In this document: positions 1 to 64,000 of the stretch, one piece after another | Position numbering within the stretch: position 1 is the stretch's first letter | Layout: the number at the start of each line of letters is the position of its first letter | Assembly (NCBI GenBank): GCA_034717495.1 | Contig: JAYELL010000038.1 | Coordinates: 1 to 64,000, forward strand | Length of the DNA: 64,000 nt | Source of the DNA: Chloroflexota bacterium | Lineage (GTDB): Bacteria; Chloroflexota; Anaerolineae; JAAEKA01 | Direction of reading: 5' to 3' | The notes under the pieces: generated by a model | The model's input: the letters and a program-made list of their open reading frames with translations, nothing else | Databases searched by the model: none | What the model was told of the DNA's origin: nothing | Position numbers and translations under genes: made by a program

Positions 1-835
1 CTATGTAGCTGAAATCGAAGGGCTCGGCGGAGAGCCACAGGATTTCCTGGCCGGTGCTATCCAGAGCGGCGGCGTAGTCCTGTCCAACCCCGCCGAGCTT
101 GCTGATGTAGGGGCTGATCAACAGGTTAATGCCGGTCTTGCCGGTCAGCATGAAACGGCCTGTATGGCCGTAAAGGTAGGCCACATAGGGCAACGCAACG
201 AGCAGAAAACCGGCGGCAAAGAGCAGGGGCACCGAGCAGCTTTGGCGCTTTTTGATGGCGATCCCGATGACGATCAGCAGGAATAGCGCCCACCAGAAGA
301 GGCCCTCGGTGCGGATCAGGTAGGCCAGGCCGAAGGCAATGCCTGCCAGAGCAGCTGACAGTTTGCCCCCGTCTCTCATGACCCGCCAGGATGCCCAGAG
401 TCCGCTCAACCAGCAGAGCAGGAAGGCAGATTCGCTGAGGCTTCCCCAGTAGAGGGGCCATACGACCAGGGCCGGTGAAACGGCAGCCAGCACGGCTGCG
501 ATCGACGCCACCAGTTCGTTTCCTGTTACCTCCCGGGCCAGATAAAAAAGCACCACGCAGGCCAGTGCGCCGGCAAGCAGATGCCAGACCGGCAAGGCAT
601 AATCGAGCGGCACGCCCAGGGCCATGGCGGAGGCGGCCAGGGCCGGGGGACCGGGAGGCCAGACCAGATCCGGGGTGCCGAAGACCTGATAGCCGTCGCC
701 TCTCAGGAGATTGCGGCCCAGGATGAGGTAATCGGATTCGTCCCAACGGACTGTCCGCGACTGAAGGACCCAGGGCAAACGGAAAAGCAGGCCCAGGGCA
801 AAGACCCCAAGCGCGATGAGCCGGTCGCGTTTCAT
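1..835 (-). CDS. GT39-type glycosyltransferase, C-terminus beyond window (partial)
   Basis: The reading frame starts at an ATG at 835 and stays open to the window edge (278 codons), so the C-terminus lies outside. The N-terminus is one hydrophobic segment followed by VRWDESDYLILGRNLL, the acidic first periplasmic loop typical of GT39/ArnT/PMT-type lipid-linked sugar transferases, and then many membrane segments. Such enzymes use polyprenyl-phosphate sugars on the outer membrane face. The ATG overlaps the stop of the upstream GT39 gene (ATGA), with AGGAG about 8 bases before it, so the two are translationally coupled paralogues. The sugar donor and acceptor cannot be read from the sequence. 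Confidence 0.8.
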   Translation of the reverse strand, partial: MKRDRLIALGVFALGLLFRLPWVLQSRTVRWDESDYLILGRNLLRGDGYQVFGTPDLVWPPGPPALAASAMALGVPLDYALPVWHLLAGALACVVLFYLAREVTGNELVASIAAVLAAVSPALVVWPLYWGSLSESAFLLCWLSGLWASWRVMRDGGKLSAALAGIAFGLAYLIRTEGLFWWALFLLIVIGIAIKKRQSCSVPLLFAAGFLLVALPYVAYLYGHTGRFMLTGKTGINLLISPYISKLGGVGQDYAAALDSTGQEILWLSAEPFDFSYI

Positions 836-2511
836 GGCGAGGACTCCTGGAACTGATAGATGACCACGTCATCAGGTCCGCAGCCGACGCTCGTAAGATA
901 GCGCAGCTGCGGGGGAGCCTCTTGGGGCAGCATCAAAAAGCTCAGTTGGGGCCGCAGCTTTGCTTCCCAGGCATCCATGACGAGAAAGTCAGCATCACGG
1001 TCGCGGGCGTAGGCAAGGACTTCAGGCCAGGTGGAAGCAGGGGTTGGGATCCAGGCAGTGCCGGCGTGGAAAGCGATGGCCGGATAGCGGGCCATGACGA
1101 CGGAATCTCCGGCCGCTCCCCGTTCCCGCAACTCGGCGGCGGCATCCAAATGCCCTGGCTGGAAGGAGTGGGTGTGGGTCACGATGGTACCAAGCTGTCG
1201 TCCTTGCCATAACATCAGTGTCAAAAAAAAGAGCAGCGGCAAAGCCATCAGCAAACGCGTCCAGGAGGCTGGCAGATCCTTGCGAAAAAGATTGGACGAG
1301 GTGCCGATTAGCCAGGCAACCAGAACTACCATGCCGGCGCCGGCCCAGATCAGCCCGGGAATCAGGAATCCGGCCAGATAGCGGTCGGTGATGAAGAATG
1401 GCAAATAGCTCAGCGGGCTTGCCAGCGACGCCAGCAGGGCCAGCTCACCGCGGAAACGTTGCGGCGTCCAGGCGCGCCCGAAGAGACCGAGGACTGCCAG
1501 TCCAGCCAACAGAACGGGAACGAGCCTGATGCTGAAGAGCAATTGGATCAGTTCCTGGCTGTTGGACCAGAGACGTCTCAAAATCCTGGCCGGGTCGGCC
1601 AGGAGAGCAGAGAGCAGGCCCTGTCCCTCGCTGCTTGGGGCGAACATGTACACCTCGTCGCTGTCAGGTTCCAATTGCCACGTTGCCTGATCGAAGGCGG
1701 CCGCGTCATCGTTGGCCAGGCCCTCCATGCTGACATAGGCCATGCCCGCGGCCCCTGACAGGCTCCAGCGCCCGGTTTCCCGCTGCAGATAGATCACGTA
1801 GGGTGAGGCAATCAGCAGAAAGAGCAATGCAGACAGCCCCGTCCGGGCCAGCACTGCACCAACCGGGTCTTTGCGGACGATTCTGGTCACTGCCAGCAGA
1901 AGGAACGCAAGCAAGGCGAAAACCATAGCCTCGGTGCGGGTCAAATAGGCGAGACCAAGGGAGGCTGCCATCAGCAGATAACCGCCCATGCTGCCCTGCT
2001 CCATGGCCCAGATCAGGCCGTAGATGGCTGTTGCGATCGCGAGGAGATAGAAGGGCTCTGTCATGGTGCCCCAGGCGAGGACACCGACGGTCAACGCCGG
2101 CAGCATCGCGGCAAAGAGCCCTGTCACGCGGGCTGCCTGGATGCCGTGCAGCCGGCGAGCGATGCCGTAAAGGGGCAGGATCAAAAGGGCGCCGCAGATG
2201 ATATAAAGCAAGTTGCTGGCGTTGTACAGACCGCCTGTCAGCGGCGCCAGGCCCCCGGCAAGGGCGGGAAAGAGAGGAGGGAAATGGACGCCGGCATATT
2301 CACCGAAGATCGAATAACCGCCACCCTGCCAGAGGTTCTGCCCCAGCCACAGGTAGAAGGGCTCATCGCCCCAAACGATGCGAGGAGAGGAAATGGTTAC
2401 CGCGCGGATGGCTGCCGCCAGTAACATGATTGCGAGCAGCACCAGCCACTCATTGCGGGAGAGGGAGCCGGTCACACCGGATGTCTTGTCGGGCGCCTCT
2501 TCCAGGGTCAC
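832..2511 (-). CDS. GT39-family glycosyltransferase (ArnT/PMT-like membrane protein)
   Basis: This 559-residue protein has a membrane segment near residues 25-45 and then IVWGDEPFYLWLGQNLW, the Asp-Glu pair expected in the first extracytoplasmic loop of GT39/GT-C glycosyltransferases. About ten further hydrophobic stretches and a soluble C-terminal tail follow. It probably moves a sugar from a polyprenyl-phosphate donor to a protein or glycan outside the membrane. The start is GTG at 2511, preceded by GGAG at about 8 bases, and overlaps the stop of the upstream methyltransferase gene (GTGA). It is followed by a second GT39 gene through an ATGA overlap, so it is part of a compact glycan operon. 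Donor and acceptor are not predictable. Confidence 0.85.
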   Translation of the reverse strand: MTLEEAPDKTSGVTGSLSRNEWLVLLAIMLLAAAIRAVTISSPRIVWGDEPFYLWLGQNLWQGGGYSIFGEYAGVHFPPLFPALAGGLAPLTGGLYNASNLLYIICGALLILPLYGIARRLHGIQAARVTGLFAAMLPALTVGVLAWGTMTEPFYLLAIATAIYGLIWAMEQGSMGGYLLMAASLGLAYLTRTEAMVFALLAFLLLAVTRIVRKDPVGAVLARTGLSALLFLLIASPYVIYLQRETGRWSLSGAAGMAYVSMEGLANDDAAAFDQATWQLEPDSDEVYMFAPSSEGQGLLSALLADPARILRRLWSNSQELIQLLFSIRLVPVLLAGLAVLGLFGRAWTPQRFRGELALLASLASPLSYLPFFITDRYLAGFLIPGLIWAGAGMVVLVAWLIGTSSNLFRKDLPASWTRLLMALPLLFFLTLMLWQGRQLGTIVTHTHSFQPGHLDAAAELRERGAAGDSVVMARYPAIAFHAGTAWIPTPASTWPEVLAYARDRDADFLVMDAWEAKLRPQLSFLMLPQEAPPQLRYLTSVGCGPDDVVIYQFQESSP

Positions 2512-3137
2512 GCTGTTTTCTCCAGTTGGAAATCGCTGATCTGTTGGAGAGGTATTTCAGGAATCGCTGTGACGTCAACCAGGCAGACGCCCTTCAATTC
2601 TGCCAGTTTTTCGGTTTCTGGCGGACTGATACCCAGGAGGAGGTGCCCATCCGGGTTGAGAACCTGGCGCGCGCCCAGCAGCACGCGGCTGAGAAACTCA
2701 ATTCGGTCTGATTCCAGCCGGTTACCCGACAGTTTCAGCAGGGGCAGACCGAGCCACATGTAACGGCGCAAAATGCTGGTGATGATACGGGTGAATTCGT
2801 TTTCCGATGGCCGCATGGGTGGGTTGAAGGCAATTACATCGAAGCTGGATTTGACCTCGCTGTAAAGGTCGGACGGGTAGATCTTGATTTCGACCTGGTT
2901 CAAACTGGCGTTGCGACGTGCCAGTTCGATGGCGCGCGGGCTGACATCGACGGCTTCTACGTCCCAGCCATTGCGGGCCACTTCGATGGCAACAAAACCG
3001 CTGCCCGTGCCGAGTTCCAGGAGTCGACCTGGCGTATCGCGCAGCGCCAGGATAGCCGATGCCATGGTCCGGGTGTCATTCTGCACACCACAAACACCGA
3101 TATTGTCTTCGATGACCAATTGAGAGTTATCTGTCAA
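2508..3137 (-). CDS. Class I SAM-dependent methyltransferase, HemK/PrmC-like
   Basis: This 209-residue Rossmann methyltransferase has motif I as LLELGTGSGFVAIEVA (about residues 39-54), the acidic ribose-binding position in VEAVDVSPRAIELA, and FNPPMRP near residue 108. The last resembles the NPPY-type active-site loop of N-methyltransferases such as HemK/PrmC. It is shorter than true PrmC and lacks its N-terminal helical domain, so release-factor methylation is not implied. The best start is TTG at 3137, which follows a GAGGAG stretch. Its stop overlaps the next GT39 gene, so a role in small-molecule or glycan methylation is possible but is inference only. Confidence 0.75.
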   Translation of the reverse strand: MTDNSQLVIEDNIGVCGVQNDTRTMASAILALRDTPGRLLELGTGSGFVAIEVARNGWDVEAVDVSPRAIELARRNASLNQVEIKIYPSDLYSEVKSSFDVIAFNPPMRPSENEFTRIITSILRRYMWLGLPLLKLSGNRLESDRIEFLSRVLLGARQVLNPDGHLLLGISPPETEKLAELKGVCLVDVTAIPEIPLQQISDFQLEKTA

Positions 3138-3172
3138 GCTCTTCGCTCTCCTCGCAGCCTGGACTCCACCGC

Positions 3173-3580
3173 CTATTCAGAGTGGCTGGTCTCCGGCCCT
3201 CCAGGCCGGCCGATGACACCATTTGATTCAAGCTGCCGGCTGAGGGAATCGACTTGCTGTCGCAGGATGCCCACTTCCTGGGAGACAACCTTGAGCTGTT
3301 CATTGCTCTGGGAGATGGTGAGGGAAATCTGGAAGATAATGAGCAACAGCCCGACGATTCCCATCATCAGCAGCAGCGCCGGTGTGTATTCAAAACCGAG
3401 GGCCTTTCCCATCGCGTCCAGCTGGTTGGCGAAGAATGGGGAGATGGCCAGGGCCAGGCCGGCCAGAATCCAAAGCAGGGCGTAGCGTTCCTGAAGTTTA
3501 CCGGTGCGGACCATGTTGAGAGCGATGCCGGTCACCGCCATCCCGAGCAGGAACATATAGAGTTTAGCATTCAGGTCCAT
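3173..3580 (-). CDS. DUF2304 small membrane protein
   Basis: This 135-residue protein begins MDLNAKLYMFLLG and has three hydrophobic segments (about 5-25, 33-52 and 65-87), then a C-terminal amphipathic helix rich in Gln and Leu that probably forms a coiled coil. Arrangement and length match the DUF2304 family, which is commonly encoded beside a GT2 glycosyltransferase of the dolichol-phosphate mannose synthase type, as here. The start at 3580 is supported by GGAGG five bases upstream and by the one-base overlap with the stop of the GT2 gene (TAATG). A longer in-frame extension upstream was set aside because it lies inside the GT2 gene. Its biochemical role is unknown; it may anchor or assist the transferase. 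Confidence 0.8.
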   Translation of the reverse strand: MDLNAKLYMFLLGMAVTGIALNMVRTGKLQERYALLWILAGLALAISPFFANQLDAMGKALGFEYTPALLLMMGIVGLLLIIFQISLTISQSNEQLKVVSQEVGILRQQVDSLSRQLESNGVIGRPGGPETSHSE

Positions 3581-4305
3581 TATTCCTCCAATCTCTTCGG
3601 CTGCATGCGGGTCTTCTGGCGAAGCACGATGACGGCGATTGCCAGCCACATCTTGCCCACATAGTAGATGGGTTTCAGCCCGCTATGCATCGAAACGCCA
3701 CTGATGCGTTCCCGCATGGTGACCGGGACTTCGATAACCTGGAACCCGGCATAATGCAGGATGATCAGCGTATCCACATCCGGGTAGTCGGTCGGATAGT
3801 TATCCCGGGCAAAGAATTGCATGACAGAGCTGTTCATCGCCTGAAACCCGGAGGTGGGATCGGTAATGGCGCGACCGGTGATGCGGGATGCCACCCAGGC
3901 GAACAGCTCTGTTCCGAGCTTTTTTATCCAGGGTATATGATACTCTAGGCGCCCGCTGAAGCGGGACCCGACCGCCACATCAGCCTCGCCCGCGGCGACC
4001 ACCTGAGCCAGTTTTTCGATGCCGTCGGGATCATGTTGCCCATCGGCATCCAGCACCACCGCCAGATCATAGCTATTGCGCACGGCGTAGCGGAAACCGG
4101 TCTGGACCGCGGCACCATAACCCAGATTGATGGGCAAAGATACAACGGTCGCTCTCTGTGCGGCCGCGACTGCTGCGGTCTGGTCACTGCTGCCGTCGTC
4201 CACTACCAGGATGTCGAATCCAGGTGCGGCTCGCCGCACTTCGGGCAAGACAGCTGGCAGATTTTCCGCCTCGTTGAAGGCTGGCATGATAATCAATTGG
4301 CGCAT
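3580..4305 (-). CDS. GT2 glycosyltransferase, dolichol-phosphate mannose synthase-like
   Basis: This 241-residue GT-A fold enzyme starts MRQLIIMPAFNEAENLP and shows the nucleotide-sugar signature VVDDGSSDQT (about residues 34-43) and the metal-binding LDADGQHDP. There are no long C-terminal membrane segments, as in soluble DPM1-like members. It likely transfers a sugar from a nucleotide donor to polyprenyl phosphate on the cytoplasmic face, making the lipid-linked donors that the GT39 enzymes encoded downstream could use. It is the first gene after a short intergenic repeat and is coupled to the DUF2304 gene. Sugar specificity is not determined. Confidence 0.85.
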   Translation of the reverse strand: MRQLIIMPAFNEAENLPAVLPEVRRAAPGFDILVVDDGSSDQTAAVAAAQRATVVSLPINLGYGAAVQTGFRYAVRNSYDLAVVLDADGQHDPDGIEKLAQVVAAGEADVAVGSRFSGRLEYHIPWIKKLGTELFAWVASRITGRAITDPTSGFQAMNSSVMQFFARDNYPTDYPDVDTLIILHYAGFQVIEVPVTMRERISGVSMHSGLKPIYYVGKMWLAIAVIVLRQKTRMQPKRLEE

Positions 4306-4313
4306 GATCAGTG

Positions 4314-4355
4314 GTCGGCGGTCGGCAGTCAGTGGTCAATGGTCAATTGTCGGTG
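4314..4355. repeat. Degenerate 7-bp tandem repeat (GTCARTG type)
   Basis: Six consecutive heptamers read gtcggcg, gtcggca, gtcagtg, gtcaatg, gtcaatt, gtcggtg. The array sits between the GT2 gene and the deacetylase gene. A related array lies at 12060-12094, so the unit is dispersed in this genome. Confidence 0.7.
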
Positions 4356-4412
4356 ACCCGTTAACGGTGCACTATCCACTACTCACCGCCCACCGATATT
4401 ATACATGTAAAC

Positions 4413-5357
4413 TCAATTATGCAAGCCAAGGAGTTCCCTGGTTGGCAGCAAACGATAGGTTTCGCTTAAACGTCCCAGGATGTGCTCGTAGAGCGCCCGT
4501 TTCTCTTCGAACGGCTGGTTGAGAAATTTGATGGATGCAAGCAGCGGGTCGTCGACCGGATCGATCAGGTCAGCGGCATGCAGCGAGTAGTTGATGACCA
4601 CGCCACGGCTTTTGCTCAATGCCAGCCCCACGTCAAACAACTTTTTGCCTGAGGTCAGGGTAAAGGTGCTGTGCATGGGGATGCGAAGAATGGGCATGGT
4701 AGTTACCGGCACTTCCCAAACCCCAACCTCGGGAGCGGGTTTTTGGCGTGAAGGACGGTGCGGTGCTTTCGGATCGGGCCGGTAGGGCCGCTGGGGTGTC
4801 AAGCCATGGACCATCCGTCCGTAGCGAGTGGGATCAACATCTGTCTGAACCAGGAGCCGATTCAGGCTTCTCAGGGCTGGCGCGTACGGGGTGGTAAAAA
4901 TAGAAGAGTCGTAGCGGTAACCAAGTTGACCCAGAATCACGAGTTGATCGGGACCAAAACTATATCCCGGGGACTTGAATCCGATCGGCTGCCAACCACT
5001 GGCTTGCACGATCAAGTCGTGGGTCTCTGCGATCTCTTTGCGCTTCTGGCGCTCATCGAGCCGGGAAAAACTGCTGGGATGGGAGGTTGTGTGATTGGCC
5101 AACTCGTGACCACGGCGGAGAATCTCGCGCAGCGCTTCCCGCTGGACCGGTAGATCGCGCCCGCAGATGAAAAAGGTAGCCCGGATACCGTATTTATCCA
5201 GAAAGTCAAGCAATCGGGGGATACCCTGATCATAAACCGGAGCGCTTGCGTTGGCCTGGGTGGTGCCACCCGCAGCTTCCCGGTAGACCCAGAGTTCATC
5301 GACGTCTACCTGGAGCGTTCCCAGCGGTTTTGTGCCGTCCTCTGGTCGAGCACTCAT
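4413..5357 (-). CDS. Polysaccharide deacetylase (NodB-homology, CE4-like)
   Basis: This 314-residue protein carries the NodB-homology layout: a metal-binding acidic motif near the N-terminus (LQVDVDELWVY), KYGIRATFFICGRD, and the metal-ligand motif HELANHTTSHP with the H-x3-H spacing, followed by GFKSPGYSFG. These support hydrolytic N- or O-deacetylation of a glycan, dependent on a divalent metal. No signal peptide is visible, so it may act on a lipid-linked or cytosolic glycan. The preferred start at 5357 overlaps the stop of the upstream methyltransferase gene (ATGA); an alternative ATG lies four codons earlier. The substrate is unknown. Confidence 0.8.
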   Translation of the reverse strand: MSARPEDGTKPLGTLQVDVDELWVYREAAGGTTQANASAPVYDQGIPRLLDFLDKYGIRATFFICGRDLPVQREALREILRRGHELANHTTSHPSSFSRLDERQKRKEIAETHDLIVQASGWQPIGFKSPGYSFGPDQLVILGQLGYRYDSSIFTTPYAPALRSLNRLLVQTDVDPTRYGRMVHGLTPQRPYRPDPKAPHRPSRQKPAPEVGVWEVPVTTMPILRIPMHSTFTLTSGKKLFDVGLALSKSRGVVINYSLHAADLIDPVDDPLLASIKFLNQPFEEKRALYEHILGRLSETYRLLPTRELLGLHN

Positions 5358-6109
5358 CGCTTTCGCCAATGACCCAGGACGAAGCTGCTCCAGCGCTTTG
5401 TCTGCAGGGGGGTGATCAAGCCTTCAAGCCAGAGCATCCCTGGTGCGTACAGCGGTTTAAGCCCGATTGGAATGCGCAGTATCAGCGACTGAAATACCAG
5501 GTAGTAGGCGATGTTGCCGCCGTACTTTTCGGAGATGAAGTCAAAGCGATGGGCGTTGTCGCGTTTCATCTGATCCAGTTGGATCCCAGCCTCATTTTCC
5601 ATGAAATAACGGCGATCCCGGCTATACCAAAGGGACCGTGCCTGGTCGATCAAGGATCCAGCATAGGCCTCAACAAAAAAGAAGCTGCCACCTGGTTTGA
5701 GTATCCGGTAGATCTCGTCGATGGCCTGGTCGGTGAAGGGGTGAAGATGGTGCAGTCCGGCGACGACCACCACGCAGTCAAAGCTGCCGTCGCCAATGGG
5801 TGCATCGATCAGTGAAGCACAGAGCCCTGAAGCGTGGGGCCAGCGATGTTCAAAGCGGTGCACGGCAAGCTCTGCGATGTCCAGACCTGTGACGCGTGCT
5901 TCCCTGGCCTGTAAGTAGTCGCTGGCCTGGCCACTTCCGCACATGGCCTCAAGAACCGATTTACCCTGCAGGTCAACCCCCTCGAACAGGGGATCATACC
6001 AGAAACGACTGCGATATTCCTGGCTTGGAGGATCATCGTAGTGCTGTTCGTATTCGGCGATAATGCGGTTGAACTGTTTCCTTTGAAGGCTCTCGGTATT
6101 GCTCGACAT
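5354..6109 (-). CDS. Class I SAM-dependent methyltransferase (UbiE/Methyltransf_11-like)
   Basis: This 251-residue protein shows motif I as VLEAMCGSGQASDYL (about 53-67), the acidic VTGLDIAELAV and the post-motif sequence DGSFDCVVVVAGLHHLHPF, then ILKPGGSFFFVEAY. This is the pattern of UbiE/Methyltransf_11 methyltransferases that act on small molecules or glycan and lipid carriers. Its stop overlaps the start of the deacetylase gene, so the two are probably co-translated and may act on the same surface glycan (inference). The C-terminal 60 residues are hydrophobic and could contact the membrane. Confidence 0.8.
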   Translation of the reverse strand: MSSNTESLQRKQFNRIIAEYEQHYDDPPSQEYRSRFWYDPLFEGVDLQGKSVLEAMCGSGQASDYLQAREARVTGLDIAELAVHRFEHRWPHASGLCASLIDAPIGDGSFDCVVVVAGLHHLHPFTDQAIDEIYRILKPGGSFFFVEAYAGSLIDQARSLWYSRDRRYFMENEAGIQLDQMKRDNAHRFDFISEKYGGNIAYYLVFQSLILRIPIGLKPLYAPGMLWLEGLITPLQTKRWSSFVLGHWRKR

Positions 6110-6131
6110 AAGGTAGCGGGGCTGCCCCGAT

Positions 6132-7553
6132 TTAGCTGACTTCCTGGGCCAGCAGCAGCGCGTAGCCGTTCTTGACCAGATTGCGCAATTCTACCAGGCT
6201 ACGGGTGCCGCGCAAGCGCCGCCATAGATAGCTGGGATCGGTGTAAAAGGAACGAATCGCCTTGTTCCGGTAATCCCAAAGCACATCCTTGCTCAGGTTC
6301 GCTGTTTCGACCACCGGGTAGGTTCGACCACTATCAAAGGTTTCCTCATCGGGGTCATACCAACCCTGGCTGATCAACTCCGTGCGCAGGTCGGTGCCCA
6401 CCTGGGGAATGACCGTGTTGAAGGAAGCATAGTCGCACCGTAGTTCTTTCGCGTAGTCGACAGTGCGCATGATGGACTCCCGGGTCTCGCCTGGCAGGCC
6501 CAGAATAAAGTGGCCCAGGGTGCGGATTCCCAATTCACGGCAGAGGGCGAAGACCTGGCGGGTTTCGTCCACATCCATCTTTTTGCGATAGCGTTCGAGC
6601 AGTTCAACATCCGCCGATTCTACGCCGAACTGAATGGTATGACAGCCTGCATCCCGCATGGCGGTCAACAGTTCCCGGTCGACGACGTCGATGCGACTCT
6701 CGCAGACCCAGGACAGATCCAGGTTCTGGCGGATCATGGCCTGGCACATCTCAATGGTCAACTCTTTACGGACACCAAAGGTGAAGTCCTTGAAGAGCAT
6801 CTCCTTGACGCCGATGCTGCGCAGGTGCTCGAATTCCGCCATCATGTTTTCCAGAGGCCGGTAGCGATATTTGAGTGGACTGGCGACGCAATAGGAGCAA
6901 GTCCATGGGCAGCCATCGGACTGCATCACGCTGGTCACCGGTTCCCGCCTTCCGTAGGGCATGCGGTACCGTGATAGTGGAAAGATCTCGTGGCGGGGAA
7001 CGGGGATTTCAAAGACCTTTCCCCTGGTTGCGCGCTCTCCCAGAATAACCTTGCCATTGGACTTGTAGGTAACGTTTGGTATGGGGGTGTTGCCGTCGCC
7101 GCCGTTCTGCAAATAGGTCAAAATATCGGGTGTACTGAAATCCAGCAGGATGGCGTCCAGGTAGTCTCGTTGGCTGAGAATTGGGGTGCCTTCGTATAGT
7201 AACACACCGCCGGTGCCGATTGTTCGGGCCCCGGTTCGCTGTTTGATCTCTTGAACAAAGGGCAGGTCCCGGGTCCAGGAGGCGACACCGGTCAAAAAGA
7301 TCACGGCGTGGGGATCGAAGTCCTCGATTTGGGCAAGGGCACGATCGGCAGGGATGCTTTCGACGATGGCATCCATGGCACCTACTTCGTAGTGTTCGCC
7401 AAGCATGCCGCTGAGGTAAAGCAGGTCGATGGGAGGCCAATAATAGTCGGCCTTGGAAACGGAACTGCAGTACTGGTCCCGCAAATAGAGGCGATCGCCT
7501 GGCGGATTCAATAACAGCACGCGTTCCCTGCCGCTGCCAAAGGTTCTAATCAT
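6132..7553 (-). CDS. B12-binding-domain radical SAM protein
   Basis: This 473-residue protein has an N-terminal cobalamin-binding-like Rossmann region (VLLLNPPGDRLYLRD and then FLTGVASW) followed by a radical SAM core with the CPWTCSYC iron-sulfur motif (C-x3-C-x2-C, about residue 211). Further core motifs are FKDFTFG, CHTIQFGVESAD and LGHFILGLPGET. Such proteins perform radical methylation, ring rearrangement or methylthiolation; no particular substrate is evident. The ATG at 7553 is preferred because GGAGGTGAT lies just upstream; a GTG four codons earlier is possible. It overlaps the preceding methyltransferase gene by 8 bases, so it belongs to the same operon. Confidence 0.85.
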   Translation of the reverse strand: MIRTFGSGRERVLLLNPPGDRLYLRDQYCSSVSKADYYWPPIDLLYLSGMLGEHYEVGAMDAIVESIPADRALAQIEDFDPHAVIFLTGVASWTRDLPFVQEIKQRTGARTIGTGGVLLYEGTPILSQRDYLDAILLDFSTPDILTYLQNGGDGNTPIPNVTYKSNGKVILGERATRGKVFEIPVPRHEIFPLSRYRMPYGRREPVTSVMQSDGCPWTCSYCVASPLKYRYRPLENMMAEFEHLRSIGVKEMLFKDFTFGVRKELTIEMCQAMIRQNLDLSWVCESRIDVVDRELLTAMRDAGCHTIQFGVESADVELLERYRKKMDVDETRQVFALCRELGIRTLGHFILGLPGETRESIMRTVDYAKELRCDYASFNTVIPQVGTDLRTELISQGWYDPDEETFDSGRTYPVVETANLSKDVLWDYRNKAIRSFYTDPSYLWRRLRGTRSLVELRNLVKNGYALLLAQEVS

Positions 7554-8439
7554 GATCACCTCCACAATCAGCCAGGGGTTTCTTCATTGCAATTAAAGCG
7601 TCGCCATTGTTGCTCATCAACAGGGTCAATTTCCAGCGCAAGGCCACATCGCGGCGCTGATACTGGTCGGCCAGCCAATGAGATTCGGGGATCACCTGAC
7701 GGCAAAACGCCTGTAGCTGGGCTCTGGTCATATAGGCGACGATGGTGTTGGGCGTTACCTCGAAGCTTTCGATGCGCAAGTCCATGTTGGAGGCTGTCTG
7801 CGACAGGTGATAAAGCGCATTGCAGGCCATCGGACTCTGGTTCACCTGTTCCTGGATCAGGATCAATCCGCCTGGCCTGGTCACGCGGAAAAGCTCTTCC
7901 AGCGCGTGCTGCTGGTTGTGCCTGGTCTGAGCCAGGGAGGCGCCGATCAGGTGGTGCAACACATTGCGTGCGATAACTACATCGAAGGCGCTGTCGGCGA
8001 AACCAGATGCCAGGATCGACCCCTGCACGAAGCGGACGGTCTCCGATGCCTGGTGACCTGCGTAGCGGCCCACCAGCTCAGCATTGTAGAGGGTCGCGCG
8101 TTGCCCGGCCACGTCGCCGATCATCTTGAGCTGATAGCCGCCACCGCCGCCGAATTCACAGATCGTCAACGGATATTGCTTCTGAAGAGCCTCGTGCTCC
8201 CGTTCCAGCCACCGGAAAAAAAAGGGCGTGACCAGAAAGGGCACGACGCTCTTTTCCGGCGTTGATTCAGATGTGTACAGTTCGAGTTGATCTTCGAACT
8301 GTTTGGTGACGAGCTTTTCTTCCTGGTGAAGTGGCGCTGTGCCCAAAGCTTGATGCTCCGATTGAATCTGTTCGACAGCACGAGGCCACTCCGGTGTCGT
8401 CCAGAATGACCAGGCACAAGGTGCAACGCACTCGCTCAT
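7546..8439 (-). CDS. SAM-dependent methyltransferase, start overlapping a dispersed repeat
   Basis: The body is a class I methyltransferase: ICEFGGGGGYQLKMIG is motif I, followed by FADSAFDVVIARNVLHHL and VTRPGGLILIQEQ. The reading frame continues upstream to an ATG at 8511, but the first part of that frame is encoded by a roughly 95-bp repeat also present near 28.2 kb, so the native N-terminus is uncertain. I use the ATG at 8439, which itself still lies within the repeat; the conserved protein seems to begin around LVTKQFEDQLELYTSE. The repeat may have replaced the original start region. The stop overlaps the radical SAM gene. Confidence 0.7.
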   Translation of the reverse strand: MSECVAPCAWSFWTTPEWPRAVEQIQSEHQALGTAPLHQEEKLVTKQFEDQLELYTSESTPEKSVVPFLVTPFFFRWLEREHEALQKQYPLTICEFGGGGGYQLKMIGDVAGQRATLYNAELVGRYAGHQASETVRFVQGSILASGFADSAFDVVIARNVLHHLIGASLAQTRHNQQHALEELFRVTRPGGLILIQEQVNQSPMACNALYHLSQTASNMDLRIESFEVTPNTIVAYMTRAQLQAFCRQVIPESHWLADQYQRRDVALRWKLTLLMSNNGDALIAMKKPLADCGGDHD

Positions 8440-8513
8440 ATGGCACCACGGAGGCATTGGATCGGTTCTTTTTTGAAACCGGCTTGATTTTGTGGACCAA
8501 GTGCGTCGCACCT
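8419..8513. repeat. Dispersed palindromic repeat, copy 1 (MITE-like)
   Basis: This is 95 bp bounded by AGGTGC at the left and GCACCT at the right. It is clearly related to 28225-28320: both share the left motif caggca-y-aaggtgcaa, an internal gtggaccaagt and the right end gtcgcacctgag, and flanking similarity extends into a longer imperfect terminal inverted repeat. No transposase is encoded. It overlaps the 5' end of the methyltransferase reading frame. Confidence 0.7.
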
Positions 8514-8643
8514 GAGTTAGTTACGAATACTAGCTGATGTATTGTATCTAGGGCAGGGCGTTACGCCAAACTGGCCATCTGGGGCATGCACCGGGTTCCC
8601 CTTGTCGCGGGCGCCAACTGCTTTCAGACTGCTGGAGAACCTG

Positions 8644-8652
8644 TGGTATAAT
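8644..8652 (+). promoter_or_regulatory. Extended -10 promoter upstream of lgt
   Basis: TGGTATAAT is a perfect extended -10 element (TGnTATAAT). The best -35, TTTCAG at 8622, is weak and at 19 bp, which fits an extended -10 promoter. It would give a leader of about 77 nt to lgt. Confidence 0.55.
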
Positions 8653-8735
8653 GTGCCGTCGCCGGATATGGCGCGGAAAGATCGGTGCAAGCTATCGCGT
8701 CTTAAGGCAGATGCAATTCTTTCGAGGAGATTAGC

Positions 8736-9626
8736 ATGAATCCTGTTGTATTCTCAATTGGGCCCATTACCATCCACTGGTATGGCCTGCTTATCGTTGC
8801 CGGGGCAATCCTGGCGGCCTACATCGGCACTCTGGAGGCCAAACGGCGGGGCGAGGATCCAGAGCATGTTTGGAATATGCTCATTTGGATTTTGATCTTT
8901 GGGATCATCGGCGCGCGGCTGTACCATGTCTTTTCGACGCCCGTCGACGGTCTGGGTTGGGACTACTACAAAGAAAATCCCATTGCCATCATCAATTTCT
9001 GGAATGGCGGATTCCGCGGTCTGGGCATCTTCGGTGGTCTGCTGGGCGGTATCATCGCTGTGTTTATCTACTGCTGGAAAAACAAGCTGAATATGTGGCG
9101 CTGGCTTGACATCTTCGCGCCAGGTCTGCTGTTGGCCCAGGCATTGGGACGGTTTGGCAACTGGATAAACCAGGAATTGTATGGGCCGCCAACCGACCTG
9201 CCCTGGGGTTTCAAGATCAATACCGACTATCCCTATCAGCCGCCGCCAACGACCATTCCCCGGCCGCCAGGCATGACTGAGGACGCCTTTATCGCCAACA
9301 CCCGCTTCCATCCCACCTTTTTCTACGAGGCTCTTTGGAACCTGGTGGGTTTTGCCTTGTTGATGTGGATCGGCCGTCGTTTTCAAAGCCGATTGCGGGA
9401 TGGCGATATATTCCTGCTCTACCTTATCTGGTATCCGCTGGGCCGGATCATCGTCGAGATGTTCCGGCCAGACGCCTGGATCACCGGTGTGCCGGGCCTG
9501 GCTACTGCCCAGCTTATCAGCCTGGGCATCATCGTTGCTTCGATCATTACGTTGATCATTCGTCACCGCAATTGGCAACCTGAGCCGCCTCTGGGAACGG
9601 TGGAGGAAGTGAGCGAACTACCTTGA
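8736..9626 (+). CDS. lgt: Prolipoprotein diacylglyceryl transferase
   Basis: This 296-residue, seven-segment membrane enzyme transfers diacylglyceryl from phosphatidylglycerol to the lipobox cysteine of prolipoproteins. Visible family motifs are GPITIHWYGLLIVAG at the N-terminus, NGGFRGLGIFGGLLGG (the HGG-like region) and the signature GRFGNWINQELYGPPTDLPW, followed by HPTFFYEALWNL. Length is normal for Lgt. The ATG at 8736 follows AGGAG at about 8 bases. Substrates are present in the window: the triple-DsbA protein and the TlpA-like protein both carry lipoboxes. Confidence 0.95.
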   Translation: MNPVVFSIGPITIHWYGLLIVAGAILAAYIGTLEAKRRGEDPEHVWNMLIWILIFGIIGARLYHVFSTPVDGLGWDYYKENPIAIINFWNGGFRGLGIFGGLLGGIIAVFIYCWKNKLNMWRWLDIFAPGLLLAQALGRFGNWINQELYGPPTDLPWGFKINTDYPYQPPPTTIPRPPGMTEDAFIANTRFHPTFFYEALWNLVGFALLMWIGRRFQSRLRDGDIFLLYLIWYPLGRIIVEMFRPDAWITGVPGLATAQLISLGIIVASIITLIIRHRNWQPEPPLGTVEEVSELP

Positions 9627-9703
9627 GGAAGCTTGCAGCATGACATCGGATTCGATCAATTGGTCTCGCGGGATGGAGCAATCAGGGAAGGAAGAGTCGA
9701 CAG

Positions 9704-9973
9704 ATGATGAATGAAAGCACTGGCGCAGGTCAGCAGTCGGGAGAACCGGTGGAGGTCTACGCGGCGAGCAACGATCTGGAGGCACAGGTCATAAAGTCCT
9801 TTTTGGAGAGCAATGGCATTCCTGTGCTGCTCAGGGGCGAGTCCCTTGGTACAACGCTGGGCGTAGCCATGGGACGGCTGGCCCGGGTCAGCGTCATGGT
9901 TCCCGAGCCGCTGGCTGACAAAGCGACGCAACTGCTGGAGCAGCACCTGGACGAGGAGAATGGTGAACAGTGA
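9704..9973 (+). CDS. DUF2007-domain small protein
   Basis: This 89-residue cytoplasmic protein contains VEVYAASNDLEAQVIKSFLE followed by NGIPVLLRG and RVSVMVPEPLADKATQLLEQ, the pattern of DUF2007, an ACT-like fold described as a putative signal transducing protein. It has no membrane segments. A purine-rich stretch (ggaaggaagag) precedes two successive ATGs at 9704 and 9707. It lies downstream of lgt in the same direction with a 77-bp gap. Function is unknown. The 190 bp that follow are G-rich and hold no recognisable gene. Confidence 0.75.
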   Translation: MMNESTGAGQQSGEPVEVYAASNDLEAQVIKSFLESNGIPVLLRGESLGTTLGVAMGRLARVSVMVPEPLADKATQLLEQHLDEENGEQ

Positions 9974-10164
9974 TCGGTTGTTGGGGGCTTGTTGCGGCTT
10001 GGGGGAGGTGGAGACGCGGGGAGCTCGGATGGAATGGAATGAGCGATGCTTTCAGTAGAAGGATCGGGAGGTTGATGACGAGCTTTTTGTATGAGTCAGG
10101 CAAGTAGTTGAGGACTGGATTTCCGGATGATTAACAACGGATCTTAAAGTGAGGTTTATCGTTG

Positions 10165-12045
10165 ATGATGTTTAAAAACAAACCATTGATTCTTCTTGTA
10201 AGTTTGCTTTTGATAGCGGGGTTCATACTTTCGGCCTGCGCTTCCGACACGGGGCCGCAGGCGCCGGCAGGGACAGAGGATACCAGGCCGGTGACCGGTG
10301 AGGACTCCCCCTCTGGAAGTGAGACGGCTGATGTTCGGTCGAAAGGGGACCCCGATGCCCCCGTCACCATCGTGGAATATTCCGATTTTCAGTGCCCGTA
10401 CTGTTCTCGCTGGGTTCTGGATACCTATCCAACGCTGCTGGAGGAGTACATTGACACTGGCAAGGTACGCCTGGAATTCCGTGACTTCCCGCTGAACTTC
10501 CATCCCAACGCCGACGAGGCAGCGATTGCCACCCGCTGTGCGGCGGAGCAGGGCGCGTATTGGGAAATGCATGACCGGCTGTTCGAATCTCAGGCCGGAT
10601 GGGCCAACTTGCCCGATACCGGGGAGGCGTTCGCTTCCTACGCCGATGATCTGGGTCTAGACGTGGAAGCGTTTGAGCAGTGCCTGAACAGTGGCAGGTA
10701 TGACGAGGCGCTGGTCGAGGACCTGCAAGCCGGCCAGGCCGCCGGCGTGAGCGGAACCCCCAGCTTTTTGATCAACGGGCAACTGCTGGTAGGTGCTCAG
10801 CCCGCCCAGGTATTTCGCCAGGCCATCGATACCGTTCTGGCTGGTGGCGAGCTGAACACTGGCCAACCCCAGGCCGAAGCACCCCCGCCGGAACCGTTTG
10901 ATATCAGTATAGAAGGTGCTGCAATCAAGGGCGATCCAAACGCTCCGATGACGATCATCGAGTACTCCGATTATCAGTGCCCATTCTGCTCCCGCTTTGT
11001 CCTTCAGACCATGCCTGCATTGGTGCAAGAGTATATCGACAGCGGCCAGGCCAAATTGGTGTTCAAGGATTTCCCGCTCACCAGCATTCATCCGCAGGCG
11101 CAGAAGGCCTCTGAGGCAACCCGCTGTGTCCGGGAGTTGACCGGCAACGATGACAGCTATTGGGCTATGCACGATCTGTTGTTCGAGGGCCAGCAGGAGT
11201 GGGGCAACAGCCGTGCGCCAGAGATCTTTGCTGGTTATGCCGAGCAGCTTGGCGTGGCGCGGGATGACTTTTCTGCCTGTCTGGAAAGTGGCCAGTTCGC
11301 TGACGCTGTCAAGGCCGATCTGGAGGAGGGAGTCGCGTTGGGTGTACGAGGCACGCCGACCTTCTTCCTCAATGGGCAGGCCTTCGTGGGAGCCCAGCCG
11401 ATCACCAACTTCCGACAGGCCATCGCTGCAGTGGAAGCGGGTCAGAACATTCAGCCACCCCCGCCGCCAACGCCAGCTCCCCGACCTACGCCGGCCCCGC
11501 TGCCCCAGGATGTGCCCCTGGACGATGCGGCCGGAATCGTGGGCAACCCGGACGCGCCGATCACGATTGTCGAGTACTCCGATTATCAGTGCCCCTTCTG
11601 CCAGCGGCATGTCCAGCAAACCATGCCCGGTTTACAAAAGTACATCGAGGATGGCACGGTGAAGTACGTGTTCAAGGATTTCCCCCTGCTGAGCATTCAC
11701 CCCCAGGCTGCCAAGGCCAGTGAAGCAGCTCGTTGCGCCGGCGATCAGGATGCCTACTGGGAGATGCATGACAGGCTCTTTGCTGGCCAGCAACAGTGGT
11801 CTGGCAACCCGGCCGCGGTGGATGTGTATAAAGGATACGCGGACCAACTGAATCTGGACCGGACCACCTTCGATGCCTGTCTGGATGGCGGCACCTATAG
11901 CGATGTGGTGATGGCCAACCTTCAGGAAGGGTCTGGTTTCGGCATTCAGGGCACGCCCGGGTTCTTTGTCAACCGGCAGCCTCTGCCCGGCGCCTATCCG
12001 ATCGAGGCCTTCGAAGCCTTGATCCAGGCCGAGCTGGATCGGTAG
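10165..12045 (+). CDS. Lipoprotein with three tandem DsbA-like thioredoxin domains
   Basis: A lipoprotein signal peptide ends in FILSACAS, with the lipidated Cys at about residue 25. Three DsbA/Thioredoxin_4 domains follow: active sites CPYC at 77-80, CPFC at 272-275 and CPFC at 476-479, each in the context EYSD-aromatic-QC. Each domain has its own cis-proline loop (GTPSFLINGQ, GTPTFFLNGQ, GTPGFFVNRQ). The domains are joined by proline-rich linkers, the second being PPPPPTPAPRPTPAPLP. The protein would catalyse thiol oxidation or isomerisation outside the membrane. ATG at 10165 follows a GAGG; a TTG one codon earlier is possible. Single-domain relatives are about 200 residues, so three copies in one chain is unusual. 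It lies upstream of the cytochrome c maturation genes. Confidence 0.9.
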   Translation: MMFKNKPLILLVSLLLIAGFILSACASDTGPQAPAGTEDTRPVTGEDSPSGSETADVRSKGDPDAPVTIVEYSDFQCPYCSRWVLDTYPTLLEEYIDTGKVRLEFRDFPLNFHPNADEAAIATRCAAEQGAYWEMHDRLFESQAGWANLPDTGEAFASYADDLGLDVEAFEQCLNSGRYDEALVEDLQAGQAAGVSGTPSFLINGQLLVGAQPAQVFRQAIDTVLAGGELNTGQPQAEAPPPEPFDISIEGAAIKGDPNAPMTIIEYSDYQCPFCSRFVLQTMPALVQEYIDSGQAKLVFKDFPLTSIHPQAQKASEATRCVRELTGNDDSYWAMHDLLFEGQQEWGNSRAPEIFAGYAEQLGVARDDFSACLESGQFADAVKADLEEGVALGVRGTPTFFLNGQAFVGAQPITNFRQAIAAVEAGQNIQPPPPPTPAPRPTPAPLPQDVPLDDAAGIVGNPDAPITIVEYSDYQCPFCQRHVQQTMPGLQKYIEDGTVKYVFKDFPLLSIHPQAAKASEAARCAGDQDAYWEMHDRLFAGQQQWSGNPAAVDVYKGYADQLNLDRTTFDACLDGGTYSDVVMANLQEGSGFGIQGTPGFFVNRQPLPGAYPIEAFEALIQAELDR

Positions 12046-12059
12046 GAATCCTGCTAATT

Positions 12060-12094
12060 GTCAATGGTAAATGGTCAGTGGTCAACTGTTAACG
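12060..12094. repeat. Degenerate 7-bp tandem repeat, second array
   Basis: Five consecutive heptamers read gtcaatg, gtaaatg, gtcagtg, gtcaact, gttaacg. It is the same family as the array at 4314-4355 and again lies directly between two genes. Confidence 0.65.
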
Positions 12095-12139
12095 ACAGAG
12101 GGCAACTGACCGTTGCGGCCCCCCGGGGCAGCCCAATCG

Positions 12140-12168
12140 TTGACAGTGTCACATATTGGTGTTATACT
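12140..12168 (+). promoter_or_regulatory. Sigma-70-type promoter for the ccm operon
   Basis: A perfect -35 TTGACA (12140-12145) is separated by 17 bp from the -10 TATACT (12163-12168). The predicted start is near 12175, giving a leader of about 35 nt before the ccmE ATG. This is the strongest promoter upstream of the cytochrome maturation genes. Confidence 0.75.
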
Positions 12169-12209
12169 CTTCCGGCTGTGTTATATTACCTTATCAGGAG
12201 TTGAGCTGT

Positions 12210-12698
12210 ATGTCGGAATCGACTATCCTTTCCTCCCCACAATTGGATGCTAAACCCGCCAATCGTCAGACAAAATTCATCGTTGGCGCGGTGATCATCT
12301 TCGTTGCCATCGCCTATCTGGTTTTCTCGGCCATGGGAAGCGCTGGAGCCTATTACTTTGAGGTCAGCGAGTTGATGGAGCAGGCTTCTGAACACTATGG
12401 AAAAAACGTCCGTGTCAGTGGCGCCGTGGTGTTCGATACGGTTGATTACAATTCCTCCGATTTGATCCTGCAGTTTGAGATCACCGACCAGCAGGCAAAC
12501 CTTCCCGTCTACTTCAACGGGCCCAAACCAGACAGCTTTTCCCGGGCGGCCGAGGCAATTGTCGAAGGTGAGTTCGGCGAGGATGGCGTTCTTTACGCCA
12601 ACACCCTGCTACTGAAGTGTCCCTCACGTTACGAGGAACATGACGGAGAGACCACTCCGTTGGAATACGAGGAAATCCAGGTCGAAGCGCTCGGCTAG
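12210..12698 (+). CDS. ccmE: Cytochrome c maturation heme chaperone CcmE, Cys-type
   Basis: This 162-residue protein has one N-terminal membrane anchor (about 25-47), then an OB-fold-like domain: YYFEVSELMEQASEHYGKNVRVSGAVV and later LPVYFNGPKPDSF with AIVEGEFGEDGVLYANTLLLKCPSRYEE. This is the CcmE family, which carries heme from CcmC to the ligation machinery. The usual heme-binding histidine (HxxxY) is replaced by Cys137 in CPSRY. A CxxxY variant is known from archaea and some sulfate reducers. ATG at 12210 follows AGGAG at 9 bases; a longer upstream frame is not supported because it would run through the promoter. Confidence 0.9.
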   Translation: MSESTILSSPQLDAKPANRQTKFIVGAVIIFVAIAYLVFSAMGSAGAYYFEVSELMEQASEHYGKNVRVSGAVVFDTVDYNSSDLILQFEITDQQANLPVYFNGPKPDSFSRAAEAIVEGEFGEDGVLYANTLLLKCPSRYEEHDGETTPLEYEEIQVEALG

Positions 12699-12799
12699 AG
12701 TCTTGCCGTCGATGCCCATTTTCCCTTGAGAAAGTTTTGTCAGCGGTCGCTCATGTCCTGGGCGACCGCGTTGCTTATTGCCTCCAACCGGCCTATCAC

Positions 12800-14707
12800 A
12801 TGAAGATAACGGATCGAATTTCCATTTTTCTGCCGCCAACTGCTCGCCTGATTTCCATCGCAATCGTTCTGGTCATCAGTGCCCTTCTATTCCTTCAGCA
12901 GATACCTCCCGTTGGCCTGGTCGAAGCTTCACCGAACAGACAGGAAACAACCCAGCCACCCTCCGCCCGCAATGGCCATGCCATTTACCAGGAGAACTGC
13001 GCGCCTTGCCATGGCACGCGGGGACTGGGGGATGGACCGGCCGCGGCTGGTTTGCCCGACGGTGCTTCTGCCCTTGCCGACCTGGCGATCGCGCGCAGCG
13101 CCACGCAGGCGGAGTGGTTCACGGTTACCCAGGAAGGCCGCATGGAAGGCATGATGCCCCCCTGGAAAGATCGGCTGACCGATGAGCAGATCCGGGATGT
13201 GGTTGCCTTTGCCCTGACTCTGCACACCTCTAACGATGAGATCCTGCGCGGCGAGGAGATATGGGGCAGTGAATGCGCGGCCTGCCACGGCCTGCAGGGT
13301 GCGCCCGCAAATGTCTCCGACGGCCCAATTCCTCCTGACCTTTCGGGAGTGGCGTATGGCGAGACTATCTCCTCCAACGACTGGTATGAAGCCATGGTGT
13401 CAGGCCACGATACCGTAACCGATTATGAGGTATCCCTTTCAGAACAGGAGATGTGGGCGACCGTCGCCTATGCGCGCACTTTTTCCTACCGGCCGATGAT
13501 AGCAACAGTATTGCCCCAGGGATCGGGAGCGATCGGAGGTGTGGTCACCAACGGATCTGCCGGTGGGGCACCAGTGGCCGGATTAACGGCGGTCCTTCGG
13601 GCAATTCAGGGTTCAGACGAATTTCGACCGGTCACAAGCACTGTCGGCGAGGATGGCATCTTTCGGTTTGAGGGCCTGCCAATGGATCCATCATTCGTCT
13701 ATCTTGTGTCTGTGGAACACGCCGGCCTGCCCTATGGCGGCGATTTTCTGCGATTTTCCGAGGGCCAGACTGAGCTCGATGCACCGGTAACCATCTGGGA
13801 AACCTCCAGCGAGCCGGGCGACATCAGGCTGGATCGGGTACAGTGGTTCGTCGATTTTCACCAGGGCGCGTTGCTGGTGGGTGAGGTCTATCGCGTGGCC
13901 CATGATGGGGACCGGGTCTTCCTTGGCAATGACGAAGTCGTCCCGGGTGTGCCTGCTGTGCTTGAGTTTTCCTTGCCGGCCGGGGCCACGGCTGTCGCGG
14001 TGGACGGCGGCGAGATCGGTGAGCGCTTTTTCCTGACAGACGCGGGTCTGGTGGACTCGCAGCCATTGCTTCCCGGGCAGACGCAGATGCTCGTGCGTTA
14101 CCTGTTGCCCTACGATGGCAGCAAGGCTGAGGTCGGACACGAGTTTGCCTACCCGGTCGGCGAACTCAGCGTGTTGGTGGCAGAAGGGGCCAAAGTCATG
14201 ACCGATGATCTTGAGGATGCGGGCACCCAGATGGCAGGTGACACCCAGTTCCTCAGTTTTGTGGGCAACGATGTGGCTGCCGGTCAGGAAATAATGCTGG
14301 CATTGAGCGGCCTGGAGCGGTCCAGTGCGCCCGTTGCGAAAACGCAAAACACCTCGACCTCGGTGATCGCCAACCATCCTGCCCTGCTTATCAGCCTGGC
14401 TGCCCTGGCAGCGGGGGCACTCGTTGGAGCGCTGGTAGTGCCGTTGGTGCTGAGACGGCGAGATGACGATGCCGGGGAAAGGGCAGAAGACAGTTATGCC
14501 GTGGATCGGGAAGGCCTGGAGGCGGAGAGGCAGCGTCTGTTGGCGTCGATCGCGGACCTGGATGATCGCTATGCGGCAGGTGAACTGGATGATGACACCT
14601 ATCAAGAGCAACGGATGGCCCAAAAACGATCGCTGATTCTGGTAACCCGGAAATTGGAGAGCGATTCTTTGTCCACGGAAACAGCCGACGAGCAGGCAGC
14701 GGTATGA
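12800..14707 (+). CDS. Membrane-anchored di-heme cytochrome c with CcmI-like tail
   Basis: After a signal or anchor segment (about 15-35) come two cytochrome c domains with CAPCH (about residues 69-73) and CAACH (about 157-161), each followed by the methionine-containing region expected for heme ligation. A carboxypeptidase-regulatory-like beta domain (AIGGVVTNGSAGGAPVAGL) and a further beta-rich extracytoplasmic region follow. Near residue 540 a second membrane segment (LLISLAALAAGALVGALVVP) leads to a cytoplasmic helical tail with LLASIADLDDRYAAGELDDD, like the tails of CcmI/CcmH-type and other cytochrome biogenesis proteins. The start at 12800 is chosen for the signal peptide; no good ribosome site is visible. 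It overlaps ccmA by ATGA. It may be both apocytochrome partner and electron carrier. Confidence 0.8.
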   Translation: MKITDRISIFLPPTARLISIAIVLVISALLFLQQIPPVGLVEASPNRQETTQPPSARNGHAIYQENCAPCHGTRGLGDGPAAAGLPDGASALADLAIARSATQAEWFTVTQEGRMEGMMPPWKDRLTDEQIRDVVAFALTLHTSNDEILRGEEIWGSECAACHGLQGAPANVSDGPIPPDLSGVAYGETISSNDWYEAMVSGHDTVTDYEVSLSEQEMWATVAYARTFSYRPMIATVLPQGSGAIGGVVTNGSAGGAPVAGLTAVLRAIQGSDEFRPVTSTVGEDGIFRFEGLPMDPSFVYLVSVEHAGLPYGGDFLRFSEGQTELDAPVTIWETSSEPGDIRLDRVQWFVDFHQGALLVGEVYRVAHDGDRVFLGNDEVVPGVPAVLEFSLPAGATAVAVDGGEIGERFFLTDAGLVDSQPLLPGQTQMLVRYLLPYDGSKAEVGHEFAYPVGELSVLVAEGAKVMTDDLEDAGTQMAGDTQFLSFVGNDVAAGQEIMLALSGLERSSAPVAKTQNTSTSVIANHPALLISLAALAAGALVGALVVPLVLRRRDDDAGERAEDSYAVDREGLEAERQRLLASIADLDDRYAAGELDDDTYQEQRMAQKRSLILVTRKLESDSLSTETADEQAAV

Positions 14708-15402
14708 TTACGACCCGGAAGCTCGTGAAAACATTTGGGCGCAGGCCTGTCCTCAAGGCGATCGATCTGGAGGTGCCTGCCGGCCAGTCGGTTGCCCTTT
14801 TTGGTCCGAACGGGGCCGGCAAGACGACCCTGATTCGCATCATTGCCGGGCTCAGCAAATTGAGCTCGGGCATGGTAGAGCTGGGTGGCCATGATGTTCA
14901 GAAGGCGGGCACCGGCTTGAGACGTTATGTGGGCTTCGTCTCGCATAATCCCCTGGTCTACGACAGTTTGACGGGCGAGGAGAATCTTCAGTTTTTTGGC
15001 CGACTCTATGATGTACCTGATCGTGAGCAGCGGATAGACGAGGTGCTTGGCCGGGTTGGCTTGTGGGGCCGGCACAAGGACCTGGTTCGTACCTACAGTC
15101 GCGGCATGGTGCAGCGCCTGGCTATCGCCCGCGCCATCCTGCATGATCCACCAGTACTGTTGCTGGATGAACCCGATACTGGCCTGGACCAACAGGCCGC
15201 CGACATGCTGCGTAGTTTGCTTGTCGAACTGGGAGGCAGTGACAGGACGGTGCTTCTGACGACCCATAATCTTGAGCGGGGCATCGAATGGGCTGATCGG
15301 GCTCTGATCCTGAACAGCGGTCGAATCCGCTTCGACGAGCCGAGCAGGGGTCTTTCCAGCGCTCAGTTTCGCCGCAGTTATGGTGAGGTAGTGGGAGACT
15401 GA
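14704..15402 (+). CDS. ccmA: Cytochrome c maturation ABC transporter ATPase CcmA
   Basis: This 232-residue ABC ATPase has Walker A GPNGAGKTT (about 37-45), a signature region TYSRGMVQRLAIARA and Walker B VLLLDEPDTGLD. With CcmB and CcmC it powers release of holo-CcmE during System I cytochrome c maturation. It lies directly upstream of ccmB and its ATG overlaps the preceding stop. The signature SRGM in place of SGGQ is typical of CcmA-type proteins. Confidence 0.9.
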   Translation: MITTRKLVKTFGRRPVLKAIDLEVPAGQSVALFGPNGAGKTTLIRIIAGLSKLSSGMVELGGHDVQKAGTGLRRYVGFVSHNPLVYDSLTGEENLQFFGRLYDVPDREQRIDEVLGRVGLWGRHKDLVRTYSRGMVQRLAIARAILHDPPVLLLDEPDTGLDQQAADMLRSLLVELGGSDRTVLLTTHNLERGIEWADRALILNSGRIRFDEPSRGLSSAQFRRSYGEVVGD

Positions 15403-15407
15403 GCCGG

Positions 15408-16079
15408 ATGGACTATCTACGAAAGGTGGGAGCGATCGTCTGGAAGGATGTTACTGCCGAGCTGCGCACCAAGGATATTCTGAGTTCGATGTTGGTGTTT
15501 GCATTGCTTTCGGTGGTAATCTTCCAGTTTGCCTTCGATCTTCGGGCCGATAATGTGCGGCTCGTCTTGCCAGGGGTGATCTGGATTTCCATAACCTTCT
15601 CCGGGGTACTGGGGCTGAGTCGCTCTTTTATCCTGGAACAGGATCGTGGCTCGATGGAAGGTCTGTTGCTGGCGCCAATGGATCGGAGTGCCATCTATTT
15701 TGGCAAGTTCCTTGGCAACTTGTTGTTTATCTTCATCATGGAATTGGTCCTGCTGCCGGTGGCCAGTGTCTTTTTCAATATCTGGTTGCTTACGCCATCT
15801 CTGATATTAGTGCTTGTGCTCGGTACCTTCGGGTTTGCCGCGGTGGGCACACTATTCTCCGCACTCAGCATCAATACGAGGGCGCGAGAGGTGATGTTGC
15901 CGATCCTGTTGTTTCCAATTATGGTGCCGGTGTTGATCGCCGGGGTGCGCGCGACCGGTAGCCTTTTGGATGGAGAGACGCTCGGCGATATATCTCACTG
16001 GTTGCGTTTGCTTCTGGCCTACGATGCCATCTTTTTTGCAGCGGCTTTTCTTCTGTTTGATTTCGTGGTTGAGGAATAA
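15408..16079 (+). CDS. ccmB: Cytochrome c maturation permease CcmB
   Basis: This 223-residue membrane protein has six hydrophobic segments. It begins with the cytoplasmic KVGAIVWKDVTAELRTKDILSS style of CcmB, followed by PGVIWISITFSGVLGLSRSF and DRGSMEGLLLAPMDRSAIYF, and ends with ILLFPIMVPVLIAGVRAT. It forms the membrane half of the CcmAB transporter. It follows ccmA after five bases and precedes ccmC. Confidence 0.9.
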   Translation: MDYLRKVGAIVWKDVTAELRTKDILSSMLVFALLSVVIFQFAFDLRADNVRLVLPGVIWISITFSGVLGLSRSFILEQDRGSMEGLLLAPMDRSAIYFGKFLGNLLFIFIMELVLLPVASVFFNIWLLTPSLILVLVLGTFGFAAVGTLFSALSINTRAREVMLPILLFPIMVPVLIAGVRATGSLLDGETLGDISHWLRLLLAYDAIFFAAAFLLFDFVVEE

Positions 16080-16105
16080 CGTGTTAATGATTCACGAGGT
16101 AAGCT

Positions 16106-16843
16106 ATGGGCACGAGTACTAAACGCAGTGTGGCCGATACGATCTGGTTGATTCTGGCCGTGATATCGGCCATCATGATTCTTATCGCCCTCTATTTATC
16201 GTTGATCTGGGCTCCGGAAGCCAGCAATCTGCCGACTGAGACCGAACGTCTTGTGCAGCGGGTGTTCTATTTTCATGTCTCGGCCGGGTGGGTAGGTTTT
16301 TTTGCCTTCATGGTCACGGCGGTTGCCGGAATCATCTATCTCATCACGAAAAAAAGGCGTTGGGACTTCATAGCGCTGGCGTCGGTGGAGATCGGGGTCA
16401 CCTTTACCACGGCCAACGTCATCAGTGGATCCATTTGGGCAAAACCGACCTGGAACACCTGGTGGCCCTGGAATGATCCACGCATTACTTCAGCGGCCGT
16501 TGTCTTGCTGATCTACATTGCCTATCTGATGTTGCGCAATTCCATCGACGATCCGGAGCGCCGGGCCAGGCTTGCTGCGGTCTACGGTATCATCGGATTC
16601 ATCAGTGTTCCGATCACCTTCCTGTCAATCCGCTGGTGGCGGACCATTCATCCGGCGGTCGTTGGCACCGGCAGCGACACGTCCCAGGGTGGGTTTGACA
16701 TGGCGCCGGACATGGCAACGGCCCTCATGTTCAGTGTGATCACCTTTACGTTGCTCTATTTTGTCCTGCTAAGATTGCGAGTGAGATTGGAGGACCAGCG
16801 AGAGCAGGTCGAGGACATAAAAACGCGTATGTTGGAGGAGTAG
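16106..16843 (+). CDS. ccmC: Heme handling protein CcmC
   Basis: This 245-residue, six-segment membrane protein has the tryptophan-rich WWD-type heme-handling motif as WNTWWPWNDPRITS (about residues 113-126). Two conserved histidines are in YFHVSAGWVGFF and in the later RTIHPAV. CcmC attaches heme to CcmE on the outer face. It is a normal length and in the order ccmABC. CcmF and a standalone CcmH are not in this window, so the ligation step must be encoded elsewhere or handled by the fusion protein upstream (inference). Confidence 0.9.
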   Translation: MGTSTKRSVADTIWLILAVISAIMILIALYLSLIWAPEASNLPTETERLVQRVFYFHVSAGWVGFFAFMVTAVAGIIYLITKKRRWDFIALASVEIGVTFTTANVISGSIWAKPTWNTWWPWNDPRITSAAVVLLIYIAYLMLRNSIDDPERRARLAAVYGIIGFISVPITFLSIRWWRTIHPAVVGTGSDTSQGGFDMAPDMATALMFSVITFTLLYFVLLRLRVRLEDQREQVEDIKTRMLEE

Positions 16844-16900
16844 CGTTGCCCGACGCATCCAATGCTGGATTTCCCTATCCTTGTAAGGAGATAACAACCC

Positions 16901-17035
16901 ATGACATTTCTTGCAGCTGGCATGATCGTGTTTTGGTTGACCACTTTTGTTTTCGTGTTCAGCACCTTTCGACGCCAACAGAAGCTCGAGGCCGAGTTGA
17001 CGACCCTGCAACAGGTTTATGGCGAGGACGCGTAG
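16901..17035 (+). CDS. CcmD-like small membrane peptide
   Basis: A 44-codon gene follows ccmC and has a strong AAGGAG ribosome site about 11 bases ahead of its ATG. It encodes one N-terminal membrane helix (about residues 4-20), then a charged amphipathic tail with RRQQKLEAELTTLQQ. Size, topology and place after ccmC match CcmD, which helps release holo-CcmE from CcmABC. Sequence conservation in CcmD is low, so the call rests on context. Confidence 0.7.
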   Translation: MTFLAAGMIVFWLTTFVFVFSTFRRQQKLEAELTTLQQVYGEDA

Positions 17036-17249
17036 TTCGGTACGCCAGGTTACAGCAGAAACTGCCGGAATGCGTCATAGTATAGTCTTGGAGATGCCTG
17101 AGCTGGACAAGCCAGAACCATACTTTGGCAGTGCCCCTTGACAGGATCAGAACGTTGCTCAGGACACGTCAGCGTTCATCTGCGGTTTTCCTTTCTTCTT
17201 GAATCAGTGCGCAAGAATCTGACTCAGAAGGTGCTATAGAAAAAGGCTG

Positions 17250-18320
17250 TTGACTTTGGGAACACAAAACTTGACCCTGGCATTGGCAACCCTGTTTGGC
17301 CTGGTATCCTTCTTGTCGCCATGCGTGTTGCCGCTGGTGCCCGTCTACCTGGGTTATCTGACGGGAGCAACCATCGCCGGCGCTGACGAGGAAGGCCATG
17401 TCAGTCGCTGGTTTACCTTTTCCCATGCTGTCGTCCTTGTATTGGGTTTCACCGTTGTCTTCGTGGCCCTGGGCGCCCTGGGCGGGGCTGTCGGCCAGGC
17501 CCTGAATCGCGCCATTCCATCGATCGTCCGCGTTGGCGGCGTCATGTTGGTGGTATTCGGCCTGCGGGTGGCCCATATTCACTGGCCCAAGCTACGGTGG
17601 GTGATCGCAGCGCTGCTCATGGGGCTGTTCGCCTTTGTGGTAAACAGCCGGGAGACGGTGCCCAACCGTGTATTGCAGGCGGTCATGTTTGGCAGCGTCA
17701 CCCTGGCCGGGTACTCCTGGTCGCTGGCGGGCCATGTGGCAATAGGCGGCGTAGCTGCCCTGCTCAACTTCTTATCCATCTGGCAGGGCACCCCCGAGTT
17801 GCTGGGCAACCCCAATATTGGCGGGTTCACGGCGACGATCCCTGCCGTGGCGGAAAGTGCCTTGATCTGGCTGTTGGTTGCCTGGGCCAGCCGCACCGAT
17901 CTGTTCTACATGGAAAGGCGGATCGAACTGGATCAGGATCGCAATCCGGGCTACGTGACGTCGTTTTTTACCGGTGTCGTGTTTGGTGCCGGCTGGACTC
18001 CCTGCGTCGGGCCGATCCTGGCCAGCATATTGGCGCTGGCGGCTACAGAGCAGAGCATTGGCCGGGGGGCGTTGCTGTTGTTGTTCTACTCCATCGGCCT
18101 GGGCATCCCGTTTTTGATGGCGGGCCTGCTTTTCAACCAGCTGAGCCAATGGTTGCCCAAGATAAACCGTTATCTGCCAACCATCAGTTTGATTAGCGGC
18201 CTGTTGTTGGCGGTGGTGGGCGTGGTCATCTACACGGGCGGACTTCAGCTTTCGGCGAGCCTGCTGCCCCAGGTGGAACTGGAGAGCTGGCTGCTGGGAA
18301 TCCTGGGACAAGGTGAATAG
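17250..18320 (+). CDS. ccdA: CcdA/DsbD-type thiol-electron transporter with central insertion
   Basis: This membrane protein carries the paired cysteines of CcdA: FLSPCVLPLVPVYLGYLTG (Cys25) and GAGWTPCVGPILASILALA (Cys252). It moves reducing equivalents from cytoplasmic thioredoxin to extracytoplasmic thiol proteins. At 356 residues it is about 100 longer than a classic CcdA; the extra residues (about 120-235) lie between the two cysteine halves and are partly hydrophobic. The start appears to be TTG at 17250, as no ATG fits the N-terminal helix. It is followed directly by a TlpA-like gene, its natural partner. The 215 bp upstream show no clear promoter. Confidence 0.85.
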   Translation: MTLGTQNLTLALATLFGLVSFLSPCVLPLVPVYLGYLTGATIAGADEEGHVSRWFTFSHAVVLVLGFTVVFVALGALGGAVGQALNRAIPSIVRVGGVMLVVFGLRVAHIHWPKLRWVIAALLMGLFAFVVNSRETVPNRVLQAVMFGSVTLAGYSWSLAGHVAIGGVAALLNFLSIWQGTPELLGNPNIGGFTATIPAVAESALIWLLVAWASRTDLFYMERRIELDQDRNPGYVTSFFTGVVFGAGWTPCVGPILASILALAATEQSIGRGALLLLFYSIGLGIPFLMAGLLFNQLSQWLPKINRYLPTISLISGLLLAVVGVVIYTGGLQLSASLLPQVELESWLLGILGQGE

Positions 18321-18322
18321 CG

Positions 18323-18901
18323 GTGAAGAAACGAAACCTTCAAGCAGTGTTGATCGTATTGGTAGTTGTCCTGGTTTTTACCTCCTGTGCTTCCTCGCAG
18401 GATGCGTCTGGTCTGCCGCAGGATATCGGGGTTTTGCCTGTGCTCTCGACCAGTGGCGTGGACAATAATGGCCGGGAGTTTGAAATGGGACAGGCCGCCC
18501 CTGATTTCCTCGTTGTCAACAAAGATGGCTCCACCAGTTCATTGAGTGACTGGCAGGGCCAGCCGGTGGTGATCAATTTCTGGGCCAGCTGGTGTGGTCC
18601 ATGCAAGGCGGAGATGCCCGAGTTTGTGGAGGCCTACGAGGCTCACCGGGAGGATGGCCTGGTTATCCTGGGAATCAATGCTGATCTACAGAAGCAGGAA
18701 GAAAAGGCCCTTGAGTTCATGGATGAATACAGGGTGAGTTTTCCGGTGGCCCTGGAAAGGCGCAACGAGATCATGCGGCTTTTTGAGACAACGGGATTAC
18801 CCACGACGGTATTCATCGACCGTGAGGGCAATGTGGCAGGGATATGGAAAGGCTACCTCAGCCGTGAATTGCTGGACGAATTTATCGCCAAAATCCTGTA
18901 G
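18323..18901 (+). CDS. TlpA/ResA-like thioredoxin lipoprotein
   Basis: This 192-residue protein has a lipoprotein signal ending VFTSCAS and an AhpC/TSA-Redoxin-type thioredoxin domain with FWASWCGPCKAEMPEF and the cis-proline sequence TTGLPTTVFIDREG. It would keep apocytochrome CxxCH thiols reduced using electrons from the adjacent CcdA. It starts with GTG two bases after the ccdA stop, so the two are coupled. Confidence 0.9.
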   Translation: MKKRNLQAVLIVLVVVLVFTSCASSQDASGLPQDIGVLPVLSTSGVDNNGREFEMGQAAPDFLVVNKDGSTSSLSDWQGQPVVINFWASWCGPCKAEMPEFVEAYEAHREDGLVILGINADLQKQEEKALEFMDEYRVSFPVALERRNEIMRLFETTGLPTTVFIDREGNVAGIWKGYLSRELLDEFIAKIL

Positions 18902-18952
18902 ATGACTCCCCTGGCCGAGCATGTTTCGGCCAACAATCCGGAGGATCCGGTG

Positions 18953-19189
18953 ATGCGTCGAGTGACACTTTACACCAAAGAGGGATGCCATCTGTGTGAC
19001 GATGTCCTGCGGGAATTGCGACGGTTGTCGGCGACCTTCAATATCGATATCGTTCAGCAGGATATCTGCGAAACGCCCGATTTGTACAGCACGTACCGGT
19101 TTGACATCCCGGTGGTTGAGATCGAAGATGGGCCTGTTATGCGTGCGCCGATTACGCCCCAACAGCTTCAACGGGCTCTGGCGGAATAG
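18953..19189 (+). CDS. Glutaredoxin-like protein (DUF836 family)
   Basis: This 78-residue protein begins MRRVTLYTKEGCHLCDDVL, with the CHLC redox pair, and has DIPVVEIEDG as the cis-proline segment, as in DUF836/glutaredoxin-like small thiol proteins. I choose the ATG at 18953 because GGAGG lies 8 bases upstream and it gives the normal family N-terminus; an in-frame ATG at 18902 directly after the previous stop would add 17 residues. It closes the redox operon. Confidence 0.8.
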   Translation: MRRVTLYTKEGCHLCDDVLRELRRLSATFNIDIVQQDICETPDLYSTYRFDIPVVEIEDGPVMRAPITPQQLQRALAE

Positions 19190-19235
19190 TCACTTCTCCC
19201 GGCTGGAGCCGACCATCAGACAGGCATAAGCAGAA

Positions 19236-19982
19236 ATGAGCGCAAGCGAGGGCCACGAGCCGGCAAACCGCCTTGACGACGAGGTGACCTCTTCCGTCGA
19301 CTCCCGGGCACCAGTCGATTCGACATCGAGCGATCGGGCGTCCTATATCGGCGATCGGATTGTCCTGGGCATTGCCAGGCATTGGCTGGCGTTCTTCAAC
19401 ATAGCCATTTTCACCTATCTCATCATCCCCTTTCTGGCGCCCTTGCTCATGCAAGTGGGGGCTAGCGGTCCCGCCCGACTGATCTACACGGTCTATAGCC
19501 CGGCCTGCCATCAATTACCAGATCGTTCCTACTTCCTGTTCGGAGAAAAACCCGTCTACAGCCTCAGTGAATTGGAGGAGTCGGGTGTGTTAGAGAGCAG
19601 CAACATTCTGCTGCGCCGCAAATACGTGGGCGACGAGACTCTGGGATGGAAGGTTGCCCTTTGCGAACGTGACCTGGCGATCTACGGTGCGGTGGTGCTG
19701 GCGGGGCTGTTATTCGGCCTGATAAGGGATCGGTTCCGTGTGCCGAAGTTGTCGTTCAAGTTCTTCCTCATTCTTCTGTTTCCCATCGCATTCGACGGGT
19801 TGAGCCAGCTATTTGGTTTCCGCAGCAGTAACTGGATGCTACGAACCATCACCGGGGCCCTGTTCGGATTTGCCACGGTCTGGCTGGCTTATCCTTATAT
19901 CGACGAGTCGATGGCAGAAATCCGCGAGAGCACGGAGAAGAAACTGGCAAGGCGGGCGCAATTGCTGGCGGAGAACGAGTAG
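19236..19982 (+). CDS. DUF2085 membrane protein
   Basis: This 248-residue membrane protein has the DUF2085 features SPACHQLPDRSYFLFG and a conserved CERDLAIYGAV, followed by FDGLSQLFGFRSSNWMLR and RTITGALFGFATVWLAYP. Conserved Cys, His and Arg residues suggest a metal or redox role, but the function is not known. The first 35 residues are polar and cytoplasmic. It follows the glutaredoxin-like gene and may share its transcript. Confidence 0.8.
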   Translation: MSASEGHEPANRLDDEVTSSVDSRAPVDSTSSDRASYIGDRIVLGIARHWLAFFNIAIFTYLIIPFLAPLLMQVGASGPARLIYTVYSPACHQLPDRSYFLFGEKPVYSLSELEESGVLESSNILLRRKYVGDETLGWKVALCERDLAIYGAVVLAGLLFGLIRDRFRVPKLSFKFFLILLFPIAFDGLSQLFGFRSSNWMLRTITGALFGFATVWLAYPYIDESMAEIRESTEKKLARRAQLLAENE

Positions 19983-20058
19983 GCGCGCCAAGCAGCGGAT
20001 TTGGCCGATCGCATCACTCCCCCTCTGATTTGCCGGGAAAGCCTGGTTGAGCAATAAA

Positions 20059-21087
20059 ATGACGATACTTTATCCCGACACAGAATGGAAAACAATTTCC
20101 CCCGCCGGCGCGGGCTTTGACACCGGCAAATTGCAAGCTGCTCGCCGATGGCAACAGGAGCGCGCGCAAGATCCCCGTTACGCGCAATACCGCACCGTCG
20201 TCGTGCGCGGTGGGCGCGTTGTAGCCGAGTGGAACCAGGGCCTCGACCGTGGCTGTCACACCTGGCTGGCGTCGGCGAGCAAATCGTTATTCAGTTCCAT
20301 TCTGGGCATCGTCATCGCCGAGGGCAAAATCCCTTCCGCCGACGCCAGGCTGATCGACTTTTACCCCGAAGCGCTGGACGTGCCCGCAGGCCAGGGACCC
20401 AAAGAGGGACGCTACGCCTTTGACAAGGATCTGGAGATCACCTTCCGTCAACTGATTTCCAACACTTCTGGCTATATGAAGCCGGGCGAACTACCGGGCC
20501 AGGTGTTCCACTATCAGACCTACGGCATGAACGTCCTCACCCACGCCATTGCCAAAACCTACGGGCTGTACAGCATCGACGACCCCGAAGGCTCGCCGGG
20601 GTTCAAGGTGCTGGTCGATGAAAAGCTGCGTATCCCCATCGGCGGGACGTGGAGCTATTACCTGGCCAACTTTGACCTGCCCTCTCAAGCAAGGACCAAT
20701 ATATTTGGCTATTACGACGGTGTCAGCGCCACCGCGCTCGATATGGCGCGTCTGGGCTGGCTGTGGCTGAACGGGGGCCGGTGGAAGGATGAGCAGGTCA
20801 TCCCGGAGGATTGGCTGAGCGAGGCGGCACGAACCGCAGCGGTGATCATCGAGAATTGTCCCAAAGAGCAGTGGAATTACGGCTACGCCTTTTGGACCAA
20901 CGACCATGGCCAACTGTGGCCCAACCTGCCCCGGGATTCTTTTGCCGCATCGGGTGCGGGGCAGCAGCACATATGGGTTTGCCCCAGTTTGGATTTGGTC
21001 GTGGCGCAAAGCCCGGGTCAGTGGGAAGACCAGGTCGAGAACGATGCAGGCCTGCTCAAGCTGGTCGTGGACGCAATAAACGCATAG
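20059..21087 (+). CDS. Serine hydrolase, beta-lactamase class C-like
   Basis: This protein of about 342 residues has the S-x-x-K active-site motif in WLASASKSLFSSILG (about residue 78), a later tyrosine region FGYYDGVSATALDMARLGWL and a C-terminal SGAGQQHIWVCPSLDLVV, as in Beta-lactamase/EstB family enzymes (Pfam Beta-lactamase). No signal peptide is seen, so it is probably a cytosolic esterase or amidase and not a resistance determinant. ATG at 20059 is preferred over a TTG at 20047. Confidence 0.8.
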   Translation: MTILYPDTEWKTISPAGAGFDTGKLQAARRWQQERAQDPRYAQYRTVVVRGGRVVAEWNQGLDRGCHTWLASASKSLFSSILGIVIAEGKIPSADARLIDFYPEALDVPAGQGPKEGRYAFDKDLEITFRQLISNTSGYMKPGELPGQVFHYQTYGMNVLTHAIAKTYGLYSIDDPEGSPGFKVLVDEKLRIPIGGTWSYYLANFDLPSQARTNIFGYYDGVSATALDMARLGWLWLNGGRWKDEQVIPEDWLSEAARTAAVIIENCPKEQWNYGYAFWTNDHGQLWPNLPRDSFAASGAGQQHIWVCPSLDLVVAQSPGQWEDQVENDAGLLKLVVDAINA

Positions 21088-21189
21088 GTGCAACTCAACT
21101 CACAGGAAGATGGGTCAGCTGGCTTCAATTCCTGTACAATTGCGTATAGCAGGTCATTCCAGTCAGCAAACTCGACAGGAAGCAGGTTC

Positions 21190-22032
21190 ATGATGAAGAT
21201 CAGTTTTATGACGCTGGGGTGTCCCGACTGGGATCTGGACACAATTTGTCGCAGGGGAGAGGCCTACGGATTCGACGGCGTCGACTTTCGCGGGCTCCAG
21301 GATGAAATCGATGTAACCAAATTGCCGGCATTTACCACCGGTGTGTCTGAAACCAGACAGAAACTGAAAAATGCCGGCCTGGAGGTCAGTGGCATCAGCT
21401 CCAGCATCAGAGTCTGTGTTGCGCAGAATCTGGCCAGCAATCTGGAGGAAGCGAAGCGCACCATCGAGGTTGCGCATGCCCTGGACGCCAGGAATGTCCG
21501 GGTCTTCGGTATGGGCAATCTGGACGACTATACCCGGACGGAACTGGCCAGGATCGGGTGTGATTGCATCAACCGGATATTGGCGCTTGACGAGGCGACC
21601 ACACTCAACTGGCTTTTCGAAACCCACGACAACTGGATACGGGCTCAGGACTGTAAGTTGCTCCTGGATGAAATCGCAAGCCCTGCGTTCGGCGCCCTGT
21701 GGGATATGGGCCACACGGCGCGGGTGGGCGGCGAATCGCCGGCGGAAAGTTATGCTGCCATTGGCCAGCGCGTCGGGTACACGCACGTCAAGGACGCCAT
21801 CTACGATCCCAGCCATCCCGAAGCTATGGCTGATGGCTGGCGCTACGTGTTGCCGGGGCAGGGACAACTGCCATTGGCAGAGGCAATTGCCCTGCTCAAC
21901 GAAAAGGGGTATGACGGGTGGCTGCTGTTCGAACACGAAAAACGATGGCATCCCGAATTGGCAGCGCCGGAAGTTGCTTTCCCGGCCTTTGTCAGTTGGG
22001 TGCGACCGTTGCTGCAGTCGCTGTCAACCTGA
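21190..22032 (+). CDS. Sugar phosphate isomerase/epimerase (AP endonuclease 2-like TIM barrel)
   Basis: This 280-residue TIM barrel has MKISFMTLGCPDWDLDTIC at the N-terminus, then DARNVRVFGMG, NWLFETHDNW and FGALWDMGHTARVGGE. The acidic and His metal ligands (E in ETHDN, D and H in DMGHT, H in THVKDA, and E in FEHEKRW) fit the xylose-isomerase-like family. A sugar or inositol isomerase role is likely. It converges with a Gfo/Idh/MocA dehydrogenase gene, overlapping its end by 9 bases, which suggests one sugar pathway despite opposite strands. Confidence 0.8.
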   Translation: MMKISFMTLGCPDWDLDTICRRGEAYGFDGVDFRGLQDEIDVTKLPAFTTGVSETRQKLKNAGLEVSGISSSIRVCVAQNLASNLEEAKRTIEVAHALDARNVRVFGMGNLDDYTRTELARIGCDCINRILALDEATTLNWLFETHDNWIRAQDCKLLLDEIASPAFGALWDMGHTARVGGESPAESYAAIGQRVGYTHVKDAIYDPSHPEAMADGWRYVLPGQGQLPLAEAIALLNEKGYDGWLLFEHEKRWHPELAAPEVAFPAFVSWVRPLLQSLST

Positions 22033-23103
22033 TAACGATTCTGTGGGGCCAGCCTGGCGACACTGCTCCAGGACTGCTACCTGCCGGCGCACGCTTTCCG
22101 GGCTGATGACCAGAGGTGCATCGTGCCGGATAGACATGAAAAGATCCTGATATAAACACCGGACATCGCGTAGGAAATTCCGATCGGGTTGGTAAGACGC
22201 CTCTTGCCATGGCAGGTCCTCTGAATTGTAGGTACGATCGGGGGTGGGTTTGGTATCCAGGACCAGGGGCGGCGCCTCTTCCGGGTCGAAGTAGCGCCAG
22301 CGAATGAGCTGGCGATCGCTGATCAGGCTGCCCTGGGTGCCCATCACCAGGCAAGACGCCTGAGGAAACGCGTTGGCATGGGTCAGCTCGATGTCGATCA
22401 GCGGGCCATTTTGGGGCCTGAGCAACACCTTGACGTGGCTTTCGGCATCGCCGGCATAGAGGGGCGTGGTCTCCATGTGGGCCACCACCTCGGGCGCCGG
22501 ATCGTCGACCAGCAGCAAAGCCCAATCGATCATATGGGCGCCCTGATTGTTGAGAATGCCACCGCCAAAGGCCTTCAGCGTCTGCCAATCCCAGCGGCGT
22601 GAGAATCTGTGCGCGGCAAGACGGATTTGTATGATGCGTCCCAAAACACCTGAGTCAATCACTTCCTTTATCTTCAGGAAATCGGGGGCATAGCGGTAGT
22701 TCTGGTTCACGGTCAGGATCTGGCCAGTCTCGCGGGCCGCGGCGATCATCTCATCGACCTCGACCAGGGAGGGGGCCATCGGTTTCTCCACCAGCACATG
22801 CTTGCCGGCCCGCATGGCGGCAAGCGAGTCGGTGCAGTGGTATTGGCTGGGTGTGGCAACCACGACTAACTCGACGTCATCATCGGCAATCAATCCGGCG
22901 CAATCATCGTAGACTCGACAGCCAAAGCGCTCCTGAGCCTGTGCCTGCCGTGCCTCATCCGGGTCACATACGGCCACGATTGAGAAAAGGTCTGTCATTT
23001 CGGCAAGCGCCTGGATGTGGATCCCCCAACCGCTGCGTCCCAATCCTGCGACGCCGGTCTTGATGGGCCGGCCGATGTTATCCGCCTGAAAGTGATCTGC
23101 CAT
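22024..23103 (-). CDS. Gfo/Idh/MocA-family oxidoreductase
   Basis: This 359-residue NAD(P)-dependent dehydrogenase has the Rossmann sequence KTGVAGLGRSGWGIHIQALA near the N-terminus, the family EKP motif in GKHVLVEKPMAPS and NQNYRYAPDFLKIKEVID; the C-terminal domain carries GGGILNNQGAHMIDWALLLV. Members oxidise or reduce sugars and inositols. The ATG at 23103 is preceded by GAGGG about 9 bases upstream; a longer frame is possible but has no ribosome site. Confidence 0.85.
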   Translation of the reverse strand: MADHFQADNIGRPIKTGVAGLGRSGWGIHIQALAEMTDLFSIVAVCDPDEARQAQAQERFGCRVYDDCAGLIADDDVELVVVATPSQYHCTDSLAAMRAGKHVLVEKPMAPSLVEVDEMIAAARETGQILTVNQNYRYAPDFLKIKEVIDSGVLGRIIQIRLAAHRFSRRWDWQTLKAFGGGILNNQGAHMIDWALLLVDDPAPEVVAHMETTPLYAGDAESHVKVLLRPQNGPLIDIELTHANAFPQASCLVMGTQGSLISDRQLIRWRYFDPEEAPPLVLDTKPTPDRTYNSEDLPWQEASYQPDRNFLRDVRCLYQDLFMSIRHDAPLVISPESVRRQVAVLEQCRQAGPTESLSG

Positions 23104-23276
23104 TTCGGTATTCCCTCTATTTGTGCGGAGATCTGCCGGTCTTGACATCGGTGGCAACGACGTCACGGGCATAAAGGTCAAAATCGATGTGGATCAGCAT
23201 GCCCGGCGGGCAAAGGGGTCCCAGCCGGTTCGGCGTTGACCCAGCAGGTGCAGCAGGACGACGCCTGGAGAATTGA

Positions 23277-24122
23277 TCAGGCTTGGACCGTGATCCTGCC
23301 GACATTGCAGAAGAAAAAGCGCTCGCCGAAGGCATTGGCCAGGTGCAGGGTGGCCTTCTGGCCGGTACAGTGAGAAACCCCCAGGCGACCGATGTCGAAG
23401 CGCTGCAATGCCTTGATTGTCCGCGTGAGTTGGTCGTCATCCGCCGCGACCAGGTGGGTGCCGCCGATGACGGTGTGGAAGCGGGAGCGGCCTGTGTGCC
23501 GGGCCACGTACTCCAGGATATTGACGATACCGGCGTGGGAGCAGCCCAGGACCACCACCAGCCCCTCTGGCGTCTCCAGCACCACGGTCTGGTCGTCCAT
23601 AATCGGGTCGGGGACCAGCTTGCCGTCTGTATCCACGTGTTTCAGTGCAGGGTCGGCTGGCACGAAGGCAGCGTCACGGGGCACTTCACCGGTCATCCAA
23701 ACGCCCTCGCCCATTTCGCTCCACCCTCGGCCCAGATGAAAATCAGCTCCGGCTGCCTCCAGCACGTTGCGGGTGAAGGGAATTCCGATGTGGCGGGGCC
23801 GCTCTTCATCTTCGGTCTGGTGATAGCTATCCTTGAAGAGATCGGGATGGCTGTAAACAGGTACCTGCCGGTTCAAGGTGCGCAGTGCATTGAGCAGGCC
23901 GCCGGTATGGTCGAAGTGGTGGTGGCTGAGCAGAATGGCGTTGGCGGTTGTCAGGTCGATGCCAAAGAGAGCTGCGTTGGTCAGCAGCCCATAGCCCTGG
24001 CCGGTGTCGAAGAGGAAATTGCCGGCCGGTGTCTCGAGCCAAACCGCCCAGCCATGTTCGGCAATAGCACCAGCGTGGCCGAAAACCGTGTTTTCACAGA
24101 GAACTGTGGTTCGGATGGACAT
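23277..24122 (-). CDS. MBL-fold metallo-hydrolase (COG1237-like)
   Basis: This 281-residue metallo-beta-lactamase-fold protein has the zinc motif LLSHHHFDHTGG (about residues 66-77), LGCSHAGIVNILEY and a distal ISHCTGQ-like VSHCTGQKA. The layout matches COG1237, which includes proteins annotated as dihydropterin-related phosphate synthases. The substrate is unknown. It may be the last gene of a minus-strand group with the GH38 mannosidase gene upstream (46 bp gap). The 173 bp downstream contain nothing I can identify. Confidence 0.8.
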   Translation of the reverse strand: MSIRTTVLCENTVFGHAGAIAEHGWAVWLETPAGNFLFDTGQGYGLLTNAALFGIDLTTANAILLSHHHFDHTGGLLNALRTLNRQVPVYSHPDLFKDSYHQTEDEERPRHIGIPFTRNVLEAAGADFHLGRGWSEMGEGVWMTGEVPRDAAFVPADPALKHVDTDGKLVPDPIMDDQTVVLETPEGLVVVLGCSHAGIVNILEYVARHTGRSRFHTVIGGTHLVAADDDQLTRTIKALQRFDIGRLGVSHCTGQKATLHLANAFGERFFFCNVGRITVQA

Positions 24123-24168
24123 GGAAGATATCTCCCTTCAAATCCGTTTTACTAATGCCTTGCCGGAC

Positions 24169-26622
24169 CTACCAGTGGCGTAACAATCTGATCGTAGCAA
24201 CTGTCCCTGGCATCGTCACCCGAACTGCGCCATTCTGTATTTCCAGCGGTTCCAGATCGCGCTCGCGTGCGTCGCATAAAAAAGCCTCTGCTATCGTGAA
24301 ATGAGGGGTTGTAACCATCACCGGCACCGGCGATTCCGACAAGACATGTGTATACAGACGAACAATGATCCCTTCTCCCCGCGAGGCCTGCTTGACTGCT
24401 GTCACCCAAACATGGGGGGAGTCGGTTGTGACAATGGAATCGGCAAGGCTGCGCAGCCCTGTAACTCTCGAATCGCTCCAGGGATTGTTGGCAATGCTTC
24501 GGGCCATGAGATGAATGTTGTTATCCTGCCAATCGCCGTCTTGAGTGAACAGAAGCGCATATTCAAAAACGTAACTATCGCGTTCGTGGCCGCTGGCCGG
24601 GTTGGCGGGAATGCCAATCAAACCGAATACCTTTTCCCGTGTGGCATTGCGCATGGCAACCAGTTCAAGTTGACCCTCTGGCTGGTAAGAAATGGCCCCT
24701 GGCATGGGCTGAAGAATGGCCAGACCGCGCCCGGTATCATCATCCTGGAGATGGACGAAATGATGCAGCGGCCAGAAGGTAGGGTCATAGTTCCGCTTTG
24801 GCGGGCGAACAACAATCCCGCCGGGCGTATCCATATCCAGCTTTTTTGAGGCGATGCCTGTGGCAAAGCGAACGGTGATGGAATATCCTTCGGCGGCTTT
24901 GCCTTCGACGCGACAGTGAATCACAGGCGAGTCGTTGCTGAACCACATCAGACGCCGCAGTGTCTCGCCGTTAAGTTCGCTGCTGCTGATTATCTCCAGC
25001 CCGTTATCGCGCTCGTGTACCTGCATCTGAGTCGGGTGATGGCTGGCGCGCATCGACTCTTTCCAGATGCCCCCGGCAAACTCGAGCCCCATGCGCCATA
25101 GACCACCGGAATCGCGATAACTGACCAGATCGTTCGAGATGCCGGTTAGAAAAGGTGTCTGTGCATCCTGAGACTGCAGGTTGACTATTGCTCCGCCGGC
25201 ATCTTCAGCCAGTTCAACATCATAGTAGGCAGTCTTGATCTGAATCCTGCCCTCTTTCTGGCTCCACGTCAACGATTTGGAGCTCGCCGCTGTCACGTCG
25301 GATGCGGGCCGAGCGGAGGCCAGGCGATCGATCGTCGCATCTACCGAATCTGCGGCCTGTGCAAGCCAGGGAAGTTGCTCTTCTTCGACGACCTTGTCAG
25401 GCGAGGTGCCGGTGACAAAGTCGTGATGATTGGAAACGGCCGCTTGCCACCATGCATCTTCAAGCTCCAAAGAGATGGTCTTTTCAGCCCCGCGATTTTC
25501 AGGAAAAAAGGACAACTTCTCGGCCAGCAGCAGGTCGTCGACCAGTTCGCGACACCGCTGTTTAAGCGTTGGGCGGGCAGTGTAGAAACCGGTCCAGTAG
25601 GGATTGGGGTCAAGCTCCAGCACAGGAAGTTCATCCTGATAGGTTTCAACCAGCGCCAGATAATCATCCATCCCGGCGTTGACCGCCCAGATGCCCGTCG
25701 TCGGGTAGTGATTACGGTTGTAGCGATCAAGCAGAGCGACGAGGTCGGGGATCGGCTCTACAAAATCGAAGCCAATGGGGCATAGCATGTAGGGCGTGCG
25801 GCTGAGGGGCGAAAGCTGGGCAACATATTGTTTGATACGGCGTGCAACATGCCGATCAGATCGCATGGAAAAGGCAATCCTGACAAGATAAACGCGGCTA
25901 AGGCCGCCATATGCGAGCATATCCCCTTGTCCATAGGTGAAAGCATTCCAGTGACACAACACCTGGGCGCCATTCCGGTCGCGCCAGAGGAAGTCGAGAC
26001 TGCGCTCCTGGGTCAGCAAGAGTTCGGCGCTTGAGCCCGATCTGGGAAATCGCCTGGGAAATTCCAGATCACAGCCAATGAAATACATGCCATCGACGCG
26101 GGTGATGGCGGTGCGATCAAAACCGGCCGCCTTCAAGAGAGAGGGAAGTGTGGGCGTGCAGCCGAAACTATCTGCAAAATAAGCCAGTTTGGGTTCCGGT
26201 TCCAGCCCATTTGCGCGCAGCCACTCCTGGCCGATGAGAAGATCGCGTAGGATTGATTCCGTGCTGGGTAACAACGTATCCGCGGTGGTGACGCCGCTGC
26301 TGGTCAGGCGCAAGCGTCCCTCGTTGACCAGTTCGCGAATAGTATCCCGTTGCGCGGGATGGCGATCCCAGTACATGCGCAAGAAGAACATGCACTCAAT
26401 CGAATAGACGCGACGCGGTTCCCTCTGCAATTCTTCGATAGCCTGGTCGAGGTTATGGCGAACAAAGCGCTCGAAATACTCTTCGGCTGTGAACAGCCAA
26501 TTGGGGTCCCAATGACTCGACTCGCAAAAGATCAACACTCGTTCGGCATCATCAGGGATAGCCAAGCGGCGGCGAATTTGCTGCTCGGTGGGTAGGGGGA
26601 TCTGTTTCATTTTGGCTTTCAT
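24169..26622 (-). CDS. GH38-like alpha-mannosidase
   Basis: This 817-residue protein opens with CESSHWDPNWLFTAEEYFER: His37 and Asp39 match the zinc ligands of the GH38 HxDxxW motif. YFADSFGCTPTLP (Asp151) aligns with the catalytic nucleophile segment (usually PDxFGHS), and LTSSGVTTADTLLPS is the family's second conserved region. The C-terminal half is the beta-sandwich domain. It likely hydrolyses alpha-mannosides. No signal peptide is seen. Its ATG at 26622 overlaps the stop of a FetB-like permease gene, so the two are coupled. Substitutions around the nucleophile loop (FGCT) suggest a divergent subfamily. Confidence 0.75.
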   Translation of the reverse strand: MKAKMKQIPLPTEQQIRRRLAIPDDAERVLIFCESSHWDPNWLFTAEEYFERFVRHNLDQAIEELQREPRRVYSIECMFFLRMYWDRHPAQRDTIRELVNEGRLRLTSSGVTTADTLLPSTESILRDLLIGQEWLRANGLEPEPKLAYFADSFGCTPTLPSLLKAAGFDRTAITRVDGMYFIGCDLEFPRRFPRSGSSAELLLTQERSLDFLWRDRNGAQVLCHWNAFTYGQGDMLAYGGLSRVYLVRIAFSMRSDRHVARRIKQYVAQLSPLSRTPYMLCPIGFDFVEPIPDLVALLDRYNRNHYPTTGIWAVNAGMDDYLALVETYQDELPVLELDPNPYWTGFYTARPTLKQRCRELVDDLLLAEKLSFFPENRGAEKTISLELEDAWWQAAVSNHHDFVTGTSPDKVVEEEQLPWLAQAADSVDATIDRLASARPASDVTAASSKSLTWSQKEGRIQIKTAYYDVELAEDAGGAIVNLQSQDAQTPFLTGISNDLVSYRDSGGLWRMGLEFAGGIWKESMRASHHPTQMQVHERDNGLEIISSSELNGETLRRLMWFSNDSPVIHCRVEGKAAEGYSITVRFATGIASKKLDMDTPGGIVVRPPKRNYDPTFWPLHHFVHLQDDDTGRGLAILQPMPGAISYQPEGQLELVAMRNATREKVFGLIGIPANPASGHERDSYVFEYALLFTQDGDWQDNNIHLMARSIANNPWSDSRVTGLRSLADSIVTTDSPHVWVTAVKQASRGEGIIVRLYTHVLSESPVPVMVTTPHFTIAEAFLCDARERDLEPLEIQNGAVRVTMPGTVATIRLLRHW

Positions 26623-27395
26623 GATGAGGGCAGCACCAACTGCTGGTTGATAGTGAAAAATTGGCGATATGTAAGCCAGACCGTTGCCAGACCGGTAAAA
26701 GCAGCCGCGCCAATGAGCATGTACATGACAATGATCTGCAACTGTACTGCCTCCAGCGGGGCGGCTCCGGCCAGAATCATGCCGGTCATAGCGCCGGGCA
26801 GTGAAATCAGGCCTACCGTTTTGGTACCATCTACCATGGGCGTCATGCCGGCATGGAGGGCTGTGCGCAGGTAGGGATGGGCTGCTTTGCGCCCGGTTGC
26901 CCCCAGAGCCAACGCTGCTTCAATTTCCGGGGCACGGCCGTTGATTTCATCCCGCACCCGTCCCATCACCAACGAACAGACATTCATCGAATTTCCAATC
27001 ACCATGCCGGCAATGGGGATAATCTGCTGGGCTGTAAACTCAAAAACGCCCAACCCCACCAGCAGCCCCAGGGTCAGCGCCGCGCCAAAGCCGATAGACA
27101 ACAAGGCCACCCGGCCCGAATGAGGCACTCCCTGGCCGCGCTTTCCGGCCGTATACCCGGCAATCAACGTCATCACCGCCAAAAGAGAGAGAATGGCGGG
27201 CGGACTGTCGATGGCAAAAATCAGGGTAAGGGCATAACCGATGGCAATTAGCTGGACAAAAGCCCGGACAGATGCTATCAATATATCCCTTTCCAAATCC
27301 AGTTTTTGCCATCGGGAAATAATCGCCGCAATTAACACCAGGGCCAGTGCCGCCAGTATGCGGGAAAGTTGATCGAGGGGGATGTTTTCTAACAT
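26619..27395 (-). CDS. fetB: FetB-like metal exporter permease (UPF0014)
   Basis: This 258-residue membrane protein matches FetB/YbbM: RAFVQLIAIGYALTLIF, VMTLIAGYTAGKRGQG, IIPIAGMVIGNSMNVCSLVM and the conserved EAALALGATGRKAAHPYLR with GLISLPGAMTGMILAGAAPL. In E. coli FetAB exports iron and protects against oxidative stress. The ATPase partner is encoded 50 bp upstream. The stop overlaps the GH38 gene start. Confidence 0.85.
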   Translation of the reverse strand: MLENIPLDQLSRILAALALVLIAAIISRWQKLDLERDILIASVRAFVQLIAIGYALTLIFAIDSPPAILSLLAVMTLIAGYTAGKRGQGVPHSGRVALLSIGFGAALTLGLLVGLGVFEFTAQQIIPIAGMVIGNSMNVCSLVMGRVRDEINGRAPEIEAALALGATGRKAAHPYLRTALHAGMTPMVDGTKTVGLISLPGAMTGMILAGAAPLEAVQLQIIVMYMLIGAAAFTGLATVWLTYRQFFTINQQLVLPSS

Positions 27396-27446
27396 GGGGA
27401 CTCCATTGTGGGACCGGATGACCGGGCTGCCAGGCTAAACGGTGAT

Positions 27447-28187
27447 TCATTCGAGGAAACCGGCAGCAAATTCGGCCGTTTTGTGGTGGCTGTCCGGGCT
27501 TAGCAGATGTCCAGGATCGCCTTCGTCGGCAATACGGCCGTCCAGGAGCAAATAAACCCGATCGGCCACGTCCAGCACCTCTTCCATGTAATGTGTCACC
27601 CAGATGACCGTCAGACCCAGCTCCTGACGCAGTTTCTCAATGGTTTCCCGCACATGCCGCCGGGCGGCCGGGTCCAAAGCGCTGGTCGGTTCGTCCAGGA
27701 GAAGGGAATCGGGCTGATTGGCCAGGGTGCGGGCGATAGAGACCCGCTGTGCTTCGCCGCCTGACAGTTCACTGATAGGCCGCCGGGCATAATCGGATGG
27801 CATGTCGGCCAGGGCCAACAGTTCTGCAATGTCATCCGGGGTCAGGCTACGGCCGTCTAACCCCGGTCCGTAAGCGATATTGTCGGCGACAGTACCGGGG
27901 AAGAGTGCCGGTTTCTGGAAGACCATCCCCATCCGGCGGCGTAGAGCCAAAACGTTCATCGTGGCAATATCCTGGCCGTCGAGGAATATGGTGTGAGGAG
28001 GCGCTTCGGTCAGCCGGTTGAGGCAGCGGAGCAGGCTGCTTTTGCCGCTGCCGCTGGGACCCAGCAAGCAGACGATCTCCCCGGCCGCCACCACCATGTT
28101 AACATCGCGCAAAACGGGGCGACCGTTGCGCTCCAGTGATAAGTTTTGCACCTGAAAACGAGGGGTTGTCGGATCGGTTCTGTCCAT
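27447..28187 (-). CDS. fetA: FetA-like ABC transporter ATPase
   Basis: This 246-residue ATPase has Walker A LLGPSGSGKSSLLRC, the signature ELSGGEAQRVSIARTL and Walker B SLLLDEPTSALDP. Together with the downstream FetB-like permease it forms a FetAB-type exporter. The upstream region is occupied by a dispersed palindromic repeat, so any promoter must be inside or next to that repeat. Confidence 0.85.
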   Translation of the reverse strand: MDRTDPTTPRFQVQNLSLERNGRPVLRDVNMVVAAGEIVCLLGPSGSGKSSLLRCLNRLTEAPPHTIFLDGQDIATMNVLALRRRMGMVFQKPALFPGTVADNIAYGPGLDGRSLTPDDIAELLALADMPSDYARRPISELSGGEAQRVSIARTLANQPDSLLLDEPTSALDPAARRHVRETIEKLRQELGLTVIWVTHYMEEVLDVADRVYLLLDGRIADEGDPGHLLSPDSHHKTAEFAAGFLE

Positions 28188-28224
28188 ACGGCGAATCTGT
28201 CGAATTCGAAACTACTCAGGCATA

Positions 28225-28320
28225 AGGTGCAAAACACTTGCTCATGTGGCTCCAAAGGTGTCATTGGGTCGGGTTTGAATTCGCATCGGCTCGATTCTGT
28301 GGACCAAGTAGGTCGCACCT
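28225..28320. repeat. Dispersed palindromic repeat, copy 2 (MITE-like)
   Basis: This is 96 bp between AGGTGC and GCACCT, homologous to 8419-8513. Outside these hexamers the flanks continue the inverted symmetry (left cgaaactactcaggcat against right gagcagttactcgaa, imperfect). It lies between fetA and the lipase gene, and no reading frame in it looks real. Confidence 0.7.
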
Positions 28321-28364
28321 GAGCAGTTACTCGAAATCCTTTTGTCCTTTGTTCCTCGAAGCAC

Positions 28365-29603
28365 TCAATGAGTTAGCCACTGCAGCATTTGCCGGGTCAC
28401 CTCGGGACGGCTCAGCAACTCCACATGGTTCATACGGTAGGCAATCCATTGCGACGCCTTGGAAAAAAGCAGGTTTCGCCGCGCGTCGTCATGTTGGCCC
28501 AGTGCGCTGTGCAGGGGCACCAGACCGTCGCCAACCAGATGGTTTGCCAGGGCGCTGCGCCTGGCTGCCGTGGTCGCTGCCACGGTGAAGCAGGCCACAC
28601 CCTCAGGCAAGGGCACAATCTGGCGGCCATCGGGCTTGCGGTGAAAGCGGTCATGGCCAAACCAGTCTTCATCCAGCAGATGGCCGTAGCGCAGGTCAGT
28701 GATGCCGGCGCTGCGCAGATGGCCGAGTCTGCCGAAAGGCGCGGTATAGGGCGTGCTGCCCAAAATTAGGTCCACCCAGTTACCGGCCCGCTCCAGCGGG
28801 GCGCCATGGTGCGGCGTGCCCAGAAACACGATGTTTTTCAGGTGGCCTGGCCAGCGCAAGGCCTCCTGTTGGGCGTAGTGGAAAGCGCTGCGGATGAGCA
28901 AACCTCCCATGCTGTGGGCCACCACGCTCAGTTCTTCAATCGGTGTGGGCCAGTGTGTGACCAGTTGCTCCAACTGGTTCGATAGCTCGTGCCCATTTTG
29001 CGACGTGTGCAAGCCGGAGTTGTAGCGCAGATAGACGGGCGTGTAGCCCAGGGCTGCATCCAGCGCTTCACCATGGTCGACCACGTGCCCATTGTGCTGC
29101 GCGTGCCACTGCAGGTCGTTCATGCACAGACCGTGAATCAGCAGCAACACCTTGCCCGTGGCCTCAGGCATTGGCGCCAGGGCCTGCCAGTTCAGTGCTC
29201 TGCCCCGGTAGCGCAGGGTCATGGGGGTTGCGAACGGGCTGTTGTTGGCGAAAAGGTGGTCGCCCATCACGCCATTGAGTGCGGCGAGAACCGCTTCGCG
29301 CTGGGGCGTTCCAGGCCTGGCATCTTCATCCGATTCAAACAGGGGTTGCAGCCTGGCCAGCAGCGTGTCCACACTTTTGCCCACCAGTAGCGTGACATCG
29401 TGGACATTTCTGTAGACCAGACCGGTAATGCCGCGGGTTTTCCCCGGCTCCTTGCCGCCGGGAATGCCCATGGTGTCCCACACCGATCGGTGCACGCCTT
29501 CGACGATATGGGTGACGCCCGTGGTGGCCTGCGTTGCCAATTGGGCAATGCCCCGAATGTCCGAGGTGCGAAGGTGTCTGAGTGGATTAGTGATTGACAA
29601 CAT
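28365..29603 (-). CDS. Alpha/beta hydrolase, lipase/esterase with AHSMGG serine motif
   Basis: This 412-residue hydrolase contains LLLIHGLCMNDLQW (oxyanion region, about residue 153) and the nucleophile elbow LSVVAHSMGGLLIRSAF. NIVFLGTPHHGAPLERAGNW follows, as in PGAP1/GPI-inositol-deacylase-like and triacylglycerol lipases; the catalytic His is probably in RMNHVELLSR. There is no signal peptide; the N-terminal 120 residues are helical. Its first codons overlap a truncated lipase remnant on the same strand, so the present N-terminus may be next to a deletion junction. Confidence 0.8.
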   Translation of the reverse strand: MLSITNPLRHLRTSDIRGIAQLATQATTGVTHIVEGVHRSVWDTMGIPGGKEPGKTRGITGLVYRNVHDVTLLVGKSVDTLLARLQPLFESDEDARPGTPQREAVLAALNGVMGDHLFANNSPFATPMTLRYRGRALNWQALAPMPEATGKVLLLIHGLCMNDLQWHAQHNGHVVDHGEALDAALGYTPVYLRYNSGLHTSQNGHELSNQLEQLVTHWPTPIEELSVVAHSMGGLLIRSAFHYAQQEALRWPGHLKNIVFLGTPHHGAPLERAGNWVDLILGSTPYTAPFGRLGHLRSAGITDLRYGHLLDEDWFGHDRFHRKPDGRQIVPLPEGVACFTVAATTAARRSALANHLVGDGLVPLHSALGQHDDARRNLLFSKASQWIAYRMNHVELLSRPEVTRQMLQWLTH

Positions 29604-29739
29604 TCATGTACCGCCCACTATGCTCCGCCAATCCATGAACAACTATCAGGATGGCTTCAGGCTCACCTTCGGGCAACCAATACTGATAGTAGATATCGGT
29701 ATCCCGAACACCTTTCAAGTATCCTTCTTGATCTACCAT
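29587..29739 (-). pseudogene. Truncated monoglyceride-lipase-like gene (N-terminus only)
   Basis: A 50-codon frame with a good ribosome site (GAGGAG, 7 bases before the ATG) reads MVDQEGYLKGVRDTDIYYQY and continues to LIVVHGLAEHSGRY, then stops within eight codons. HGLAEHSGRY is the oxyanion-loop signature at the start of monoacylglycerol lipases, which run for some 270 residues; the catalytic Ser, Asp and His are missing. It begins one base after the stop of the 109-residue gene, so it was once a normal operon member, cut by a deletion that joined it to the 412-residue lipase gene. Confidence 0.75.
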
Positions 29740-29740
29740 T

Positions 29741-30070
29741 TCAGATCTCCTCAAGTGTCACTTGGAATAGATCTTCTCCAAAGCTTTCGAAGATCTCAAC
29801 TTGCACAGTATGCCGGGCACCAGCTGCTGTTATTCTCCTACCCTTGCTTTTTTCGATCTTGTAAAGTTCCTCTCGCAAGAGAGTTGCTTCTTCGGTGCTC
29901 GCCTCCAGCCTGGCTATAGCAAATCCTATCCCACCTTGCATCGCGAAAATTTCCTCGTAGCCATCCTTATTCTCAATTTCGAGTTCACTCGCTCCGATTT
30001 CGATGGCCTTTGAGGTAATTTCCGTAAGCGGACTATCTTTTCTGCTGGCATGATCAGTCATTTTTGTCAT
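29741..30070 (-). CDS. Hypothetical small acidic protein
   Basis: This is a 109-residue, soluble, glutamate-rich protein with alternating predicted strands and helices (for example FAMQGGIGFAIARLEASTEE and RHTVQVEIFESFGED). I do not recognise a family. It is supported as a gene by its codon regularity and by tight spacing to the truncated lipase gene that follows. ATG at 30070 or at 30061 may be the start. Upstream lies a 280-bp region with a small hairpin (TGTTGCC-N4-GGCAACA at 30140-30157) but no other gene. Confidence 0.55.
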   Translation of the reverse strand: MTKMTDHASRKDSPLTEITSKAIEIGASELEIENKDGYEEIFAMQGGIGFAIARLEASTEEATLLREELYKIEKSKGRRITAAGARHTVQVEIFESFGEDLFQVTLEEI

Positions 30071-30350
30071 TGTCCCGTTGGATCTGATGGTGCGCGAGCG
30101 TCTCGCCCAACGCTGCCATTCAGGGGCGGCCTACTGTGCTGTTGCCAAAGGGCAACACCGAACCAAGACACTATTCTACCAGCGCAGAGCCTTTGCAGCG
30201 ATGCGATTTTCACAGGCACAGATTGCCACAATTAGACACTCCCTCAATTGAAGTCTTGCTTGGGCCGTCTTCTGCAATGAGCTTGCCAGGTAGGTACTGG
30301 CTTTGAACAGAGTTTGTTTGCCTGGTTAATCCCCGGAAATCTACCCGACT

Positions 30351-30794
30351 TCAAAGGTGAAAATCTGCCGCTGTTTGCAGCGCTACTTCAGGCTTACCAT
30401 AAAATTCACCTGTTGGGAATACTGACAACTCATATTTACCGTGAGCGTAACTATAGAACGCTAATTCCCATTTCTCTTCATCACCAAAGTAACGCAACCG
30501 AAAAAGATGAACCGGCGTATTGCGCAGACGTTGCAGGTACTCTTCGCGGCTTTCCGCCCAATCCGGTGGGGGCCAGTTTGGGCCGGGTGGCTCTGGTTCC
30601 GTGTAGGCATCAACATAACAAAATTGTCCGCGAAACCGCATGTCAAGTCGGGTGTAGCTACCAGCAAGATGGGTTTCGGCATAGTCTCGGATACGTTTTT
30701 TAGTGCGATTCTTAACGGCTTCGTTTATCTTCACGTATGAAACATCCTCATTATAAACGGTAAACGAGTTCAATGGCCAGAACGTTGCCGTCAT
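30351..30794 (-). CDS. Conserved hypothetical protein
   Basis: This 147-residue soluble protein has an AGGAG ribosome site five bases before its ATG at 30794. It contains LDMRFRGQFCYVDAYTEPE, LFRLRYFGDEEKWELAFYSY and HGKYELSVFPTGEFYG. I recall similar proteins of unknown function in cyanobacteria and Chloroflexota, but I cannot verify this here. No catalytic motif is evident. A longer frame reaching 31109 exists but has no matching ribosome site and is less plausible. Confidence 0.65.
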   Translation of the reverse strand: MTATFWPLNSFTVYNEDVSYVKINEAVKNRTKKRIRDYAETHLAGSYTRLDMRFRGQFCYVDAYTEPEPPGPNWPPPDWAESREEYLQRLRNTPVHLFRLRYFGDEEKWELAFYSYAHGKYELSVFPTGEFYGKPEVALQTAADFHL

Positions 30795-30986
30795 TGTAGC
30801 TCCTGAGAGTGCAAGTGTCAATGCAAAGTGTCTTCTTGTTGAGTTACACCATTGTCCCACCCACAGCAGGAAACTTCGCTGCCCGATGAAAACACGGGAA
30901 AGGCAAGCATTTCGCTGAACTTCAATACAACTGACGAGAAACGAGCGGGTTCTGGCGGCGCAGCGCGTGCCGCTGGAGTCGAGAAT

Positions 30987-31015
30987 TGGACAGATGGACA
31001 GCTGTGGTCTATAAT
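30987..31015 (+). promoter_or_regulatory. Promoter upstream of rpsT
   Basis: TGGACA (30987-30992) and TATAAT (31010-31015) are spaced by 17 bp. The predicted leader to rpsT is about 155 nt. It contains a small hairpin TCGTTT-TTGA-AAACGA at 31132-31147, about 20 bases before the ribosome site. Nothing else is seen in the 380 bp between the hypothetical gene and rpsT. Confidence 0.65.
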
Positions 31016-31176
31016 TGCATTTTGCTGGCCTGATTGAGTTGGCGATCGCGCCTGATATGCTGGTCGTCTTGTCCTCTCCTTGTGGCTCACAGGCCGATAG
31101 AGAAAACAAAACCGGAGCTCGTCGAATACTTTCGTTTTTGAAAACGAGGCTTGTCCTCAGCCATGGAGGCGTTTAA

Positions 31177-31452
31177 GTGGCTAACCATCGTTCTGCATTG
31201 AAGCGCGTTCGCTCTTCGGAGAAGAAGCGCCAGCGAAACCTTGCCGTACGGGGCGGTGCCCGTACGGCCGTAAAACGTGCCCGTACTCTTATCGAGGCCC
31301 AGCAATGGGACGAAGCAGAAGCGGCCGTCAAATCAGCTGTGATCGCACTGGACCGTGCTGCGTCCAAGGGCGTCATTCATAAAAACAACGCTTCACGGCG
31401 AAAGTCCCGCCTGGTGCGAGGCTACCAACAGGCGCGTGCTGCAGCCCAGTAG
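31177..31452 (+). CDS. rpsT: 30S ribosomal protein S20
   Basis: This 91-residue basic helical protein begins (M)ANHRSALKRVRSSEKKRQRN and includes HKNNASRRKSRLVR, the diagnostic C-terminal RNA-binding motif of S20. It binds 16S rRNA in the small subunit. It starts with GTG at 31177, with GGAGG eight bases upstream; GTG/UUG starts are also seen for rpsT in other bacteria. A strong terminator follows. Confidence 0.95.
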   Translation: MANHRSALKRVRSSEKKRQRNLAVRGGARTAVKRARTLIEAQQWDEAEAAVKSAVIALDRAASKGVIHKNNASRRKSRLVRGYQQARAAAQ

Positions 31453-31495
31453 CTGAACTTGCCAGACCATCTGGCCTGGCCATCCGGAAAAAGAA

Positions 31496-31526
31496 AAAGG
31501 GAACTGGTTTTGTGCCAGTTCCCTTT
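31496..31526. terminator. Hairpin terminator between rpsT and response regulator
   Basis: A perfect 12-bp stem, aaagggaactgg paired with ccagttcccttt, encloses a 7-base loop. It lies between two convergent genes (rpsT and the response regulator). A-rich sequence on the left and TTTC on the right allow use in both directions. Confidence 0.8.
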
Positions 31527-31565
31527 CTGTGTCCTTGCAACTTCCAGTGGCCTGTGGAGGGAATG

Positions 31566-32312
31566 TCAAGCCTCTTGCTCAGAAGGCATCTCTTCTGACG
31601 GGTTTTCCCCGGGCTCAGCGGTGTCTTCCGCCTGCTTGTCAATCGATGTGGCAGCTTGTCCGTCGGGGAAAAAAGTATAGCCAATGCCACGTTTGGTGCG
31701 CAGGAAATTGGGCTTCTTGGGATCGGGTTCGATGATTCCCCGCAGCCAGCTCATGTGAACATCCAGGGTTCTGGTGTCCTCCAGGTAGGTGGTGTTCCAC
31801 ACGTCCTGCATGATCTGCTTGCGAGCCACCGGACGATTGGGATTCTGCATCAACAGCTCAAGCAGCTGGAACAGCTTTGGTGTGAGCCGTCCCTCTCCCG
31901 CTGGACCGATGATCGTCTGTTCGTCGAGGTCGAGCACAAAAGCACCTTCGACAAGCACCTGGCGACGGTTGCCTTCGAGGGCTTGTTCGATTGACTTGAG
32001 GACGCGATGCCAGGTTGTCGGGCCGGGAAGCAGGTAATCATATGAGATGCTTGCCAGGGTATCGTCCTCAGCGATGAGCACGATACGGGCCTGGGGAGCG
32101 CTCTGTCGCAAATTGAGACACATTTGCTCTGGCGGTACAGGAAGTGAGACCGAGTCGACGACGATCACGTCAGGCTGGGAATCTTCCAGAGCGCGCAATG
32201 CCCGGGATTGGCTGGCAGCAAAACCCACGTCATAACTGTTGAGCCCGAGATGGCGCCAAAGGGCAGCATAGTTGTCGGGCTGTCGGCCGAGAAATAAAAT
32301 GCGGTTGGACAT
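31566..32312 (-). CDS. OmpR-type response regulator with degenerate receiver
   Basis: This 248-residue protein has an N-terminal receiver-like domain (1-115) and a C-terminal winged-helix DNA-binding domain (about 125-215). The latter has LTPKLFQLLELLMQNPNRPV, TRTLDVHMSWLRG and NFLRTKRGIGYTF, typical of OmpR/PhoB. In the receiver the position for the phosphate-accepting Asp is present in VIVVDS, but the N-terminal acidic pair is replaced by LFLGRQPD and the conserved Lys is not obvious. It may therefore act without phosphorylation. The tail (215-248) is acidic and low in complexity. No histidine kinase is adjacent. Confidence 0.8.
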   Translation of the reverse strand: MSNRILFLGRQPDNYAALWRHLGLNSYDVGFAASQSRALRALEDSQPDVIVVDSVSLPVPPEQMCLNLRQSAPQARIVLIAEDDTLASISYDYLLPGPTTWHRVLKSIEQALEGNRRQVLVEGAFVLDLDEQTIIGPAGEGRLTPKLFQLLELLMQNPNRPVARKQIMQDVWNTTYLEDTRTLDVHMSWLRGIIEPDPKKPNFLRTKRGIGYTFFPDGQAATSIDKQAEDTAEPGENPSEEMPSEQEA

Positions 32313-32488
32313 GGGACGGACTGAACCCCTCCGGGAAACCCCAATTCTTATCAGGGCCTGGCGCTAGCGGCTCTTCGTCAAGGGAGCCAAGCGGAAGGAC
32401 TGAAACAGATCGTGGGAAACCTGCGCAGGCGGATTATACAACAAAGGCGCCGGACGTGCAATCATGACAACATACCGATCCAAGATCA

Positions 32489-32517
32489 TTGACCTTTGTT
32501 AGTCGTCGTAGTATAAT
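32489..32517 (+). promoter_or_regulatory. Strong promoter giving a near-leaderless transcript
   Basis: TTGACC (32489-32494) and TATAAT (32512-32517) are spaced by 17 bp. The ATG of the GT2 gene is at 32526, eight bases after the -10, so transcription should start within three bases of the start codon. No ribosome site precedes the ATG. Confidence 0.75.
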
Positions 32518-32525
32518 CGATTGCC

Positions 32526-33377
32526 ATGAGTGACCCAGAGAACCAAAACCATAGAGCTGACGCGCCTGGCGATTGGTCAAGCGGACAGCTTGTCTGTGTG
32601 GTTCTTCCGACTTACAACGAAGCTGACAATTTGCCAGCGATGGTCGCTGCACTCCTGGGACTTCCCGTTCCAAACCTTCATATCATCGTTGTCGATGATG
32701 CATCTCCCGATGGTACGGGCGACATTGCAGATCGCCTTGCTCGCCACCACGAAGGCCGAATCCACGTGCTGCACCGGACTGAGAAGCGGGGGCTTGGCCG
32801 CGCTTATGTGGCCGGCTTCAAACGAGCGCTTTCCCTGGGCGCCGAGTACATCGTGCAAATGGACGCCGATTTCTCCCATAGTCCGGAGGATGTCATTCGC
32901 CTGCTGGATGGCATCGTCGACGCCGATGTCGTCATCGGCTCGCGCTATGTGTCGGGCGGGGAGCTGGATGGTGACTGGAATTGGGGCCGCCGTTTCCTGA
33001 GTTGGTGGGCCAATGCAGTCTGGACCCAGTCGTTTCTGGGTTTGTCGGTGAGCGACTCCACGGCCGGGTTCAAATGCTGGCGGCGCCACACCCTGGCGGC
33101 TATCGACCTCGATCAAATCCGCTCCAACGGCTACGTTTTCCAGGTCGAAATGTGTTACGTGACCGAGCGCCTGGGTTTCCGCACGGTTGAAATCCCGATC
33201 TTCTTCGAAGACCGCCGGGTAGGCCAATCCAAAATGACCATGTCAGTCAAGTTTGAGGCGGCGTGGCGGGTATTTGATATCCGTTGGCGACACCGCAACC
33301 TGACGAAACAGGTGACGGACTCCCAGGCTGTACCGGTCAACCTACCACAATCGCCGCGAGAGACGGGATCTACCTGA
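32526..33377 (+). CDS. Polyprenol monophosphomannose synthase-like GT2
   Basis: This 283-residue GT2 enzyme has [34 protein letters not shown] and the metal-binding [13 protein letters not shown], followed by GSRYVSGG and [10 protein letters not shown], and ends with [13 protein letters not shown]. This matches Dpm1/Ppm1-type synthases, which make polyprenyl-phosphate mannose from GDP-mannose for GT39-type transferases. It is preceded by a promoter that predicts a leaderless mRNA, and lies upstream of the YfhO-flippase gene in the same direction. Confidence 0.9.
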
Positions 33378-33497
33378 TGGATTGGCAATACGCGTTGATC
33401 TGCTCCCGCGATCATCTCCTCTTCGGAGGATACAAGATCGACCAGCCTGTTGCCCTGCTGGCCGGCAGGGTCTGGGGGTTGTAGAAAACCCGCTCCC

Positions 33498-36400
33498 ATG
33501 AAACGAGACGCGTTTCGCCGCGGCGTCCTGGCTGCAGCGATTTTGCTGCTGGTTTCCCTTCTCTGGTTTGCACCCGTCGTATTGGGTGGCAAAACCCTGA
33601 TCCCCGCCGAAAATCTCTACCAATTTCAACCCTGGCAATCCCTGGCAACCCAGGCGGGGGTGGGTGACCCCCAGAACGAGTTGGTCAACGATCTGTTGCT
33701 GGAGAACTTTGTCTGGAAGAGCTTTCTGCGACAGGCTATCGATCAGGGTGAACTTCCTCTTTGGAATCCCAATCTGTTCACTGGCCTTCCCTTTTTGGCA
33801 GCCGGTCAGCATTCCGCCCTCTATCCTCTCTCACTGATCTTCTATCTCCTGCCGCTGCCGATGGCTTACGGTGTTTTCACCTGGCTACAGCTGGCCATTG
33901 CTGGATTCGGCATGCTTTTGTTGGCTCGTTCCCTGCGACTGGGCTGGGCAGCAAGTCTGTTTGCCGGGTTTGCCTACGCCTTTAGCAGTTTCTTCGTCGT
34001 CAGTGTTGTGTTCACCATGATCATCGCGGCAGCGGCGTGGCTGCCATGGATACTTGCCGCGGTTGAGATGATCATCAGAAAACAGGAAGAGAAGGGGGAC
34101 GCCGACTATTCTCCTGTTCCCTATGTGATCGCCGGCGCGGCGGCATTGGGTATCCAGGTTCTGGCCGGCCATCCAGAGATTAGCGTGCTGGTGTTGTTGA
34201 CCACAGCTTTTTATGCTCTATGGCGTCTCATTCTGCTTTGGCGGCGCATCGGGAGTATTCGCCGGCCACTTCACCTGGCTGTCTGGCTTCTGGTGATGGT
34301 CCTGGCCGGCCTTGCCATCGGGAGTATCCAGCTGATTCCTCTGCTGGAACTGGTCACATCCAGTTTCCGCGAGGGTTCGGTCAGCTACGATCAGGTAGTG
34401 GGCTGGGCATGGCCGGTCCGGCAAGTGATCACCTTCCTCCTGCCGGACTTCTTTGGAAATCCAAGCCATCATGGTTGGTTCGATCCCGGGCTGCATCTCT
34501 ATCGCGAGGCTGGCCCTAACGCCTTCGGTGAACCGGTTCGCGACGTGTTCTGGGGGGTCAAGAACTATGTCGAAGGTGGCAACTACCTGGGCATCATGAC
34601 CTTGCTGCTGGCCCTGGTTGCGGTTGGCGGGGCACTGGCGTCAGCGATTCGCGGGGTGTCTAGCCGGAACCAGCCCACGGGATCGACAGCCAGCCAAGAG
34701 GTAGCCCCACCAGATTCCAGCCTGCCGGGCGGGGATACGCGACACATTTGGCTCTTCGCCGCTCTGGCGCTGCTGAGTCTGGCGTTTGCTTTCGGCACGC
34801 CACTCTACGCCCTTCTCTTCTACGGCGTACCAGGCTATAAACAACTGCATTCGGCTTTTCGCTGGGTGTTCCCCTATACCCTGGCTATGTCGGCATTGGC
34901 TGGCTATGGCATGCAAATGCTGCTGGACCGGCTGGCTGGCGCTGGCGAGTCGGGAACGCGTATTGCCCGGCTTGGCCGGGTGTTGGGTTTCGCCAGTATG
35001 GCCGTTGGAATCTTCGCGCTGCTGGCGGTGTTGGCAAGCCTCATCAGGCCGGAGCCGTTTGCGGCTATCGGACAACGGATCGTGGACTGGTCCGATCTGG
35101 CCCAGAGGGTTTTTGCGGGAGGCGAGGATTTCTGGGGCTACCAGTGGGGAAATTTGCTGCATTTCGGTGTCTTCTCGACGCTGGCGGGTTTGTGGTTGAT
35201 CTTCGCGACCCGCTCGGTTGCATCGACAGGACGAAATCTCAGGCGCTGGCTGGCGCCGGCCGCCATGGCGATCTTGATGGTCGACCTGTTTCTGGTACTT
35301 GGTGGATTCAACCCCGCCTCTGATCCGGAGCTTCTTGAAAGGACGCCGCCCAGCGTGGCCTTCCTTCAGCAGGATGATGATCTCTGGCGGTTGAGCTCGT
35401 TTGAAGGCGAGGGAACGAGCAAAACCTTCAATGCCAATACACCCTGGATGAGCGGGCTGCAGGATATCCGTGGATACGACTCCATCATCTCCAAACAGTA
35501 TGTCGATTACATGGAGTCCATCGAGCCTCAGGGTCAACTGCTTTACAACCGCATCTCTCCCTTTTACGATCCGGCCAGCCTGGATGATCCGCTGACAGAC
35601 CTGTTGGGCGTAAAATACATCATGACGGAGCTGCCGTTGGAGCTGCCTGCTGAAAGCGGATGGGCCGTGGTGTACGACGACGAAGTTCGCATTCTCGAAA
35701 ACAGGGATGTCTTCCCCCGCGCCTTCGTGGCGGCGGGCGTCGAACTGGCGCAGGCGGACGACGTGCTGAGGGCCATGCGCGGTGTGGATCTTCGCGAGGT
35801 CGTCGTGCTGGAGGAGGCGCCACCGGTCCCGGTGCCGGCAACAGGTGCACCCCTGCTGGCATCGGGTTTCAGCCGGCCGCCGGCTGACTATGACGGTCGC
35901 ATGCCCGCCGGTGAGCTGCCTGCGCCAGCCTCTCCGCAGCTGCGTACAGCGACGGTAAGCAGGTATGGCACGCGTGAAGTTTTCGTCGACCTGAACCTGG
36001 ATGATCGGGGTTGGCTGGTATTGACCGATGCCTGGTTCCCCGGTTGGAAGGCCTTTCTGCGTCCCTTTGGCGTGGTCGGGGAGGGCGTGGATGCTGAGGG
36101 CAATCCGCTGGAAACTGAGCTACCCATTTTTCGGGCAGATGGCAATTTCCGGGCGGTGTATCTGCCACAGGCGGGTCAATGGACCGTAAGATTCGTCTAT
36201 TCCCCCCGATCGGTGCAACTGGGCATCTATGTCACCTTCCTGGCACTCGTGAGTCTGCTCCTGTTGGGAGGCGCCTGGGCCTGGGGAAGGTTCTACCGGG
36301 AAACGGAGGATGAGCACTCCGAGGTCCGGAGGGTTGCCAAAAACAGCACGGTTCTGATGGCGCTTTCTCTGTTGAATCGGGCCATTGATTTCGTTTTCGC

Positions 36401-37799
36401 CATGCTGCGATTGCGTGTGCTGGGCCCTGCCGGCGAGGGCAGTTACGCCTTCACCATCGCCATCTATGGCTTCTTCGAAATCCTGGTCCGGTTCGGGCTT
36501 GGCACCCTGTTGACAAGAGATGTCGCTCAGGAGAAGGACCAGGCCGGGCGCTACCTGGTGAACGTGTTGACGCTGCGCTTAGGCCTGTGGGTATTGGCGC
36601 TGCCCCTGGTGGGTTTGGTCATGGCCATCTATGCGGCGAGTGGAAGTCTGACCACACAGGAAGCGCAGGCCATCGGCCTCTTCACCATCGCCCTTTTCTT
36701 CGCCACCCTCTCCGACAGCTTTACGGCGGTTTTCACCGCCTACGAAAAGATGGAATATCCGGCGGCCATCGCCAGCGCCATGACGGTAGCCAAGGTGGGC
36801 CTGGGCGCCCTGGTGCTGCTACCTCCCTTCAGCTGGGGATTCGTCGGTCTGGCTGGCGTCAGCGTGGTCACCAATATCATTCAGAGCATCTGGCTGGGGA
36901 TAGCGCTCCGGCGCCATGTACCCATGCATTACTCCAGGGCCGATTTTGCCGTTCAGCGGGTGATGTTGAGGGAATCGTATCCACTGATGCTGAATCACCT
37001 CCTGGCCAGCGTCTTTTGGCGGATCGATCTCTGGATCTTGCGGCCGTTGGCAGGGGCAGCGTCCGTCGGGATCTATTCGGCGGCTGTCAAATATCTCGAT
37101 GGCATCAATGTGATTCCCAGCTATTTTACCCTGGCAATCTTTCCGCTGATGAGCCGTTATGCCAAGGATAGCCATGAGTCGTTGGTGCGGGCCTACCAGT
37201 TGGCAATTCGTCTGTTGGTCATGATCGCGTTGCCGATCGCCGTGGTCGTGACCGTACTTGCCACGCCGTTGATCAGGATTCTTGGCGGTGCCGCCTACCT
37301 GCCCGATTCCGCGATTGCCCTGCGAATCCTCATCTGGTCGATCCCTGTCGGTTTTGTCAACAGTGTCACACAATACGTGCTGATCGCCGTGGGGCAGCAA
37401 CGGTTTCTGACAAAGGCCTTTTTCGTGGGTGTTGCTTTCAATACGTCGTTGAATCTATTGCTGATCCCGCGGTATGGGTACCAGGCTGCCGCAGTAGTGA
37501 CCATTTTCAGCGAATTCAGTCTTCTGATCCCATTCTATCTTGCCGTAAGGCGCCATGTCGCAACGTTGCCCTGGGTAGATTTGATTTGGCGCCAGGTCGT
37601 TGCCGCCGTTGTGATGGGTGGCGTGGCCTTCGTTCTTATGGACCGTTCTCCGTGGGTGGCCGCAGGTGCTGGCACCGTTGTTTATGTCCTTGTCCTGCTG
37701 GCACTGGGCACTTTTCGAGATCCCGACATGGCGCGCGTCTGGCAAGCCTTTCCTGGCCGTCGCCGGGCGACAGCCATCGATACAGGAGAAGGTGAGTAG
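33498..37799 (+). CDS. YfhO-like membrane protein fused to MOP-family flippase
   Basis: This 1433-residue protein has two parts. Residues 1 to about 935 match the YfhO layout: about a dozen membrane segments with GLPFLAAGQHSALYPLSLIF and FGTPLYALLFYGVPGYKQLH, and a C-terminal extracytoplasmic beta domain with LVLTDAWFPGWKAF ending in a membrane helix. YfhO-type proteins are GT-C-like and act in polymer glycosylation. Residues about 945-1433 are a polysaccharide flippase of the MOP/Wzx type (VLMALSLLNRAIDFVFAMLR, FGLGTLLTRDVAQ, LRESYPLMLNHLLASVFWRI) with some 12 segments. The frame is open throughout the junction, so it is one polypeptide as read. Start at 33498 gives a proper first helix. Confidence 0.85.
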   Translation: MKRDAFRRGVLAAAILLLVSLLWFAPVVLGGKTLIPAENLYQFQPWQSLATQAGVGDPQNELVNDLLLENFVWKSFLRQAIDQGELPLWNPNLFTGLPFLAAGQHSALYPLSLIFYLLPLPMAYGVFTWLQLAIAGFGMLLLARSLRLGWAASLFAGFAYAFSSFFVVSVVFTMIIAAAAWLPWILAAVEMIIRKQEEKGDADYSPVPYVIAGAAALGIQVLAGHPEISVLVLLTTAFYALWRLILLWRRIGSIRRPLHLAVWLLVMVLAGLAIGSIQLIPLLELVTSSFREGSVSYDQVVGWAWPVRQVITFLLPDFFGNPSHHGWFDPGLHLYREAGPNAFGEPVRDVFWGVKNYVEGGNYLGIMTLLLALVAVGGALASAIRGVSSRNQPTGSTASQEVAPPDSSLPGGDTRHIWLFAALALLSLAFAFGTPLYALLFYGVPGYKQLHSAFRWVFPYTLAMSALAGYGMQMLLDRLAGAGESGTRIARLGRVLGFASMAVGIFALLAVLASLIRPEPFAAIGQRIVDWSDLAQRVFAGGEDFWGYQWGNLLHFGVFSTLAGLWLIFATRSVASTGRNLRRWLAPAAMAILMVDLFLVLGGFNPASDPELLERTPPSVAFLQQDDDLWRLSSFEGEGTSKTFNANTPWMSGLQDIRGYDSIISKQYVDYMESIEPQGQLLYNRISPFYDPASLDDPLTDLLGVKYIMTELPLELPAESGWAVVYDDEVRILENRDVFPRAFVAAGVELAQADDVLRAMRGVDLREVVVLEEAPPVPVPATGAPLLASGFSRPPADYDGRMPAGELPAPASPQLRTATVSRYGTREVFVDLNLDDRGWLVLTDAWFPGWKAFLRPFGVVGEGVDAEGNPLETELPIFRADGNFRAVYLPQAGQWTVRFVYSPRSVQLGIYVTFLALVSLLLLGGAWAWGRFYRETEDEHSEVRRVAKNSTVLMALSLLNRAIDFVFAMLRLRVLGPAGEGSYAFTIAIYGFFEILVRFGLGTLLTRDVAQEKDQAGRYLVNVLTLRLGLWVLALPLVGLVMAIYAASGSLTTQEAQAIGLFTIALFFATLSDSFTAVFTAYEKMEYPAAIASAMTVAKVGLGALVLLPPFSWGFVGLAGVSVVTNIIQSIWLGIALRRHVPMHYSRADFAVQRVMLRESYPLMLNHLLASVFWRIDLWILRPLAGAASVGIYSAAVKYLDGINVIPSYFTLAIFPLMSRYAKDSHESLVRAYQLAIRLLVMIALPIAVVVTVLATPLIRILGGAAYLPDSAIALRILIWSIPVGFVNSVTQYVLIAVGQQRFLTKAFFVGVAFNTSLNLLLIPRYGYQAAAVVTIFSEFSLLIPFYLAVRRHVATLPWVDLIWRQVVAAVVMGGVAFVLMDRSPWVAAGAGTVVYVLVLLALGTFRDPDMARVWQAFPGRRRATAIDTGEGE

Positions 37800-37801
37800 C
37801 G

Positions 37802-38704
37802 ATGAAACTTCAGGATCTTCTCAATACCGCAGGAGCCCTGCGGTTTGGCTTGTGGTTAGGGCGCGTCATACCCCTGCGCCTTGGGTTGGCTCTATCCGAT
37901 CTGATCACAGGTTTCTTTGTGCGTCGAAGCGACTCCCCTTTGCTGAAGACGGTCAGCGGAAATCTTCGTGTCGTGCTCGGCCCTGACGTTCCGGAGGAGC
38001 AGGTTATGCGCACGACAGGAGCTGTGTTCCGCAACGCGGGCCGGATGTATTTCAACTTCTTTCATTCAGTAGGCAAAGGTACGGAGTCGGTGGTCGACCA
38101 GGTAACTTTCAGCTCACAGACCAATTATCATCTCTGGGAAAGGGCAGAGGCAGGCCAGGGAGCAGTGGTAGTTGGGGCTCATCTGGGCCCCTTTGATATG
38201 GCGGCAGTGGCCCTGTCACAAATGGATATTCCTGTCAAGGTGTTGGCCTGGGCAGATCCGACCAGAGGGTATCAAGTGCAGAACGAACTCAGGTCGATCG
38301 CCAAGGTGCAGTGGATGACCATTGGCACGAAGGCGTTGCGTGACGCCATCCGCCTGTTGCGCAATGGCGGCTTCGCTATGACGGCGGTCGATCGTCCAGT
38401 GTCGATCGACCGCGAGGAACAGCTGCTCTTTTTTGGCCGCCCAACCGGAATGCCCGTCGGCCACGTGCGTCTGGCTTTGCAGACGAACGTCCCCGTACTC
38501 GTTGTGGCCGCCGAGTATTTTCCCGACCGTAACCATGTCATGGTACACATTGTGAAACGGGTGGACATGGAGCATACCGGCGACAAGCGGGAAGATATTC
38601 GGCGCAATGCGCAGCGCATTTTAACAATCATCGAAAGCCTGATCATAGCTCGTCCCGAACAATGGATGATGTATTTCCCCGTTTGGGAGGATGTTGCTGA
38701 CTAG
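37802..38704 (+). CDS. LpxL/HtrB-family lipid acyltransferase
   Basis: This 300-residue protein has the HX4D catalytic motif in VVGAHLGPFDMAAVALSQ (about residue 124), followed by FAMTAVDRPVS and PTGMPVGHVRLALQTNVPV, as in lysophospholipid and lipid A acyltransferases (LpxL, PatA). It lies two bases after the flippase stop, so it probably acylates a lipid-linked glycan made by the same cluster. In a monoderm this would be PatA-like; the acceptor is unknown. Confidence 0.85.
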   Translation: MKLQDLLNTAGALRFGLWLGRVIPLRLGLALSDLITGFFVRRSDSPLLKTVSGNLRVVLGPDVPEEQVMRTTGAVFRNAGRMYFNFFHSVGKGTESVVDQVTFSSQTNYHLWERAEAGQGAVVVGAHLGPFDMAAVALSQMDIPVKVLAWADPTRGYQVQNELRSIAKVQWMTIGTKALRDAIRLLRNGGFAMTAVDRPVSIDREEQLLFFGRPTGMPVGHVRLALQTNVPVLVVAAEYFPDRNHVMVHIVKRVDMEHTGDKREDIRRNAQRILTIIESLIIARPEQWMMYFPVWEDVAD

Positions 38705-38733
38705 GGGATGGGGGGACGCGGGGACGCGGGGGA
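38704..38733. repeat. G-rich low-complexity repeat (GGGGACGCGG unit)
   Basis: Repeats of ggggacgcgg directly follow the acyltransferase stop. A related G-rich tract is at 51641-51700. Confidence 0.5.
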
Positions 38734-38739
38734 TATCCG

Positions 38740-38787
38740 ATGTCAATATGTCACGAACCATATCTTGACATGGCGACATATTGACAT
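38740..38787. repeat. 13-bp perfect inverted repeat
   Basis: ATGTCAATATGTC (38740-38752) pairs with GACATATTGACAT (38775-38787) across 22 bases. It lies between convergent genes and is unusually A+T-rich for this window. It could form a hairpin that ends transcription or serve as a protein-binding palindrome. Confidence 0.55.
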
Positions 38788-38861
38788 AATGGTACCAGAG
38801 AAAAAAACGACCTTCCGAACACGAGGGGATTTGGGCAGGAGGACGGGGTTGTGGGAGTGGA

Positions 38862-40160
38862 TCAGAGATAGCCCAGTTGTTTGGCCGCCAGGAGCAGCTC
38901 ATCCCGAAACGCGGGATGAGCAATAGTGATCAGCTCCAGCGCCCGCTGTCGGATCGTCTTGCCATGCAGAGACGCCACACCATATTCTGTGACCACATGA
39001 TGCACATCATTGCGGCTGGTGACGACACCGGCGCCCTCGGCAAGCATGGGCACGATCCGGCTGACCGAATCACCCTTGGCAGTCGACAGAAAAGCAATAA
39101 TGGGCAAGCCGCCCTTGGAGCGAGCGGCGCCCCTGATGAAGTCCACCTGTCCGCCGACCCCGCTATAGAGACGTGGACCGATGGAGTCTGCACATACCTG
39201 GCCTGTCAGGTCGACTTGAAGGGCAGAGTTTATCGACACCATTCGCTCGTTTTGGGCAATATTGAATGGGTCGTTGACGTAATCGCTGGGGTGCAGCTCG
39301 ATGATAGGGTTATTGTCCACAAATTCATAGAGCCGCGCCGTGCCGAAACAAAAACCGGCGATGATTTTTCCGGGGTGAAAGGTCTTCTGAGAACAGGTGA
39401 TCACACCGGTTTCGACCATATCGATCACGCCATCGGAGAAGAGCTCCGTGTGAACCCCCAGATCGCGATGATCGCCAAGGTTATTCAGCACGGCATCGGG
39501 AATGCTGCCGAGCCCCATCTGCAGAGTAGCGCCGTTGGGAATCATCTCGGCGATATATTGGCCGATACGCAGATGCAGTTCCGAACTGCCTCCCTGGGGT
39601 GCTTCGGGAAGGGGTCGATCGACTTCGACAATGGCATCCAGCCGACTGACGTGAATAAAGGAATCGCCCAGCGTCCGCGGCATTTTTCCATTGACCTCGG
39701 CGATAACAATTCGGGCGGCCTCGGCGGCCGGCTTGGTCGTACCAACCTCGACACCAAAGCTACAGAAACCATGTTCATCCGGCACTGAGACAGATATCAG
39801 AGCCACATCCAGAGGCAGGGTGCCGCCGGCCCGGAAGAGGTCAGGGATATCGGAAAGGAAGACGGGGGTGTAATCCGCCCTCCCTTCCTGAACTGCCTGG
39901 CGAACGTTGCCGCCGATGAAGAGCGCATTGTGGCGGTAGGAACTCTGAAGTTCCGGCGCTACATAGGGCGCATCGGCGAAGGTCAGGATGTGGGTGATTT
40001 CCACATCCCGCAGGTGTGGGGCAGCACCTTTCAACCCACCCACCAACCCAATGGGAACGCCGGCGCCACCCCCGATATAGATGCGGTCCCCCGACTTGGT
40101 GAGAGCCAGTGCGCCCTCGACGTCCAAAACCTTGCGCCTGTAGATGGCCTCCCAGTTCAT
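38862..40160 (-). CDS. Acetyl-CoA hydrolase/transferase family (4-hydroxybutyrate CoA-transferase-like)
   Basis: This 432-residue enzyme has GDRIYIGGGAGVPIGLVGGL near the N-terminus, the catalytic Glu in LGVHTELFSDGVIDM (about residue 240) and the CoA-binding LYSGVGGQVDFIRGA, with VTEYGVASLHGKTIRQRA near the end. It transfers CoA between carboxylates such as acetate, butyrate or 4-hydroxybutyrate. The start overlaps the alanine dehydrogenase stop (ATGA). It is the last gene of the formate dehydrogenase region. Confidence 0.85.
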   Translation of the reverse strand: MNWEAIYRRKVLDVEGALALTKSGDRIYIGGGAGVPIGLVGGLKGAAPHLRDVEITHILTFADAPYVAPELQSSYRHNALFIGGNVRQAVQEGRADYTPVFLSDIPDLFRAGGTLPLDVALISVSVPDEHGFCSFGVEVGTTKPAAEAARIVIAEVNGKMPRTLGDSFIHVSRLDAIVEVDRPLPEAPQGGSSELHLRIGQYIAEMIPNGATLQMGLGSIPDAVLNNLGDHRDLGVHTELFSDGVIDMVETGVITCSQKTFHPGKIIAGFCFGTARLYEFVDNNPIIELHPSDYVNDPFNIAQNERMVSINSALQVDLTGQVCADSIGPRLYSGVGGQVDFIRGAARSKGGLPIIAFLSTAKGDSVSRIVPMLAEGAGVVTSRNDVHHVVTEYGVASLHGKTIRQRALELITIAHPAFRDELLLAAKQLGYL

Positions 40161-41281
40161 CGAGGGACTCCGTCGCGAAGGTCGATTTCGAGTTCCCGCC
40201 CCAGCGCGTCGGCCAATCCCGGGCTTGAGATTTGACCTCGATAGACGCTAACCCCGCGGCGCAAGCTGTGCACAGTTTCCAGCGCACCCTCGAGGCCCAA
40301 TTCGCCGATGGCCTGTAGATAGGGCAACGCTGTGTTGGTCAGGGCGTGGCTGGCTGTGCGGGCTACCGCAGAGGTGATGTTGGGCACGCAGTGGTGGATA
40401 ACCTGCTCGGCTACAAAAGTCGGGTCGCGCAGGGTAGTTGGGCGGCTTGTTTCGACACAACCGCCCTGGTCGATGGAAAAGTCGATAATCACCGCACCGG
40501 GGCGCATTTTTCTGACCGCATCCCGGCGAATCAGTGCAGGCGTTCGTTTCCCGGGCACCAAAATGGCGCCCACCAGGACGTCGACGAAGCCGGCGATCCG
40601 GTTAAGGTTGAACTCATTGGCGATCATGGTGGTGACTGTGCCACCATAGCTGTCATCGACCATGCGAAGCTTGTTCACGTCCCTGTCGAGCACAATCACC
40701 TGGGCTCCCAATCCAACGAACGCCCGGGCCGCGCTCTGTCCCAGGGTGCCACCACCGACGATGGCTACGATGGCCCTGGCGACGCCAGGAATGCCACTGA
40801 GAAGAATCCCTCGTCCGCCTTCCGTGGTGGTCAACAGCTGACCAGCGATGACAGGCGCCAGGCGACCTGCCACTTCGCTCATGGGGATGAGTACGGGCAG
40901 GCTGCCGTCATTGTCCTGAATGGTTTCATAGGAGATGGCGGTGATCGACTTCTCAGAGAGATCTGCCAGTAGATCGGAAGATGCTACTGGCAGATGAAAG
41001 AATGAGAAAATGCTCTGCCCGGGTCTAAACAGCTGGTGTTCCTGGGCCATCGGGCGAGCGATGGAAAGTACTACGTTGGCGCGACCATAAGCCTCGGCAG
41101 CCGTGTAGACGATCCGGGCACCTGCCCTTCGATAATGTTCGTCACTGAAACCAGCTCCTGCGCCGGCATTGCGTTCAACGTGGACCGTGTGCCCGGCCTG
41201 AACCAGGCTCAGAACGCCGGCAGGCGTCAGGCCAGCGCGGCTCTCAAGGTCGCGAACTTCTTTGGGAACTCCGAACTCCAT
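40157..41281 (-). CDS. ald: Alanine dehydrogenase
   Basis: This 374-residue enzyme opens with MEFGVPKEVRDLESRAGLTP, has the Rossmann motif AIVAIVGGGTLGQSAARAF and the family signature GAVIIDFSIDQGGCVETSRP. It interconverts alanine with pyruvate and ammonia using NAD(H). Length is normal. It is 16 bp downstream of the GltD-like gene and coupled to a CoA-transferase gene. In this context it may regenerate NAD+ or supply pyruvate, but this is inference. Confidence 0.9.
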   Translation of the reverse strand: MEFGVPKEVRDLESRAGLTPAGVLSLVQAGHTVHVERNAGAGAGFSDEHYRRAGARIVYTAAEAYGRANVVLSIARPMAQEHQLFRPGQSIFSFFHLPVASSDLLADLSEKSITAISYETIQDNDGSLPVLIPMSEVAGRLAPVIAGQLLTTTEGGRGILLSGIPGVARAIVAIVGGGTLGQSAARAFVGLGAQVIVLDRDVNKLRMVDDSYGGTVTTMIANEFNLNRIAGFVDVLVGAILVPGKRTPALIRRDAVRKMRPGAVIIDFSIDQGGCVETSRPTTLRDPTFVAEQVIHHCVPNITSAVARTASHALTNTALPYLQAIGELGLEGALETVHSLRRGVSVYRGQISSPGLADALGRELEIDLRDGVPR

Positions 41282-41297
41282 TGGTCGACTCGCTCCA

Positions 41298-42746
41298 TTA
41301 GTTGACTACGGAAGGTTGAATATTTTCGCCACAGAGGAAGGCATGGATATTGTCGGCGGCGGTGTGTCCCGCAGCAATGGCTGTGACGACCAGATCGGGA
41401 CCGTGCACGTTGTCCCCACCGGCGAACACTCCCTCGCGGCTCGTTGCACCCGTCTCGTCATCGATCACGATCAAGCCCCATTTGTGGGTGGCAAGATCCC
41501 TGGTCGTTTCGCCCATCAAGGGATCGGGCCAATAGCCAATGGCAAGGATCGCTGTATCGACATCCTGGATGAATTCTGAGCCCTCGATTGGCACCGGACG
41601 CCGCCGACCCGACGAGTCAGGCTCCCCAAGTTCCATCTTGATGATCTTCATGGCTTCGACGTGGCCATTTTCATCCCCGATGAACTCCACTGGAGCCCGA
41701 AGATAATCGATCTGGAGGCCTTCCTCCACGGAGATGGCTCGCTCTTTGGCATTGCCGGGCATTTCGGCCTCGGTGCGGCGGTAGACGATAGTCACCTCTT
41801 CGGCGCCCAGGCGAATCGACGATCGGCCGCAGTCCACGGCTGTATCGCCACCACCGATGATGGCAACGCGCTTGCCGACGGCCGGTTTCTCTTTCTGACC
41901 CAGGGGCAGGTATTGTCGCGGCACATTGGCTCGCACCAGAAACTCCGTGGCCGAGTAGATGCCGTCCAGATTGTCTCCCGGGATGTCCATGGTCGCCTCG
42001 ACGCCTGCCCCTGTGCCTAAAAAGACGGCGTCGTACTCTTGCGCCAGGTCATCCACGGTGACGGCATCGCCGATGCGGAAGTTGGTGATGAAGTGAACCC
42101 CGGCATCTTCCAGATCCTTGATCTTGTACATCACGACGTGCTTATCGAGCTTGAAGCTGGGAATGCCGTAGACCAGCACGCCTCCAGGCACGGGCCACGC
42201 CTCGTAGACAGTAACGTTGTGCCCCAGTTTCACCAGATCCTCCGCGACGGTAATGCCGGCCGGCCCTGAGCCTACGACGGCTACACGTTTTCCCGTCTTG
42301 GTTTCAGGTACCTCTATTGCCAACTCGCCGGCTTGACGGGCCCGGTCAGTGACAAAGGCCTCCAGCTTGCCGATGGAAAGGGAGCCGTGCCAGCGACCCA
42401 TGACGCATCCGTACTGGCAAAGGTTGGGACAGACGCGGCCACAAACCTCGGGCAGCGGACTGGTGGCAGCAAAGACCTTTGCCGCGCCGATAAAATCTCC
42501 CTCGCTGGCAAGCCACAGCGCCTGGGGCACATCGTTTCCTGCAGGGCAGCGGGTGACGCAGGGTTGGGGGGCGGGGCATTGCATGCAGCGAGAAGACTCC
42601 AGCTGGGCTGATTCGGCATCGAAACCCACCAGCGCCTCCGCGAAATCCATGATCCTTTCTTCGACCGGACGCATGTCGTAATCGACTGCAAGGGTGTGCA
42701 CTCTGTCCCTGCGGTCGATTTCCCTATTGAGTGTATCCGTCGACAT
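41298..42746 (-). CDS. Glutamate synthase small-subunit-like / NfnB-like flavoprotein
   Basis: This 482-residue protein has the N-terminal double [4Fe-4S] domain (CMQCPAPQPCVTRCPAGND and CGRVCPNLCQYGC), an FAD-binding VVGSGPAGITVAEDLVKLGH and an NAD(P)H-binding IIGGGDTAVDCGRSSIRLG. GltD, NfnB and SudA share this architecture. No GltB large subunit is present; next to a formate dehydrogenase complex it may be an electron-transfer partner as in Nfn-like systems. ATG at 42746 follows GGAGG at five bases. The 245-bp upstream gap includes a weak promoter (TTGTGT, 17 bp, TATAAA on the minus strand at 42925-42953). Confidence 0.85.
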   Translation of the reverse strand: MSTDTLNREIDRRDRVHTLAVDYDMRPVEERIMDFAEALVGFDAESAQLESSRCMQCPAPQPCVTRCPAGNDVPQALWLASEGDFIGAAKVFAATSPLPEVCGRVCPNLCQYGCVMGRWHGSLSIGKLEAFVTDRARQAGELAIEVPETKTGKRVAVVGSGPAGITVAEDLVKLGHNVTVYEAWPVPGGVLVYGIPSFKLDKHVVMYKIKDLEDAGVHFITNFRIGDAVTVDDLAQEYDAVFLGTGAGVEATMDIPGDNLDGIYSATEFLVRANVPRQYLPLGQKEKPAVGKRVAIIGGGDTAVDCGRSSIRLGAEEVTIVYRRTEAEMPGNAKERAISVEEGLQIDYLRAPVEFIGDENGHVEAMKIIKMELGEPDSSGRRRPVPIEGSEFIQDVDTAILAIGYWPDPLMGETTRDLATHKWGLIVIDDETGATSREGVFAGGDNVHGPDLVVTAIAAGHTAADNIHAFLCGENIQPSVVN

Positions 42747-42991
42747 TGGAATCCTCCTGAGTGTTCGTTGGCACTTCTCTGTGCCGCATATTATGGGTTC
42801 TTCGTGATCGGATTGCAAATTTGCCAGAGGCCTGGTGTCTACTTGGCCAGAAGGCCGGGCGACTTGCCTCTACATCAACTTCCTGAACGATACCAGAGAC
42901 CAACAATATTTGTACTATTCGCGTTTTATATTTCACAAGACATATTAACACAACTTGGCGATTTTGAAAATAATTGGAGACGCCATCGGGA

Positions 42992-45877
42992 TCATGCCAG
43001 TTCCACCCGCACTGCGCAGACCTTGAATTCGGGAATCTTGGCCTGGGGATCGATGACCGGGTTGGTCAGGAAATTTGCCGCCGACTCTGCAAAATGAAAC
43101 GTTGCAAAGATCAGTCCTGGCTCGACCCGATCAGTTACCTGGGCTTTGGCAACTATCTCGCCTCGACGGGAGGCAACCTTCATTAAGTCACCATTGCCGA
43201 TCCGGGCATGGGCCGCATCCCTGGGATGGATCTCTACCAGGGCTTCGGGATACATAGCTTCCAGACCTCTGGCTCGATGGGTCATTTCTCCACCGTGCCA
43301 GTGATAGAGCACCCGTCCCGTTGTGAGCATGAGCGGGTACGCTTCGTCGGGAAGCTCGGCCGGTGGCAGATGGTCGGCTGCGGCAAAGTATCCCAGGCCC
43401 CGGCTGAAGGTACCGACGTGCAGGATGGGGGTCCCGGGATGGCGCCGGTCAAAGATAGGCCAGTGCAACTGTTCTCCCCCTTCCAGCCGGGCGTAGGTCA
43501 CACCGGCATAGATGGGAGTGAGGTGATTGATTTCATCCATAGCATCGGCCGGACCTGCATATTCCCAGTCCGCCCACAGGGCATCCGGATCGGGTTCGAC
43601 GGCGCCCATGGCAAGCATTCTTTTGGCAAGCTGGGTGATGATCCATGAGTCGGTCTGGGCTTCGCCCGGCGGCGAGATTGCCCGTCGAACGCGCTGAATG
43701 CGACGCTCGGTATTGGTGAAGGTTCCTTCCTTCTCGGCAAAGCTGGCCGCAGGCAATATGACGTCGGCGAATTGCCCCGTCTCCGTGAAGAAAAGGTCCT
43801 GCACGACGATGAACTCGGTCTTCTGGAGGGTATGGCGCACGTGATTCAGGTCGGGATCGCTGACCATGGGATTCTCGCCGATCACGTAGAGGCAGCGAAC
43901 CTTACCCTGCTCGGCAGCGTCCAACATCTCGGTGACGGTCAATCCGACCTTATCGTCCAGCGGCACGCCCCATGCCTGTTCAAATTTCTCCCGCACGGCT
44001 GGATCAGTCACTTTTTGATAACCAGCATGGACATTGGGCAGGCCGCCCATGTCGCAGGCACCCTGCACGTTGTTCTGGCCGCGCAAGGGGTTTACCCCGC
44101 TACCGGGCTTTCCCATGTTTCCCAACAACATCTGCAGGTTGGCGCAGCTCATAACGTTGGCTACACCCACCGTATGTTGGGTGATTCCCATGGCGTAGAG
44201 CAGTGCGCCGGGGCGATTCTCCGCCATCATGCGGGCGGCCAACTCGATGTCGGCCGCGGCTACGCCGGTGATCTCACTTGCCACTTCCGGCGAATATCTG
44301 TCGACAACCGCCTTCAGATCATCGAAGTTCTCGGTGCGGGTTTCGATGAATTCGTTGTCCTGCCAGCCTTCTCGCAGGATGACGTGCATCAACCCGTTGA
44401 GCAAGGCGATGTCGGTACCTGGTTTGTTGCGGAGGTGGAGGTCAGCATAGTTGGTGATGTCGATTCGTCGCGGGTCGGCGACGATCAGTCTGGCGCCACG
44501 GTGTCGCTGCGCGCGCCGGATCTTGCCACCGATCACCGGGTGGTTCTCCGTGGTGTTGCTGCCGATGATAAAAATGCACTGGCTATCCTCGACAATATCC
44601 TGAATGGAGTTCGTCATGGCGCCACTGCCAAAACTTGTCACCAGACCGGTGACGGTGGCGCTGTGTCAGAGACGGGCGCAGTGATCGATGCTGTTGGTTG
44701 CCAACATCTGCCGGGTGAATTTTGCGAACAGGAAATTCTCCTCGCTGGTGCATTTGGCGGAGGCCAACACTGCAAAGGCATCACCACCGTAGTCCTTTTT
44801 CTCCTGTACGAACTTCTGTGCCACCACCGCCAGTGCGGTGTCCCAATCGGTCTCGACGAGGGTCTCTGGCGGCGCGACGTCAACAGGCTGTTGCGATGGG
44901 CTGGTTTGTTCGTCGCTGCCATTTCTGCGCGTTCTGTTCCTTCCCCGCCGCAGTGTCAGAAGGTCACCGGCGATCCGCCACTCGCCGGCATCGATCTTCT
45001 CCTGTATGCCGCTGAGCCATTTCGCCCGTACCAGGGGGCGCTTCAACCGGTCCTCATGGTGGACATAATCGAAGCCGTAACGGCCCTTCACGCAAAGAGC
45101 CATTCCGTTGACCGGAGCGGCCTGGCTGCTGGTCACCCGAACAATCTGGTTGTTACGCACATTGAGGTCGAAGTTGCAGCCGACGCCACAGTAGGAGCAG
45201 GTGGTTCGAACCTTGGTCACCTGATTTGATCGGCCGGTGCCCAGGCTCATCTTGTCGGTCAGGGCGCCGACCGGACAGAATGCCACACATTGACCGCAGC
45301 TCTCACAGTTGGCATCCAGGAGGAACTGATCGGCGCCCGCCACCAGTTTTGTCTGAAAGCCCCGGTAAGCAAAGCTCAAGACATCCCGGTTTTGGATTTC
45401 GCTGCAGGCCCGGATACAGCGGCCGCAGAGAATGCACTTATTCAGGTCGATAGCGATAAAGGGATTTGGGTCCGGGTCGATGGGATAGTCGTGGGCGTCC
45501 CCGTACTTAGTTGGCCACGCCACACTGTAGTCGTAGACAAGATCCTGCAACTCGCAGTCACCGGCCACCTCACAGGTCATACATTCGTTGGGATGGTCGC
45601 TGAGCAGCATTTCGAGCACGAATTTGCGCGTTTCGATGGCCTCGGGGCTCATGGTGTCCACCACCATGCCCTCCATGGCAGGCGCCGTGCAGGCTGTCTG
45701 TAGCACCCGCGCCCCCTTCACCGACACCACACACATCCGGCACGCGCCGACATTGACGAGGTCGGGATGATGGCAGAGCGTTGGAATGTCGATACCGGCC
45801 AGGCAGGCAGCCTGGAGGATTGTGCTACCATCCGGGGTTGTTACATTTCTTTCGTTGATGATAAGGTTGACCGACAT
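42992..45877 (-). CDS. fdhA: Selenocysteine-containing NAD-dependent formate dehydrogenase, catalytic subunit
   Basis: One 962-codon gene read through an in-frame UGA at 44668-44666. N-terminal NuoG-like part: [2Fe-2S] (CHHPDLVNVGACRMC), HPNECMTCEVAGDC and two ferredoxin motifs (CILCGRCIRACSE, CESCGQCVAFCPVGAL). The molybdopterin part starts CSYCGVGCNFDLNVRN. The UGA lies between DHCARL and HSATVTGLVTSFGSGAMTN, exactly at the catalytic Cys/Sec of formate dehydrogenases (residue 404). Downstream sequence continues in the same frame with ILVIGSNTTENHP-like SQCIFIIGSNTTENHP and ends in the MopB C-terminal domain. A SECIS-like hairpin follows the UGA. An approximately 45-residue polar insertion (GRNRTRRNGSDEQTSPSQQ) precedes the Sec region. 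Likely oxidises formate or reduces CO2 using a Mo/W cofactor, with NuoF/NuoE-like partners. Confidence 0.9.
44637..44668 (-). promoter_or_regulatory. SECIS-like element: Sec UGA codon plus hairpin
   Basis: The UGA (44668-44666) is followed by 12 bases and then a perfect 6-bp stem GTCACC/GGTGAC with loop GGTCT. The loop begins 18 bases after the UGA, as does GGUC in the E. coli fdhF SECIS element. This supports SelB-dependent selenocysteine insertion. Confidence 0.85.
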
Positions 45878-45945
45878 AGGCTTATCCTAACATACCAGGG
45901 TAGTCGCCGTGGCGACAGCGAGTCGTCGATTCACCGATAACCGTC

Positions 45946-47799
45946 TCAGCGGGGCGAAGTGATCAGGACGGCATCGAAATTGCAGACTTCGGCACAGAGA
46001 CCGCAGCGTTCGCACAGGTCAGGATCGATGACGTGAGGCTCCTTTTTATTGCCGGTAATGGCGTTGCTGGCACAGTTGCGCGCGCAAACCATGCAGCCAG
46101 TGCAGAGTTCAGCCACGATGGTGAAGTTGATCAGGGCGGTGCACTTGCCGGCCGGGCAGCGCCGGTCCTCGATATGGGCCCGGTACTCAGCTTCGAAGTG
46201 CTGGAGTGTTGAGATCACCGGTTGGGGTGCCAATTGGCCCAGGGCACAGAGAGAACCTCGCTGCATGCCTTCGGCCAGCCAGCGGATTTCCTCCAGATCG
46301 GATTGCTTTCCTTCACCTTCGGTGATGCGCTCGAGTATCTCCAGCATACGGATGCTGCCGATACGGCATGGTGGACATTTCCCGCAGCTCTCGTCGCAGG
46401 TGAAACGCATGAAGAACTTGGCGAACTCGACCATGCAGGTCGTCTCGTCGGCGATGACCATGCCGCCCGAACCCATGACCGCACCGGCTTTTTGCAGCGA
46501 GTCGAAATCCACCGGGATGTCGAGATAGGCTTCGGGCAGGCATCCACCCAGGGGCCCACCCGTCTGGATCGCCTTGAATTGCCTGTTGTTGGGAATGCCG
46601 CCCCCCACATCGTAGATGATCTCCCGCAGGGTAATGCCCATGGGTACTTCGATCAACCCAGTGCGGTTGACCATCCCGGTCAGCGCGAAGACAGCGGTGC
46701 CTGGACTGCTCTCCGTGCCCAGACTCTTGAACCACTCGGCGCCATTCATGATCACCCGTGGCACATAGGCATAGGTCTTGACATTGTTGACATTGCTGGG
46801 TTGATCCCAGAGGCCGGCGACCGCAGGGTAAGGAGGCCGTGGGCGCGGTTGGCCCCGCTCTCCTTCGATCGATGCCATCAGCGCGGTCTCCTCGCCACAG
46901 ACGAAGGCGCCGGCACCCTCCTTGATGATGATATCGTAGGAAAAGCCCGAGCCCAGGATATCCTCACCCAGGAGACCGTGCTGCCGAGCCTGGTCCAAGG
47001 CAATCCCGAGCCGCTGGATGGCAAGGGGATACTCGGCGCGGCAATAGAGATAGCCGCTTTGGGCGCCGATCGCGTAGCCTGCGATGATCATACCCTCGAT
47101 CACAGAGTGAGGATCGCCTTCCAGGACGGATCGATCCATGAAAGCGCCGGGGTCACCCTCGTCGGCGTTGCAGATCACATATTTTGGCCAGTCTTGCGTC
47201 TTGCGGGCGAAGCCCCATTTGACCCCGGCCGGAAAGCCGGCGCCGCCGCGCCCGCGTAACCTGGCCGCGGTGACTTCATCGATCACCTGCTCAGGCGTCA
47301 TTTCGGACAAAACCTTGTCCAGCGCTGCATAGCCATCCCGCGCCAGATAGTGGTCGATGTTTTCCGGATCAATGACTCCGCAGTTGCCAAGTAGAATGCG
47401 CTGTTGTTTGCGGTAGAACCCGATCTCGTGCCACTTTTCGATCCTATCCGCGCTGCCAGGATCCTTGTAGAGGAGCTTTTCCACCGGCTCTCCACCCACG
47501 AGGTGACTTTCGACAATGCTCTTCACCTGCCGCGGACTGACCCGGGTGTAAAAGGTCTCATCCGGGTAGACGACCATGATTGGTCCCTGTTCACAAAAAC
47601 CAAAACACCCTGTTCGCCGGACCTCGATCTCTTCATCGAGGCCCTGGCTTTTCAATTCTTCGACCAATGCGTCACCAACTTCGGGGCTGGCTGACGAGGT
47701 GCAGCCCGTGCCCATGCAAATAGCGATCCAGCGGTGGTCGGGATCGGTATTTGCTGACAATCGGTTTTTTGATAGTTTTAGGGTATCGAGTATGGCCAT
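45946..47799 (-). CDS. NuoF/HndC-like NADH-binding subunit of formate dehydrogenase
   Basis: This 617-residue protein has, in order: an N-terminal thioredoxin-like [2Fe-2S] domain (CMGTGCTSSAS and CFGFCEQGP), the FMN/NADH-binding region LRGRGGAGFPAGVKWGFA and NADEGDPGAFMDRSVLEGD, an SLBB domain, the [4Fe-4S] motif CDESCGKCPPCRIGS and a C-terminal 2x[4Fe-4S] ferredoxin (CTGCMVCARNC, CERCGLCAEVC). This long form is found in NAD(P)-reducing hydrogenases and formate dehydrogenases, not in complex I. It joins NAD+ reduction to the Fe-S chain of the catalytic subunit. It lies 68 bp from fdhA and 19 bp from the NuoE-like gene. Confidence 0.9.
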   Translation of the reverse strand: MAILDTLKLSKNRLSANTDPDHRWIAICMGTGCTSSASPEVGDALVEELKSQGLDEEIEVRRTGCFGFCEQGPIMVVYPDETFYTRVSPRQVKSIVESHLVGGEPVEKLLYKDPGSADRIEKWHEIGFYRKQQRILLGNCGVIDPENIDHYLARDGYAALDKVLSEMTPEQVIDEVTAARLRGRGGAGFPAGVKWGFARKTQDWPKYVICNADEGDPGAFMDRSVLEGDPHSVIEGMIIAGYAIGAQSGYLYCRAEYPLAIQRLGIALDQARQHGLLGEDILGSGFSYDIIIKEGAGAFVCGEETALMASIEGERGQPRPRPPYPAVAGLWDQPSNVNNVKTYAYVPRVIMNGAEWFKSLGTESSPGTAVFALTGMVNRTGLIEVPMGITLREIIYDVGGGIPNNRQFKAIQTGGPLGGCLPEAYLDIPVDFDSLQKAGAVMGSGGMVIADETTCMVEFAKFFMRFTCDESCGKCPPCRIGSIRMLEILERITEGEGKQSDLEEIRWLAEGMQRGSLCALGQLAPQPVISTLQHFEAEYRAHIEDRRCPAGKCTALINFTIVAELCTGCMVCARNCASNAITGNKKEPHVIDPDLCERCGLCAEVCNFDAVLITSPR

Positions 47800-47818
47800 A
47801 GTGGCAGCCCATTCCTTC

Positions 47819-48343
47819 CTATTGGTGATCGTCCTGAGCTGCGGCGATCTGTTTCTTGACCCGCCGGACCAGCATTTCGGGTCGCATGCGTCCCATCACC
47901 TGTTCGTTCAATACCGTAACCGGCGCCAACGCACAGGATCCGAGACAGTAGACAATCTCTACCGTTAACTCACCGTCGTCGGTAGTCTCTCCTGCAGCAA
48001 CCTCCATGCCATCCTCCAAGGCTGTTAGTAGCATCGGCGTTCCTTTTACATGGCAGGCGGTGCCGTCACAGATTTTGAGGATGTGGCGTCCACGCCGTTC
48101 CAGGTAGAACTGGGCGTAGAAGGTGGTAACACCAAAGACCTTGCTTATTGAAAGGTCCAACGTATCTGCGATCGATGCCAGGACTTCAGGTGGAAGATAT
48201 CCGTAGACTTCCTGGGCGGCCTGAAGGATCGGTATCAGGGTGCCTGGTTGAGTTCTGTACTTTTCAAAGATGGGTTCCATCAATGTGAGATCAACGCTTT
48301 CCACGATTTTAGCAGCCTCAGGAGTGCTGTCGACTGTGCTCAT
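47819..48343 (-). CDS. NuoE-like [2Fe-2S] subunit of formate dehydrogenase
   Basis: This 174-residue protein of the 24-kDa subunit family has LIPILQAAQEVYGYLPPEV and the four [2Fe-2S] ligands in CDGTACH and CLGSCALAP, with FGVTTFYAQFYLER between. It partners the NuoF-like subunit. ATG at 48343 follows GGAG 8 bases upstream; an upstream in-frame extension is rejected because it lies in the regulatory gap. It is the first gene of the formate dehydrogenase operon. Confidence 0.9.
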   Translation of the reverse strand: MSTVDSTPEAAKIVESVDLTLMEPIFEKYRTQPGTLIPILQAAQEVYGYLPPEVLASIADTLDLSISKVFGVTTFYAQFYLERRGRHILKICDGTACHVKGTPMLLTALEDGMEVAAGETTDDGELTVEIVYCLGSCALAPVTVLNEQVMGRMRPEMLVRRVKKQIAAAQDDHQ

Positions 48344-48445
48344 TTTGCACTCTCCGCATGGTAAATAGAAGGATAATGATATCGGAACTATCCCCAGGAC
48401 GCGGGGATTCATTTGACAGCGTAACACCTTTTTCAGGTCCTAACA

Positions 48446-48459
48446 ATGACCCACGTCAT
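48446..48459. promoter_or_regulatory. Palindrome between divergent genes
   Basis: ATGAC-N4-GTCAT lies 103 bp upstream of the NuoE-like start and 83 bp before the opposite promoter's -10. Arms and 4-bp spacer resemble sites of CRP/FNR-type regulators, but the bases differ from the FNR consensus TTGAT-N4-ATCAA. No clear -10/-35 pair for the minus-strand operon was found. Confidence 0.3.
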
Positions 48460-48528
48460 ATTTAGAGCACGAAAACGGACCAATTTTCGGGATTCGCCAC
48501 AAGTTGCGGGTTGCTTTGATACGAGGGT

Positions 48529-48557
48529 TTGGCGATTATTCTCAGGTCTGTTACAAT
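48529..48557 (+). promoter_or_regulatory. Promoter for the small membrane protein genes
   Basis: TTGGCG (48529-48534) and TACAAT (48552-48557) are spaced by 17 bp, about 40 bp upstream of the start codon at 48598. Confidence 0.6.
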
Positions 48558-48597
48558 TTAGTTTGTTGTTCGGTACTCCTTCGGCAAGAGGCAAGCC

Positions 48598-48954
48598 ATG
48601 TTACTGCCAACCGTAGCAGACATCGCTCTGTTGATATTGATTATTCACGGCCTTATCTTACTCGCCGTGCCTATAGTGCTTTTCTATTTTCTGGCCCGCG
48701 GCATGATCGTGGTCAACCAGAAGACGAGGGAAGTCATACCATTGGTGCAGGATTATTCCCGCCAAATGGCCGATTCTGCCGATAACATAAGTGAAAAGAT
48801 CACCAGCCCAATCATCAAGGTTGACCAGACGGTTTCCCGGTTTCGCGGCAGTTTGGATCGGGCGGCTGAGCCCTTGAGAGGGAACAAGGAGGAGGAAGCC
48901 ATGGCGGAGAGCAATCTGGGCCAGGCGGAGCCTTCCACAAGCGAGGTAAGTTAA
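48598..48954 (+). CDS. Small membrane protein with cytoplasmic tail
   Basis: This 118-residue protein has one long hydrophobic N-terminal segment (about 5-38) and a polar helical tail (DYSRQMADSADNISEKITSP, then a Glu-rich end). A role is not known; the tail resembles DUF948/YtxH-type stress-envelope proteins in composition. It is followed by a second small membrane gene after two bases, so they form a pair divergent from the formate dehydrogenase operon. Confidence 0.7.
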   Translation: MLLPTVADIALLILIIHGLILLAVPIVLFYFLARGMIVVNQKTREVIPLVQDYSRQMADSADNISEKITSPIIKVDQTVSRFRGSLDRAAEPLRGNKEEEAMAESNLGQAEPSTSEVS

Positions 48955-48956
48955 GC

Positions 48957-49187
48957 ATGACAATCCAGCAGACTCAAGCTGATGACAACGATAGCATGAT
49001 CAAGGGTATCCTGATAGGTGCACTTGCGGGCGCTGCACTTGGGGCAGCGGTCGGGTGGGCCTATTCCAGCGCTATGGGCGAGGCCGAGGAGCAGAGTCTT
49101 GCTCTGAATCCAGGTGATTACTTCAAGCTGGGCATTGCCTTGCTCACGGTAGCGCGTCAGGTTGGCGATGTGACCCGGCGGGTTTGA
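48957..49187 (+). CDS. YtxH-like small membrane protein
   Basis: This 76-residue protein has a glycine/alanine-rich membrane segment (IKGILIGALAGAALGAAVGW), typical of YtxH-like or glycine-zipper proteins, then a short amphipathic region LGIALLTVARQVGDVTRRV. It begins two bases after the preceding stop. Function unknown. Confidence 0.65.
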   Translation: MTIQQTQADDNDSMIKGILIGALAGAALGAAVGWAYSSAMGEAEEQSLALNPGDYFKLGIALLTVARQVGDVTRRV

Positions 49188-49306
49188 GAATCGCAAGCGG
49201 GCTATGGTTCAGGGCAGGATCGAGAACAGTGGACGTGAACCTGGCCCTAACTCGGCATTCAGGCAATCAATACTCTTGTAGACACTCATCATAGAGGAGA
49301 CCTCCT

Positions 49307-50668
49307 GTGAGCAATGAAGCCAAAGTAGACCACCTCGTCGCAGTTGTCGGCGCGGGACCTGCAGGTATCTATGCCGCCAAGGAGCTAAGCGACCAGGGGG
49401 TGCACGTGGCCCTCATAAATCGTGACATCAAACCTGGGGGATTGGCGGAATATGGCATCTATCCCAGCAAGGTTAAGATGAAGCAGGCATTGCGCAAGCA
49501 CTTCTGGGAGATCCTGAAATCTCCACTGATCCGCTATTACGGCAATGTGGCCGTTGGCCTGAATGGGGATCTGGGGCTGGATGATCTGCGGGCGATGGGA
49601 TTCCAGGCAATTCTTGTGACCGTCGGCGCCCAGGGAACCAAATGGCTCGGCCTGCCGGGGGAAGATCTTTCGGGTGTCTTCCATGCCAAGACTCTAGTTT
49701 ATCACTACAATAGTTTGCCACCCTATAGCCAGCAAGAGTTTGACATCGGAGAGCGTGCGGCCCTGATCGGGGTTGGCAACGTGATGGTTGATATCGCCCG
49801 CTGGTTGATTCGGGAAAGAAAGATCGAAAGGGTGACAGCCGTGGCTCGACGGGGGCCGGTCGAGGTGAAATTCACTAGAAAGGAATTCCAGACCATTATC
49901 CAGAACATGGATATGGACGCGTTCGACCAGGAGATCAAGCGTGTATCGGATCGAATGCTGGCCGTTGGACAGGACCCGGAGGAGGCCAGGGCAGAGATCC
50001 TCAAGGCGCTTCCCAGGAGTGCCGAACCGGTATCGAATAGCGAATTCTATCTTCAATTCATGAGCTCGCCAATTCGCATCATCGGGGATGATCAGGGACA
50101 GGTCATCGGCCTGGAGATGCAGGACACGGAACTGATTCTGCGCGGTGATCGGACTTCGGCGCGAGGATTGGAGTCGTCCCGCACTCTCGATGTGGATACG
50201 GTGATCTTTTGCATCGGCGATCGGGTGGATGCGGAACTGGGCCTGCCTGTGGAGTGGAATGAGTACGTAAAAAACCCTGATCCTCGTTTCCCCGTGAACG
50301 GTATTTCCTACGAGGCGTTCAACCCGTTGACCGGCCAAACAATCGAGGACGTCTTTCTGGCGGGCTGGGCCCGGGAAGCCAGCAGTGGTCTGGTGGGCAC
50401 CGCCCGCAAGGATGGAACGGCCGGCGCGCAGGCGGTTCTGCGATACCTTGAGACCCTGGACGGGGTCGAGATGACCGATATCGAGGCATTCAAGGAAGCC
50501 ATGGACCGGCTGGACAAACCGGTGGTTTCAGTGGAGAAGTACAATCGTCTTCAGTGGTACGAGTGGGCCATGGCCGATCGGCAGGGGGACGCGGATTTCA
50601 AATTCTCCTCCAACGAGGAAATGCTGGAAGTCATGAAACTGACGCTGGAAAGAGAGCCGGTTGCTTGA
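49307..50668 (+). CDS. Ferredoxin-NADP reductase-like FAD oxidoreductase (FprA/adrenodoxin reductase type)
   Basis: This 453-residue flavoprotein has the FAD-binding VAVVGAGPAGIYAAKELSDQ at the N-terminus and RDIKPGGLAEYGIYPSKVKM, then a second dinucleotide region ALIGVGNVMVDIARWL with AVARRGPVEVKFTRKEF, and closes with VFLAGWAREASSGLVGTARKDG. This arrangement fits adrenodoxin/FprA-type reductases, which move electrons between NADPH and ferredoxin. It starts with GTG and has GGAG at about eight bases. Near the Fe-S rich formate dehydrogenase operon it may connect ferredoxin and NADP pools (inference). Confidence 0.8.
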   Translation: MSNEAKVDHLVAVVGAGPAGIYAAKELSDQGVHVALINRDIKPGGLAEYGIYPSKVKMKQALRKHFWEILKSPLIRYYGNVAVGLNGDLGLDDLRAMGFQAILVTVGAQGTKWLGLPGEDLSGVFHAKTLVYHYNSLPPYSQQEFDIGERAALIGVGNVMVDIARWLIRERKIERVTAVARRGPVEVKFTRKEFQTIIQNMDMDAFDQEIKRVSDRMLAVGQDPEEARAEILKALPRSAEPVSNSEFYLQFMSSPIRIIGDDQGQVIGLEMQDTELILRGDRTSARGLESSRTLDVDTVIFCIGDRVDAELGLPVEWNEYVKNPDPRFPVNGISYEAFNPLTGQTIEDVFLAGWAREASSGLVGTARKDGTAGAQAVLRYLETLDGVEMTDIEAFKEAMDRLDKPVVSVEKYNRLQWYEWAMADRQGDADFKFSSNEEMLEVMKLTLEREPVA

Positions 50669-50826
50669 CCGGTTGTCTGAGATGGTTATCGGGGGCAGCA
50701 GGGGCTCTGCCGTAACTGGGCCGGTGGTACAGTGTTAATGACTGAGAGCACTGACATCGCTGTTGTCGGGTACTCTCGAATTGAAAATCAATCAAAGCGA
50801 AGAAATCTCAACCTAAGGAGAGAGGT

Positions 50827-51642
50827 ATGGCACGGGAAGGTGAATTGAAGGGATGCTGGGCGTTGATTCTTGGCGCCTCAAGTGGTTTCGGGCGGGCGAC
50901 CGCGCTGGAACTGGCCAGTCGGGGTATGAACATTTTCGGCGTTCACCTGGACCTCAAAGCTACTCTGCCAATGGCAGACCAGGTCGTGGCGGATATTGAG
51001 GAGATGGGGCAGCAAGCCCTCTTCTTCAATTCCAACGCCGCAGATGCCCGCAAGCGCAGCCGGGTGCTGGATAAGATCCAAGCGACACTGGAGGCTAACG
51101 GTGGGCCTCAGACAATCCATTTGCTTATGCACTCGCTGGCTTTTGGCACTCTACTTCCCTTTATTGCCGACTCATCCGATGGAGCGATTTCAGAAGCGCA
51201 GATGGACATGACTTTGAACGTGATGGCTCATAGCCTGGTTTTCTGGACCCAGGATCTGGTTCGCCGGGGACTGATGGATCGTGGTAGTCGGGTTTTTTCG
51301 ATGACCAGCGCCGGTTCGCACAGGGTGTTTCGAGATTACGGCGCTGTTTCCGCGGCCAAGGCTGCCCTGGAGTCACATACGCGGCAGCTGGCCGTGGAAT
51401 TGGGACCAAAGGGAATCCTGGTTAACTGCATCAACGCCGGGGTTACCGATACCGCCGCCCTGCGCAGGATCCCCAGCCACAAGCGTATGCTGGAGTTGGC
51501 ACTCGAGTTCAACCCTGGTGGGCGGATGACCACGGAGCAGGATGTGGCTGACACGATTGCCTCTCTTGCCGATCCGCGGATAGAGTGGATAAGTGGCTCT
51601 GTGATTTTTGTCGACGGCGGTGAGGATATTTCGAGCGGATGA
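50827..51642 (+). CDS. SDR enoyl-ACP-reductase-like oxidoreductase (FabL/FabI type)
   Basis: This 271-residue short-chain dehydrogenase has ALILGASSGFGRATALELAS near the N-terminus, LLMHSLAFGTLLPF (where FabI-like enzymes have HS(I/L)A) and the tyrosine-lysine pair in RDYGAVSAAKAALES. Six residues separate Tyr and Lys (YX6K), the spacing of enoyl-ACP reductases, not the YX3K of classic SDRs. It ends SVIFVDGGEDI. A fatty-acid elongation role is likely. A strong aaggagagagg ribosome site precedes the ATG. Confidence 0.75.
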   Translation: MAREGELKGCWALILGASSGFGRATALELASRGMNIFGVHLDLKATLPMADQVVADIEEMGQQALFFNSNAADARKRSRVLDKIQATLEANGGPQTIHLLMHSLAFGTLLPFIADSSDGAISEAQMDMTLNVMAHSLVFWTQDLVRRGLMDRGSRVFSMTSAGSHRVFRDYGAVSAAKAALESHTRQLAVELGPKGILVNCINAGVTDTAALRRIPSHKRMLELALEFNPGGRMTTEQDVADTIASLADPRIEWISGSVIFVDGGEDISSG

Positions 51643-51700
51643 CGGGGAGGACACGGGGACGCGGTGGCAGGGCGACGGGGGGACAGGGCGACGCGGTGAC
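51641..51700. repeat. G-rich low-complexity repeat (gcgac/gggg units)
   Basis: Imperfect repeats of acggggacgcgg and gggcgacg follow the SDR stop. The rest of this 275-bp gap also has a short duplicated string (gcgaagtcg at 51846 and 51870) and a weak GTCAAT-type element near 51768. No gene is seen. Confidence 0.5.
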
Positions 51701-51917
51701 CTTACCCCATGGTACGCCAATCTGGCTGGAGCGTCGTCGGTTGATTCCAAAGGGACGCTTGGCTAATTGTCAAATGAAAATGGCAGAGGACAATTGCCAA
51801 GGTGGCCTCCACAGGGCAGTTCAACCAGCAAAAAACCTGCGGTGGGCGAAGTCGAGCCTCTTGCAGTGAGCGAAGTCGGACTTGTTGTCGATACTGATTC
51901 CGTAAGCGCCTAAGGAT

Positions 51918-53840
51918 ATGGAAGAAAACGCTAATCTTGCTCCGGTACTTCTGGTCGTCGCGCTGGCATTTCTGGTGCCGTTGCTGCTTTCGCGTTTCAA
52001 ACATCTGGGCATACCGGTCGTGGTGGGGGAAATCATCGCCGGCATGATTATCGGCAGCAGCGGGCTGAACCTGGTGCATGAGAGCGCCATGTTGGAGGTC
52101 CTTGCAGCGCTGGGATTCGCCTTTCTGATGTTTTTATCAGGACTGGAGATCGACTTTTCGCTGTTGCAGACCGCAAATCGTGATAGCGGCTCACCCTTCG
52201 CAAATCCGGTGGTGCCGGCGGTCATCATCCTCAGCCTGACCATTGCCATGTCCCTTGGCTTCGCTTTCGCTCTCACCGCCGCAGGTCTTGTCGAAAGCCC
52301 CTGGTTGCTGGCGCTGATCATGTCGACCACCTCGCTGGGGATCGTTTTGCCAGTGCTGAGAGAGAGGGGGCTATCGGGCGGGTTATACGGGCAAACGGTG
52401 CTTATTTCGGCCCTGGTTGCCGATTTTGTGACCATGGTCCTGATCACCGCGGTCGTGGCCCTGCTTTCGGGTGGGTTGACACTGGAAGTTCTGCTGGTCG
52501 GTGTTCTGCTGGTGGTGTTCGTCCTGGCGGCGCGCTTTGCCCCGCGGGTTACCAATTGGGAGCCGATACGCCGGGGCATTGACGAGATGGCTCACGCCAC
52601 GGTACAGATCAAGGTACGGGGAGCATTGGCCGTCATGTTTACCTTCGTGGTGCTGTCCGACGTGCTGGGTGCGGAAGTGATCCTGGGTGCGTTTTTGGCC
52701 GGTGCCTTTCTGGCGCTCGTCTCAGGCCCGGATGACCCCGGTGATTGGGAGGTAAAACATAAACTCGACGCAATCGGATTCGGCTTTCTCATCCCCGTTT
52801 TTTTTATCATGGTTGGTGTGCGCTTCGATCTGCCGGCATTGCTCTCCTCTGCCTCTGCTCTGGTCCTCTTCCCGATATTGCTGCTGATTGCTTACCTGGT
52901 GAAGGTTGTGCCCTCCATGATACTGCGCCGTCATTATTCAACGCGGCAATCGGTTGCAGCCGGGTTTCTTCTGTCGTCACGGCTGTCTCTGATCATCGCT
53001 GCATCGGCTATCGGGTTACGACTTGGCCTTATCAGCGACGCCATCAACGCTGATATCGTTCTGGTGGCGATCGTCACCTCGACCCTGTCTCCCGCGATAT
53101 TCAGCCGATTGATACCTGATTCAGAGGATGATGTCGGATTGGTCAAACCAACCTTCATCGTGGGTGCCGGCCGTGCAGGTGTGTTGTTGGGCCAGGCGTT
53201 GTCGCGCCATGGTGATCCCGTCATCTATGTTGACCACAACGAAACTCGATTGCGGCGTGCGCGACAGGCAGGGTTTGAGGCTGTACTGGCTGATGCTACC
53301 CAGGCATCAGAGTTAGCTCGGGTTGGGATTGAAAACGCCCGGGCCCTGGTGGTTGCAACCAGCGATGATGACTTCAACCTGAAAGTCAGTCAGATTGCCA
53401 GGAACACCTTTGGCTGCGAACACATTATCTCCTATCTGCAGGATACCACGAGGCTTCGGGAATTCGAGGCAGCCGGTGTGCGGGTCGTGAATCCAGTTTT
53501 GGCCAGCGCATCCATGATGGAGTCACTGGTTCGCTTTCCCGATGCCTATTTCCTGTTAACGGCTATGGATGATGACAAGGATGTTGTGGAGATCGAGCTA
53601 CGCAATCCGAGGTGTGACGGCATTATGATCCGTGACATGAGATTGCCGGGCGATGTGCTGGTGCTGGCAATTCGGCGCCGCGGAGAGCTGTTCGTGCCCC
53701 ACGGTGATAATCGCCTGATGAACGGCGATCACGTCACGCTGCTGGGCACTGGTGAAGCGGTGGAAGAGGCCGTTCACTTGCTGCAACAGAGTTCAGATGG
53801 CGCCGGCAGAAGTGCAACGAGTGACCCGGGTGCGCATTGA
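51918..53840 (+). CDS. CPA2 cation:proton antiporter with RCK domain
   Basis: This 640-residue protein has a 12-13 segment Na+/H+ exchanger domain (1-395: GIPVVVGEIIAGMIIGSSGL, FLMFLSGLEIDF), an RCK-N Rossmann domain (about 411-530: FIVGAGRAGVLLGQALSRHG with DATQASELARVGIENARALV) and an RCK-C domain (about 555-630). It belongs to the KefB/YbaL-type CPA2 group, moving K+ or Na+ against H+, with nucleotide control at the RCK domain. It is the last gene before a regulatory region for a Fur-type regulator. Confidence 0.9.
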   Translation: MEENANLAPVLLVVALAFLVPLLLSRFKHLGIPVVVGEIIAGMIIGSSGLNLVHESAMLEVLAALGFAFLMFLSGLEIDFSLLQTANRDSGSPFANPVVPAVIILSLTIAMSLGFAFALTAAGLVESPWLLALIMSTTSLGIVLPVLRERGLSGGLYGQTVLISALVADFVTMVLITAVVALLSGGLTLEVLLVGVLLVVFVLAARFAPRVTNWEPIRRGIDEMAHATVQIKVRGALAVMFTFVVLSDVLGAEVILGAFLAGAFLALVSGPDDPGDWEVKHKLDAIGFGFLIPVFFIMVGVRFDLPALLSSASALVLFPILLLIAYLVKVVPSMILRRHYSTRQSVAAGFLLSSRLSLIIAASAIGLRLGLISDAINADIVLVAIVTSTLSPAIFSRLIPDSEDDVGLVKPTFIVGAGRAGVLLGQALSRHGDPVIYVDHNETRLRRARQAGFEAVLADATQASELARVGIENARALVVATSDDDFNLKVSQIARNTFGCEHIISYLQDTTRLREFEAAGVRVVNPVLASASMMESLVRFPDAYFLLTAMDDDKDVVEIELRNPRCDGIMIRDMRLPGDVLVLAIRRRGELFVPHGDNRLMNGDHVTLLGTGEAVEEAVHLLQQSSDGAGRSATSDPGAH

Positions 53841-53886
53841 GTTGAAACAGATTTACGCCTGAGCGGTGCAGCCTGGCAGAAGCGAT

Positions 53887-53915
53887 TTGCCAGGGCAAGA
53901 GGTTTGTATTATAAT
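53887..53915 (+). promoter_or_regulatory. Promoter of the Fur-family gene
   Basis: TTGCCA (53887-53892) and TATAAT (53910-53915) are spaced by 17 bp. A 7-bp hairpin (cctggca/tgccagg, 53872-53894) overlaps the -35 and may end the antiporter transcript. Confidence 0.75.
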
Positions 53916-53917
53916 TC

Positions 53918-53945
53918 GTGCAGATGCAATAATATGCATCTGCAC
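53918..53945. promoter_or_regulatory. Perfect 11-bp inverted repeat, probable metalloregulator operator
   Basis: GTGCAGATGCA-N6-TGCATCTGCAC is a perfect palindrome that starts two bases after the -10 and covers the expected transcription start. Its core, TGCA-ataata-TGCA, and its place directly before a Fur-family gene and CbiMQO suggest a self-regulated metal-responsive operator. Confidence 0.75.
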
Positions 53946-53978
53946 TTTCGTTTTTTATCGACCATCGGTGAAACCACT

Positions 53979-54419
53979 ATGTCCTGTCTCGAACCTGTAA
54001 TCGATCAATTGAGAGTCTCCGGCCACCGCCTGACGCCGCAGCGCGTTATGGTTCTCGATGCCATCTACCACGCGGGTGGTCATCTTACCACCGATGAGGT
54101 CTATGAGCGGGTGCAGACACATTCCCGATATGTCGATCGAACCACCATCTATCGCACCCTACAGTTTCTGAAGCAGAACGGCCTGATCGGTGAGTTTCGA
54201 CTGGACGGCCAGCCGGTGCGATATGAAGCGATACGCTCCGGTGAGGAACACCATCATGCCGTGTGCGACGAGTGCGGGCAGGTGAGCGACATCGAACCAA
54301 ATGTCCTGGAGGGATTGGCCGAAAAACTGCGAGAGGATTACGGTTTCCACGCCAGGCTCAGTCACATCACCATCCATGGTCTCTGCAGGACATGCGCAGC
54401 CAAAAAGCAGCGCTCTTGA
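53979..54419 (+). CDS. Fur-family metalloregulator (Zur/Nur/PerR-type undecided)
   Basis: This 146-residue protein has an N-terminal winged helix (GHRLTPQRVMVLDAIYHAGG and RTTIYRTLQFLKQNGLI), then the metal-binding SGEEHHHAVCDECGQVSDIE and a final CRTCAAKK, giving the two CxxC structural zinc pairs. Context with CbiMQO favours a nickel, cobalt or zinc sensor. ATG at 53979 places the palindromic operator upstream of the gene; a longer frame from 53904 would run through the promoter and is rejected. Confidence 0.9.
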   Translation: MSCLEPVIDQLRVSGHRLTPQRVMVLDAIYHAGGHLTTDEVYERVQTHSRYVDRTTIYRTLQFLKQNGLIGEFRLDGQPVRYEAIRSGEEHHHAVCDECGQVSDIEPNVLEGLAEKLREDYGFHARLSHITIHGLCRTCAAKKQRS

Positions 54420-54472
54420 TATTGCCTTTTCTAAATGATGTCAAATTGTGAAGACTCCTCGGAGGTGTCGAA

Positions 54473-55441
54473 ATGCTCTTCAGCAGTTACTCAGGTCCCT
54501 TGCCTAAGCCAGAAGCTTTGCACATTCCGGATGGTTTCCTCTCCGCCCCGGTGGCCGTTCTGGCCTGGTTGATTTCGGTTGCCTTCATCGTTGTGGCGGT
54601 GCGCATAAGCAGCCGCACACTGGATGAGCGGCAGGTACCCATGATGGGTGTGTTGGCCGCTTTTATTTTCGCAGCTCAGGCCTTCAACTTCCCCGTGGCG
54701 GGGGGTACCTCAGGCCACATGTTGGGCGGTGCGCTGGTAGCCATCCTGCTGGGCCCGTGGCCAGGGCTGTTGGTCATGACAGCGGTGATTGCGTTGCAGG
54801 CTCTGATTTTCCAGGATGGGGGCTTGCTGGCAATGGGCGCCAATATCCTCATCATGGGTATTCTAACCGTGTGGGTGGGCTATTTTACCTATCGCCTGCT
54901 GTCCCGGTTCAATGGTTATCTGGCTGCCTTTCTGGCAGGATGGCTTAGCGTGGAGGTTGCTGCCATAGTGACGGCCGCGCTGCTGGCGCTGAGTGGTACA
55001 TCGGCGCTGGCTGTGGTGTTGCCGGCAATGGCTGGCGTGCATGCTTTTATTGGAATCGGCGAAGGGCTGATTACTGCCGCTGCGCTGGCCCTGGTCCAGA
55101 AGGCGCTGCCCGGTTTCTTCGACCACCGGTCATCCGGCGGTCGAACTGACACCGCCACCCTGTTTGCTGGCGGTGTCGTGCTGACGCTCATTGTGGGTAT
55201 TCTGGCCGTGTTCTTTGCCTCGGGTAGCCCCGATGGGCTGGAATGGGTTGCCGAAGACCTGGGCTTCCTGGGGGCAGCGCAGGAGTCCCCTTTCCAGATC
55301 GCACCTGATTATGCTGTTCCAGGGATTTCCAGCGATATAGCTGCCAATCTCCTTGCGGTGGGTATTGGCATTCTGTTGCTATTTGCCGTTGGTTACACGG
55401 TTGCGCGATCGCTGCGCCGACGGCAGACGCAATCGGCGTAG
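54473..55441 (+). CDS. cbiM: Cobalt/nickel ECF transporter substrate component CbiM fused to PDGLE domain
   Basis: This protein of 322 residues has HIPDGFLSAPVAVLAW, AAQAFNFPVAGGTSGHMLGG and GVHAFIGIGEGLITAAALAL, the hallmarks of CbiM/NikM, followed by a CbiN/PDGLE domain (SPDGLEWVAEDLGFL, about 250-322). CbiM needs a free N-terminal Met-His for metal binding. Here GGAGG seven bases before the ATG at 54473 supports a start that adds 15 residues ahead of LHIPDG, whose Leu codon is TTG (54518) and could itself be the start. Follows the Fur gene by 53 bp. Confidence 0.9.
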   Translation: MLFSSYSGPLPKPEALHIPDGFLSAPVAVLAWLISVAFIVVAVRISSRTLDERQVPMMGVLAAFIFAAQAFNFPVAGGTSGHMLGGALVAILLGPWPGLLVMTAVIALQALIFQDGGLLAMGANILIMGILTVWVGYFTYRLLSRFNGYLAAFLAGWLSVEVAAIVTAALLALSGTSALAVVLPAMAGVHAFIGIGEGLITAAALALVQKALPGFFDHRSSGGRTDTATLFAGGVVLTLIVGILAVFFASGSPDGLEWVAEDLGFLGAAQESPFQIAPDYAVPGISSDIAANLLAVGIGILLLFAVGYTVARSLRRRQTQSA

Positions 55442-55464
55442 GATACCCCAGGGGCAGCCTTTCC

Positions 55465-56274
55465 GTGCACATTCACATCCTCGACCAGCATATTGAGACC
55501 AATAGCATCGTTCACCGGCTTGACCCACGGGTCAAGCTTGTATCGGCGCTGGTTTTTATCCTCGCTTGCGCACTGACTCCAGATGGCGCGTGGTTGGCGT
55601 TTGCTGCACTGGGGGTGCTGTTGTTGGTTCTCATAATCATTTCCGACCTATCCATAATGACCCTGATGAAGCGCAGCATTGTTGCGCTTCCCTTTGCCCT
55701 GGCGGCTGTCACCGTGATGTTTACGATTCCGGGCGAAACCCTGGCGACGATTCCTCTGCCTTTTTCTGCGGGCAAGTATCAGCTTAGCATCAGCGACGCC
55801 GGACTGGTGCGTTTTGTGACGATCATGCTGAAGAGTTGGCTTTCTGTACTGATGGCATTATTGCTATCGGCGACCACCACCTTTCCGGATATCCTGCGAG
55901 CGATGCGGGGAATCGGCGTCCCCCGAGTCCTGGTATCGGTGATCGCCTTTATGTATCGCTACATCTTCGTGCTTGGGGATGAAGCGTTACGCCTGATGCG
56001 AGCCAGGGAGGCGAGAACGGCGACTGGATCAGATGGTCGCCGCAGCGGTGGCAATATCATCTGGCGGGCAAAGGTGGTTGGTGGCATGGCTGGTAGCCTT
56101 TTCGTGCGATCCCTCAGTCGCAGCGAGCGGGTATACCAGGCGATGGTGAGTCGCGGCTATACAGGTGAGATGCTCTGGTTGGAGAAGCCCCGGCTCCAGG
56201 GTTGGCATCTGGCAGTGGGAGGTCTTTTCATTGCCATTCTGGCCGCCATCGAAGCGCTGGCCTGGCTTTCGTGA
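55465..56274 (+). CDS. cbiQ: Cobalt/nickel ECF transporter transmembrane protein CbiQ
   Basis: This 269-residue membrane protein has the EcfT/CbiQ layout: SIVHRLDPRVKLVSALVF, four to five hydrophobic segments, the coupling motifs MRARTAR-like RAREARTATGS and SLSRSERVYQAMVSRGYTGE. It transmits ATP hydrolysis by CbiO to CbiM. The start is GTG at 55465, which gives M-HIHILDQ. It follows cbiM after 23 bp. Confidence 0.9.
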   Translation: MHIHILDQHIETNSIVHRLDPRVKLVSALVFILACALTPDGAWLAFAALGVLLLVLIIISDLSIMTLMKRSIVALPFALAAVTVMFTIPGETLATIPLPFSAGKYQLSISDAGLVRFVTIMLKSWLSVLMALLLSATTTFPDILRAMRGIGVPRVLVSVIAFMYRYIFVLGDEALRLMRAREARTATGSDGRRSGGNIIWRAKVVGGMAGSLFVRSLSRSERVYQAMVSRGYTGEMLWLEKPRLQGWHLAVGGLFIAILAAIEALAWLS

Positions 56275-56362
56275 CGGTTCTGACAGTGTTCGATCGCAAT
56301 GGCCAATACGATAGATATGGCACGCGAATGCCGATTGAGTGGAGGGATTCGACGACGAACTC

Positions 56363-57094
56363 ATGACCAGTATCAACGGACATGAACCGGTCTTGCACGT
56401 TCATGATCTTTTCTACACCTATCCCGATGGCAGGAAGGCGCTGTACGGCGTAACCCTGCATGTGGACTATGGGGAGAAGGTGGCGCTTGTCGGGCCCAAT
56501 GGTGCCGGCAAATCCACCCTGATGCTGCACTTCAACGGCATCCTCAAAGGCAAAAACGGGGTCGTTCGTGTTGATGGTATGGACCTGAAAAAAGAAAACC
56601 TGGGACAGATCAGGTCCCAGGTCGGACTTGTGTTTCAAAATCCAGACGACCAGTTGTTTTCCACTTCGGTCTTCGAAGATGTAGCTTTCGGGCCGCTGCA
56701 CATGGGCTTGCAAGAGTCTGAGGTGCGTCGTCGTGTGCAAATGGCCCTGGATCAGGTGGGCATTCCCGAATTTGCGCCACGTATGCCTCATCATCTTAGC
56801 GTGGGCGAACGAAAGCGGGTAGCCATTGCCACGGTCCTGGCCATGGAACCGAAAATCCTGGTCCTTGACGAACCGACAGCCGGCCTGGATCCGCGCAGCC
56901 GGCGTAGCCTGATCAACCTGTTGCGCGAACTGGATGCCACGATGCTGGTGAGTACGCACGATATGCGTTTGGTGGATGAGCTTTTCGAACGCACGATCGT
57001 ACTCGATGGAGGACGTGTGGTAGCGGACGGGCCGACTGGCGAGATCATGGCAGACGTGTCCCTGCTTGAGAACCATGGGCTGGAAGCGCCATAA
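56363..57094 (+). CDS. cbiO: Cobalt/nickel ECF transporter ATPase CbiO
   Basis: This ATPase has Walker A VGPNGAGKSTLMLHFNG, QVGLVFQNPDDQLFS, the signature HHLSVGERKRVAIATVLA and Walker B ILVLDEPTAGLDP. LSVGERKR in place of LSGGQ is typical of a CbiO subgroup. It completes the CbiMQO set. The start could be ATG at 56363 or GTG at 56339; neither has a good ribosome site. The cluster is probably controlled by the upstream Fur-family operator. Confidence 0.85.
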   Translation: MTSINGHEPVLHVHDLFYTYPDGRKALYGVTLHVDYGEKVALVGPNGAGKSTLMLHFNGILKGKNGVVRVDGMDLKKENLGQIRSQVGLVFQNPDDQLFSTSVFEDVAFGPLHMGLQESEVRRRVQMALDQVGIPEFAPRMPHHLSVGERKRVAIATVLAMEPKILVLDEPTAGLDPRSRRSLINLLRELDATMLVSTHDMRLVDELFERTIVLDGGRVVADGPTGEIMADVSLLENHGLEAP

Positions 57095-57206
57095 GAATTA
57101 GGAGCTGATGTCACGCAGCTCTGCTGACCGAGGACGGCAGACCACCGACCGCTGTCAGCCAGGCATATTGTTACCTGCGTAACTCCAGTCAGGAGAAGGA
57201 ATCGCT

Positions 57207-58832
57207 GTGGAGATCGAAGCGAAATACCGTATTTCCAACCCCGAGCTTTATGATATCCTATCCTCGACCGATTCACTGGCCGGTTTTGCCATCGAGGATG
57301 TGAAGATAAAAAAAGTCGAGGATCAATACTTCGACAGCGAAGATCTGGTATTCATGCGGGGAGGATTCTCCCTGCGTCTCCGTTCGTCGGGTGGCAGCAA
57401 GGTAGTCACCTTGAAATCGCTGGACCGCGGCGAGGGTGCCCTGTACAGCCGTCAGGAAGTCGAGACAACACTGGAACCGGGCACTGGTATGCAGATTGCC
57501 AATTGGCCGGAGGGTCCCGCGCGGGAGCTGGCAGGCCGACTGGCAGGGGGGAGGCCGCTGGAAGCGCTTTTTCGAATTCGGCAGCAACGGGTTGTGCGCA
57601 ACCTCTGTCGCATCTCCGGCGGACAAGCGGTCATCGAACTGAGCCTGGACCAGGTTGAGCTTCAGGCGGCATCCGGATTGGGGCAGACGGGAGAAAATAG
57701 TTTCCTGGAGCTGGAAGCTGAGTTGTTGCCCGGTGGTCGTCTGGAGGAGCTTGAGGCGGTGGTTGAATTCCTGGAAGAGGTGCCTGGTCTGGTTGCCGAA
57801 AGCCGCTCCAAATTCGAGCAGGGCCTGGCTTTGGCACGGCCTGACATCGATCTTGCCCTGGTGTCCCCGGCGCGCGATGGGGAAAGCCCAGCCCTGGCAC
57901 CGGATCCGTTACCGGGAGTCGACCGGCACGATCCCGTGGCGGAGGCGATCCGCAAGGTGTTGCGGGTGCAGTTTGAGGTCATGCTGGCCAACGAGGGGGG
58001 CAGCCGCCAGGTGGACGGCATCGAGGCTGTGCACGACATGCGGGTGGCTACCCGGCGAATGCGCTCGGCCCTGCGGCTCTACGGCAGCTACTTCGATCCC
58101 GAGGTGGTGACGCGCTTCAAGAAGGACCTGCGCAAGATCGGGCGCGCGCTGGGCCGCGTACGCGACCTGGATGTCTTCGAGCGGGAGATGCAGCGCTACC
58201 TGGCAACGGTGCCCGAGGGGCAGGCTGGCGACCTGGCGCCACTGCGAGAGGTCTGGTCGGTCCGGCGCGAGGTTGCGCGCGGTAAGCTCAACCGCTTCCT
58301 GGACGGCAAGCGCTACCGACGCTTCGCGCGCGTCTTTGGCCATTTTGTAAGCACAGAGGGTGCTGGCGTGCGTCCCGGGACAGCCGAATCACCAGACCGG
58401 GATCAGGTGCGTTTCCGCCTGCACAGCCACCTGTGGCAGCTATACGAAGGGGTGTGGGCCTACCAGCCAATCGTCGCCGACGCAACGGTATCCCAGCTGC
58501 ACGCGTTGCGCATCGACTGCAAACGGTTGCGCTACTCGCTGGAGTTTTTCCAGGAGGTGTTGGGGCCTGAAGCAGAGGGGCTCATCAAGGATGTGATCGC
58601 GATCCAGGATCACCTGGGGGATATCCAGGACGCGGTAGTGGCGGAGGGTATGATGGAATCCATGCTGGGGAAGTCTGATCACCTGGCGGATGAGAATGTG
58701 ATCGCATACCGGGATTTTCGCCGTGCCGAGGCACAGCAGTTGGTCGAAACCTTTCCCAGGGCCTGGCCGATGGTTGGCGGGAGCGAGTTTCGACGCAGGC
58801 TGGCCGGAGCGCTGATGGTTCCGATATCCTGA
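57207..58832 (+). CDS. CYTH-CHAD domain protein
   Basis: This 541-residue protein has a CYTH domain (1-200) starting (M)EIEAKYRI, the ExExK triphosphate-tunnel motif, with RLRSSGGSKVVTLKS and SRQEVETTL, and a CHAD domain (about 245-530) with HDMRVATRRMRSALRLY, RVRDLDVFEREMQRYL and LHALRIDCKRLRYSLEFF. CYTH enzymes cleave inorganic triphosphate or make cAMP; CHAD helices bind polyphosphate through conserved His and basic residues. GTG start with AGGAGAAGG about eight bases upstream. Confidence 0.9.
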   Translation: MEIEAKYRISNPELYDILSSTDSLAGFAIEDVKIKKVEDQYFDSEDLVFMRGGFSLRLRSSGGSKVVTLKSLDRGEGALYSRQEVETTLEPGTGMQIANWPEGPARELAGRLAGGRPLEALFRIRQQRVVRNLCRISGGQAVIELSLDQVELQAASGLGQTGENSFLELEAELLPGGRLEELEAVVEFLEEVPGLVAESRSKFEQGLALARPDIDLALVSPARDGESPALAPDPLPGVDRHDPVAEAIRKVLRVQFEVMLANEGGSRQVDGIEAVHDMRVATRRMRSALRLYGSYFDPEVVTRFKKDLRKIGRALGRVRDLDVFEREMQRYLATVPEGQAGDLAPLREVWSVRREVARGKLNRFLDGKRYRRFARVFGHFVSTEGAGVRPGTAESPDRDQVRFRLHSHLWQLYEGVWAYQPIVADATVSQLHALRIDCKRLRYSLEFFQEVLGPEAEGLIKDVIAIQDHLGDIQDAVVAEGMMESMLGKSDHLADENVIAYRDFRRAEAQQLVETFPRAWPMVGGSEFRRRLAGALMVPIS

Positions 58833-59279
58833 TCACTGCCGGACGATGGGATTCTAACATGTGGTCTTCCTCCATGGCAGGTATGGCGGTTCTGGCAGCA
58901 ACTTGTTCTTGGGTAAGGGTCGGTCACGTCAGCGGCGGCTACAACCTCGCCTGCGGCGATGGCGCGCTCGCCTGCTACCTGGGTCACGCCCTGCCATCAT
59001 GCCTGGCATGATAGAGGTGCCCCCGTCGAAGACGGTGTGGGAATGCCCGTTGGCATTGCCTACGAGGCCGACGTCGCTCCCAGCCGAGAATTGCTTGGTG
59101 CATTCCACGCAAGTGATGTGCCAACGGACAGGTTGTGCCGCCGCCATCGAAGGGACACGGTCCGGTTTGATTGTCAAGAGCAGCGCGAAGCGTATGATTG
59201 GCAGAATTCGGATTCACATGGCCAACCGGTCTTCTTGTGATCCATTGCCTGATCGCCCGGCGCTCCATCCAAGCAGTGT
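58833..59279. other. Intergenic region, no confident gene
   Basis: This 447-bp stretch has several open frames on both strands of up to 165 codons, but none has a ribosome site plus a recognisable domain. Minus-strand frames hint at a frame-broken protein (for example VFDGGTSIMPGMM followed in another frame by AGERAIAAGEVVAAADV), so it may hold a decayed gene. Confidence 0.4.
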
Positions 59280-61088
59280 TCATCGCCGCCGAAAGTGGGG
59301 TACGCAGAATGGGTTGGAGCAATGGGCTACCTTCAAGTCGTCAATGACATCGTCATAGTAGCTGACGAGAGGCAAGCCATCCGCTCCGATGGTTACTGCC
59401 GAAAATGAATCAAGGTCATCAATGGAATCCAATATTGCGATACTCGACTCAGCGCAACTCTGCTCCATGCAATGGGCAACCTGAACCCTTCGGTTGCCCT
59501 TATCCCAGTAGCTGATCAAGGGGAGTCCATCCATCCCGATGGTGATTGATGAGGACCAGCTTCCTGAATCGATCAAAGCGAAGGAGGCATCCGAGCAAAG
59601 GAGATTATCGCAATGGGCAATCTGCAACTCACCGCTGTCAGAAAAGCCGACCAATCCAAGGCCATCTTCACCAATGGCCACAGAGTGTACCGCGCCGCCG
59701 CAGCATCCGACGTAAACAAACAATTGGTTCACTGTTGCGCTGGTGCAGGCAACGTTGTTGCAGTGAGCCACATACACGCTTAACCCGCCATCAAAAGCGA
59801 TCAACCCCAATCCATCGGCGCCAAGCGTCAGCACCGTTGGTTCCCCGCCGCCGCCCAAATTAGATAGTGTGGCACTCGTGCAAGCCGTGTTGTTACAGTG
59901 GGCAACCTTCAGGTTTCCGCCGGCATAGTAGCTGATCAAGCCTAGGCCGTCGGTTCCGATAACCAGGGAGGTGCTCGAGCCACCAGCCATATCCAGGGTG
60001 GTAATGGTCGCACTGGTACAGGCAATATCCTCGCAGTGGGCTACCTTCAAGCGGGGATTGGCTCCGCTGAGGTCCAGGCCCTGGTAGCTGATAAGGCCCA
60101 AGCCGTCAGCGCCAATGGCAATCGAGGTATCATAGCCGGCCCAGGACGCTGCGTCATGCACTGTAACCGTGGCACTGGTACATGCCACGTTATCGCAGTG
60201 GGCAACCCGCAGATCGCCGAAGGAGTAATCGGAGTAGCTAATGAGGCCCAACCCATCAGCGCCGATGGTGATCGAGCTGAGGTCTCCCTTGCTGTTGGGA
60301 CTATCGTCCGGCGTGGAGATCATTGTATCAGCCGGCGCCAGAGCCCGGCCCAGCACAGGAACCGTGTTCACCCGCAATCCCGGCGCACCGGTGTTGAATT
60401 GAGCACCCCCCGCCTCGTTCACCTCAAACACGACCTTGTCTTCCTCATCCTTCAGCCGCAGCCCTCCCTGCTCATCCAGCCGAAAAATGACGGTGCCTTC
60501 GCCCCGGTACAAATAGAACCGCCCCTCCTCGTCGTTGTTGCGGTCCAGGTGAATGCCCACGTCGTCGTTGCTGCGCAGGAAGAGATCGCTGCCAGGGTAG
60601 GTCATGTCGCTGAAGATCACGCCATTGTCGTTGCTGGGCGACGTTCCTCCAAGGATCAAGTCGGGAATGTGCTCGCCAGCGCCCAGCGCATAGACCCCGG
60701 CGCCGTCTGGCGAATCGCTGCGGCCAAAGACGCCAAACGTCATGCCGCTGTTGGCAGTCGACCACCCAGCCACGCCTGCAGCCGCATTGTTGGTACTACT
60801 GTTGCGCAGTTCAAGTCCGGTGTAATCATTGCCCAACCAGAGCTCTCCGAAGTGATCATGGTCGCTGCTCGGATAGGTCCCGGTGCTGCCCCAATGTCCC
60901 GCCGCCAGTTGAACATCGATGAGATCTACGTCACCGTCGTGATCGACGTCGCAGGCAGGATCGTAGTCGGTCCCTGGCGTGCAGCCGGCGAGGGATGGCG
61001 CATCCGGTGCCTGTGCGCCGGCCGCTGCCGCCAGGGTCAGCAGCAGGAACAATGTGATTCCCAGGGGTAATAGTTTGGTAGATTTCAT
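59280..61088 (-). CDS. Secreted protein: dockerin-like segment plus seven HCx4C repeats
   Basis: This 602-residue protein has a signal peptide (LGITLFLLLTLAAAAGAQA), then a dockerin/EF-hand-like segment CDVDHDGDVDLIDVQLAAGHWG (about 46-67) and a beta-rich middle. Seven repeats of about 45-50 residues follow from about residue 270 to the end. Each carries a unit like SITIGADGLGLISYSD, then (L)(R/K)VAHCDNVACTSAT, with the HC-x4-C pair. Seven repeats suggest a seven-bladed propeller stabilised by a disulfide in each blade. The ATG at 61088 follows AAGGAG; the longer frame upstream would overlap the preceding small gene. The function is unknown; it is probably cell-surface or secreted. Confidence 0.8.
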   Translation of the reverse strand: MKSTKLLPLGITLFLLLTLAAAAGAQAPDAPSLAGCTPGTDYDPACDVDHDGDVDLIDVQLAAGHWGSTGTYPSSDHDHFGELWLGNDYTGLELRNSSTNNAAAGVAGWSTANSGMTFGVFGRSDSPDGAGVYALGAGEHIPDLILGGTSPSNDNGVIFSDMTYPGSDLFLRSNDDVGIHLDRNNDEEGRFYLYRGEGTVIFRLDEQGGLRLKDEEDKVVFEVNEAGGAQFNTGAPGLRVNTVPVLGRALAPADTMISTPDDSPNSKGDLSSITIGADGLGLISYSDYSFGDLRVAHCDNVACTSATVTVHDAASWAGYDTSIAIGADGLGLISYQGLDLSGANPRLKVAHCEDIACTSATITTLDMAGGSSTSLVIGTDGLGLISYYAGGNLKVAHCNNTACTSATLSNLGGGGEPTVLTLGADGLGLIAFDGGLSVYVAHCNNVACTSATVNQLFVYVGCCGGAVHSVAIGEDGLGLVGFSDSGELQIAHCDNLLCSDASFALIDSGSWSSSITIGMDGLPLISYWDKGNRRVQVAHCMEQSCAESSIAILDSIDDLDSFSAVTIGADGLPLVSYYDDVIDDLKVAHCSNPFCVPHFRRR

Positions 61089-61110
61089 GATTCTTTCTCC
61101 TTGGAACTGT

Positions 61111-61347
61111 CTACTCGCTGCTGCTCCTCGTGTCCACCTGGATGATCCGGCTTTGATGGCCAGGTAGACCGACCCCAAAGCACTCGAAAAAGTCGAACAT
61201 GTCTTCCAATTGTAGGAAATCCTTTCGCCGGCCGCTTGCCACATGCTCGACACGGCCGCGCCAACGGGTCTCGCCCGCCGACCACTCACGCCAGAAGCGC
61301 ACGACGAAGGTCGTCATTGTGGGGAGTTGGGCAGTTGGCCGGTTCAT
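61111..61347 (-). CDS. Small conserved protein, WRGRVEHV type
   Basis: This 78-residue protein includes FVVRFWREWSAGETRWRGRV, then EHVASGRRKDFLQLEDMFDF. I recall similar short proteins as companions in Chloroflexota, but cannot confirm this. The ATG at 61347 is preceded by TTGAGGCAGAC; ATG at 61317 is a possible alternative start. It lies 22 bp ahead of the repeat protein gene, so they are probably co-transcribed. Function unknown. Confidence 0.6.
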   Translation of the reverse strand: MNRPTAQLPTMTTFVVRFWREWSAGETRWRGRVEHVASGRRKDFLQLEDMFDFFECFGVGLPGHQSRIIQVDTRSSSE

Positions 61348-61365
61348 GTCTGCCTCAATTCGATA

Positions 61366-62607
61366 CTATTGGCAGACATGATTCCAATAACCACTAACAG
61401 TCATGATGTCCTGCATGTTGATGATCCCATCAAAAATCACATCATATCTGGTCTCATAGTTGGGGTTGGCAGCGGTCAACTGCCAGCGGCTGGCAACCGC
61501 CTGGATGTCATTGGCGTCTACCTGGCCGCTATCGTCGAAGTCCACAAGGCAGATGATCATCTGGTCGATTTGCATGCCCGGCGCAGCTGCGCTGGCCAAG
61601 ATCCAACGACCGCTATCGTCCCGCAGAGTCGCCAGGGTCCCGATGACGGCATCATCAGGGATCGAATCCACCTCAACCGTGAAAGCGACTTGACCGCTGG
61701 CCGGAGGCATGAGAGAACCAAGGTTCCATTCCAGTACATTGCCCTGGGGCAGTATCCCACCGGTGGCGCTTACGAAGGTCGTGCTGAGGGGCAAGGAAGT
61801 GGTCAATAAGAGGCTTGACGCGACCGATTCGCCCGTAACGCTATAGTCCAGCGTAAACATGAGAAGGTCGCCGGATTGGATGACCGATGGTTCGTTCTGC
61901 ATGGACAGAACCAACCCATGCCCTACCAGCCAATGAGTTTGATCGATTGTGCCGTCGCCGTTCTCGTCTATTTCCAGCAGCAGCCGCGTATCGTTGAGGT
62001 GATCCCAATTCTCGGGGGTGAGGATATGCCGGTCTCCATCTGGCAGGACCAAATTGCCCCAGCAGAACTCAGCCGGAACCTGGCCCGCCCTCTGGCGCTG
62101 GAAACAGAAGTCGTAACTGCTCCCAACCCCGCCCTCGATGATCAAGGAATCCGTTCCGCTATCAGTGGTGATACTCAACGGCTTCCCAGATCCAACGGTC
62201 AGATTGTCCAACGCATACGTCCGTTGTTCGCTGCCACCGGCAAGTGAGCGAAGGAGGGTCACCGACAATGGCTTGCCGGTATCATTGCTTGAAACCACAA
62301 AGGCACTCCCATCGGTGGATTCTGTAGTCCCGGCCTGCTTGAATGAGACCGCGTCGCTGGTTGCCGCTCCCAGCGATACATCCTGAAGAACAAAACCCGT
62401 TCTCTCCTCAGCAAAAATCGTCACGCTGTAAACGCCGCTGGCCGTGCCACTGACATGCACCGTGTAGTCAGCAGGATCAGCGAGATAGTACCCCTCGAAA
62501 GGCGACTCGCCGTTCTGGTAAGGAATGATGGGCATCGCGTTGGGAATAGTGCTGGTCAGTTGACCAGTCGCGTCGAAACCGATGATGCGGCCCTCTGGAT
62601 CTTCCAC
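61366..62607 (-). CDS. Surface protein with DUF11-like and C-terminal dockerin-like domains (possibly broken)
   Basis: This 413-codon frame starts with GTG at 62607 and reads EDPEGRIIGFDATGQL at once, with no signal peptide, so its true N-terminus is probably missing. A beta domain (to about 220), a DUF11-like segment (FVSATGGILPQGNVLEWNLG) and a C-terminal dockerin-like pair, VDFDDSGQVDANDIQAVASR and FDGIINMQDIMTVSGYWN, follow. It overlaps the preceding FG-GAP gene in another frame, and reading can pass from that frame into this one with a +1 or -1 shift. It is best seen as the second half of a frameshifted or deletion-joined gene. Confidence 0.65.
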   Translation of the reverse strand: MEDPEGRIIGFDATGQLTSTIPNAMPIIPYQNGESPFEGYYLADPADYTVHVSGTASGVYSVTIFAEERTGFVLQDVSLGAATSDAVSFKQAGTTESTDGSAFVVSSNDTGKPLSVTLLRSLAGGSEQRTYALDNLTVGSGKPLSITTDSGTDSLIIEGGVGSSYDFCFQRQRAGQVPAEFCWGNLVLPDGDRHILTPENWDHLNDTRLLLEIDENGDGTIDQTHWLVGHGLVLSMQNEPSVIQSGDLLMFTLDYSVTGESVASSLLLTTSLPLSTTFVSATGGILPQGNVLEWNLGSLMPPASGQVAFTVEVDSIPDDAVIGTLATLRDDSGRWILASAAAPGMQIDQMIICLVDFDDSGQVDANDIQAVASRWQLTAANPNYETRYDVIFDGIINMQDIMTVSGYWNHVCQ

Positions 62608-62957
62608 ATAGGATTGGCCAGCGCCAGTGCATAGACAGCATCTTCCGCGTGACCAACCACATTGGATAACCAGAGGCCGCCAAATGGACTGTTGTTATTC
62701 TGCCAGGTGGTCACAAAGCCACTGGCATCGCCTGAAACCATATCCATATCGCCATCGTTATCCAGATCACCGACGACTATGGCGTTCACATCACCCCCTG
62801 TCTCACCTACATCGCTGCCCGCAGCTATAGCATGGGTGTTGCCTGGTTTCACCCGCGATGCCCGATGCTGGTCTACGATCGACAGCGCTTCGATAGTGGC
62901 CGGCTGGATCGACACAAGCAATGCCAAGGTCATTTCGCATATTAACCGCTTCTTCAT
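62556..62957 (-). pseudogene. FG-GAP/VCBS-repeat surface protein, N-terminal half (frame-broken)
   Basis: The ATG at 62957 has GAGG upstream and starts a signal peptide (KKRLICEMTLALLVSIQPAT). An FG-GAP/VCBS unit follows: VNAIVVGDLDNDGDMDMVSG with VTTWQNNNSPFGGLWLSNVV. After ALALANPMW the frame becomes KIQRAASSVSTRLVN and stops. The neighbouring frame at this point encodes EDPEGRIIGFDATG, so the join is abrupt: either a frameshift or a deletion between two domains. FG-GAP proteins normally have several repeats; only about one and a half are left. Confidence 0.6.
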
Positions 62958-63522
62958 AGTGCACCTCTTTGGTGTGAACATCCATTCCAATGAACAGCTT
63001 ATCAAACCCCTGTCAAAAATGTGTCAAAAAGCACAGCTCCCCACCATATTCGAGCGTATTTCACTCGAATCGATGGGAAGCTGGTATGAACAACGCCGTT
63101 TCTTGCAGAATCTGCCGATTGAACAGTCAGTGCAGTTTAAGCTTAGATTTTTCGTGAGTCACTGCGATGCTACGCCAGCAGGCGTGCCGGGAGGCAGCAA
63201 GCGATGACAGCTCTAATAACTTTGTTTACAGAATGGTCAGTTCTTCCCAGCGCAGGTCCAGCCTTCCAAAGGCAAAAATGCGCAATACTGGCGTCATTGC
63301 ACTCCAAGGCGATTGCAGTGCCCAAAAACCCTCCGAACTACCCGTCCGACCCAAACTCAAACCTTTTGTACCAAAAAATACGTCGCCCTACAAAGGCACC
63401 TGAGGCAAGTTGGCAGAGCTTGAGTCCTGCACGAGGCGTATTCATGTCTGGACACTGGTGATTCCCCATAACACCGATATCGAGTAGTTCGCGTGGCTCT
63501 GTCCAATGAGATAAGACATGAT
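62958..63522. other. Non-coding region with short direct repeats
   Basis: This 565-bp stretch has no gene I can support. It contains tandem tgtcaaaaatg/tgtcaaaaagc at 63011-63032, which on the minus strand reads as two TTTTTGACA boxes and may be part of the promoter of the surface-protein operon. Composition is more A+T-rich than the neighbours. Confidence 0.45.
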
Positions 63523-63915
63523 TCAAGAAACCAGGGCAAGCTCAGTTGGAGTTACCCCGATATGGTGGACAGTGAAGGGCTTTGGAATTGGTTGTCTGGG
63601 CAAAGCTCCTGTCGAATTGGAGTGGCGAAGCATAGGCAAGGGCGGAACGACGACGATGGATCCTTCGATGAACGGAAAGACAGCCTGGCGGGCCTCTTCG
63701 CGGGAGCAGAAGGTGTAGCGGTCCGGGAGTTCACACTCCAAGGTGGCGAAGAAGCTGTCGCAGAGGGCGTCATCGTAGCAATCTCCGACAGATCCCATGG
63801 AGGGACGCACACTGGCTTCCCGGCATCGTTGGCCAAAGGTCACGGAAGTGTATTGGCTGCCCTGGTCACTGTGATGGATCACTCTGGTCGGCTGTCTTGT
63901 TTTCCCATGTGGCAA
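63523..63915 (-). pseudogene. IS3-family transposase remnant (integrase core C-terminus)
   Basis: The frame RVIHHSDQGSQYTSVTFGQR, then PSMGSVGDCYDDALCDSFF and ATLECE, matches the rve core of IS3-family OrfB. The first Asp of the pair is in HSDQ, and 35 residues later the expected catalytic Glu of ALCESF is Asp. After FIEG the frame departs from the usual WYNPRRRHSALGY; the next frame encodes RRRSALAYASPLQFD, so there is a frameshift or small deletion. The 5' part is stop-interrupted near 63950. The copy is dead and continues toward the window edge. Confidence 0.75.
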
Positions 63916-64000
63916 GCCGCGGACCGGGTGTGACGTCCGGCCTCACGCCAGGTCGGTTGAATCGACATCCTGCATCACGATCATTGCCAGCAACGCCTCA

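Follow-up and report, generated by a model that had tools for sequence, protein, structure and literature searches.

The perfect palindrome at positions 53918-53945 of the window, by which we mean the whole 64-kb stretch of DNA that was analysed, is very probably the operator of an autoregulated Nur-like repressor, as judged from sequence comparison across the class. With somewhat less confidence, we consider it likely that this metal-loaded, Nur-type repressor controls the operon FUR-CbiM-CbiQ-CbiO, in which its own gene comes first, and that nickel is the metal concerned. The promoter, the palindrome and the genes of the operon are arranged as follows.

53887..53892, + strand: -35 hexamer TTGCCA (consensus scan)
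53910..53915, + strand: -10 hexamer TATAAT after a 17-bp spacer (consensus scan)
53918-53945, no strand: predicted operator palindrome, 11-6-11, spanning the predicted start site
53924..53939, no strand: inner core ATGCA-N6-TGCAT, corresponding to the TTGCAA-N4-TTGCAA box with 8/10 core letters
53946..53956, + strand: T-rich tract TTTCGTTTTTT after the palindrome (terminator-like scan, fold)
53979..54419, + strand: FUR-family regulator, 146 aa, Nur-like (Pfam FUR, PDB match 3eyy, trees)
54473..55441, + strand: CbiM/NikM S component with a C-terminal PDGLE domain (Pfam CbiM 209.3 bits, PDGLE 48.1 bits)
55465..56274, + strand: CbiQ T component (Pfam CbiQ; NCBIfam TIGR02454 159.4 bits, cut-off 111.8)
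56363..57094, + strand: CbiO ATPase (Pfam ABC_tran; NCBIfam TIGR01166 225.5 bits, cut-off 211.8)

The palindrome is made of the arms GTGCAGATGCA (53918-53928) and TGCATCTGCAC (53935-53945), exact reverse complements of 11 bp each, around the centre ATAATA (53929-53934), and the sequence thereby confirms the perfect symmetry, 11-bp arms and 6-bp centre reported in the initial annotation. Four perfect inverted repeats with arms no shorter than 11 and loops no longer than 10 occur in the window, at three distinct places, while 10 shuffles gave a single one in one shuffle and none in the other nine; further repeats of this kind lie at 31496-31526 and 38384-38413 and are probably terminators. The pair TTGCCA-17-TATAAT, with 11 of 12 consensus matches, is the sole promoter-like site in 53600-54600 (0.5 expected by shuffling). 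Because this promoter ends at 53915, the palindrome covers the predicted start, which would fall at about 53921-53923, within the palindrome, and the consensus scan agrees in this respect with the earlier placement of the palindrome over the start of the promoter. The half-sites of the palindrome, at 0, 6, 16 and 22, correspond to the symmetric form of a box with outer half-sites that recurs in relatives. The 8/10 letters of the window core are by themselves within chance (shuffle p 0.083); the strength of the window site rests on its perfect symmetry and its family context.

Upstream of the palindrome, an antiporter-TrkA gene identified by Pfam ends at 53840, and the first gene downstream encodes a regulator with the FUR-family fold (PF01475, 93.4 bits vs a cut-off of 23.1). 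The start of CbiM required a choice between two codons. In 59 CbiM-type sequences the codon before HIPDGFL is ATG in 39, TTG in 5 and a leucine codon that is not a start (CTG, CTT or CTC) in 15, and for this reason TTG 54518 (MHIPDGFL) was dropped and ATG 54473 retained as the start. CbiM, here (54473-54520) and in relatives, carries a short N-terminal extension ahead of HIPDGFL. A free Met-His N-terminus probably binds the metal, and with such an extension the protein would need trimming to expose it.

Searches for orthologues of the regulator succeeded in 55 of 60 relatives (1e-8) and in 152 of 396 genomes from the class (1e-24), and the better-scoring part of these orthologues, the window included, gave 97 non-duplicate regulator loci. 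In each locus the box was scored by the 10 letters of TTGCA-N6-TGCAA over the 150 nt preceding FUR. At least 9/10 letters were present in 42 of the 97 loci (100 shuffles: mean 1.08, maximum 5), with all 10 letters in 22 (shuffle mean 0.04). The orthologues linked to CbiM had the box at 9/10 or better in 33 of 52 cases (shuffles: mean 0.56, maximum 2) and the perfect box in 18 (shuffle mean 0.03), while the corresponding counts for orthologues with no recognised partner were 2 of 30 (shuffle mean 0.36) and 0 of 30. This conservation, along with the trees discussed below, backs the original proposal that a FUR-family operator controls FUR-CbiMQO, the control itself being predicted. In its extended form the motif reads TTGCAA-N4-TTGCAA, weakly flanked by TTA...TAA. 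When spacers of 0 to 10 were scanned at 10/12 letters, the peak was at N4 (54 of 97 loci), and the other spacers from 1 to 9 were each found in 0 to 6 of the 97, N5 in 6. Side peaks at spacer 0 (20/97) and spacer 10 (27/97) result from additional half-sites lying 6 bp beyond the core. In a set of 43 boxes, outer half-sites matching 4/6 letters or better were seen at -6 (10 boxes) and +6 (7 boxes), compared with 0 to 3 at the nearest other offsets, and this arrangement suggests, by analogy with other FUR proteins, that overlapping dimers may occupy boxes with outer half-sites.

Departures from the common arrangement were also observed. A TTGCAA-N5-TTGCAA-like site, at 10 to 11 of 12 letters, replaces the N4 box in L021, L043 and L052. 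The prediction that operons beginning with CooC would carry the box before CooC failed at the CooC-CooC-FUR clusters L189-L191, where no N4 box was found; two of the FUR genes of these clusters, L021 and L043, have an N5 box at 10/12. In L192 (4406-5627), a gene for a histidine-rich cation efflux (CDF) protein is divergent from the FUR gene, and the box occupies the region between the two.

The sequence of the box, its conservation, its position before the operon head and its gene neighbourhoods are read directly from the genomes. Clusters ordered CbiM-CbiQ-CbiO-FUR have the box ahead of CbiM in two of three cases (L180 with 10/10, L181 with 9/10) and lack it in the third, L182; the box tracks the operon promoter rather than the FUR gene. 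A search with the perfect box that made no use of the regulator matched 125 of 396 genomes, compared with approximately 38 for a reversed control (counted by hand). Among the 30 perfect-box loci returned, eight had the box before CbiM (L149, L150, L153, L154, L155) or before FUR-CbiM (L167, L173, L174) and one before a ZnuA-like gene (L168), and the remainder are chance matches or other operators. Palindromes of the form TTGCAAGCG[CT]TTGCAA mimic the box and swell such searches (L156, L161, L162 and genomes of family f46). These hits, which have a CG centre, adjoin proteins with a LacI-like start, taken by us to be LacI-like, and were excluded from the motif count.

Within the 5.0-Mb assembly to which the window belongs, the 26-mer TGCAGATGCA-N6-TGCATCTGCA, with up to 3 mismatches allowed, has a single occurrence (control 0). 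The core TGCA-N6-TGCA alone is found at 48 places vs 18 in the control and is hence not specific, and the relaxed core WTGCA-N6-TGCAW is found at 14 places (control 4). When the open frames surrounding these 14 places were read, a metal gene was found behind none but the window's, and a wider regulon in this genome was rejected on that ground. With one palindrome per 5.0 Mb and no further metal gene, the circuit seems local and limited to one operon. The genome search proposed in the initial annotation was divided in its outcome: the genome itself has no second copy near a metal gene, a result that had been named in advance as refuting the proposal, and in related genomes the motif does precede metal genes.

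The kinship of the regulator points to Nur. Its best PDB match is 3eyy, the Nur of S. coelicolor (3.7e-21), with Fur 9ire close behind (2.1e-20). Nur is nested within the clade of these regulators in a tree of 118 rows (99/97), and in a tree of 55 rows Nur (3eyy) and all box-bearing regulators lie on one side of a branch supported at 99/95.6, with Fur, PerR and the genome's own Zur outside; an alternative tree that places Nur with the other known subfamilies was left unrejected by the AU test (p 0.119). At the Ni-site positions of Nur, which we take to be H70, H72 and H126, the window regulator has E72, R74 and H129, and His at both of the first two positions occurs in none of 97 orthologues. 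At the M-site, presumably H33, H86, H88 and H90 in Nur, it has H35, E89, H91 and H93, that is, three of the four histidines, with E89 for H86. According to one report, the geometry of the Nur Ni-site may be a crystal artefact (PMC7055735). Assigning the metal from the sensor residues was abandoned, as the site is alike whichever genes adjoin and nickel is there indistinguishable from other metals. The core had been described as unlike the Fur box and somewhat like that of Nur; the probable kinship with Nur over Fur or Zur agrees with this description and the spacing does not, the spacer being 4 here and 5 in the published box. That box had also been quoted as TTGCA-N5-TTGCAA, and its published sequence is tTGCaa-N5-ttGCAA, 6-5-6 (PMC3919588).

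Several lines of evidence concern the identity of the metal. In a PDB comparison with the CbiM query beginning at TTG 54518, T. tengcongensis 4m58, presumably NikM2, was matched at 2e-29 and the cobalt CbiM of R. capsulatus, 5x3x, at 1.1e-11; the PDGLE domain is fused to CbiM. ATPases resembling CooC stand beside 10 of the 97 regulators, where Pfam gives the CbiA/MinD family only and the CooC assignment is by reading. The genome has its own Ni-CODH (616.9 bits, cut-off 478), on the same contig and 81 kb from the operator, and in G021 a CODH gene lies about 6 kb from the regulator, again on the same contig. Across the 396 genomes of the class, CODH is present in 94 of 152 genomes with the regulator (E at most 1e-24) vs 63 of 244 without it, an odds ratio of 4.7 that is uncorrected for kinship; G002, G003 and G004, members of the same family with a box or near-box, gave no CODH match. 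From these comparisons, nickel appears more likely than cobalt. The nickel/cobalt circuit envisaged at the outset is upheld in part: nickel fits the NikM-like S component, the CooC and CODH neighbours and the genome's own CODH, and the sequence leaves nickel and cobalt undistinguished. The B12-binding radical SAM gene at 6135-7565, which had been offered as support, adds nothing, with a B12 domain at 23.8 bits vs the Pfam cut-off of 32.1.

A cobalt circuit, in which the same operator and repressor would serve to sense and import cobalt for corrinoid enzymes, is unlikely. It draws on the cobalt annotation borne by the CbiM, CbiQ and CbiO families and on the cobalt names of the nearest NCBIfam CbiM models, which scored below cut-off, as well as on the genome's own CODH locus (L179), which seems to encode corrinoid protein subunits too, the subunit names being our assumption. 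In a survey of such transporters, the CbiMNQO/NikMNQO systems of seven Chloroflexi comprise three assigned to cobalt, three unassigned and none assigned to nickel (PMC2667541). However, CbiM resembles 4m58 more closely than it does the cobalt protein of R. capsulatus, relatives have CooC-like neighbours, and no separate CbiN gene, described as cobalt-specific in the same survey (PMC2667541), was seen in the operon. The window also has no cobalamin riboswitch; control by a riboswitch was rejected altogether, with 0 matches in the window to cobalamin or any other Rfam family.

Less probable again, and indeed improbable, is a zinc circuit, with the regulator as another zinc sensor and CbiMQO as a zinc importer. 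The regulator has a ZnuA-like neighbour in 7 of 97 loci, namely in L019, L036, L044, L051, L081 and L102 and in a seventh, L113, which has both types of neighbour, and in a group at genus level (L094, L102, L113) closely related regulators stand beside either CbiMQO or ZnuA. Conversely, the single ZnuA of the genome sits with a different FUR paralogue, so that the regulator is not its Zur; where two ZnuA genes are present, as in G054, the one adjacent to the regulator scores lower (230.5 vs 283.9 bits); and the CooC neighbours likewise speak against zinc. In 30 ZnuA loci, where gene starts were roughly placed, a box of at least 9/10 letters was found in none and several had TGAAAA-TTTTCA palindromes instead. 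An identity with Zur was rejected on the separate paralogue and the empty ZnuA loci.

That the palindrome is no operator at all and acts instead in the RNA, as an intrinsic terminator for the antiporter gene upstream or as a leader hairpin, is highly improbable: although its 11-bp stem followed by TTTCGTTTTTT scored as terminator-like and its RNA folds at -19.3 kcal/mol (z -6.25), 42 orthologous boxes have no comparable T run after them and most give only short stems, and the box, whose distance to promoters and to FUR genes is fixed, shifts to before CbiM under a changed gene order. A reading as terminator only was rejected because the pattern of stem and T tract is a property of the window, the T run being unconserved after the relatives' boxes; a double role as operator and terminator could still be accommodated.

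Two observations on possible selenoproteins were made in passing. On the - strand of the window, a frame for a molybdopterin oxidoreductase of formate dehydrogenase type (42995-45877) has as its sole interruption an in-frame TGA at 44666-44668, in the context CARL*HSATVTGLVTSFGSGAMTN, as expected for a selenocysteine codon. Among the relatives' matches to PF00374 (e.g. L138-L145), several NiFe hydrogenase large subunits have one or two in-frame TGA codons, and this suggests that those subunits may contain one or two selenocysteines.

For the operator of a Nur-like repressor, we infer binding, repression, stoichiometry and metal along the following lines. When the metal is plentiful, a metal-loaded dimer of the FUR-family protein would bind the two inner TGCA half-sites over the start, perhaps as two or three overlapping dimers given that two more half-sites lie 6 bp outside these, and the bound regulator would block RNA polymerase and silence FUR-CbiM-CbiQ-CbiO, the operon to which its own gene belongs. 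Under metal shortage, the dimer would be released and the ECF uptake transporter made. The regulator would be of Nur type, with nickel, needed here for CODH, as the most likely metal. More tentatively, and with rather less than even confidence, a Nur-type family may extend across the class, a large group of which few members have been cultivated. Its operator would be 16 bp long (6-4-6), in many cases with a further half-site at a distance of 6 bp, and through it the family would run a nickel economy (ECF import, CODH maturation through CooC and, in certain members, a ZnuA-type importer recruited for nickel) without the Ni-site usually regarded as defining Nur. If this is true, a Nur-like repressor with a box and a sensor unlike those of the Streptomyces model sets the supply of nickel to CODH in the class, the family offers a testable case of how a FUR protein chooses its metal and its DNA spacing, and the motif can be used to annotate metal genes in the genomes of unculturable bacteria. 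Full-text searches, which covered mainly freely available papers, listed no Nur-type regulon with CbiMNQO in Chloroflexi, a weak indication that none has been described; a Chloroflexi collection is included in RegPrecise (PMC3840689).

Three known systems can be set beside this circuit. The NikR repressors are of the ribbon-helix-helix class, whereas the regulator here belongs to FUR (Pfam PF01475). What the two have in common is an ECF transporter of nickel type controlled by a local metal repressor, as described for nikMNQO (PMC2667541). Zur shares the FUR family and a metal uptake operon, and differs in that znuA has a FUR paralogue of its own in this genome and that ZnuA loci are without this box. 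The closest parallel is the Nur of S. coelicolor, which is alike in its FUR fold, its tree grouping, its TTGCAA half-sites, a box that overlaps the promoter and a nickel-type importer as target, nickel being predicted here. In contrast, the spacer of its published box is 5 and that of the window and the class is 4, its H70, H72 and H86 are replaced by E72, R74 and E89 in the window regulator, and its targets are nikABCDE and sodF, where we predict an autoregulated local operon with an ECF transporter. On account of the 4-bp spacer, the loss of two of the three Ni-site histidines and the AU test (p 0.119), the regulator is not filed as Nur, though the system would work like Nur.
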